DNA of 32,165 bases, from positions 1 to 32,165 of the forward strand of contig JADGOB010000037.1 of the NCBI GenBank assembly GCA_017883185.1, in the 5' to 3' direction. The stretch comes from Acidobacteriota bacterium. GTDB taxonomy: Bacteria; Acidobacteriota; Vicinamibacteria; Vicinamibacterales; Fen-181. This document shows positions 1 through 32,165 of the stretch, piece after piece. The position numbers and the translations under genes were made by a program. Position 1 is the first letter of the stretch. Every line of letters begins with the position of its first letter. The notes beneath the pieces are model-generated. The model was not told the origin of the DNA, made no database searches, and saw only the letters and a list, made by a program, of their open reading frames with translations.

Positions 1-29
1 TCCCCCTTGCGCGGGACGTAGGTCGCCAT
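1..29 (-). CDS. mazF: MazF-like toxin, first nine codons only (runs off left edge)
   Basis: An ATG at 29 follows directly on the TAG stop of the MazE-like gene (30-32) and reads MATYVPRKG before the window ends. MazF/PemK mRNA interferases commonly begin with a 'YVP(R/D)xGD' segment, and the gene lies immediately after a MazE-type antitoxin, the usual antitoxin-toxin order. MazF toxins cut single-stranded RNA at short sequence motifs and are neutralised by MazE. Only nine complete codons are visible, so the identification rests mainly on context. Another small toxin of the same operon position cannot be excluded. Confidence 0.6.
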
Positions 30-314
30 CTACCAGACCTCCCGGCCGACCGGAGGCCCCCAGTCGAGCTCTTCAGGCTTGTAGCCCTTGGGAATGCGGC
101 TGACCAGCTGATTGAGATCGTGTCCGCCCCTGATGCAGCGAACGGGCGTGACGACGAGGGCACCGTCGCGAACAGCCACATCGACGGCATCCCCGACATC
201 GATCTCGGCGTCTGAGAGCAGCTCCTTGCTCAGGCGCACGCCCTGGCTGTTGCCCCACTTCTGGACTTTAGTGATCGTGACTCCACCTCCAATGGCTAGC
301 CGAAGTATAGCCAT
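30..314 (-). CDS. mazE: AbrB/MazE-family antitoxin
   Basis: A small protein of about 94 residues with the swapped-hairpin DNA-binding motif of MazE/AbrB antitoxins: 'ITKVQKWGNSQGVRLSKELL', then 'DVGDAVDVAVRDGALVV'. The C-terminal tail (RIPKGYKPEELDWGPPVGREVW) resembles the acidic/aromatic segment that wraps the MazF toxin in this family. The toxin gene starts one base after its stop. The start is uncertain. Homologs usually begin at the VTITK segment, but that valine is a GTC codon here, so the ATG at 314 is used; an ATG at 323 is also possible. MazE normally represses its own promoter, which would lie in 315-471. Confidence 0.8.
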   Translation of the reverse strand: MAILRLAIGGGVTITKVQKWGNSQGVRLSKELLSDAEIDVGDAVDVAVRDGALVVTPVRCIRGGHDLNQLVSRIPKGYKPEELDWGPPVGREVW

Positions 315-471
315 GGATGGCATCTGGGGCAAGGTTGACTCCGCTGTGGCGCTTGATGGCGTGCTTGGTGTTCAAGGCGGCGGACCACAGTGCTCGCGAC
401 GCGGAATCGGCGCCTTCCGAATCGGTGTTCCAGAAGGCGGCGCCGGGCAGTTATGCTGTTGACAAGGTGAT
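315..471. other. Divergent intergenic region between mazE and the MFS gene
   Basis: About 157 bases that must hold the promoters of the minus-strand mazEF pair and of the plus-strand transporter. A weak plus-strand pair, TTCCAG (428-433) and TATGCT (452-457) with an 18-base gap, is the best candidate seen for the transporter. No convincing inverted-repeat operator was found by eye. Confidence 0.3.
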
Positions 472-1668
472 GTGACGGAAGACCACCGCTTGACGAAAAC
501 TCCAGGGCTCAATAGAGGTCGGCTCTTTGGCGCCGCCTGCATGACGATGTTCGTGTTCGGGATGCTCATTGCCATGCTCGGCACCCTGTTCGGGCTGCCG
601 GCGATGCGCGAGCGGCTCGGCATCGACCTCGCCCAGCAGGGCGACCTGTTCAGCGTGCTGTTCATCGGCCTTCTCGTTTCGACGGCCGTCGTCGGGCCGA
701 CGCTCGACCGCATCGGCAGCAAGCCGGTGCTGGTGTCGGCGTCGGCGATGGTGACGGTGGCGCTGCTCGCGTTTGCCCTGGCGCATGGCTTCGGCGCGGC
801 CGCGCTCGCGGCCCTCCTGCTCGGCGTCGGCGGCGGCTGGCTCAACGCGGCGACCAACGCCCTGGTATCGGACGTCTTCCCCGACGACCGGGGCCGGATG
901 CTGAACCTGCTCGGTACGTTCTTCGGAATCGGCGCGCTGTTCGTGCCGCTTGTCGTTGCGCTCTTCTTCAACGTCCTGTCGATCGCGGGGACGATGGTGC
1001 TGTGCGCGGGGGTGGCGGGGGCGAGCACGGTGCTGTGCGCGGTGTTGCCGTTCCCCCCGCCGCGCGAAGGGGCGGCGTTCTCGTTCGCCGGCATGCTTGG
1101 CGTGGCGAAGGATCGCGGCGTCCTCCTGTTCGCGCTGCTGCTGCTCTTCCAGGCGGGAAACGAGACAGCTCTGAGCGGGTGGACATCCACCTACGTCGGG
1201 TCGGTGGGCTGGTCGCCGCGCGTGGCGACGCTGATCCTCGTGGGCTACTGGATCATGGCAATTGCGGGGCGCGCGCTGTCCTCGCGGGCGCAGGCCTGGA
1301 CCGGCAAGGAGCGGCTGGTGGTGATCTCCGGTGTGCTGTCGGTCAGCGGTTGCGTCGTCCTGCTGGTGGCCGCAGGCTGGCTGCCGGGGCTGGCGTTCGG
1401 CGCCCTGATGACGTCTCTCGGGTTCTCCGCGATCTTCCCGACGGTGCTGGCGATGGCCGGAGATCGCTATCACCGGTTTGCCGGGACCGTGTTCGGCTTC
1501 CTGTTCACCGTGGGCAACGTCGGCAGCATTACTTTTCCGTGGGCGCTCGGGCACATCTCGCAGGCGTTCGGTGTACGCCTGGGGATGCTGGTTCCGCTGG
1601 CGGGCACCGTCCTAATGACCGCGTGCGCGCTCGTCGTCGCGGGTCGCCGATCGCCGGTCAACCCATAG
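472..1668 (+). CDS. Major facilitator superfamily (MFS) transporter
   Basis: A 398-residue polytopic membrane protein with about twelve hydrophobic segments. The loop after the second helix has 'GPTLDRIGSKPVLVSASA', the MFS motif-A position (G-x-x-x-D-R-x-G-x-K/R). The second half repeats the pattern more weakly. The overall look (long GG-rich helices, 'FPDDRGRMLNLLGTFFGIGALFVPL') fits the FucP/NarK-like sugar or anion porters common in Acidobacteriota, but the substrate cannot be read from the sequence. The GTG at 472 is preferred because AAGG lies a few bases upstream. The stop is six bases from the end of the convergent fragment at 1675, so there is little room for a terminator. It acts in the inner membrane. 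Confidence 0.85.
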   Translation: MTEDHRLTKTPGLNRGRLFGAACMTMFVFGMLIAMLGTLFGLPAMRERLGIDLAQQGDLFSVLFIGLLVSTAVVGPTLDRIGSKPVLVSASAMVTVALLAFALAHGFGAAALAALLLGVGGGWLNAATNALVSDVFPDDRGRMLNLLGTFFGIGALFVPLVVALFFNVLSIAGTMVLCAGVAGASTVLCAVLPFPPPREGAAFSFAGMLGVAKDRGVLLFALLLLFQAGNETALSGWTSTYVGSVGWSPRVATLILVGYWIMAIAGRALSSRAQAWTGKERLVVISGVLSVSGCVVLLVAAGWLPGLAFGALMTSLGFSAIFPTVLAMAGDRYHRFAGTVFGFLFTVGNVGSITFPWALGHISQAFGVRLGMLVPLAGTVLMTACALVVAGRRSPVNP

Positions 1669-1674
1669 ACGCTG

Positions 1675-1998
1675 TCAGAATGCCGTGCCGTGGACCATTG
1701 CCTTCGGAGCGGCAATGAGATCGAAACCGCGGCCGTTCCAGCGGCGGATGGGGAAGGCGTCGGGCAACCCATAGCTACGCGAAGCCGACGTCACGATGTC
1801 CAGGCTCTCCAGTTGCCGGTCCAGCGATTTGTAGGACGGAGCCAGTTCCACCCGGGGAATCGCGAACCGATCGTCGAAGTAGTAGTAGGTGAAGTCTTCC
1901 TGCTGTGGGATGCCGGGAATTCCGAACGAGGACGCCGCGACGACCCAGACGACAAATTCGCGGCGGCCCGACACCACTACGCGGCGCGGAGTTGCCAT
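1675..1998 (-). pseudogene. Probable 3' part of a frameshifted HTH/membrane-helix gene
   Basis: A 107-residue reading frame (VVVSGRREFVVWVVAASSFG..., YYYFDDRFAIPRVELAPSY) that begins inside the tail of the minus-strand frame 2009-2704. Between them, a third frame (1977 to about 2100) reads RFVDRIPYENTHSVRFGDLAYDTVGVSETG with codon choice typical of a gene. The simplest reading is one original C-terminal domain now spread over three frames, which needs two frameshifts, near 2070-2100 and near 1990-2010. Alternatively, this is a separate small gene starting at ATG 1998. No ribosome binding site supports that. No catalytic motif is recognised. Confidence 0.45.
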
Positions 1999-2008
1999 CC
2001 AGTTTCGC

Positions 2009-2704
2009 TCACTCCGACAGTGTCGTATGCCAGGTCGCCGAAGCGCACCGAATGGGTATTCTCATACGGGATACGGTCAACGAACCGGCGGCCGTCTCGA
2101 AGAAGTCCATGAACGTCGTGACGAACTGTTTTGTCCAAAGTACTGTGCCGTCTGCTGATTTGGCGGTGAGCGTGCGGCCCTGCAGCGTTGCGGTTTGTGG
2201 TTCCCGGGCGGCGGCCGCGGGCCCCTGAGTCGCGGTGTGCGAGGTCGCGTCGCGCTGGCGAGACGCCGCCGACCAGCGGTCGAACAGCCCGGGGAAAACG
2301 GCCCACCATCCCAGTGCCGCCACAGCCACCAAGGCCGCCGCCCCGGCCAGCGCCCACCAGCGTCGGGTCGCCCGGGCAGTCTGGGTCCGCGCGGGCTGGG
2401 GAGGTTCGTCGCTCGACTCGGATGGCAGTTCACGCGGCGTCGCGTCCTCTGCAGGAGTCCGCTCGTCCGCAGGTTCCGCCTGCGACACGCGCGAATGCCG
2501 CACCACCCACGCGTCGAGTTCGTCGCGGAGTGCGTTGACGACCTCGGCGGTGCCGGTATCCAGGCGACGGATCGGCAGGCCGAGCTCGCGTTCCCAGCGT
2601 TGGACCGTGCGGACGCTCCTGCCCAGGTGCGCAGCGATGTCTTTCCAGCCGTCTATCCGGATGGCTGGCGCGCCATTGTTCGTCGAGCCTTCTGTGGAAC
2701 CCAT
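2009..2704 (-). CDS. HTH-domain protein with one membrane helix (probably frameshifted)
   Basis: A 231-residue frame with an N-terminal helix-turn-helix, 'GWKDIAAHLGRSVRTVQRWERELGLPIRRL' (about residues 19-48). A charged Pro-rich linker follows, then one hydrophobic helix near 118-137 (WWALAGAAALVAVAALGWW) and a short extracytoplasmic start of a domain (GRTLTAKSADGTVLWTKQF). This layout, a DNA-binding domain tethered to the membrane with a beta-rich outer domain, recurs in Acidobacteriota and suggests a membrane-bound sensor/regulator (family knowledge). The reading frame degrades after 'DFFETA' into residues that do not look like protein, while the expected continuation appears in other frames at 1675-2100. 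The gene is therefore probably broken. An inverted repeat lies upstream at 2770-2796. Confidence 0.6.
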   Translation of the reverse strand: MGSTEGSTNNGAPAIRIDGWKDIAAHLGRSVRTVQRWERELGLPIRRLDTGTAEVVNALRDELDAWVVRHSRVSQAEPADERTPAEDATPRELPSESSDEPPQPARTQTARATRRWWALAGAAALVAVAALGWWAVFPGLFDRWSAASRQRDATSHTATQGPAAAAREPQTATLQGRTLTAKSADGTVLWTKQFVTTFMDFFETAAGSLTVSRMRIPIRCASATWHTTLSE

Positions 2705-2769
2705 GCGGTCTTTGGTCCGGGGGCCGGCCCGCGATCATACCACGCGAGTTTTGGGGGCGCGCCAAGAGC

Positions 2770-2796
2770 CCAATGTCGCGAAATGGCGCACATTGG
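2770..2796. promoter_or_regulatory. Inverted repeat, possible operator
   Basis: Perfect 7-base arms CCAATGT and ACATTGG are separated by 13 bases. The repeat lies 66 bases upstream of the HTH gene start (2704, minus) and 174 bases before the nitrilase start (2970, plus). It is the only clear dyad seen in the 265-base gap 2705-2969. Autoregulation by the HTH protein is an inference. Confidence 0.3.
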
Positions 2797-2969
2797 ACCC
2801 CTCATCGTCCCGCCTTCGTCGCTCCGCGACTTCGGCGTGGCAGGCAGTTCCGACCCCTCATCGTCAGCCCCGACTATTCATCCCGGGCACGACATCATCT
2901 CGTCAGACGGCTGGTCCGACTTGAACAGACCGCGACGCCGGATTCTCGACCCTGCGGTAGAATCTCACC

Positions 2970-3785
2970 ATGAGAATCGCACTCGTGCAGCAGCGGGCCA
3001 CTGCCAGCAAGGCCGCGAACGTCGCGGCCGGCCTCGACGCGCTTGCTGCGGCGGCCAACAACGGCGCACAGCTCATCTGTTTCGCGGAACTGGCATTCGA
3101 GCCGTTCTACCCGCAGCGCCCAGCCGGGCCTGATTTCGCGAATCTTGCCGAACCGATCCCTGGCCAGGTCACCGAGGCCTTCCAGGCGAAGGCCGCCGAA
3201 CTGGGCGTGGTCGTCGTGCTCAACCTGTTCGAGCGCGATGGTGACCGCACGTTCGACAGCTCGCCGGTGATCGACGCCGACGGGACGCTCCTCGGCTGCA
3301 CCCGCATGATCCACATCACGGAGTACCCCTGCTTCCACGAACAGGGGTACTACACGCCGGGCGACACCGGCGCGCCGGTCTACGACACGGCGATTGGAAG
3401 GCTCGGCGTGGCGATCTGCTACGACCGTCACTTCCCGGAATACATGCGCGCGCTCGCAGTCGGCGGGGCCGAGGTGGTGGTGGTGCCGCAGGCGGGAGCC
3501 GTCGGCGAGTGGCCGGACGGCCTCTACGAGGCGGAGATGCAGGTGGCCGCGTTCCAGAACGGCTACTTCACGGCGCTGTGCAACCGCGTCGGCCAGGAGG
3601 AGTGCCTGACGTTCGGCGGCGAGTCGTTCGTCTGTGCCCCAAGCGGCATGGTGGTCGCGAAAGCTCCCGCCGGGGAAGACGCGATTCTCTACGCCGACAT
3701 CGATCTCCAGACGGTCGAACGCTCCCACGCGCGAAAGCTGTTCCTGAAGCACCGCAGGCCCGAGCTATACGCAACGTGGATCTAG
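2970..3785 (+). CDS. Carbon-nitrogen hydrolase (nitrilase superfamily)
   Basis: A 271-residue cytosolic protein with the nitrilase fold. It resembles N-carbamoylputrescine amidase and related amidases that hydrolyse C-N bonds. The catalytic glutamate is E40 (CFAELAFEPF) and the nucleophile is C150 (GVAICYDRHFPEYMRAL). A second conserved glutamate lies in FHEQGYYTPGD (residues 122-131). The usual catalytic lysine position ('YRKxHIP' in relatives) reads TRMIHIT, with methionine at 113. The length matches the family (about 260-300). The start ATG follows a gap without a strong ribosome site. It converges on the glutamine-synthetase-like gene with 74 bases between them. A link to nitrogen release or polyamine turnover is inference. 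Confidence 0.85.
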   Translation: MRIALVQQRATASKAANVAAGLDALAAAANNGAQLICFAELAFEPFYPQRPAGPDFANLAEPIPGQVTEAFQAKAAELGVVVVLNLFERDGDRTFDSSPVIDADGTLLGCTRMIHITEYPCFHEQGYYTPGDTGAPVYDTAIGRLGVAICYDRHFPEYMRALAVGGAEVVVVPQAGAVGEWPDGLYEAEMQVAAFQNGYFTALCNRVGQEECLTFGGESFVCAPSGMVVAKAPAGEDAILYADIDLQTVERSHARKLFLKHRRPELYATWI

Positions 3786-3828
3786 ACATCTTCCAGGGCT
3801 GAGATCGTCACGGTTGACGCAAGTTCCT

Positions 3829-3863
3829 GTAGGCCCCCCTGGAATCTGTCTTAGGCCTGCTAC
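3829..3863. repeat. GTAG...CTAC imperfect inverted repeat at the convergent gene ends
   Basis: A 35-base segment starts GTAGGCCC and ends GGCCTGCTAC, so its ends are roughly complementary. The minus-strand TAG stop of the glutamine-synthetase-like gene (3860-3862) lies in its right end. It is a weaker member of the GTAG/CTAC-ended group also seen at 22115-22138, 22404-22450 and 30848-30876. It could act as a terminator between the convergent genes, but no T-run follows it. Confidence 0.35.
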
Positions 3864-5281
3864 ATCTGTTCCAGTGCGTCGAGCGTGCGATCGATGACGT
3901 GCGGCGGGAAGATGCCACCCGCCTCGAACGACCCGCGGACGGCCCGCAGCGCGTCTGCCACCTCGACGAAGCCCCGCGGAACGGGGAGCGCCACGGCGCG
4001 GTTCTGCGCCAGAGCAGCGGTCCGCGCGAGCAACTCGTCCAGGTTCTCGACCGTCCTCCCCGCCACCATCGTCTGCGCGATGCCCGCCAGCAACAGGTGC
4101 GGATGCGCGGAGCCGTCGGCCAGCCGGAACTCGACGGTTTCCGGGCTCACCGACCTGCCTTCCGCGTCGGCCGCCACGATCGGCAGCCGGATGAGCGCCC
4201 GGCGGTTGTAGTGGCCCCAGGTGACGGTGCTCGGCGCTTCCTTCGCCTGGAGCAGGCGCACGAACGAGTTCGTCGCGCGGTTGCCGAACGCCATCAGCGC
4301 GCCGGCGTGCTGGACGAGGCCCGCGATCAACCAGCGGGCGACGCCATCGAGCTGTCCGTCCGGCGTGCTGTGCTTCTGGTGCACGCCGTCGATCATCGGC
4401 GACAGGTGGAAGTGCAGGCCGCTGCCTGCGTGTCCCTTGCGGAGAATCGGATCGAAGCTGCAGCGCCAGCCGGCCTTGTTCGCGAGGTTGCGGAGAAGCC
4501 ACTGCGTCACGAGCACCGAGTCGGCGGCCTGCGCGAGCGGCTGCAGCGAAAGTTCGATCTCGTGCTGCTCCCAGATGCGCGCGTCCACTTCGTCCGGCTG
4601 GATGTAGCCCACCTCGCTGTGGCCGTATTTCACCGGGATGCCGATCTCGGCCAGCAGCACCATCGCGCGGCGGCGGAGCGCTTCGCCGAACACGAACGGC
4701 GAGCTGGCGTGGTAGCCGCGCTCGGTCGATCCGTAGATGTCCGTCTCGTCGGGCCGCTTGCCGAGGAAGTACTCAATCTCGCCGAGCGCCTGCAGCTCGA
4801 CGCCGGTCTCCGCCTGCAGGCGGTCGTACGCCTTGCGGACGATCGTGTCGGGCGACTCGGGCAGCGGCGCGCCGTCGCGGCCGAAGTGGCCGCAGAAGAC
4901 GACCAGCGTCGGGTACGAGGCGAACGGATCCACGAACGCCGTCGAGAGACGCGGTCTGAGAACGACGTCGGACGCCGTGACCTGCACGCCCATCGTTCCG
5001 AACAGGCTCGAGCCGTCGGCGCGCTCGCCGAACGACAGCACTTCGCCCAGGTGCGGCAGGTCGCGTGGCACGAAGTCCAGCGTCTTCAGCCAGCCGTCGC
5101 CGCCGACGTGCATGAGGCTGACGAGGCGAATTCCCAGCCGCCCGACGACCTCCACGAGGTCGTCAACGGTCCAGCGCTCCGACGGCTTGCCGATGAGGCG
5201 CGACAGCCGGCACGCGGGCCAGAGATGGGATTCGTCCTCGGTCTCGACTGCGCCGTTGGGGGTCCTGGTTGTGTCGGTCAT
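3860..5281 (-). CDS. Glutamine-synthetase-like ligase
   Basis: A 473-residue protein with the catalytic-domain signatures of the glutamine synthetase superfamily, which joins ammonia or an amine to the gamma-carboxylate of glutamate with ATP. Visible motifs are the metal-binding 'GEIEYFLG', 'GSGLHFHLS' (the GxGxHxHxS ATP/metal motif), 'GHYNRRALIRLP' (glutamate-binding arginines) and 'VEFRLADGSAHPHLLLAG'. The N-terminal beta-grasp region is less typical, so it may be a gamma-glutamyl-amine ligase rather than the housekeeping enzyme. The ATG at 5281 is preferred to the upstream GTG at 5317; GAGGAG lies about 11 bases before it. It follows the FAD-reductase gene with a 156-base gap holding a possible promoter of its own. 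Confidence 0.85.
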   Translation of the reverse strand: MTDTTRTPNGAVETEDESHLWPACRLSRLIGKPSERWTVDDLVEVVGRLGIRLVSLMHVGGDGWLKTLDFVPRDLPHLGEVLSFGERADGSSLFGTMGVQVTASDVVLRPRLSTAFVDPFASYPTLVVFCGHFGRDGAPLPESPDTIVRKAYDRLQAETGVELQALGEIEYFLGKRPDETDIYGSTERGYHASSPFVFGEALRRRAMVLLAEIGIPVKYGHSEVGYIQPDEVDARIWEQHEIELSLQPLAQAADSVLVTQWLLRNLANKAGWRCSFDPILRKGHAGSGLHFHLSPMIDGVHQKHSTPDGQLDGVARWLIAGLVQHAGALMAFGNRATNSFVRLLQAKEAPSTVTWGHYNRRALIRLPIVAADAEGRSVSPETVEFRLADGSAHPHLLLAGIAQTMVAGRTVENLDELLARTAALAQNRAVALPVPRGFVEVADALRAVRGSFEAGGIFPPHVIDRTLDALEQM

Positions 5282-5387
5282 CGCGAACGCCGCTCCTCGG
5301 AAGAAGGCAGGGATCACCCGATATGTAGCCCCACTGAAGTCCGGAACAGGCTGCCCGAAGAGGGGAAGCCCTCACGGGGGGCGAAGC

Positions 5388-5393
5388 ATTATA
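5388..5393 (-). promoter_or_regulatory. Possible -10 box upstream of the glutamine-synthetase-like gene
   Basis: The minus strand reads TATAAT here, a perfect -10 hexamer in very GC-rich DNA, 106 bases before the ATG at 5281. No good -35 lies 16-18 bases upstream (the nearest TTCACA is 26 bases away), so the call is tentative. Confidence 0.35.
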
Positions 5394-5437
5394 ATCCCTT
5401 GTGATACACCCATGCGCTTGTGAAGTTCCTGGCGCGA

Positions 5438-6673
5438 TCAGCCGGCCAGGGCGCCCCGCGCCATGCGAACGACGACGCAGGGAAACCGCGCGAGGAGCCG
5501 GCGACGGGCCTCGGCGTAGGAGGTCGTGCCCGTCGCGTAGGCGATGATCGTGTCCGCCGCCTGGCGGTACGTGTCGGCGCTGCTCACGACACCGTCGATG
5601 CGGGAGGCATCGCGGAACAGGTACTTCTGGATCAACACGGAATCTCGAAGCTCCGCGCCGATCTCGCGCCGCCAGGCTCGCACGTAACGGCCCGCCGCCG
5701 TCGTGCCTCGTCGCGGATCGTCGATGCCGCGGTCGTCGATGACCGCTCGGGCCGCCAGGTCGCCCGAGACCAGCGCGTAGTAAATGCCTTCGGCCGTGTA
5801 CGCATTGACGAAGCCGCCGGCATCGCCCGCCACCAGGACGCGGCCACGCGCGGTGTTCCGGATCGGTCCGCCCACCGGGATGTGATACGGAGTGAAGTCC
5901 TCGCGGCTCGACTCGCCTTCGACGATCCCGCGCCGGCGCAGTTCGGACACGAAGCGCTGCTGCATCTGGTAGGGCGCAAGGTGGATCTGCTCGCGGAAGT
6001 GCGAGAGCAGGCACCCGATGCCGACGTTGATATGGTCGCGCTTCGGGAAGATGTAGCCGTACCCGTTTGTGCCGCCCTGCCCGTAGGACACCCACAGCGT
6101 GCCGGGCTCGAGCGCGCGCAGGCGCTCGTTCGGCGTTTCCTCCATCATGTCGAGCGCGACGCCCGCTGCGTCCCATCCCGGGTGCAGCCCGAGCCGGCGT
6201 GTGACGATGCCGTTGACGCCGTCCGCGGCCACGAGGTAACGCGCGCAGAACTCACGGCCGTCGCGGGTCGTCACCCGCACGCCCTCGTCGTCGGCGTGCA
6301 CCTGCGACACGCAGGCATCCTCGATCAGCTCCGCGCCGGCTTCGACGGCGAGGCGCGCCAGCAGGTCGTCGAACTCCAGCCGGCGGATCATCACAACGGC
6401 CGGCTCGTGCGACGTGAGGACGACGCCCCGGCCCGACGGCCCTTCGAGATAGAGTTTCGAGATGTAGTGGGTAGTGATCCGGTCCAGCGCCGCGCCCAGA
6501 TAGGGGAACCGGCGCAACGCGCGCGTGGTGATGCCGCCGCCGCACGGCTTGTTGCGCGGAAAGCGGAAGCGCTCGAGCAGTTGCACGCGGGCGCCGCCAA
6601 GCGCCAGCGAGCGCGCCGCGGTCGCTCCCGCCGGCCCGGCGCCAACGACGATGACATCAGCAGGAGCGGCCAC
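5438..6673 (-). CDS. FAD-dependent reductase, geranylgeranyl-reductase family
   Basis: A 411-residue flavoprotein. The N-terminus has the dinucleotide-binding motif ADVIVVGAGPAGATAA, then the family signature 'LLERFRFPRNKPCGGGI'. A second FAD motif 'GRVLVAGDAGGFVNAYTAEGIYYAL' lies in the middle. Members saturate isoprenoid side chains of lipids or quinones, or act as related oxidoreductases; the substrate is not readable here. The GTG start at 6673 shares a base with the TAG stop of the PIG-L gene (TAGTG), so translation is probably coupled. A longer frame to 6781 was not used because the extra residues are antisense-like and hydrophilic. It probably acts in the cytoplasm at the membrane face. 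Confidence 0.85.
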   Translation of the reverse strand: MAAPADVIVVGAGPAGATAARSLALGGARVQLLERFRFPRNKPCGGGITTRALRRFPYLGAALDRITTHYISKLYLEGPSGRGVVLTSHEPAVVMIRRLEFDDLLARLAVEAGAELIEDACVSQVHADDEGVRVTTRDGREFCARYLVAADGVNGIVTRRLGLHPGWDAAGVALDMMEETPNERLRALEPGTLWVSYGQGGTNGYGYIFPKRDHINVGIGCLLSHFREQIHLAPYQMQQRFVSELRRRGIVEGESSREDFTPYHIPVGGPIRNTARGRVLVAGDAGGFVNAYTAEGIYYALVSGDLAARAVIDDRGIDDPRRGTTAAGRYVRAWRREIGAELRDSVLIQKYLFRDASRIDGVVSSADTYRQAADTIIAYATGTTSYAEARRRLLARFPCVVVRMARGALAG

Positions 6674-9363
6674 TACTTCAGCGGAGCCTTGCCGTCGCTG
6701 ATCAGGTTCGCCAGCAGCTGATACGCGCCGTCGGTGCCGGCAGGCAACTGCCGCCAGAGGCCGAGACCGACGTAGATCCACCGGCCCTTGCCAACCCTGG
6801 CCTCGACCAGCGCGCCCCTCTTCATGCCGCTGTTCGCCGGGAACGGGTCCTGGAGCTGCACCAGGTCGATGTACCTGGCGTCCTTCTCACCCAGGAAGTA
6901 CAACCCGCGCTCCTGCACCCAGTCCTTCCAGGTGGCCTCGCCAATCCTGTTCGGGAACGTGAAGATCGGATCGGTGGGAACGAGCACCTCGACAGGCGCC
7001 GTTTCGTCGGTCACGCGACCGGAGCTGACGCGAGCGGGATAGGGTCCGTACTGCGCCTCGTTGAACTCCATCTTGTTGTACTGGACGATCAGCGTTCCGC
7101 CCTTTTCCGCGTAATCGATGAGCCGGCGGTTGTTGGCCTTCAGGTCGGCCCGGCGCTCATACGCGCGGACGCCCGTGACGATCGCATCGTACTGCGCGAG
7201 GTTGCCCCACGCGAGCGCATCGGCGTCGAGCAGGTCCACCTGCGCGCCGAGCTGCGCAAGGGCGAGCGGCACCTGGTCGCCAACACCCATCACGTAGCCG
7301 ACCTTCAACCCTGGCGCCACCTTCACGTCAATCAGCTTGATGATCGTCCGCGCTGGCACGATCCGATGGCGCCGGTGGATGTGCGGATACTCGATGACCT
7401 CGTATCCCTGGTCGAACGTGTCGTTGTCCGCGCGCACGATCGCCTTCACGGCGTATTGCCCGGGCTTGGCCCCGGGCGGCGGCGTCACGTGGAAACGAAC
7501 CGTCTCCGCAGCGTCCTCATGGGCGAAGTCGAGCGGCGCGACAGCTGGCGTCACCTTCCAGCCCGCCGGCGCTTCCAGCAGCGCCTCGCCCTTCGCGGCG
7601 CCCTTGTTTCCGTTGATGACGACGACGCGGAGTTCGCGGTCGGCCACGGTCACAACGGGCTTGCCGCCTTTCGCCGCGGCCGCAGCAGCTGGGGTGGATG
7701 GGATGATCGCGATCTCCGGGGTAGCGACGACCGAGAAGCGCGGAACCACGTGCAGTTCCATGCGCTTCTCGCCGCTGAAAATGTTTCCCTCGTAGCGGTA
7801 CTCGACCGGGCGGTCAACCATCACGGAGGTGCCGCCGATCGTGAGCTCGATGCGCGCGCGAAACGGCGTCGGCCGGAACGGGAGGCCGAACGGCGCGTCC
7901 TTATCGAACTCGTATCGCGCGGCGTCCGGGAGCGGCCGCCAGTATGGGGTGGTGAGCCTGGCGTTCGCCGGGATCCTGACGTTCGCCTCGCATCGCGGCA
8001 GCACCGCGCCCGCCTTGACGTCCGCCGCGACGCACGCCGCATCGCCGTCGAAGCCTGACAGCGAAATCTTCTTCACGCCCAGGTCCGCCGACCCGCGATT
8101 GGCGACAATCGTCTGAACGCGGACCGGCTGGCCAGAAAAGACCACGCCGTCGTCCGCGAGGACGTCGATCCGGACGCCCTGCGCCAGCACGGCCGCCTGC
8201 TGAAACTGCTCTTCCTTGGCCTGCAAGCGATAGTCGATCTCGTGCCGCGCCGTCTCGCCGAGGCCGAGCGATGCCAACTGCGAGCGCAGCGCGCGGACGG
8301 CGCCCAGCCCGGCGATGATCGGCTCTCTTGCCGCGCTGACACCCTGCGACGTGAACGCCCGCTGCGCGCGCTCCACCTGCGAGGCGATGGCAGCCAGGCC
8401 CGAAGTGAGAGCCCCGGGGGGCGGCGCCTTCGCAAACTGCGCCAGGCCGTTGATGGTCGTATCGACCCCGTCGAACAACGTCGTCTCGGCGCGGCCCGTG
8501 CCGCCCGGCAACGTGGTGTCGCCGAGTCGGTATGTCGATGCGGTCGAAGCGCCTGGCAGGAACAGCAGTTGCGCCATGCCCTGGCACTTGTGGTTGCTGC
8601 GCGCCTCGGACCCGATCTCGGAGTATGTCTGGCCGAGCAGCGGGTCGTAGACGTCGGTGTTGATGCGGACGAGCGGCTGTCCACCCGTGGGCTGCGCGTC
8701 GGGTCGGCCGCCGAACCCTTCCTGGTAGTAGAGCTTGCGGGCCTGCCAGGGGCGCAGGCCTTCCTTCAACTGATCGGGAAAGCCCGCGGGGTCCGCCGCG
8801 AGCCGGAACGCCTCCCCGGTGATCCGCGACTGCGCCTGGTGGTGGGCGCCGCCCTGCTCGCCCTCGGCCCTCATGGTCACGATGACGTCGGGGCGGATCG
8901 TCCGGATCAGTCGGACGTAGTCGTCGAGAATCTCCTGCCGGCCCCACTTGCGAAACGACTCGTCCACGCTGAACGAGTAACCGAAGTCGATGGCGCGCGC
9001 GAAGTACTGCTCGGCGCCGTCGTACCGATGGACCGAGGCAAGTTCCTCGGTCCTCAGCACGCTCAGCGCCTCGAACAGCTCCGGGCCGATCTCGTTCTGC
9101 CCGCCGGTGCCGCGCGTCGCCGTCAGCACCGTCGTCCGGATGCCCTGCCCGCGCGTCAGCATCGCCAGCAAGGCGCTGTTCTCGTCGTCGGGATGGCCGG
9201 TGGTCTGCAGGAAGATCCCGACGGTGCCAAGCTGGCGGAGCACGAGGCCAAGCCCCACGTCACCTGACTGGCCGGCAGGCCCCCGGGGCTGCGCCTTCAT
9301 GGAGATGCCGGAGGCCGCCAACGACAGGACGATCACCAGGGGCAGAACTCGGTAGAGTTTCAT
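6673..9363 (-). CDS. Secreted PIG-L (LmbE-like) deacetylase with C-terminal GATase-like domain
   Basis: An 896-residue protein. A signal peptide (KLYRVLPLVIVLSLAASGIS) is followed by a PIG-L domain with the zinc-binding 'TGHPDDENSALLAML' and 'GGAHHQAQS' histidines. A middle region of beta-sandwich type has repeated strands ('VNGNKGAAKGEALLEAPAGWKVTP', NEW3-like). The C-terminal region (LKVGYVMGVGDQVPLALAQLGAQVDLLDADAL, YDAIVTGVRAYERR) resembles a class-I glutamine-amidotransferase fold. PIG-L proteins de-N-acetylate amino-sugar substrates. This size and export suggest periplasmic glycan processing, alongside the TonB receptor gene just upstream (94-base gap). The ATG at 9363 is preferred to a GTG at 9393 because the signal peptide follows it directly. 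Confidence 0.85.
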   Translation of the reverse strand: MKLYRVLPLVIVLSLAASGISMKAQPRGPAGQSGDVGLGLVLRQLGTVGIFLQTTGHPDDENSALLAMLTRGQGIRTTVLTATRGTGGQNEIGPELFEALSVLRTEELASVHRYDGAEQYFARAIDFGYSFSVDESFRKWGRQEILDDYVRLIRTIRPDVIVTMRAEGEQGGAHHQAQSRITGEAFRLAADPAGFPDQLKEGLRPWQARKLYYQEGFGGRPDAQPTGGQPLVRINTDVYDPLLGQTYSEIGSEARSNHKCQGMAQLLFLPGASTASTYRLGDTTLPGGTGRAETTLFDGVDTTINGLAQFAKAPPPGALTSGLAAIASQVERAQRAFTSQGVSAAREPIIAGLGAVRALRSQLASLGLGETARHEIDYRLQAKEEQFQQAAVLAQGVRIDVLADDGVVFSGQPVRVQTIVANRGSADLGVKKISLSGFDGDAACVAADVKAGAVLPRCEANVRIPANARLTTPYWRPLPDAARYEFDKDAPFGLPFRPTPFRARIELTIGGTSVMVDRPVEYRYEGNIFSGEKRMELHVVPRFSVVATPEIAIIPSTPAAAAAAKGGKPVVTVADRELRVVVINGNKGAAKGEALLEAPAGWKVTPAVAPLDFAHEDAAETVRFHVTPPPGAKPGQYAVKAIVRADNDTFDQGYEVIEYPHIHRRHRIVPARTIIKLIDVKVAPGLKVGYVMGVGDQVPLALAQLGAQVDLLDADALAWGNLAQYDAIVTGVRAYERRADLKANNRRLIDYAEKGGTLIVQYNKMEFNEAQYGPYPARVSSGRVTDETAPVEVLVPTDPIFTFPNRIGEATWKDWVQERGLYFLGEKDARYIDLVQLQDPFPANSGMKRGALVEARVGKGRWIYVGLGLWRQLPAGTDGAYQLLANLISDGKAPLK

Positions 9364-9457
9364 ACGCAGGTACTCAATGGTCCGCAAAGGCACCCCGTTG
9401 CGACGTTCGCGCCGGGCACTCCGCCAAAGAGCGCGGGTTTGCTTCGGGCCGGACCCA

Positions 9458-12355
9458 TCAGAAGCTCACCTTGAACCCAAGTTGGAACTGACGCGACTCA
9501 TACGCGCTTCGGCCGGAGATCGGGAACTCGTCGGCCGTCGCCGGAATCGGCGAGATCAACACGCCCGCCGCGTCGGTCGGCGTGACGCGGTTGACGCCGG
9601 CCGTCTGCCGGTTGTTGAACAGGTTCTTGAACTCGGCCTGCACCTCGGCGCGAACCGGTCCGGCCAGGTGGACCAGGCGCGAGTAGCGGACGTCCATGTT
9701 GTACCGGTTCGGCAGGTACATCGAGTTGCGGGTAATCCCGAGCGGCCTGTCGGCCGACACGCCGTCCTTGTTGAGGTCCTGGTTCGACTGGATGTTGAAC
9801 GGCAGCCCCGAGTTGAGCTGCATCATGATCCCGATCTGGTTGTTGTTCAGGATCGCGTTCAGGGCCGGGTTCCCCACCTTCACCGTCGGCTGCGCGACGA
9901 AGCTGCCCGAGAACGTGTGCCGAATGTCCATGAGGTTCGGGCCCAGGTCGCGGTCCAGGTTGCTCGGGTCCGATCGGCCGTCGTCGCCCTGCACCGAGAG
10001 GACGCTGGTGAGCGGCGCGTTGTCGGTCCCCTTGCCGTAGGCGTAGGTGAGGTCGAACTGGACGCCGTACGCGAAGCGCCGGGTCAGCTGGAGCGTGATC
10101 GCCTTGTAGGTGGACTCGCCAACCGACTGGACCGTGTTGATGTGGTCGAATCGCGGGTCGATGCGCGTGGCCGCGGAGACCGTGCTGCTGTAGATCGGGC
10201 GGCCGTCGGCCAGCGTGCCAACCGGGTTGACCAGGTTGATGTCGGTGATGACCGGCAGGTCGTACCCCTTCACGAAGACGAACCCGACCTGCACGGAGTA
10301 GTTGGTGCCGATGGCGTGGTCGATCTGGATGTTGTTCTGCAGTGTCCGGCCCGTCTTGAACTCCGGGTCCACGGTGAAGATCGACGGTGCGCGCAGCGTC
10401 GTGCCCGAGGCGCTGCTCAGCACGTTCGGGAACGCGGGCGCGCCCGGGCTCGTCGGCGTCAGGCTAACGGTCACGCTGCGGCTCCCGGTCTGCTGCACGG
10501 CGTTCTCGTACGCGCCCAGCAGCGGCTGGTCGTACATCAGCCCGGTGCTGGCACGAAGCACTGTTTTCTTGTCGCGGCTGAGCGTCCAGGCCGCGCCCAG
10601 GCGCGGGCCGAAGTTGCTCTTCGCCACCCGGAAATCGCGCGAAGAGGAGAACGGCGCGTTCGGGTCGCCCTTCGGGTAGTTGTACAGGTCGTAGCGCACG
10701 CCATAGAGCAGCTTCAGATCGGACGTCAGCCGCCAGTCGTCCTGCGCGAACAGGCTGTAAAGCGACGTGTCCATCTGGAAATTCGGCGGCCCGATGAACT
10801 GCAGGAAATTCGTGTAGCTGAAGCGGTCCGTGCCGTTGCTCGCCGCCAGGTACTTGTCCACCGAGCCGAACGTGTAGGCCTGCTGCATCGTGCTGGTGCG
10901 CTCGTCGTGCACGAACTGCATGTCGGCTCCCACCTTGAAGTTGTGGTCGCCGTGGATGAAAGTGAAGTTCTCGATCACCTGCCAGATGTTCTGGCGGAAG
11001 TCGAAGCCCGCGTCCTGGCTGCCCGCGAACGGGCCGCCAAAGGCGGCAATTCCGCTGATCGTGATCGCCGGGCCGATGCCTGACAGGGAGTTGGTGATAC
11101 GCGACTGGTGACGACGGGCGAACTGCACGCGCACTTCGTTCAGCCGGTTCGAGCCGAAGGTGCTCACGATCTGCGCAGCGGCAGAGTCCATCGCGTCGGT
11201 GAAGTCGGTGGCCGTCTGCGTGGAGTTGAGGCCGCCGTTCACGTTGTTCGGCGACTGGTTGCGGAACAGGATATAGCGCGCCATCAGCCGGTGGTTCTGC
11301 GAGAGCTGGTAGTCGAACTTCGGCATCAGGAACGACACGGCCTGGCTGGCCGGCATGACGCCGGACCCCTGGGACCCGGATAGCCCGATTCGGGCAGCCT
11401 CGGTCGGAGAGATGGTGATGACGCGGTCGGCCGACAGATCGCGGCTCGTGCGCTCGTAGCCGACGAAGAAGTGGAGCCGGTCCCTGACCATCGGGCCGCC
11501 GACTTCCGCCGTGAACGTGTTCACGGAGGTGTCGGGCTTGTCCGTAATCGTCGGCGTGTTCTGGAAGTAGAACGGCCGGGCGCTGAAGTCCTTGCGTCGG
11601 CCGCGGTACGAGGCGTTCCCCCTGAAGTTGTTGGTTCCCGAAGGCGTCACCACGTTATAGACCATGCCGGTCGTCTGGCCGAACTCGGGCGCGTAACCGC
11701 TGGTGACCACCTTCACCTCGCGGACCATGACCTCGGAGATCGGCAGCAGGCGCAGGCCGGCGCGGTCCTTCTGGGTGTTGGTGTTGCCGTCGATCTGGTA
11801 GTTGATCCGCAGCAGCGTGCCGTTGGCCGAAAAGCGCGGGACGCCGAACTCCGAGTTCTCGTAGCCGGTGACGCCCGGCTGTAGCAGCGCGAAGTTGTAC
11901 GGGTTGCGGGAGACGAGCGGCAGCGTCTTCACCTCGCGCTCGTTCAGGTTCCGGCCCAGGTCGATCTTCCCGGGGTCCACGATCGGCGCGTCCGCGTTGA
12001 CCGACACCACTTCGCTGATGTTGCCGACGCCCATCGAAAAGTTGATGACGGCTGTCTGCCCCGCGCTCACGCGGACGCCGCTCTGCTCGAATTTCTTGAA
12101 CCCCGAGAGCTCCGCCGCCACCTGATACGACCCGAGGGGCAGCAGGGGCGCGCGATAGAGCCCCTTCCCGTTGGTGACCACGGTGCGCGTGGTGCCGGTC
12201 TCCGTGTTCGTCACGGTCACCGACACGCCTGGGAGCACGGCGCCCGACGTATCGAGCACGGTGCCTTCGATGGTGCCGTTGATCGACTGGGACTGGCCGA
12301 AGGCGGGCGACACGGGGGCCAAGCACGCTGTCAGCGCGAGAATCAATCGTCGCAT
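9458..12355 (-). CDS. TonB-dependent receptor, Oar-like, with carboxypeptidase-regulatory domain
   Basis: A 965-residue outer-membrane protein. Residues 1-21 are a signal peptide (MRRLILALTACLAPVSPAFG). About 30-110 is a carboxypeptidase-regulatory-like beta domain (TIEGTVLDTSGAVLPGVSVTVTN... GLYRAPLLPLGSYQVAAE). A plug domain follows (EVKTLPLVSRNPYNFALLQPGV, then VMVREVKVVTSGYAPEFG), then a long beta-barrel ending in FQLGFKVSF, the aromatic terminus needed for outer-membrane insertion. Such receptors are highly expanded in Acidobacteriota and import glycan or peptide ligands using TonB. The ligand is unknown. The ATG at 12355 is supported by AGGAGG six bases upstream (12362-12367). It heads the run of PIG-L, FAD reductase and GS-like genes. 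Confidence 0.9.
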   Translation of the reverse strand: MRRLILALTACLAPVSPAFGQSQSINGTIEGTVLDTSGAVLPGVSVTVTNTETGTTRTVVTNGKGLYRAPLLPLGSYQVAAELSGFKKFEQSGVRVSAGQTAVINFSMGVGNISEVVSVNADAPIVDPGKIDLGRNLNEREVKTLPLVSRNPYNFALLQPGVTGYENSEFGVPRFSANGTLLRINYQIDGNTNTQKDRAGLRLLPISEVMVREVKVVTSGYAPEFGQTTGMVYNVVTPSGTNNFRGNASYRGRRKDFSARPFYFQNTPTITDKPDTSVNTFTAEVGGPMVRDRLHFFVGYERTSRDLSADRVITISPTEAARIGLSGSQGSGVMPASQAVSFLMPKFDYQLSQNHRLMARYILFRNQSPNNVNGGLNSTQTATDFTDAMDSAAAQIVSTFGSNRLNEVRVQFARRHQSRITNSLSGIGPAITISGIAAFGGPFAGSQDAGFDFRQNIWQVIENFTFIHGDHNFKVGADMQFVHDERTSTMQQAYTFGSVDKYLAASNGTDRFSYTNFLQFIGPPNFQMDTSLYSLFAQDDWRLTSDLKLLYGVRYDLYNYPKGDPNAPFSSSRDFRVAKSNFGPRLGAAWTLSRDKKTVLRASTGLMYDQPLLGAYENAVQQTGSRSVTVSLTPTSPGAPAFPNVLSSASGTTLRAPSIFTVDPEFKTGRTLQNNIQIDHAIGTNYSVQVGFVFVKGYDLPVITDINLVNPVGTLADGRPIYSSTVSAATRIDPRFDHINTVQSVGESTYKAITLQLTRRFAYGVQFDLTYAYGKGTDNAPLTSVLSVQGDDGRSDPSNLDRDLGPNLMDIRHTFSGSFVAQPTVKVGNPALNAILNNNQIGIMMQLNSGLPFNIQSNQDLNKDGVSADRPLGITRNSMYLPNRYNMDVRYSRLVHLAGPVRAEVQAEFKNLFNNRQTAGVNRVTPTDAAGVLISPIPATADEFPISGRSAYESRQFQLGFKVSF

Positions 12356-12378
12356 TGGGGGCCTCCTGCGATAACGCG

Positions 12379-12396
12379 TCCCGGTGGCCACCGGGA
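12379..12396. promoter_or_regulatory. 18-base perfect palindrome in the receptor leader
   Basis: TCCCGGTGGCCACCGGGA is a perfect palindrome just upstream of the AGGAGG ribosome site of the TonB receptor gene. In RNA it can form a CCCGGT/ACCGGG stem with a GGCC loop. It may be a protein-binding site or a leader hairpin near the ribosome site. Confidence 0.4.
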
Positions 12397-12429
12397 GACG
12401 GATTCGAACAGTTGCTGGTATTGAAAGAC

Positions 12430-12435
12430 AGTATA
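12430..12435 (-). promoter_or_regulatory. Possible -10 box of the TonB-receptor group
   Basis: The minus strand reads TATACT about 75 bases before the ATG at 12355. No convincing -35 was found at normal spacing. A perfect 10-base inverted repeat, CAGTTGCTGG (12409-12418) and CCAGCAACTG (12504-12513), flanks this region and could be regulatory. Confidence 0.3.
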
Positions 12436-12523
12436 GCCGAGCCGGGCGCTGTCCGCGGAATCCGGTGATATCCGCAACGCAGGCATTGACGATGGCCTGC
12501 GGTCCAGCAACTGCACCTCAATT

Positions 12524-13456
12524 CTACGCCCGCTTCCGCTTGCGGCCCGTGGCGCCGACGGTCGAGGTTTCGGCTGACAGCGCCTGCTCGATCGCCAACA
12601 GGCGCTCCTTTCGCGCTGGCCCCCAGTGGTATCCGCCCAGCGCGCCGTCTCCCTGCACCACCCGGTGGCAGGGAATGACCAGCGCCGCGTGATTCGATGC
12701 GCAGGCGCCCGCGACGGCACGGGCGGCGCCGGGCTTGCCGATGGCCCGCGCGATCTCGCCGTAGGACCTGGTTTTTCCCATCGGGATCCGCTGGAGGTAC
12801 GTCCAGACACGGCGCTGGAACGCGGTGCCCTGCACATCCAGGGGCAGCTCTGCCGGTGGGCGCTGTCCGGCAACGAATTCGAGTAGGGCGGTGACGGCCG
12901 GCGAGAGCCTGCCGAGATCGCGCTCGATGACCGCCTTCGGGTACTCGCGGCGCAGATCGTCTTCCAGTTCGCGCGCCGCGTCGCCGAGCTTGATGCTGCA
13001 CACGCCACGCTCGGTGGCGGCAACCAGGAGGTGTCCGAGCGCCGACCGAACGACGGTGTAGTGAATATGCATGCCCTGTCCTCCGCGGCGGTACGCGCCT
13101 GGCGTCATCCCCAGTTCCGCGTCTGCGCGCTCATAGAGCCGGCTGCTCGATCCGTACCCCGCTTCGTAGAGGGCGGACGCGATCGGCTGGTTGTTCCTCA
13201 GCAGCGCCTTGAGCCGGCCGGCGCGCAGGGCCTCGGCGTATTGTCGGGGCGAGATCTCGAGCGTGGCCCGGAACGCCCGGTGCAGCTGAAAGGGGCTCAC
13301 GCGCACCAGTCGGGCGAGGTCGGCCAGCGACGGCGCGCGTCCATCGGGGGCTGACTGAACCAGCGCACAGGCTCGACCAACCAGCTCTGCCGACGTCGTT
13401 CTCAGTTTCGGCCTGCCGCCATCGCGGGGGCGAGATCCGGTGCGTTCGGTGTTCAT
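12524..13456 (-). CDS. Ada-like AraC regulator fused to O6-alkylguanine-DNA alkyltransferase
   Basis: A 310-residue fusion. Residues about 40-125 are an AraC-type helix-turn-helix domain (VSPFQLHRAFRATLEISPRQY... YEAGYGSSSRLYER). From about 130 on is a methylated-DNA-protein cysteine methyltransferase with the active-site motif IPCHRVV (C263) and the DNA-binding turn 'GKTRSYGEIARAIGKPGAARAVAGA'. It should transfer alkyl groups from O6-methylguanine to its own cysteine and may activate repair genes. The N-terminal zinc/methylphosphotriester domain of full-length Ada is absent, so it lacks that alkyl-sensing cysteine. GGGAGG abuts the ATG at 13456, too close to be a good ribosome site, so the start is moderately certain. 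The gene is monocistronic, with 168 bases to the receptor gene. Confidence 0.88.
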   Translation of the reverse strand: MNTERTGSRPRDGGRPKLRTTSAELVGRACALVQSAPDGRAPSLADLARLVRVSPFQLHRAFRATLEISPRQYAEALRAGRLKALLRNNQPIASALYEAGYGSSSRLYERADAELGMTPGAYRRGGQGMHIHYTVVRSALGHLLVAATERGVCSIKLGDAARELEDDLRREYPKAVIERDLGRLSPAVTALLEFVAGQRPPAELPLDVQGTAFQRRVWTYLQRIPMGKTRSYGEIARAIGKPGAARAVAGACASNHAALVIPCHRVVQGDGALGGYHWGPARKERLLAIEQALSAETSTVGATGRKRKRA

Positions 13457-13535
13457 CCTCCCATTCTCGACGCCCGTTGCCGCCGCGTCTATCCGGATAT
13501 TGCGGGCAATCGCGATACCCTTCGACCTGCCGCTC

Positions 13536-13561
13536 CCGGCTCGCGGCTGGCGGCCAGCACG
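13536..13561. repeat. Dispersed GC-rich repeat, copy downstream of cysG
   Basis: CCGGCTCGCGGCTGGCGGCC followed by AGCACG matches, with a small internal length difference, the minus strand of 17809-17841 between dsrO and dsrP. It lies in the 180-base gap between the Ada-like gene and cysG. About ten bases further on (13572-13585) a segment AAATCACTCCCGGA repeats the palindrome half found inside dsrN. Confidence 0.5.
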
Positions 13562-13600
13562 GCAGATCCAGAAATCACTCCCGGAATGCTCTTGCCCCCC

Positions 13601-13635
13601 GATCCCTGATCCCCGATCCCTGATCCCTGATCCCT
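13601..13635. repeat. Heptanucleotide tandem repeat, five copies
   Basis: Five successive 7-base units of GATCCCT (one unit is GATCCCC) end two bases before the cysG stop codon (TTA at 13637-13639). The array is out of reach of any coding region and could be a replication-slippage tract. No terminator hairpin was seen downstream of cysG. Confidence 0.7.
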
Positions 13636-13636
13636 A

Positions 13637-15067
13637 TTAGATAGAAGGGCGCGAGTGGCCCGCGACCATCGGTTCGAACCAGTTGAGCTTCTCGCGAAGG
13701 GCCACCACTTCTCCAACCACAATCAGCGCGGGCGGCTGAAGGTTTGCCGCAGCCACCCGGTCGGCGATGGTCGCCAGCGGAGCGACGATCGTCCGCTGGG
13801 TATCGGTCGTGCCGTTCTCGATAACCGCCACGGGGCAGTCCGGGTCGCGGCCGTTCTCGAGCAACAGGCGTGCGATCGCCCCGAGACGATGGAGGCCCAT
13901 GAAGATCACGAGCGATGCCAACGACCTGGCGTAGTGGGCCCAGTTGACCGGCAACGGATTGGTCACGCACTCGTGCCCCGTGAGGAAGACGAGTTCGGAC
14001 GTGAAATCGCGGTGCGTGAGTGGAATCCCGGCATAGGCGGGTACCGCAATGCCGGCCGAGACGCCGGGAACGACCTCGTAGGCCACGCCCGCCTGGCCGA
14101 GCGCCTCGGCTTCCTCGCCGCCGCGCCCGAAGATGAAGGGATCGCCGCCCTTCAGGCGAACGACAACCCGGCCCGCTCGCGCCTCGTCGATCAGCAGCGC
14201 GTTGATCTCGGCCTGCGGCCGGCTATGGCGCCGGTCGCGCTTGCCCACATACAGGCGCGTGGTCACCGGCCGGCACAGTTCCAGCAAGCGCGGATCCACC
14301 AGCGCGTCGTAGACAACGGTGTCGGCGCACTCGAGCAAGCGACGACCCTTGACGGTCAGCAGCTCAGGGTCACCCGGCCCGGCGCCAACGAGGTAGACCT
14401 TGCCGCTGGTTGCAGCTTCCTTGCAGCAGGTGGCAGTTCTCGAGAAGGGGTTGAAAAAGGGGCCAGGCCCCTTCTCGGTCCTTGCCGACAGGGCGGCCAG
14501 CTCCTGCGCCACCTGTTCGTCGAGGCCGGCGGTGGATCCCGCCCCGGCCTTGCGTTGGTCGCGCAGGGCGCCCAGGCGCTCGACGGCTTCCGCGTATTCA
14601 GGCCCGAATCGTCGCTCGAGGTCCTCGCGGATCTGCCGCGAGAGCCCGGGGCACCGGCCGTTGGTGGAAACGGCAATCGTGAGGCTGCCGCGGCGGATGA
14701 GGGCAGGCGTGATGAAATCGCAGAGGTCCGGTTGGTCGATGGCGTTCAGCCAGATGCCCTCCGCGCGCGCCTCCTCGCAAACAGCGCGGTTCACCACCGC
14801 GTCGGACGTCGCCGCGTAGGCCAACCTGAAGCCGCGAAGATCCCCGGTTCGGTAGGGGCGCCGCTCGAGCACCACCCGATTCGTCTCGGCCCAGCGCGCG
14901 ATCAGGTCAGTGGTCTCCGGGCTCACAACCGAGACGCGCGCGCCTGCCTCGATCAGCGTCTCGATCTTGCGCTCTGCCACCGTGCCACCGCCGATCACGA
15001 TCACGGGATGGCCCGACAGGTCGATGAAGATCGGGTGCAGCCACCCGGGTCGATGCTCTATGGTCAT
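13637..15067 (-). CDS. cysG: Siroheme synthase: precorrin-2 dehydrogenase / uroporphyrinogen-III methyltransferase
   Basis: A 476-residue bifunctional protein. Residues 1 to about 150 form the precorrin-2 dehydrogenase/ferrochelatase half (PVIVIGGGTVAERKIETLIEAGARVSVVSP, NGRCPGLSRQIRE). From about 222 on is the SAM-dependent uroporphyrinogen-III C-methyltransferase (KVYLVGAGPGDPELLTVKG, LKGGDPFIFGRGGEEAEAL, VVPGVSAGIAVPAYAGIPLTHR). Together they make siroheme, the cofactor of DsrAB. The ATG at 15067 is three bases after the dsrN stop, so it is the last gene of the dsr cluster. The linker (about 198-220, TEKGPGPFFNPF... CC) looks like translated repeat DNA (palindrome at 14457-14473). Such fused synthases are known; separate siroheme genes also accompany other dsr clusters. 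Confidence 0.92.
   Translation of the reverse strand: MTIEHRPGWLHPIFIDLSGHPVIVIGGGTVAERKIETLIEAGARVSVVSPETTDLIARWAETNRVVLERRPYRTGDLRGFRLAYAATSDAVVNRAVCEEARAEGIWLNAIDQPDLCDFITPALIRRGSLTIAVSTNGRCPGLSRQIREDLERRFGPEYAEAVERLGALRDQRKAGAGSTAGLDEQVAQELAALSARTEKGPGPFFNPFSRTATCCKEAATSGKVYLVGAGPGDPELLTVKGRRLLECADTVVYDALVDPRLLELCRPVTTRLYVGKRDRRHSRPQAEINALLIDEARAGRVVVRLKGGDPFIFGRGGEEAEALGQAGVAYEVVPGVSAGIAVPAYAGIPLTHRDFTSELVFLTGHECVTNPLPVNWAHYARSLASLVIFMGLHRLGAIARLLLENGRDPDCPVAVIENGTTDTQRTIVAPLATIADRVAAANLQPPALIVVGEVVALREKLNWFEPMVAGHSRPSI
14457..14473. repeat. Palindrome inside the cysG linker
   Basis: AAGGGGCCAGGCCCCTT is a perfect inverted repeat around a central A. It encodes, in frame, the KGPGPF part of the linker between the two CysG domains. 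Nothing in either enzyme domain explains it. Confidence 0.6.
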
Positions 15068-15070
15068 CTT

Positions 15071-16498
15071 TCAGGCCTGGTTCGATGGTCTTCGATGCTG
15101 CTGGTATCGACGTGCGGCCGCGACGAGGCCCTCGGCCCAATCCGGCATGCCGGCGGCGTGCACGTGTGTGTAGCTGGCCCAGACGTTGTTCGCGACGATT
15201 GCGTCGCGCCCGCCGCCGCATCCGGTGCCTCGGCACACCTCGCACGCGGTGTCGGGGACGGGGCCGGTGATGCGCGAGTAGTGGAACTCGTGGCCGCGGA
15301 TCTCGCGGCCGACCGCGAAGAACGGGTTCGGTTGATCGACGCCCAGCACGACGTAGCCATGTCCCTGCGGCACCGCGCACACCTCGACGTCGATCGGTAG
15401 CACGCCGGCCATCGCGTGCCGCCTGCCCTGCCAGGTGACGGCATTCGCCAGCAGCATGAGGCCGCCACATTCCGCGTAGATGGGAAGCCCTTCGGTCGCC
15501 GCGGCACGAAGCGATTCACCCAGCGCACGGTTGCCTTCGAGCGCGGACGCGTGGGTTTCTGGAAAGCCGCCGCCAATGTAGAGCGCGTCGAGACCCGGCG
15601 GCAGCGGGTTGCCGGAGAGCGACGACCACGGCACCAGCGTGGCACCCTGCGCCTCGAGCGCCTCGAGGTTGTCCGGGTAGTAGAAGCTGAACGCCGAGTC
15701 CGAGAGGTAGCCGATGGTCACGGCGCGGCTGGTGAAACCACTCCGGGAGTGGTTTGCCGTTGCGAGGCGGAAATCACTCCCGGAGTGGTTTGCGGCATGG
15801 GAGAGAAGGCCGTCGATGTCCAGGCAGCGCTGCGTGATGTCGCGGAGGGCGTCGGCCAGGCGGTCGATTCCAGCGTGCTCGAGCGGCGTGACGAGGCCCA
15901 GGTGCCGACCGGGCAGCACGTTCTCGTCGAGTCGGGGGATGGCGCCGACGACCGGAACACCGGAGGCACGCTCGATCGCCTCGCGCGCCACCGCTTCGTG
16001 CCGGCGGCCGGCCACCTGATTGAGAACCACGGCGGCAATCCGCACGTCGGGATCGAGCACCTGACACCCGCGCACGAGGGCTGCGGCCGTGCCGGTCATC
16101 TTGCGCGCGTTCAGAACCAGCACAACTGGCGCTCCAAGCAGCTTCGCCAGCGCCGCCGTGCTGTGCGTTCCCTCTGCGTCCATGCCGTCGAACAGGCCCC
16201 GGTTCCCCTCGATCACGTTGAGACCGGCGCCTGTGGCTTCGCCGGCGGTTTGCACCGCGTACCGCGAAAAGGCCTGCGATACCCCGTCGAACCCGGCCAG
16301 GAACGTATCGAGGTTTCTCGCCGGCGCTCCGGAGGCCCAGGCCAGCCACGCCGCATCGATGTAATCCGGCCCCTTCTTGAACGCGCGCACGGCCATGCCT
16401 CGTTCGCGCAAGGCGAGCAGGAGCGCGAGCGACACCAGCGTCTTGCCGGAATCCCCCGACATGCCGGCGATGACGACCCGGGGAACCAACCTCGTCAT
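15071..16498 (-). CDS. dsrN: DsrN, siroheme amidating synthase (cobyrinate a,c-diamide synthase family)
   Basis: A 475-residue CobB/CbiA-type enzyme. In dsr clusters it uses ATP and glutamine to amidate siroheme, giving the siroheme-amide cofactor of DsrAB (family knowledge). The N-terminal ATPase has the P-loop 'AGMSGDSGKTLVSL' (11-24) and 'KKGPDYIDAAWLAWASG'. The C-terminal class-I glutaminase has the nucleophile C344 in 'YAECGGLMLL' and H445 in 'SYTHVHAAG'. Residues 235-257 (AANHSGSDFRLATANHSRSG) between the domains are encoded by two copies of a palindromic repeat. A Cys-rich stretch CEVCRGTGC lies at 419-427. The ATG at 16498 overlaps the dsrP stop by one base (TGATG), and cysG starts three bases downstream. 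Confidence 0.9.
   Translation of the reverse strand: MTRLVPRVVIAGMSGDSGKTLVSLALLLALRERGMAVRAFKKGPDYIDAAWLAWASGAPARNLDTFLAGFDGVSQAFSRYAVQTAGEATGAGLNVIEGNRGLFDGMDAEGTHSTAALAKLLGAPVVLVLNARKMTGTAAALVRGCQVLDPDVRIAAVVLNQVAGRRHEAVAREAIERASGVPVVGAIPRLDENVLPGRHLGLVTPLEHAGIDRLADALRDITQRCLDIDGLLSHAANHSGSDFRLATANHSRSGFTSRAVTIGYLSDSAFSFYYPDNLEALEAQGATLVPWSSLSGNPLPPGLDALYIGGGFPETHASALEGNRALGESLRAAATEGLPIYAECGGLMLLANAVTWQGRRHAMAGVLPIDVEVCAVPQGHGYVVLGVDQPNPFFAVGREIRGHEFHYSRITGPVPDTACEVCRGTGCGGGRDAIVANNVWASYTHVHAAGMPDWAEGLVAAARRYQQHRRPSNQA
15735..15793. repeat. Two palindromic repeat units (36-base period) inside dsrN
   Basis: Unit one (15735-15755) has 10-base arms AAACCACTCC and GGAGTGGTTT around a central G. 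Unit two (15771-15791) has AAATCACTCC and GGAGTGGTTT around a central C. The period of 36 bases equals 12 codons, so the frame is kept. A partial third copy lies at 13572-13585 in the cysG-ada gap. Confidence 0.8.
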
Positions 16499-17652
16499 CA
16501 CCGCTCGCCCGCCCTGACTTCCGCGGTGACCTTGAAGAAACCAGTGACCATGATCGCCCCGAGCGCCCACACCCCGGCGGTGATCATCATCTCGGGCCAC
16601 GTCGGAACGTAGTCGGTCACCGCGCCAAGCGGCGACGGGACGAAGCCGCCCACCACCAACCCCAGACCCTTGTCGATCCAGAGTGACACGAACACGGCAA
16701 CGCAGGCGCCCGCGAGCGTGGGTTCGCTCGTGCGCGTGGAAGGAACGATGAGCAGGACGAGCGCGACAACCGCCAGGCACGCCGACGTCCACATCCACGG
16801 CACCAGCGCGGTGTGGCCGTCGAGCCCTGCGTACAGATAGCGGAAGTGATCCACGTGCTCGGGCACCTGGCTGTAGAAGACGGTGAACACCTCCAGCAGC
16901 ACGAAGAAGACGTGCACCGCCATGGCGTACGCGACGATGAGCGCGATCTTCCGGATAGCCTCGTCGGCGATTCGAAGCGACCACCAGCGTCGCGCGGCCA
17001 GGCACAGCAGGATGAGCAGCGCCGGGCCCGCGGCAAACGCGGACGCGAGAAATCGCGGCGCGAGGATGGCCGTCAACCAGAACGACCGACCCGGGAGACC
17101 GTTGTAGAGAAACGCGGTCACGGTGTGGATGCTGATCGCCCAGGGAATCGATAAGACGATGACCGGCCTGATCCACCGCGGCGGCGCGGTATCGTTGCGC
17201 TCGGCCTCGAGCGAGACGCGCGTGATGACGACGTTCAGGATCAGGTAGCCGCCCAGCGCCACCATGTCCCAGAACATCATCGACCACGGTGTCGGGTAGC
17301 GCAACACGTTCAGCACGCGCGACGGCTGCCCCATGTCCACGAAGATGAACAACCCGCACATCACCACGGAGGTGATCGCCAGGAACTCGCCGAGGATCGT
17401 GACGCGGCCGAACACCTTGTAGTCGTGCAGGTAGTACGGCAGCACCACCATCACCGCCGAGGCGGCCACGCCGACGAAGAACGTGAACTGCGCGATGTAG
17501 AGGCCCCAGGTCACGTCGCGACTCAAGCCGGTCATGCCGAGGCCCGTCTGCAACTGCAGCGCGTAGCACCACGCGCCGGCACACGCGACGGCCGCGAGGC
17601 CCGCGATCCAGGCCCAGTAGCGACGTCCTCCGGCAAGCGCCTTCTCTAACAT
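16498..17652 (-). CDS. dsrP: DsrP, NrfD-like integral membrane quinol-interacting subunit
   Basis: A 384-residue protein with about ten transmembrane helices of the NrfD/PsrC type, for example 'YWAWIAGLAAVACAGAWCYALQLQTGLGMTGLSRDVTWGLYIAQFTFFVGVAASA'. DsrP is the second membrane subunit of the DsrMKJOP complex and exchanges electrons with menaquinone near the periplasmic side, together with DsrO. It ends TAEVRAGER, overlapping the dsrN start by one base. The ATG at 17652 (MLEKALAGGRRYWAW) is chosen because relatives start with a similar MLEKAL segment. In-frame GTGs at 17667 and 17730 exist, but the latter would translate part of the repeat at 17690-17723. It is separated from dsrO by 189 bases, the largest gap inside the dsr run. 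Confidence 0.9.
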   Translation of the reverse strand: MLEKALAGGRRYWAWIAGLAAVACAGAWCYALQLQTGLGMTGLSRDVTWGLYIAQFTFFVGVAASAVMVVLPYYLHDYKVFGRVTILGEFLAITSVVMCGLFIFVDMGQPSRVLNVLRYPTPWSMMFWDMVALGGYLILNVVITRVSLEAERNDTAPPRWIRPVIVLSIPWAISIHTVTAFLYNGLPGRSFWLTAILAPRFLASAFAAGPALLILLCLAARRWWSLRIADEAIRKIALIVAYAMAVHVFFVLLEVFTVFYSQVPEHVDHFRYLYAGLDGHTALVPWMWTSACLAVVALVLLIVPSTRTSEPTLAGACVAVFVSLWIDKGLGLVVGGFVPSPLGAVTDYVPTWPEMMITAGVWALGAIMVTGFFKVTAEVRAGER

Positions 17653-17689
17653 GAGTAACTCGTCCACGCGTTCAGCCTGTGGCGTCGAT

Positions 17690-17841
17690 CCGGCTTGCGA
17701 CTCGCGGCTTGCGACTGGCGGCCTTGCCACGAGAACACCGCAGGACGGGCAGATCCTCTCGTCACCAGGAATTCCACCAACACAACGGTCCTGTGAGCCT
17801 GCTTCCAGCGTGCTGGCCGCAAGCCGCGAGCCGCGAGCCGG
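17690..17841. repeat. Inverted repeat pair filling the dsrO-dsrP gap
   Basis: The left arm 17690-17723 (CCGGCTTGCGACTCGCGGCT...) is nearly the reverse complement of the right arm 17809-17841 (the minus strand starts CCGGCTCGCGGCTCGCGGCT). The arms flank about 85 bases with no open reading frame of note. The right arm starts immediately after the dsrO stop codon. A related copy lies at 13536-13561. The pair resembles a REP/BIME-type or small inverted-repeat element inserted in the operon. Confidence 0.6.
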
Positions 17842-18582
17842 TCAGATTACGTAATACACCTGCGGCCGCGTCCCCAGTTCCGGCTTCCGGCGGATCGAGT
17901 ACCGCGCGGCCAGCGTCTTTCGGATCTCCGAGTCCGGATCGCGAAGGTCGCCGAACAGCATCGCCCCGCCCGGACACGCCCGTACGCACGCGGGCGGTTG
18001 CCCCTTCGCCAGCCGCTCCTCGCACAGGTTGCACTTCTCGACCACGCCCCGCGTCCGTGTCGGATACTCGCTCGTCGTGTGCACCAGAAACGGGCGCGGG
18101 TCCACAAAGTTGAAGCTCCGCGACCCGTAGGGGCACGCAGCCACGCAATACCGGCAGCCGATGCACCGGTGCTCATCGATCGCCACCACCCCGTCGTCCC
18201 GTTTCCAGGTGGCCTGGGTCGGGCAGACCCGGACACAGGGTGGGTTATCGCAGTGGTTGCAGAAGACGAGGACCTCGCGGCCGCGGAGGGCGGCGGTCAC
18301 CGTGTCCGGGTCCTCGATCGCGAACGTCCGCTCGAACGGCTCCTTCCAGATCCACTTCACCTCGTGAGCGCGGTCGGGGATCGCGGGCACGTTGTGGGCC
18401 TGGTGACAGGCGTCGATGCAGGCGCGGCACCCATCCAGTTCCAGGCACTTGCGGACGTCGATGGCCATGGCCCATCGCCTGGTGGCCGCGGCGGGCGAGG
18501 CGCAACCGAGCGCCGCGCCGGTCGCCGCCGCCGCAGCGGCGCTGCCCGCCATCCGGAGGAAGCATCGTCTGGTGGCGCTCAC
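17842..18582 (-). CDS. dsrO: DsrO, Tat-exported periplasmic four-cluster ferredoxin
   Basis: A 246-residue protein beginning VSATRRCFLRMAGSAAAAAA, a twin-arginine signal (TRRCFLR) followed by a hydrophobic stretch and a likely cleavage near residue 33. The mature part carries four cysteine sets fitting four [4Fe-4S] clusters: C46/C52/C55/C59, C108/C111/C116/C120, C140/C143/C146/C150 and C184/C187/C199/C203. DsrO is the periplasmic iron-sulfur partner of DsrP in DsrMKJOP. The GTG start at 18582 overlaps the dsrJ stop by four bases (GTGA), which is why the longer frame from 18981 was rejected. The inverted-repeat element begins right after its TGA stop. Confidence 0.93.
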   Translation of the reverse strand: MSATRRCFLRMAGSAAAAAATGAALGCASPAAATRRWAMAIDVRKCLELDGCRACIDACHQAHNVPAIPDRAHEVKWIWKEPFERTFAIEDPDTVTAALRGREVLVFCNHCDNPPCVRVCPTQATWKRDDGVVAIDEHRCIGCRYCVAACPYGSRSFNFVDPRPFLVHTTSEYPTRTRGVVEKCNLCEERLAKGQPPACVRACPGGAMLFGDLRDPDSEIRKTLAARYSIRRKPELGTRPQVYYVI

Positions 18583-19019
18583 AGAGCGGCTCCCGGCCGC
18601 GAGGACCGGCTTGGCGCCGCCGGCCCGGAGACGATGGCGCCCGTGGCCGTGGGCACGACGTGGCAGCCCCAGCACGTGGGCTTCACGCCCGCGTAGTCGT
18701 GGCACCGGTCGCAAAACTTCGTCTTGTCCGCGTGGCAGGCGCGCAGGCACGTCCCGGACAGGCTCATCGTCACCACCCGGCCGTCGGCGTCCGTGTAGGT
18801 GCGCACGCCGTCGCGCACGACCCGGTCCCGCCACTCGGCGAGGAGCGTCATGTGCGAGGTGCGCATGAACCCGACCGGCGCGACGCAGCGCGTGGCCCCG
18901 ACGGGGCGCGCGAGGCTGGGCGCAGGGGCTGGTGCAGATGCCAATGCGCGCCAGACGGGCCAGGTCAGCGCCGCCAGGCACAGCGCGAGCCCCGCCAGGA
19001 TCAGGATGCGGTTACGCAT
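18579..19019 (-). CDS. dsrJ: DsrJ, periplasmic triheme cytochrome c of DsrMKJOP
   Basis: A 146-residue protein with an N-terminal signal/anchor (RNRILILAGLALCLAALTWPVW). Haem-binding sites two and three are canonical: C103-DR-C106-H107 and C116-WG-C119-H120. The first site reads C91-LRA-C95-H96, that is CX3CH with one extra residue. The region around C45 (TRCVAPVGFMRTSHMTLLAEWRD) matches the conserved family segment whose cysteine ligates one haem. DsrJ is thought to link periplasmic redox chemistry to the membrane complex. It overlaps dsrK by eight bases (ATGCGTAA) and dsrO by four. The C-terminus after the third haem (SGPAAPSRSSRPGAAL) is low-complexity. Confidence 0.9.
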   Translation of the reverse strand: MRNRILILAGLALCLAALTWPVWRALASAPAPAPSLARPVGATRCVAPVGFMRTSHMTLLAEWRDRVVRDGVRTYTDADGRVVTMSLSGTCLRACHADKTKFCDRCHDYAGVKPTCWGCHVVPTATGAIVSGPAAPSRSSRPGAAL

Positions 19020-20628
19020 CGCCGCCTCCCATGCCCTCGAGCGGTTCGCCGCGCAAGTCGGTGGTCCGCGGGTGCTCGCCCTTCATGACCAGCGCATTCC
19101 CGAGCAGCTCGTGAACGCCGGCAACCTCGACGCCGGGCACCCAGTATTCCAGGAGCGGCGGCAGCGTGGCCTTGTCCACGGCGCAGATGCACGCCACGCA
19201 GTTGGTCCCGTGGCGCTTTCGCACGTAGTTCACGGCCATCGCGCGCGGGCGGCCGCCGCGCATGCGCATCTCGAAGTTCTCGTCGGTGCCGAGGCCGGCG
19301 CCGCTGCCGCAACAGAGCGTCCGCTCGCGGATCGTCTCCTCCGGCATCTCGTGAAAGTGATTGAGCACGCGCCGGAGAATGAGCCGCGGCTCCTCGTAGA
19401 GTCCCATCCCGCGGGCCGGGTTGCAGGAGTCGTGGAAGGTGACGTTCCAGTGGTCGTTGCGGGACGGGTCGAGCGCCAGCTTCCCGTGCGCGATCAGGTC
19501 CGCCGTGAACTCGCAGACGTGCAGCATCTTCGTGGAGGACGCGTGGTCGAAGCGCGTTCCGGTCGCCGGCGACACCGGCACCTCCAGGAAATCGGCCGGC
19601 CCGTTCATCGTGCCCATGTATTGATGGACCACGCGCCACATGTGGCCGCACTCGCCGCCGAGGATCCACTTCACCCCCAGCCGCTTCGCCTCGGCGTACA
19701 TCTTCGCGTTGAGGCGCTTGGTCATCTCGTGCGACGCGAAGAGGCCGAAGTTCCCGCCCTCCGACGCGTACGCGCTGAACGTGTAGTCAATGCCCGCCTC
19801 GTGCAGCATCATCAGGTAGCCGAGGAGCGTGAAGTAGTGCGGTAAGCCGAAGTAGTCGGCCGACGGCACGACGAACAGCACCTCTGCGCCCTTGCGGTTG
19901 ATCGGGATCTCGACGCGGATGCCGGTCAGTTCCTCCAGTTCGTCGGCGGCGAAATCGAGGCTGTCCTTGAAGCCGTGCGGCTGGATGCCGAGGTGATTGC
20001 CCACACGGTCGCAGTTGGCGACCGGCTCGATGATCCACTGGATGTTGCAGCCCACCAGGTTCAGCAACTCGCGGCCGATCATCGTGATCTCGGCGGTGTC
20101 GATCCCGAAAGGACAGAACACCGAGCACCGGCGGCATTCCGTGCACTGGTGGAAGTAGTAGAACCACTCCTTCAGCACATCCTCGGTCAGGTCGCGCGCG
20201 CCCGCGAGTGGACCGAAAAGCCGGCCGGCGGCCGTGAAGTAACGGCGATACACCGAGCGGATCAGCTCGGCGCGAAGCACCGGCGTATTCTTCGGGTCGC
20301 CCGAGCCGAGGTAGAAGTGGCACTTGTCGGCGCACGCGCCGCACCGCACGCAGATGTCCATGAACAGCCGGAAGGAGCGGTAGCGCTCGAGCCGGTCCTT
20401 CATGCCATCGAGGATGATCTGCTTCCAGTTCGCGGGCAGCTGCCAGTCGGCGTCCGAGGGCTGCCAGTCGCGCGGGTTCGGCAGACCGAGGTATTCGAGG
20501 TGACGGCGCGCCGCCGCGTGGTTATAAGTGCCCTTGCGGAACTCGACGCGCGGATCCCGCCAGCCGCGTCGCGGAGGGATGTACTCCACGGCCGCCAACT
20601 GCGCGGGATCTGGTTTCTGCTGCGCCAT
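19012..20628 (-). CDS. dsrK: DsrK, HdrD-like catalytic iron-sulfur subunit
   Basis: A 538-residue cytoplasmic subunit. It has two ferredoxin-type sets, C93/C96/C99/C103 (CVRCGACADKC) and C162/C165/C168/C172 (CTECRRCSVFC). C-terminal cysteine-rich segments 'FHDSCNPARGMG', 'LCCGSGAGLGT' and 'NCVACICAVDK' match the CCG-type domain that holds the special [4Fe-4S] site of heterodisulfide reductases. In DsrMKJOP this site reduces the DsrC trisulfide, using electrons taken from quinol by DsrM (family knowledge). The length is close to known DsrK. It begins at ATG 20628 after a 133-base gap that contains a copy of the dsrM end. It overlaps dsrJ by eight bases. Confidence 0.95.
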   Translation of the reverse strand: MAQQKPDPAQLAAVEYIPPRRGWRDPRVEFRKGTYNHAAARRHLEYLGLPNPRDWQPSDADWQLPANWKQIILDGMKDRLERYRSFRLFMDICVRCGACADKCHFYLGSGDPKNTPVLRAELIRSVYRRYFTAAGRLFGPLAGARDLTEDVLKEWFYYFHQCTECRRCSVFCPFGIDTAEITMIGRELLNLVGCNIQWIIEPVANCDRVGNHLGIQPHGFKDSLDFAADELEELTGIRVEIPINRKGAEVLFVVPSADYFGLPHYFTLLGYLMMLHEAGIDYTFSAYASEGGNFGLFASHEMTKRLNAKMYAEAKRLGVKWILGGECGHMWRVVHQYMGTMNGPADFLEVPVSPATGTRFDHASSTKMLHVCEFTADLIAHGKLALDPSRNDHWNVTFHDSCNPARGMGLYEEPRLILRRVLNHFHEMPEETIRERTLCCGSGAGLGTDENFEMRMRGGRPRAMAVNYVRKRHGTNCVACICAVDKATLPPLLEYWVPGVEVAGVHELLGNALVMKGEHPRTTDLRGEPLEGMGGGDA

Positions 20629-20645
20629 GCGTCGCCTTCAGCTTA

Positions 20646-20832
20646 CTCGCCGCCACACGCCTGAGGGTTGAGCCATTTCTCCTGATTTCAAAACCCAACC
20701 TGCCGCTCTTCGGGTCCTGTCGGCGAGCAGCCCCACCCGTCCTCGGCGCCAAAGGCACTCGTCACGTGAGTGGCGCCTGCGCGGCGGGCGGGGCGCCCCG
20801 CTCGCCGCCACCCGCCTGCGGGTTTTGAAATC
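20646..20832. repeat. Duplicated dsrM-end sequence and inverted repeat in the dsrM-dsrK gap
   Basis: 20646-20669 (CTCGCCGCCACACGCCTGAG then GGTT) and 20801-20824 agree at 22 of 24 bases. The second copy lies inside the dsrM C-terminal coding region. In addition GATTTCAAAACCC (20684-20696) and GGGTTTTGAAATC (20820-20832) are exact reverse complements. No gene was seen in 20629-20761. The pattern suggests a small duplication or repeat-element scar. Confidence 0.6.
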
Positions 20833-21763
20833 TGCCGTCTTCCCGCTCTATCGGCAGTCCCGCCGCCTGGAGTTTCTCGCGGAACTCGTCTTCCCACTCC
20901 TCGTAGGTGTGAAAGGGCGCCGGCGCGTTCCACGGGTTCACGTGACGGCGTCGGCGGCCGTCGTTCGCCTGGTTGCGCGTCGGGCTCAGCCACATCCCCG
21001 CCGCGTGCACCATCTTGGTGAACGGCAGGATGGCGAGCAGCACCGACACGGACAGCAGGTGCAGCACGAAGCCGGCTCCCGGCGACGCCGGCGCGGTTGG
21101 CGCAAGCGCCGCGAGGCCGAGCGTGTACTGTCGAACCGCAATCAGATCGGTCCGAGCCACGTAGCGCAGGACCACTCCGCTGCCGACAACCGCGATCAGC
21201 ACGGCAAGCGCAAGGTAGTCGGCCGGCAGCGTCAGGTACCGCAGCAGCGGGTCACGTACGCGTCGGAACAGGAGGTACCCGAGGGCAACGATGACGATGA
21301 CATCGGTGGCGTACCAGGATGGGGAACCAACCTGGAAGAAGCCGTCCACCGACGCGACGAACGAGGCGACGCGCGGAATCGGCTCGACGAACAGGCCGAG
21401 ATGACGAACGACGATGACGAGGAGCGACCAGTGGAACGCCATGGCGCCCAGCCAGAGCGCCTTCCGCTCGAGGAACACGGGGTCGGGACACGTGCCCGCG
21501 GCGGTCGGTCCGGACGCCACGTTCCGGAAGAGCGAACGGAACAGGAGCCCTTCGAGGAGCATCCGGCCGACGACGCCAGCCGTGGTCGAGGGGCTCTCGA
21601 CGCGGCTCGGCGCGATACCGGCCAGCGATCGCTGCTGACCGGTGGTGGTCGGAATCCTGAACGGCTCAGGTGTTGCCGCCCACGTCCAGACGCGCCATGC
21701 CAGGCCGCCGAGAAACAACACGGCGGCCACGTAGGGCACGGCAATCAGCAGGACGGTCGGCAT
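20762..21763 (-). CDS. dsrM: DsrM, cytochrome b (NarI-like) membrane subunit
   Basis: A 333-residue membrane protein with about six hydrophobic segments. Histidines placed in helices (H111 and H121 in 'AFHWSLLVIVVRHLGLF'; H235 and H253 in 'FVLHLLSVSVLLAILPFTKMVHAAG') are the pattern of the two b-haems of the NarI-like family. DsrM oxidises menaquinol and passes electrons to DsrK. The tail (FQNPQAGGGERGAPPAAQAP) is low-complexity and is partly the duplicated sequence noted at 20801-20824. It starts at ATG 21763, ten bases after the dsrC stop. dsrK follows after 133 bases. Confidence 0.92.
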   Translation of the reverse strand: MPTVLLIAVPYVAAVLFLGGLAWRVWTWAATPEPFRIPTTTGQQRSLAGIAPSRVESPSTTAGVVGRMLLEGLLFRSLFRNVASGPTAAGTCPDPVFLERKALWLGAMAFHWSLLVIVVRHLGLFVEPIPRVASFVASVDGFFQVGSPSWYATDVIVIVALGYLLFRRVRDPLLRYLTLPADYLALAVLIAVVGSGVVLRYVARTDLIAVRQYTLGLAALAPTAPASPGAGFVLHLLSVSVLLAILPFTKMVHAAGMWLSPTRNQANDGRRRRHVNPWNAPAPFHTYEEWEDEFREKLQAAGLPIEREDGRFQNPQAGGGERGAPPAAQAPLT

Positions 21764-21773
21764 CGCCCGCGAC

Positions 21774-22091
21774 CTACACGCAGCCGGTCGGCTTCGGCAG
21801 ACCGGCGACCTTGCATGCGCCTTTCGCCGGCCCGGACGGGAACATCTCGTACACCTGGTTCAGCTTGAACCCGTTCTCCTTGCAGAGCTTCCGGACCATC
21901 GGCGCGATGCCGAACTCGAGGTAGTAGTGGCGCAGGTAGTTCACCAGTTTCCACTGGTCCTCTGTCATGTTTGCAATCCCCTCCGTCGTGGCGAGGTCGG
22001 CCGCCACCTGTTCGTTCCAGAGCATCGGGTCCTCGAGAAAGCCGTCCTCGTCCACCGCGTAGGTATGTCCGTTCAGTTCAATCGTCGGCAC
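21774..22091 (-). CDS. dsrC: DsrC, sulfur-carrier protein of dissimilatory sulfite reductase
   Basis: A 105-residue TusE/DsrC protein. The C-terminal arm ends 'GACKVAGLPKPTGCV' with both redox cysteines, C93 and the penultimate C104. This arrangement identifies true DsrC, not TusE or RspA-type relatives, and lets the arm carry sulfite-derived sulfur as a trisulfide from DsrAB to DsrK. The start is GTG at 22091, supported by GAGGAG five bases upstream; longer starts to 22184 would run back into the dsrD coding region. The GTG gives the usual family N-terminus (PTIELNGHTYAVDEDGFL). It lies 43 bases after the dsrD-like gene and ten bases before dsrM. Confidence 0.96.
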   Translation of the reverse strand: MPTIELNGHTYAVDEDGFLEDPMLWNEQVAADLATTEGIANMTEDQWKLVNYLRHYYLEFGIAPMVRKLCKENGFKLNQVYEMFPSGPAKGACKVAGLPKPTGCV

Positions 22092-22114
22092 TGATTCTCC
22101 TCGAGACTGCGACA

Positions 22115-22138
22115 GGCGTGCCTGAAGGCCCGCCCTAC
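22115..22138. repeat. Small inverted repeat between the dsrD-like gene and dsrC
   Basis: The minus strand reads GTAGGGCGGGCCTTCAGGCA then CGCC, a short palindrome (GGCGGGCCT / AGGCACGCC). The dsrD-like stop codon (TAG, 22137-22135) is formed by its GTAG start. Its core, CGGGCCTTCAGGC, has the look of a REP-like element. Confidence 0.6.
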
Positions 22139-22386
22139 GATGGTTCCTGTTCGGGCCGGGGCAACTCGATGTAGCTGCCGCCAAAGTACGTGTAGATGCA
22201 GCGGCCCGAGTCCACGAGTTGCCGGATCGCTTCCTTGCACGTGCCCTTGCCGCAGCGCTCCGGGCCGAAGCGCTCGATCGTCGCTTTGCTGACGTCGTTC
22301 GGCTTCAGCTTCCGCACGCCTTGCGCGTCGCTGATCATCCGGAACATCGCCTCGGCCACTTCGTCCACGCTTACCGGTTCGGCCAT
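22135..22386 (-). CDS. dsrD: DsrD-like winged-helix protein
   Basis: An 83-residue protein. Helices predicted from 'VDEVAEAMFRMISDAQ' and 'TCKEAIRQLVDSGRC' lead into a beta wing 'IYTYFGGSYIELP'. This agrees with the winged-helix plan of DsrD, whose wing reads similarly near its end. DsrD binds DsrAB and stimulates sulfite reduction, and is used as a marker of the reductive direction (family knowledge). Compared with DsrD of classical sulfate reducers it has an extra loop with cysteines C45 and C50 (ERCGKGTC), so the match is distant. AGGAG lies six bases before the ATG. The position between dsrB and dsrC also fits. An unrelated small winged-helix regulator is possible. Confidence 0.7.
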   Translation of the reverse strand: MAEPVSVDEVAEAMFRMISDAQGVRKLKPNDVSKATIERFGPERCGKGTCKEAIRQLVDSGRCIYTYFGGSYIELPRPEQEPS

Positions 22387-22403
22387 GACAGTCTCCTGCG
22401 TCA

Positions 22404-22450
22404 GGGCATAGCATGCTGTGCCCCTACCCTGTCGCGACTACGCCCCTACC
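22404..22450. repeat. Palindromic repeat between dsrB and the dsrD-like gene
   Basis: A 20-base near-palindrome GGGCATAGCATGCTGTGCCC (22404-22423) is followed by two direct GCCCCTACC copies (22420-22428 and 22442-22450, read GGTAGGGGC on the minus strand). The second copy contains the dsrB stop codon (TAG at 22448-22446). No gene lies in this 59-base gap. Confidence 0.65.
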
Positions 22451-23525
22451 TTTTCACGTGCACCGATCGCCTGAACGTCGTCTCCGCGTGGCGGAAGTCG
22501 TCGATGTGCTGCTTGGTGAACTCGATGCCGGTCAGCCGGAAGAAGCGGGGCCAGCCGATGCGCTCGATCCACTCGCCCATCCGCTCGTAGGGCCTGGCGT
22601 TCGCCGCCCACACGTCCACCAGCTTCTTCACCGCGTCCACCACCTCCGGCCACCGGGGCGGGTTGTTCGGGAGGAACGGGATCGCGAGCTTCGAGAAGCC
22701 GGGTTCGGAACGCGCGTTGCTCACCTTGCCGCCCACCCAGATGGACACGCCATCGTTCAGCGGATCGTTGAGCGGCATCGCGGGGCAGACCGTGTAGCAG
22801 TTGCCACAGAACATGCAGAGTTCCTCGGCCACCTCCACCGTCTCGTGCCCGTCCTTGCGCACGGGCCTGATCGCTGCCGTCGGGCACGACGCCACCACCG
22901 TCGGCAGCTCGCACATCTTCGGCAGCCGGTCGTGATTGATCTTCGGCGGACGGCGGTGGATGCCGAGGATCGCGATGTCCGAGCAGTGCACGGCGCCGCA
23001 CATGTTGACGCAGCAGGCGAGCGCCACGCGCAGCTTGCCCGGCAGGTCCATCGACGTGAAGTGGCCGATCAGCTCGTCCATCAGCGCCTTCACGATGCCC
23101 GACGCGTCGGTCGCCGCCGAATGGCAGTGAATCCACCCCTGCGTGTGGACGATGTTCGAGAGCGCGTTGCCGGTGCCGCCCACCGGGAATCCCGCGGTCG
23201 CCAGGTCGGCGATGAGCAGATCGATCTTCGCCGGGTCGGTGAGCAGGAACTCGATGTTGTGCCGGCTGGTGAACCGCAGGTAGCCGTCGCAGTACTTGTC
23301 GGCAAGATCGCAAATCTGCCTGATCGTCTGGACGCTCAGCAGCCGGGGCGAACCGGCCCGCACCGTGTAGAGGCGGTCTCCCGTCTCGCCCACGTGGACG
23401 AGAACTCCGGGCCGCGGGATCTCGTGGTACTTCCACTTCCCGTAGTTCGCCTTGATGATCGGCGGCAGGAACTGCTCGTAGTGCGGGGGCCCGATGTCGG
23501 TCTTGCGCTTGGCGATGTCTGGCAT
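22446..23525 (-). CDS. dsrB: DsrB, dissimilatory sulfite reductase beta subunit
   Basis: A 359-residue subunit. Siroheme-[4Fe-4S] ligands are C134 ([10 protein letters not shown]) and C171/C172/C176 ([12 protein letters not shown]). A ferredoxin-type insertion supplies C237/C240/C243 ([19 protein letters not shown]), with C214 in '[13 protein letters not shown]'. With DsrA it forms the A2B2 enzyme that reduces sulfite and transfers sulfur to DsrC. Positively charged residues in '[13 protein letters not shown]' are the type that bind sulfite and siroheme. The ATG at 23525 is 15 bases after dsrA. The length is typical (350-380). The end (HVKR) runs directly into a repeat that supplies the stop. 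Confidence 0.96.
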
Positions 23526-23540
23526 ATCGATTCTCGATCC

Positions 23541-24731
23541 CTACTTTTCCTCTTCGAAGTATTCCTCGTAGAACACGTAGGGGTTTTCGCGAGGGTGCTT
23601 CACCATCTCGGGCATCGGCTCGAGGCCGATCGCCTCGAGGAAGCTCCCCAGGCCGACGCGCTGAATGAACTCGCCGACCCGCTCCCGGTTCTTCCCCTCG
23701 TCCCCCCACAGCTCCAGGATCTTGCCGATCAGCTCCTTCAGCTCAGTGTAGGGAGGCTCGAGCTTCATGAACGGCACGAGCACCGACGAGAGCATGGCGC
23801 CCGACACAATCGGGGCCTTGCCGCCGATCAGGATGCAGGCACCGCGCTCCAGGCCCGGCCGGAGGGCCTTGGGCATCACGTTGATGCAGTGCATGCACCG
23901 CACGCACGCGCTGTTGTCGATGTCGAGAGATGTGCCGTCCCACGCCATGCACTTCGACGGGCAGCGGTCGCACACGGTGGCGCGGACGTCGAGACCGTCA
24001 GCCGCGTACGTGCCCACGGCCTCCTGGTCCACGTCGATCGCGTCCCGCCAGGTCCCGATGATGCTGAGGTCGGCGCGCGCGATGGCGGCCACGCAGTCGT
24101 TCGGGCATCCGGACGCCTTGATCTTGAACTTGTAAGGGAGCGACGGGCGATGAATCTCGTCCTGGTAGTGCTGCGTGAGGTCGTAGGTCAGCGCCAGGGT
24201 GTCGAAGCAGGCCCACTCGCAGCGTGCCGGGCCGACGCAGCAACTGGGCGTGCGCACCACGGACCCCGACCCGCCCAGGTCGAAGCCGTTCTCGGTCAGC
24301 TCGGCAAACACCGGCTCGAGCGATTCGGTCTTCATGCCGAGCAGGATGATGTCGCCGGTGGCGCCGTGCAGGTTCGTCAGGCCGGAGCCGTGCTTCTCCC
24401 AGATGTCGCACACCTTGCGGAGCGCGTCGGTCTTGTAGAACCACCCCGCCGGGTGGTTGACCCGCATCGTGTGGAACTGCGCCACCTCCGGAAACTGCTC
24501 GGGCACGTCCGAGTAACGTCCGATGACGCCCGCGCCATACCCGCGGACGCCGACCACGCCACCGTGCTTCCAGTGGCCGACGCGGTCGCCGTAGGAGAGC
24601 TCGAGAACGCCAAGCAACTGGTCAGCCATGGCGCTGCCTTCGGCGGCACGCTTCATCTCGCGCACGAAGCTTGGCCACGGGCCCTTTTCGAGGTCGTCCA
24701 GCTTGGGAGTCGGTCGTCGTTCGTCGGACAT
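23541..24731 (-). CDS. dsrA: DsrA, dissimilatory sulfite reductase alpha subunit
   Basis: A 396-residue subunit. Siroheme-[4Fe-4S] ligands C165 and C171 lie in '[17 protein letters not shown]', and C209 and C213 in '[12 protein letters not shown]'. A ferredoxin domain follows with C254/C257/C261 and C276/C279/C282 (CDRCPSKC..., [15 protein letters not shown]). The spacings agree with known DsrA. The N-terminus '[20 protein letters not shown]' is also typical. The ATG at 24731 is eight bases after the dsrL stop; an upstream frame to 24782 would overlap dsrL by 43 bases and adds antisense-like residues. Phylogenetic type (reductive or oxidative, bacterial lineage) needs a tree. Cluster content favours the reductive type. 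Confidence 0.96.
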
Positions 24732-24739
24732 AAGACGGC

Positions 24740-25819
24740 TTATCGCATCTCGATGTAATTGCTCGGGCACTGTTCGGCGCACTTGCTGCAGCCCTGGCAG
24801 AACTCGAGCTTGAACCGATACGGCTGCCCCTTCTCGAGCGGCTTGATGACCGCTTGGTCAGGACAGTACTTCCAGCAGTTGTCGCACTCGAAGCAGGCGC
24901 CGCAACTCAGGCAGCGCCTGGCTTCCGCGATCGCGTCCTGTGCCGCCAGCCCCTCGCTCGTCGCCTCGGCGCGCGGCTGGCGGGCATAGTGGTCGAGCAG
25001 GACCTTGTTCTCGAGCACCGGCGGCAGCTTCGGCGCAGCCTCGATGGCGACGCCGCGGATCTCCGCGTCCAGGAGCGCGGCGGCGTGCCTGCCGAAATGA
25101 ATGGCGGCCGCGATCGCGCCGGTCGCTACCGGTGTCCCGTTCTCGTAGATCTTCGTCTTCAGCACGCGCGAATCGGCGGCCAATTCGACGGCCGCAACAT
25201 CCGCAGAGCCGGCAAACGCAACGCCCAGCGCCTCAATCCGCGCAATCTCGGCGTCGAGCACGGCCCGCGGCAGCCGCTCGGCCTCGATGCCGTAGCGCAG
25301 TTCCCCGCCGGCCTGCTCGTGCGGGTCGGCCAGCGTCACCGCGTAGCCGCGCCGGGCCAGCTGATACGCGGCGGACAATCCGGCGGCCCCGGCGCCAATC
25401 ACCGTGACCGACTCGGCTCGAGGCCCGTCCGCCATCGCGCGCAGCGGCCAGCCGGCGTTGATGGCTGCTTCGGCGATGGCGCGCTCGACCTGGTTCACCG
25501 ACACGCCGCCGTCGTACGCCTCGCGCGTGCAGCCGGTCTCGCAGTGGTGCGGGCACAGTCGGCCGCACACCGCCGACAGCGGGTTGCGGTCGGCGATGAG
25601 GTAGAACGCCTCCTCTATCGCCTCGGCCTCGGTCAGTCCGCGTTCGCCCCCACGGGCGAGCGTGGTCAGGAACCCGCGGACGTCGGTGCCGCACGGGCAG
25701 GAGTGCCCGCACGGCGCTTCCTTCGCCACGAACTCCGGGCGCGCCGACGACACGTCGCGGGAAGGACCGCCAAACCCGCCGCGGGCGCCGAGCTTCCGCA
25801 CTTTCTTCACAAGAGCCAT
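24740..25819 (-). CDS. dsrL: DsrL-like iron-sulfur flavoprotein lacking the NAD(P)H domain
   Basis: A 359-residue protein, against about 650 in usual DsrL. The N-terminal cluster domain has C37/C41/C43 and '[14 protein letters not shown]' (C85/C89/C93/C97). The FAD-binding motif '[28 protein letters not shown]' (138-165) is followed by the family segment '[14 protein letters not shown]'. Around residue 200 the sequence jumps to '[28 protein letters not shown]', which is the last FAD segment. The whole NAD(P)H-binding insert with its GGGNxAxD motif is missing. The C-terminal linker and two ferredoxin sets (C303-C319 and C341-C351) are complete. DsrL relatives move electrons between NAD(P)H and DsrAB; this one presumably uses another donor. 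It starts seven bases after the S51 gene. Confidence 0.8.
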
Positions 25820-25826
25820 GGTCCGC

Positions 25827-26708
25827 TCACTTCACCCACTTGCCGTCCTTGACGCGGTCGATCGGCGAACCGCCCCGCGCTCCCGGTCGAACAGCCTGGC
25901 GCGTCTTGATGTTGTATCTGTCGCCCGAGGTCAGGAAATAGAACTTGCCGGCGGGCGGGATCATCCGCTGGTTGTCGAAGATGGCGACGTAGGAGCGGCC
26001 CAGCACCTCGAACTCGTCGCCCTGCACGACGATCGCCGTGTCTTCGTCCAGGCCGATCCCCAGGAGGTCCGGGTGCTTGTCGATGAGCGCGACCAGGTCG
26101 AACTGACGGTTCCGCTTGAGGATGTGCTGGTCGATCGCGACCTTCTTGAGGAACGCCAGCCCTTGCTCGTGGTCGCCCATCATGATGTCGGCCGTCTTCG
26201 TGTCACCGCGCACTAGGTAGTCGCCCTGGATGGTGGCGCCAGCCGACGAGCCGCCGATGACGCCGCCGCGGTCGAGCAGCGCGAACAGCTCCTTCTGCGT
26301 CAGTGTGCCGAGGTACGAGTCCGCGAGTCGCCACTGCCGCCCGCCCTCGAAGAACACCGCGCGCGCCTCGCGCAGCGGCTTGACGAACTCCTCGGTGTCG
26401 GCGACCTTGCGGTCGTAGGTGTGCAGCACGGTCAGCTTCGTCGCGCCCGCGTCCCTGAACATCTTCAGGCCGGCGTACGACTGGTCGTACTTCTCCCCTC
26501 CACCGGCCGTCGGGATCACCACGATCGGCTGATCGACCCCTCCAGCCAGCTCGAAAAACTTCTTCAGGATGGCCGGATCCTTCATGGCGCCGCCGACGAT
26601 GACGAGGGCGCCCTTGGCGGGTCCGAATTCGGCCGCCAGCGCTGAGGAAGCCGCGAGGATCGCCGCGGCCGCGAAGACAATGATCGAGCGAAGGGTTCTG
26701 AGTCTCAT
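25827..26708 (-). CDS. Exported S51 peptidase, cyanophycinase-like
   Basis: A 293-residue protein with a signal peptide (MRLRTLRSIIVFAAAAILAA, cut near SALAA). The S51 fold shows in 'GALVIVGGAMKD' at the start, the nucleophile elbow 'GGSSAGATI' (S155) and 'LLGIGLDEDTAIVVQGDEFEVLG' near the end, as in cyanophycinases and Asp-dipeptidases. Members cleave cyanophycin or aspartyl dipeptides; this exported form may act on periplasmic peptides. The ATG at 26708 overlaps the regulator stop by four bases (ATGA), and dsrL starts seven bases downstream. It is therefore placed at the head of the dsr run, which is unexpected. Its role with sulfite reduction is unknown. Confidence 0.82.
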   Translation of the reverse strand: MRLRTLRSIIVFAAAAILAASSALAAEFGPAKGALVIVGGAMKDPAILKKFFELAGGVDQPIVVIPTAGGGEKYDQSYAGLKMFRDAGATKLTVLHTYDRKVADTEEFVKPLREARAVFFEGGRQWRLADSYLGTLTQKELFALLDRGGVIGGSSAGATIQGDYLVRGDTKTADIMMGDHEQGLAFLKKVAIDQHILKRNRQFDLVALIDKHPDLLGIGLDEDTAIVVQGDEFEVLGRSYVAIFDNQRMIPPAGKFYFLTSGDRYNIKTRQAVRPGARGGSPIDRVKDGKWVK

Positions 26709-27616
26709 CGGTGTTCTCGCCTCGTTGATTCTGCAGGAGATGCGTCCTCGATTGCCCGCGCCAACAGCGAGGACGCCGGTGAGGTCGCGCGGGAGCACAC
26801 CCACACCAGCGTCGCCCCGTCGGTCGCCGAGGGGTTCAGCCACCGGTGCCCGCGCGTGCTCTCGAACCAGAAGCTGTCGCCCTCGCGCAGCGTCACGTGT
26901 TCGAGCTCGTCCAACCAGATCTCGATCGAACCCGACAGCACGTAGATCAACTCCTCGCCGTCGTGGACGTAAGACCCGGCGCTGCCGGACCGTGGGGCGG
27001 CCCGAAAGAGCATCGACTCGAGGCGGCTCGACGAGGGCGCGAGCAGCTCCATGTTCACGCCCGGGTGCGCCTGCAGGACGGTGCGGTCGGACGGCCGCAG
27101 CCGGCGGCTCGATTTGCCGGGCAGATCGAACAGCTCCAGCACCGACGTGCGGTACGCCGTCGTCAACCGCTGCATCGTGGCCACCGAGGCCGTCGCCTGC
27201 GACCGTTCCACGGCGCTGAGGAACCCGGTCGAGATGCCGGCCTCGCGCGCGACGTCGGCGATGCGGAGTCCGCGGCGCTGCCGCACCTCCCGCAGCTTCC
27301 GGCCAAGCGTCGCCAGCGCGTACCGCTCGGGGTCCCGCGCGTCGCGGAGGCCGAGCGCTTCCTTGATCGCGGGCACGTTCAGCTGCCGCACGTCGCGCAG
27401 GTACTTGATGCGCTCGAGGACGGCGAGTGCGCTGGGGGTGTAAAGGCGGTAGCCTCCCGGGTTGCGCACCGTCTGCACGAGACCCGCGTGCTCCCACAGC
27501 CGAAGCGTGGAGGCGCTGACACCGACGATTCGGGCCGCCTGCCCCACGGTCAGCGTCGGACGCCGGGTGGCATCCCCGGGGGGCGTCCGGGTCGTCGAGC
27601 GCTCCGATCGGGTCAT
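26705..27616 (-). CDS. MerR-XRE-cupin triple-domain transcriptional regulator
   Basis: A 303-residue regulator with three parts. Residues 22-90 form a MerR helix-turn-helix (LTVGQAARIVGVSASTLRLWEHAGLV, then NPGGYRLYTPSAL). About 105-165 is an XRE/Cro-type helix-turn-helix (LREVRQRRGLRIADVAREAGISTGFLSAVERSQ). About 185-275 is a cupin sensor domain (HDGEELIYVLSGSIEIWLDELEHVTLREGDSFWF... GHRWLNPS). Cupins of XRE-cupin regulators bind small ligands such as amino acids or polyamines. It overlaps the S51 gene by four bases. A 27-base inverted repeat is placed right upstream (27624-27650) across its likely promoter, so autoregulation and control of the divergent ftcD are plausible. The ligand is unknown. 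Confidence 0.85.
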   Translation of the reverse strand: MTRSERSTTRTPPGDATRRPTLTVGQAARIVGVSASTLRLWEHAGLVQTVRNPGGYRLYTPSALAVLERIKYLRDVRQLNVPAIKEALGLRDARDPERYALATLGRKLREVRQRRGLRIADVAREAGISTGFLSAVERSQATASVATMQRLTTAYRTSVLELFDLPGKSSRRLRPSDRTVLQAHPGVNMELLAPSSSRLESMLFRAAPRSGSAGSYVHDGEELIYVLSGSIEIWLDELEHVTLREGDSFWFESTRGHRWLNPSATDGATLVWVCSRATSPASSLLARAIEDASPAESTRREHR

Positions 27617-27623
27617 GGCCGTA

Positions 27624-27650
27624 GAACCTTACCACACATGTGTAAGGTTC
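27624..27650. promoter_or_regulatory. Inverted-repeat operator between the MerR-XRE-cupin gene and ftcD
   Basis: Perfect 9-base arms GAACCTTAC and GTAAGGTTC flank a 9-base spacer. The element is centred between the likely -35 and -10 boxes of the regulator gene, the classical place for a MerR-type operator. It lies 58 bases before the ftcD start on the other strand. Confidence 0.6.
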
Positions 27651-27654
27651 ACAA
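27626..27654 (-). promoter_or_regulatory. Likely promoter of the regulator-S51-dsr run
   Basis: The minus strand has TTGTGA (27654-27649) and TAAGGT (27631-27626) with a 17-base spacer. The -10 box ends ten bases before the ATG at 27616, so transcription would start about 3 bases before it and the message would be nearly leaderless. The boxes overlap both arms of the inverted repeat. Confidence 0.4.
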
Positions 27655-27656
27655 TG

Positions 27657-27686
27657 TTGACCCCAGGTTTCCGCACGCAGTAGTCT
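27657..27686 (+). promoter_or_regulatory. Possible promoter of ftcD
   Basis: TTGACC (27657-27662) and TAGTCT (27681-27686) with an 18-base spacer precede the GGAGG ribosome site (27699-27703) and the ATG at 27709. The -10 match is weak. Confidence 0.3.
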
Positions 27687-27708
27687 GGCTTCTCTTCCGG
27701 AGGCACCG

Positions 27709-29382
27709 ATGGCCAGGCTTGTTGAATGCGTCCCGAACTTCTCCGAGGGCCGGAACCGCGCCGTCATCGACGCGATTGCCGATGCGATCAAGGGCGTTGC
27801 CGACGTCAAACTGCTCGACGTCGACCCCGGCGCCGACACCAACCGCACCGTCTTCACCTTGGTCGGGCCGCCGGAGGCGGTCGCCGATGCCGCCCTGAAG
27901 GCGGCGCACAAGGCGTACGAGCTGATCGACATGTCGAAGCACCACGGCGCGCATCCCCGCATGGCCGCCATGGACGTCTGCCCGATCGTCCCCATCTCGG
28001 ACGTGACAATGGACGAGTGCGTCGAGATCTCGCGCGGGATCGGCCGGCGGATCGCGGACGAGCTGCGGCTGCCGGTGTACTTCTACGAATACGCCGCAAC
28101 GTCCGAGCCGCGTCGCAGCCTGGCGAACATCCGGGCGGGCGAATACGAAGGGCTCGAACGAAAACTGCGGAACCCCGCGTGGGCGCCCGACGCGGGGCCG
28201 GCGCGGTTCGACGCGCGGTTCGGCGCCCCGGTCGTTGGCGCGCGCGAGTTCCTGATTGCCTACAACGTCAACCTGAACACCCGCGACCGCAAGCTCGCAA
28301 ACGAAATCGCGCTGAACATCCGCGAGGGCGGGCGACTGAAGCGCGACACGGCGGGCAACCCGGTCCTGGACGAGCAGGGCAAGCAGGTGAAGGTGCCCGG
28401 CCTGCTGAAAGCCGTGCGGGCCATCGGCTGGTATATCGAGCAGTACCGGCAGGCGCAGGTTTCGATCAACCTGATCAACTACAAGACCACACCGCTTCAC
28501 GTCGTCTTCGAAACGGTGCGCGAGGAAGCCGGGAAACTGGGGTTGATCGTCACCGGGTCCGAGTTGGTCGGCCTGATGCCCTTGCAGCCGTTGGTCGATG
28601 CCGGGAAGTTCTACCTGAGGAAGCAGGGCAAATCGGCGGGTGCACCCGAGCGCGAAGTGGTCGAAGCGGCGGTCCGCTCGCTGGGCCTCGATCAGCTCGC
28701 CGAATTCGATCCCGACAAGAAGGTGATCGAGTACCAGTTCCGGAAGCGCGGCGCGCTGGTGGCCATGCCGGTGGACCGGTTCGTGGACGAGGTGTCGTCG
28801 GAATCGCCGGCGCCGGGCGGGGGATCCGTTGCGGCGCTGTCTGGCAGCCTCGCCGCGGGTCTGTCGGCGATGGTGGCCAATCTGACGGTCGGCAAGAAGG
28901 GATACGAGGCGGCCTGGACCGAGCTGTCCGACCTGGCCGAACGCGCGCAGGCGGTCAAGGATCAGTTGGTGTGGGCCGTGGACGACGACACCGACGCGTT
29001 CAATGCGGCGATGGCCGCGATGCGAATGCCGAAATCCACGCCGGAAGAGCAGGCGTCGCGGAACGCCGCCCTCGAGGCCGGCTACCAGCAGGCGAGCAGG
29101 GTTCCGCTGCAAACCGCCAGGGCCTGCCTCGACGCGATGAAGCTCTCACTGATCGTCGCCGAGAAGGGGAACACGAACTCCGCGTCGGACGCCGGCGTGG
29201 CCGCCCTGATGGGGCGGGCAGGCGTGGAGGGAGCCGTGTTGAACGTGCTGATCAACCTCGGCTCGGTGAAAGACGACGCGTTCAAGCAGGCGTGCCGGGC
29301 CGAAACCGCGGGCCTTGTGAAGGACGCGGCCACGCTCTGCGACGACGTGGTCGCCAAGGTGAGATCCACGTTTTCATCGTAG
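27709..29382 (+). CDS. ftcD: Bifunctional glutamate formimidoyltransferase / formimidotetrahydrofolate cyclodeaminase
   Basis: A 557-residue fused enzyme of the histidine-degradation/folate pathway. Residues 1 to about 300 are the transferase that moves the formimino group of formiminoglutamate to tetrahydrofolate (LVECVPNFSEGRNRAVIDAI, DMSKHHGAHPRMAAMDVCP). After about 345 follows the cyclodeaminase that releases ammonia to give methenyl-THF (FVDEVSSESPAPGGGSVAALSG, NTNSASDAGVAALMGRAGVEGA). The fusion matches FTCD of animals and of several bacteria. A good GGAGG precedes the ATG. It is divergent from the regulator gene and shares the intergenic operator. No hut genes are in the window. Confidence 0.93.
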   Translation: MARLVECVPNFSEGRNRAVIDAIADAIKGVADVKLLDVDPGADTNRTVFTLVGPPEAVADAALKAAHKAYELIDMSKHHGAHPRMAAMDVCPIVPISDVTMDECVEISRGIGRRIADELRLPVYFYEYAATSEPRRSLANIRAGEYEGLERKLRNPAWAPDAGPARFDARFGAPVVGAREFLIAYNVNLNTRDRKLANEIALNIREGGRLKRDTAGNPVLDEQGKQVKVPGLLKAVRAIGWYIEQYRQAQVSINLINYKTTPLHVVFETVREEAGKLGLIVTGSELVGLMPLQPLVDAGKFYLRKQGKSAGAPEREVVEAAVRSLGLDQLAEFDPDKKVIEYQFRKRGALVAMPVDRFVDEVSSESPAPGGGSVAALSGSLAAGLSAMVANLTVGKKGYEAAWTELSDLAERAQAVKDQLVWAVDDDTDAFNAAMAAMRMPKSTPEEQASRNAALEAGYQQASRVPLQTARACLDAMKLSLIVAEKGNTNSASDAGVAALMGRAGVEGAVLNVLINLGSVKDDAFKQACRAETAGLVKDAATLCDDVVAKVRSTFSS

Positions 29383-29391
29383 GAGCGAGAC

Positions 29392-29436
29392 ATGACCGCG
29401 ACCAGACGACACTTCCTGGAACCGGCCGTGCGCTAG
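29392..29436 (+). CDS. 14-codon ORF, possible leader or remnant of a Tat-exported protein
   Basis: ATG at 29392 with AGGAG six bases upstream reads MTATRRHFLEPAVR and stops at a TAG directly followed by the ATG of the membrane protein gene. The TRRHFL stretch resembles a twin-arginine signal start cut short by a deletion. It may only act to couple translation to the downstream gene. Confidence 0.35.
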   Translation: MTATRRHFLEPAVR

Positions 29437-30852
29437 ATGGCTGTACCGCCCGATTCCTTACCGGCGAGACACGGTGTCGTCCGGTGGATCGAGGCGCGGC
29501 CGACGACCGTGCTCGTCGCGCTGGCGGCGATCTGCCTTGCCGCGTTCCTGGTGTCGATCCCGGTGCCGCGCGTGGACGGGCAGTTGCTCGGCACGGACGG
29601 CTTCGACTACTACGTCTACCTGCCTTCGCTGGTGCTCGACCACGACCTCGACTTCACCAACCAGTACGCGACGCTTCGGCCGAACGACGCCGCCCTGCCG
29701 ATGCGGCTGACGCCGACTGGGCGGCTCGCCAACTTCTCGCCGATCGGGGCGGCGCTGCTCTGGATGCCCTTCTTCCTCCTTGCGCACGTCCTGGCGCTGG
29801 CGCTCAACTTCGTCGGCATCGGCATCCGGCTCGACGGCTGCGGCTACTGGCACCAGGCGTTCGTCATCGCGGGGAACATCGCCTACGGCGGGGCAGGACT
29901 GGTACTGGCGTTTCACGTTGCCCGACGGGTGGCCGCTGCCGGTGCCGCGTTGTGGGCGACGGTCCTCGTCGCCTTCGCGGGCAACCTCGTGTACTACCTG
30001 ACCGCGGAGTCATCCATGGCGCACGCGGTCTCGGTGTTCGGGGTCGGCCTGTTCTTCGTCGCGTGGCTGCGGATGCGCGGGCAGACCGGCCTCGGGCGCG
30101 CGATCGTACTCGGCGCGCTTGTCGGTCTCATCGCGCTCGTGCGGACCCAGGAGGTCCTCCTGGCCGTCGCGCCCCTGTTGGTGGACCTGCACGGGTGCGT
30201 GCGAGAAGCGCGTGAGCGGCGCACGTGGCGTCCCGTGCTGCTCGCCCTGCGTGACGCGCTGGTGATGGTCCTCGTCGCCCTGCTCGTCTACTCTCCTCAA
30301 GCTTTCGTCTCGCACAACCTCTACGGCTCGTGGTGGAAGCCGCCCCAGCTCTACGCAAGCTGGGGAGACCTGCCGCGGTTTACGTGGTGGTCACCGCACT
30401 TCGCGGACGTGCTCTTTTCTGCGCGGCGCGGGCTGTTTGCCTGGCACCCGGTGTTCTTGATCGCCCTTCTCGGCGTGGTGCCGCTGTGGCGCAGGGATCG
30501 AACCATGGCCGCGGCAGTGATCCTCGGCGTCGCGGGGCAGGCATACGTGATTGGCGCCTGGTTCGACTGGTCGCAGGGTCGCGCCTTCGGCGGACGCGCG
30601 TTCATCGGGTGCCTGCCGCTCTTTGCCGCGGCGCTTGCAGTGCTGCTCGAGGCGGCGGTGCGGGGAACACCGGAGGCAGGCCTGAAGAGCCGCCCTGCGC
30701 GTTGGCTGGTGCCGACGCTTGGGGGGTTGCTGATCGCCGCGAACTTCCTGCTCTTCGTCGAATATCGTTTCGACCTGGCGATGCTGGATCGTCCCATCTC
30801 CTGGCACGACCTGGGCCCGCGCCGGGTGTCGTTCCTGCTCGGGAATTGGTAG
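29437..30852 (+). CDS. Polytopic membrane protein, GT-C glycosyltransferase-like
   Basis: A 471-residue protein with about ten hydrophobic helices. After the first helix a periplasmic loop carries acidic residues (VDGQLLGTDGFDYYVYLPSLVLDHDLDF), the layout of GT-C glycosyltransferases, which use polyprenyl-phosphate sugar donors (D-x-D/E-type motif in the first outer loop). A later loop (WWKPPQLYASWGDLPRFTWWSPHFADVLFSARRGLFAWHPV) is aromatic-rich. Similar proteins in Acidobacteriota are usually annotated as hypothetical or glycosyltransferase family 39-like; the substrate is unknown. It starts immediately after the stop of the 14-codon ORF. Its stop lies in the palindrome at 30848-30876 shared with the convergent gene. 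Confidence 0.65.
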   Translation: MAVPPDSLPARHGVVRWIEARPTTVLVALAAICLAAFLVSIPVPRVDGQLLGTDGFDYYVYLPSLVLDHDLDFTNQYATLRPNDAALPMRLTPTGRLANFSPIGAALLWMPFFLLAHVLALALNFVGIGIRLDGCGYWHQAFVIAGNIAYGGAGLVLAFHVARRVAAAGAALWATVLVAFAGNLVYYLTAESSMAHAVSVFGVGLFFVAWLRMRGQTGLGRAIVLGALVGLIALVRTQEVLLAVAPLLVDLHGCVREARERRTWRPVLLALRDALVMVLVALLVYSPQAFVSHNLYGSWWKPPQLYASWGDLPRFTWWSPHFADVLFSARRGLFAWHPVFLIALLGVVPLWRRDRTMAAAVILGVAGQAYVIGAWFDWSQGRAFGGRAFIGCLPLFAAALAVLLEAAVRGTPEAGLKSRPARWLVPTLGGLLIAANFLLFVEYRFDLAMLDRPISWHDLGPRRVSFLLGNW

Positions 30853-30876
30853 CGGCGACGCTGCTTCGCCCCTACC
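30848..30876. repeat. 29-base imperfect palindrome holding both stop codons of convergent genes
   Basis: The segment begins GGTAGCGGCGA and ends TCGCCCCTACC, with arms that pair with two or three mismatches. The TAG of the membrane protein gene (30850-30852) and the TAG of the cyclophilin gene (30874-30872, minus) both lie inside it. It could act as a two-way terminator, though no T-run follows on either strand. Confidence 0.6.
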
Positions 30877-32165
30877 GGCGCCGCGTCATCAACTCCACCT
30901 TCTGCATCACGTCGCCTTCGAGCACGCGGTCTACGACCTCCAGGCCTCGGATCACCTCGGCGAAGATCGTGTAGTCGTGATCCAGACGCGGGGTATCCAC
31001 CAGGTTGATGTAGATCTGCGCGTCGCCGGTATCACGGCCACGCGTCGAGGTGCCGAGGGTCCCGCGTACCTGGGACGGGCGCCCCGCCTCGTCGCGCATG
31101 GAGCGGCTGTTTCCGACGAATTCGTTCGCCCCCGGGCTGCCGCCCTGGATCAGGAAGTTCGGGATGACGCGGTGGAAGGTCAGGCCGTTGTAGTAACCCT
31201 GGCCGACGAGCGTCGCGAACCTTGCGCACGACATCGGCGCCAGATCGACCATCAGCCTCATCTCGAACTGCCCGCCGCCGGCCATCGTCACGCGCACGGT
31301 GGTGTTCGCCAGGCGGGCGAGATCCTCCTCCGTGATGGCCGCGCCTCCCGCTGCGCGCGGCCGCTGCACCGCGGCCGCGGGAGTTCCCGTCCACGCGGTG
31401 AGGGCTCGCGCGGCTGAGGCCGCCACCCGCGGATCGACGTCCTGCAGGTACGGAACGAGCGCGTCCGCGTGATCCTGTGAGCCGAGTTCCTGCAACCGTT
31501 CGAGGACCGCGACGCGCGGGTCGCGCGACGAGTCGCTGTCGAGCGCCGTCAGGCGTGCAAGGGCGGACATCAGCGCCGGAACGGCCGTCGCGCGATCGGG
31601 CGTGCCCGCCAGCGCGCCGGCTGCAGTCATCACCAGCTGAAAATCGGACGCCGCAAGCGCCTTGATGTAAGTCGAGTCCGCTTCGTGCCTGACCGTTTTC
31701 AACAGCCCGGCGATGGCCGCTTCCCGGACGTTGTCGTGGGTGTCTTCCGCCAGCTTGCGGAGCACGGAGACATCGGCAAGTTGCGCAGCCGCCTTCGCCG
31801 CATACATCCGGGTCTGCCACTCTCTCGCATCGAGGAACCGGCCGAGCGCGGGCCGAGCGCGCTCGGGTGCGGCCTTCGCCAGCGCGACGATCGCGTGCGC
31901 CGGGCGGTGCCAGCCCGCCTTGTCCTGGCCGGCTGCCAGGTCCAGCAGCGTTTCGACGGCCTTGTCCTCTGGCCTGCACGGGTTCGCCAGCAGGTCGATG
32001 GCGAGGAGCGACACGTGATCGACAGCCGCGCCGACGGCCGACACGACCGGCCCGCACCCCTCTGTCCCCTGGAAGCGTCGCCCGTAGGTGCGCAGCGCCT
32101 CGTATCGAACCAGCCACGCCTCGTCCTTCATCGCGCGGCCCACCGTATCCCGGCTTGCCGCGTTC
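30872..32165 (-). CDS. HEAT-repeat protein with C-terminal cyclophilin-type peptidyl-prolyl isomerase (5' end off window)
   Basis: About 430 residues are visible and the frame stays open to the right edge (NAASRDTV before GRAMKDEAW), so the N-terminus is missing. The N-terminal part is a series of HEAT-like helical repeats (RMYAAKAAAQLADVSVLRKLAED, NVREAAIAGLLKTV, DPRVAASAARALTAWTG). The C-terminal 160 residues are a cyclophilin domain with 'YYNGLTFHRVIPNFLIQGGSPGANEF', 'RGTLGTSTRGRDTGDAQIYINLVDTPRLDHDYTIFAEVI' and the end 'GLEVVDRVLEGDVMQKVEL'. Cyclophilins assist folding by isomerising X-Pro bonds; the HEAT part may bind clients. The arginine of 'FHRVIP' that acts in catalysis is present. 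A signal peptide may be upstream. Confidence 0.88.
   Translation of the reverse strand, partial: NAASRDTVGRAMKDEAWLVRYEALRTYGRRFQGTEGCGPVVSAVGAAVDHVSLLAIDLLANPCRPEDKAVETLLDLAAGQDKAGWHRPAHAIVALAKAAPERARPALGRFLDAREWQTRMYAAKAAAQLADVSVLRKLAEDTHDNVREAAIAGLLKTVRHEADSTYIKALAASDFQLVMTAAGALAGTPDRATAVPALMSALARLTALDSDSSRDPRVAVLERLQELGSQDHADALVPYLQDVDPRVAASAARALTAWTGTPAAAVQRPRAAGGAAITEEDLARLANTTVRVTMAGGGQFEMRLMVDLAPMSCARFATLVGQGYYNGLTFHRVIPNFLIQGGSPGANEFVGNSRSMRDEAGRPSQVRGTLGTSTRGRDTGDAQIYINLVDTPRLDHDYTIFAEVIRGLEVVDRVLEGDVMQKVELMTRRR

Follow-up and report, generated by a model that had tools for sequence, protein, structure and literature searches.

A DsrL variant without the NAD(P)H-binding domain in dsr clusters of Acidobacteriota

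Which donor passes electrons directly to DsrAB in sulfate and sulfite reducers is a long-standing question. In classical sulfate reducers DsrAB operates without DsrL, via a still unknown oxidoreductase (PMC10591310), and where DsrL is present, the role of its low-potential Fe-S clusters has been called enigmatic, because the DsrL of Allochromatium vinosum works from NADH without them (PMC7596348). The dsrL gene in the window (the whole stretch of 32,165 nucleotides analysed here) raises the question from the opposite side, since its product has lost the NAD(P)H site and kept the clusters. Such domain-less DsrLs represent a reverse natural experiment: if DsrAB is supported by them, the clusters form an independent route, and otherwise a non-redox role is left. 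Whether the gene is real, how often the form arose and what could still supply it with electrons are considered in turn.

The dsrL gene, its cluster and the missing domain

The dsrL frame runs on the minus strand from the ATG at 25819-25817 to the stop at 24742-24740 and encodes 359 residues without an internal stop, confirming the continuous reading frame described in the initial annotation, while the plus strand over 24740-25819 gives a nonsense translation. The gene stands first in a cluster of the order dsrL-dsrA-dsrB-(DsrD-like)-dsrC-dsrM-dsrK-dsrJ-dsrO-dsrP-dsrN-cysG:

24740..25819, minus strand: dsrL, domain-less form, 359 aa (coding 24743-25819, stop 24740-24742; open frame, Pfam/NCBIfam, orthologues in G003 and G004)
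23541..24731, minus strand: dsrA, ATG 8 nt past the dsrL stop (TIGR02064, 571.7 bits, over cut-off)
22446..23525, minus strand: dsrB (TIGR02066, 532.2 bits, over cut-off)
22135..22386, minus strand: 83-aa winged-helix-like protein in the DsrD position (position, conservation in relatives; weak wHTH Pfam hit)
21774..22184, minus strand: dsrC with both C-terminal cysteines (PF04358, TIGR03342)
20762..21763, minus strand: dsrM (NF038037, over cut-off)
19012..20628, minus strand: dsrK (NF045796, over cut-off)
18579..19019, minus strand: probable dsrJ with CxxCH haem motifs (translation; no Pfam match)
17842..18600, minus strand: dsrO-like ferredoxin, start uncertain within ORF 17842-18981 (Fer4_11, synteny)
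16498..17730, minus strand: dsrP, inferred from position (synteny, tblastn conservation)
15071..16500, minus strand: dsrN, CobB/CobQ-type amidotransferase, start uncertain within ORF 15071-17584 (PF07685, PF01656)
13637..15067, minus strand: cysG-like sirohaem synthesis protein (PF00590, PF13241, PF14824)

The Pfam DsrD model gave no match to the 83-aa protein even at E 10, and this model may miss the DsrD of Acidobacteriota. Upstream of dsrL, a cyanophycinase-like gene only a few bases away and a MerR/cupin regulator occupy 25827-27616; this pair is shared by the window and G004 and was not seen in G003. In the dsr cluster of G004, a different ORF (L036:9767-10300), and no dsrC, lies between the DsrD-like gene and dsrM, with dsrC located on a separate contig (G004:C37:84916-85215).

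Pfam analysis of the window DsrL detected Fer4_20 at residues 33-122, a C-terminal 4Fe-4S dicluster and, from Pyr_redox_2, only the first 57 of 291 positions. As a control, the full-length relative L043 from G008 covered 291/291 Pyr_redox_2 positions and showed a separate Pyr_redox NAD(P)H match at 266-314. Neither GGGDTAxD nor YRR is present in the window protein according to the motif table, and the absence of the GGGNxAxD NAD(P)H fold, suspected from the start, was thus corroborated by Pfam, alignments and the motif table together with the full-length control. The full-length DsrLs of G001, G008 and G022 comprise 553 aa, and alignment with these relatives places the loss at ~194 residues, ~180 of them central and the remainder in the linker, so that the 250-300 missing residues first estimated were an overstatement. 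The remaining parts are arranged as follows:

25454..25762, minus strand: N-terminal two-[4Fe-4S] ferredoxin-like domain, residues 20-122 (Fer4_20, ligand table, scheme of PMC7596348)
25157..25411, minus strand: remaining FAD-type Rossmann half, residues 137-221 (Pfam NAD_binding_8/DAO, model)
25139..25156, minus strand: deletion point, residues 222-227 (alignments, motif table, full-length control)
25055..25138, minus strand: closing FAD-segment helix, residues 228-255, GGD turn lost (alignment, model, motif table)
24743..24916, minus strand: C-terminal 4Fe-4S dicluster, residues 302-359 (Pfam Fer4_21/Fer4_9, invariant cysteines)

The N-terminal domain is of the NfnB/GltD/DPD type (Pfam/NCBIfam), and its ligands S24, R27, C37, C41, C89, C93, C97 and E112 follow the published DsrL scheme of Ser/Arg, five cysteines and a glutamate, in which Ser and Arg replace two NfnB cysteines (PMC7596348); the Ser position is Thr in G004. 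The FAD half carries GAGAAG, the acidic D165 and GG171-172, followed by a short beta-alpha-beta unit (201-221). At the deletion point, full-length DsrLs have an NAD(P)H domain with GGGDTAxD and YRR as well as the GGD turn of the FAD site. The initial description of a direct passage from the first FAD segment to the closing one therefore holds for the loss of the NAD(P)H domain, but the beta-alpha-beta unit between the two segments stays in the model. The dicluster cysteines are C309, C312, C315, C319, C341, C344, C347 and C351, accompanied by C303 and C306. Apart from the Ser/Thr exchange in G004, the N-terminal ligands and the eight dicluster cysteines are invariant across all complete sequences examined, and the claim that all Fe-S cysteines remain was borne out by the ligand table for both termini.

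AlphaFold2 predicted a compact Rossmann core for the window DsrL (pLDDT 75, pTM 0.76; pLDDT mostly 84-96 over residues 131-210 and about 75 over 211-220) as well as for a domain-less form from family f26 (pLDDT 81, pTM 0.82), the C-terminal ferredoxin domain being the lower-confidence region of the models. The best PDB matches by both sequence and fold were NfnABC, StnABC, Nfn, GltD and DPD.

The protein was also compared with the published DsrL criteria (Loeffler et al. 2020, PMC7596348). The gene is complete and lies in a dsrAB-carrying genome, with dsrA and dsrB directly downstream and both over the curated cut-off; the N-terminal ferredoxin-like domain is represented by the Fer4_20 match and all ligands; and the neighbours are dsr genes, with no linkage to genes for pyruvate/ketoisovalerate ferredoxin oxidoreductase. 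At the C-terminus the dicluster cysteines are invariant, and the linker length departs from the published one in the window protein (~45 residues) and in full-length G008 (~55) alike. From the Rossmann FAD domain with its embedded NAD(P) Rossmann domain, only the first FAD part is left. As to the DsrL-2 type, the YRR associated with NADP(H) is absent, and the Arg at the position of NfnB Cys42 (the conserved R27) and a reductive-type dsrA are present. The DsrL identity given in the initial annotation is supported by the cluster, the tree and the type-2 ligand signature, and by descent the protein is a DsrL of the type-2 branch. Since one defining domain is missing, the published criteria would leave it out, and it is best named a domain-less DsrL variant rather than an NAD(P)H:acceptor oxidoreductase; the motif loss predicts no NADP(H):acceptor oxidoreductase activity.

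Recurrence, selection and origin

The window originates from a metagenome-type assembly of 395 contigs, which brings an assembly or binning artefact to mind. The search of related genomes that had been proposed as a check recovered the same short form in two further members of the genus, G003 (also available under PMKG01000230.1, Acidobacteria bacterium fen_299) and G004, with 73% and 64% identity, respectively, no internal stops, dsrL likewise first in the cluster and the gene order as in the window. Seven more genomes carry analogous domain-less forms, and all ten genes lie away from contig ends. These independent genomes rule out an assembly deletion and leave an artefact of any kind with next to no probability.

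The extent of the domain loss was explored in several sets of genomes. Among 193 genomes of the window's class, the short form occurred only in the window's genus, together with a 427-aa domain-less form in G006, from another genus of the same family, which is also encoded inside a dsr cluster. A third group came to light among 396 genomes from the phylum and 399 from another class, in five f26 genomes and one f97 genome, whose DsrLs of 397-402 aa are likewise situated in dsr clusters and belong to a different Acidobacteriota class; the 38 genomes searched from the class of G376 yielded no further domain-less DsrL. The short form seen on this contig thus recurs in relatives, as had been asked, but its recurrence in another Acidobacteriota class had been missed.

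Altogether, 10 domain-less and 27 full-length proteins were present among the 37 DsrLs examined. GGG(D/N) occurs in 27/27 full-length forms and YRR in 26/27, and neither GGGDTAxD nor YRR in any of the domain-less ones. At the FAD site, GxGxxG, the acidic residue following beta-2 and the GG pair persist in all ten domain-less DsrLs. The flavin-pocket motif YGIP, present in every full-length row, is altered in each of the ten, and only G006 still has an intact closing GGD turn. The Fe-S ligands are invariant in 10/10, across three lineages. Separately, the full-length DsrL at L116:7555-9234 (G197) features GGGNTAID without YRR, perhaps reflecting a different nucleotide preference or an early step in the loss, and G297 and G417 (L157, L162; L156, L163) carry two DsrL genes per genome, all full-length.

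The dN/dS of the short dsrL is 0.27-0.36, compared with 0.14-0.16 for full-length dsrL and about 0.08-0.11 for dsrA; its amino-acid evolution is ~2 times as fast as that of full-length dsrL and 3-4 times that of dsrA. Between the window's genome (G000) and G003, pN/pS is low in the FAD half (about 0.25) and the C-terminal ferredoxin domain (0.28) and reaches about 1 in the linker, and the corresponding values between G000 and G004 are 0.25, 0.22 and 0.69. For the f26 domain-less dsrL, dN/dS is 0.17-0.24. Judged from these low dN/dS and segment pN/pS values, the short dsrL is a real gene under purifying selection, though faster-evolving than its full-length relatives. A relic on its way out, kept by operon linkage, would agree with the dN/dS above that of full-length DsrL, a linker at or near neutrality and the altered flavin pocket. 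This reading is rather improbable, as dN/dS stays well below 1 in two lineages (0.17-0.36), frames and cysteines are intact in ten genomes, and one 100/100 clade comprises six widely divergent members. By the sequence evidence, the window protein is a genuine, selected, domain-deleted DsrL from the reductive type-2 lineage.

In the DsrL tree, built from shared columns, the three proteins of the window's genus form one 100/100 clade, the six f26/f97 proteins form another with full-length G632 and G614 nearest to it, and G006 stands alone; a minimum of three label changes is required on this tree. A single clade of all ten domain-less DsrLs is not rejected by the AU test on DsrL alone (p = 0.106). 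The DsrAB trees likewise separate the window clade from G006. One of them needs five changes, at least three of which are forced by well-supported branches; it holds the badly extracted row G417 with a very long branch and is thus given less weight, for nearby well-supported groupings only, while the other DsrAB tree separating the window clade from G006 is free of this row. The deletion ends also differ among the three domain-less groups. Owing to the tree topology and these differing ends, a single origin of all domain-less forms is unlikely, and it is concluded that the NAD(P)H domain was lost independently at least twice, probably three times.

Two genomes of one genus, G652 (L135) and G584 (L138), have sister dsrAB but differ in their form of DsrL; an exchange of dsrL between lineages is suggested by the grouping of the G652 protein, which is domain-less, with family f26. 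L039/L040 of G001, a genome assigned to the window's genus, encode a full-length DsrL and dsrAB grouping with other families, indicating two dsr clusters of different origin within this genus.

Electron supply to DsrAB

The initial annotation suggested that a partner could provide the NAD(P)H domain in trans, and a related option is pairing of the short DsrL with a full-length homologue. Dimerization has precedents, with a homodimer known for the A. vinosum DsrL and a DsrL1-DsrL2 heterodimer proposed elsewhere (PMC7596348), and the window's genome does encode other NAD(P)H-domain oxidoreductases. But no full-length DsrL was found elsewhere in this genome, and the dsr clusters yielded no stand-alone gene for an NAD(P)H domain. 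The NAD(P)H-domain matches in the short-form genomes are either embedded in larger ORFs of ordinary oxidoreductases or weak and located elsewhere, none of them in a dsr cluster. Those of the window's genome, named from their translations, are fused hydrogenase/formate-dehydrogenase-like, NADH-dehydrogenase-like, YgfK-like and GltD-like, with one more weak match, and resemble components of other enzymes. The suggestion is accordingly not supported, and supply in trans or pairing is improbable.

Sulfite reduction is indicated by the reductive type of the partners, by the DsrD-like gene and by the Arg signature. Neither sat nor aprA was found in G000, G003 (77% complete), G004 or G006, which is consistent with the use of sulfite rather than sulfate; both genes are present in the full-length carriers G008 and G022. 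A tie between domain loss and loss of sulfate activation was considered and rejected as a general rule, as G001 and G024 lack sat/aprA yet have a full-length DsrL, and the domain-less G199 and G500 carry aprA.

What is kept in the short DsrL comprises the ligands for four [4Fe-4S] sites, the FAD GxGxxG half and the DsrAB-linked gene neighbourhood. Under the preferred reading, which has about an even chance of being right, the protein would be an Fe-S adaptor independent of NAD(P)H. It would still dock on DsrAB, and NADPH would no longer be its electron source. A low-potential one-electron carrier, most simply ferredoxin, would reduce one of the ferredoxin-like domains, electrons would move along the Fe-S clusters with or without the remaining flavin, and the other ferredoxin-like domain would pass them to DsrAB for sulfite reduction. 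The clusters of A. vinosum DsrL have potentials of -330 and -390 mV (PMC7596348), which are judged to be within the reach of ferredoxin.

The strongest argument against this adaptor is that NADH-driven electron transfer to sulfite by A. vinosum DsrL did not need its Fe-S clusters (PMC7596348), which makes a purely Fe-S route hypothetical for every DsrL. For the same reason the main rival is a structural or regulatory subunit, in which the short DsrL docks on DsrAB and stabilizes or modulates it without carrying electrons, the clusters being structural. DsrD-type allosteric activators of DsrAB are known (PMC10591310), and the faster evolution of the short dsrL compared with full-length DsrL could reflect a relaxed role. 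Nevertheless, the invariance of the Fe-S ligands in all ten proteins goes beyond the needs of a scaffold, and this role is considered unlikely. It is also conceivable that FAD is still bound and that its flavin receives electrons not from NAD(P)H but from a protein donor, flavodoxin-like or other. The retained FAD-site residues and the FAD half, which is among the most conserved parts, would suit such a donor, but the altered YGIP and the GGD turn surviving only in G006 imply that flavin binding may be weak, making this route very improbable.

Returning to the Fe-S adaptor, its evolutionary extension can be put forward only tentatively: that on at least two and probably three occasions in Acidobacteriota, DsrL ceased to be an NADPH oxidoreductase and became a nucleotide-free Fe-S adaptor linking DsrAB to a low-potential one-electron donor. 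If true, this would add a third mode of feeding DsrAB, beside supply through an NAD(P)H-linked DsrL and the operation without DsrL seen in classical sulfate reducers. The loss of the NADPH-binding part with retention of the Fe-S wiring suggests that several Acidobacteriota feed sulfite reduction from an electron source other than NADPH, and NADPH-driven sulfite reduction should not be read off a 'dsrL' gene in a genome without a domain check.

Relation to known DsrL types and related enzymes

Hausmann et al. described acidobacterial DsrLs as shorter than that of A. vinosum, and conserved YRR motifs are reported for marine Acidobacteriota (PMC8528874). No truncated or domain-less DsrL was found described in the open-licence literature, in line with the initial annotation, which counts no such form among the described DsrL-1 and DsrL-2 types.

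The closest known systems are DsrL-2/DsrL-2C, namely Desulfurella amilsii DsrL-2 and the DsrL of Acidobacteriota, which are of the reductive type and NADP(H)-linked. The operon context, the reductive-type dsrAB, the DsrD-like gene, Ser/Arg in place of two NfnB cysteines and the C-terminal dicluster are shared, and the domain-less forms are nested among full-length type-2 proteins in the trees. They differ in lacking GGGDTAxD, YRR and the NAD(P)H domain, in being about 150-200 residues shorter and in the altered flavin-pocket motif; in the window's genus, moreover, dsrL precedes dsrA. With DsrL-1A of A. vinosum, the Fe-S domain plan and the link to DsrAB are held in common. DsrL-1A, however, is linked to NADH, partners an oxidative rDsrAB and has a longer substrate domain and a longer linker (PMC7596348); the window protein possesses no such domain. 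The large subunits NfnB/NfnABC/StnABC and GltD share the N-terminal ferredoxin-like domain and the first FAD half, but they have kept the NAD(P)H domain and a complete FAD domain and act in electron bifurcation or in glutamate synthase.
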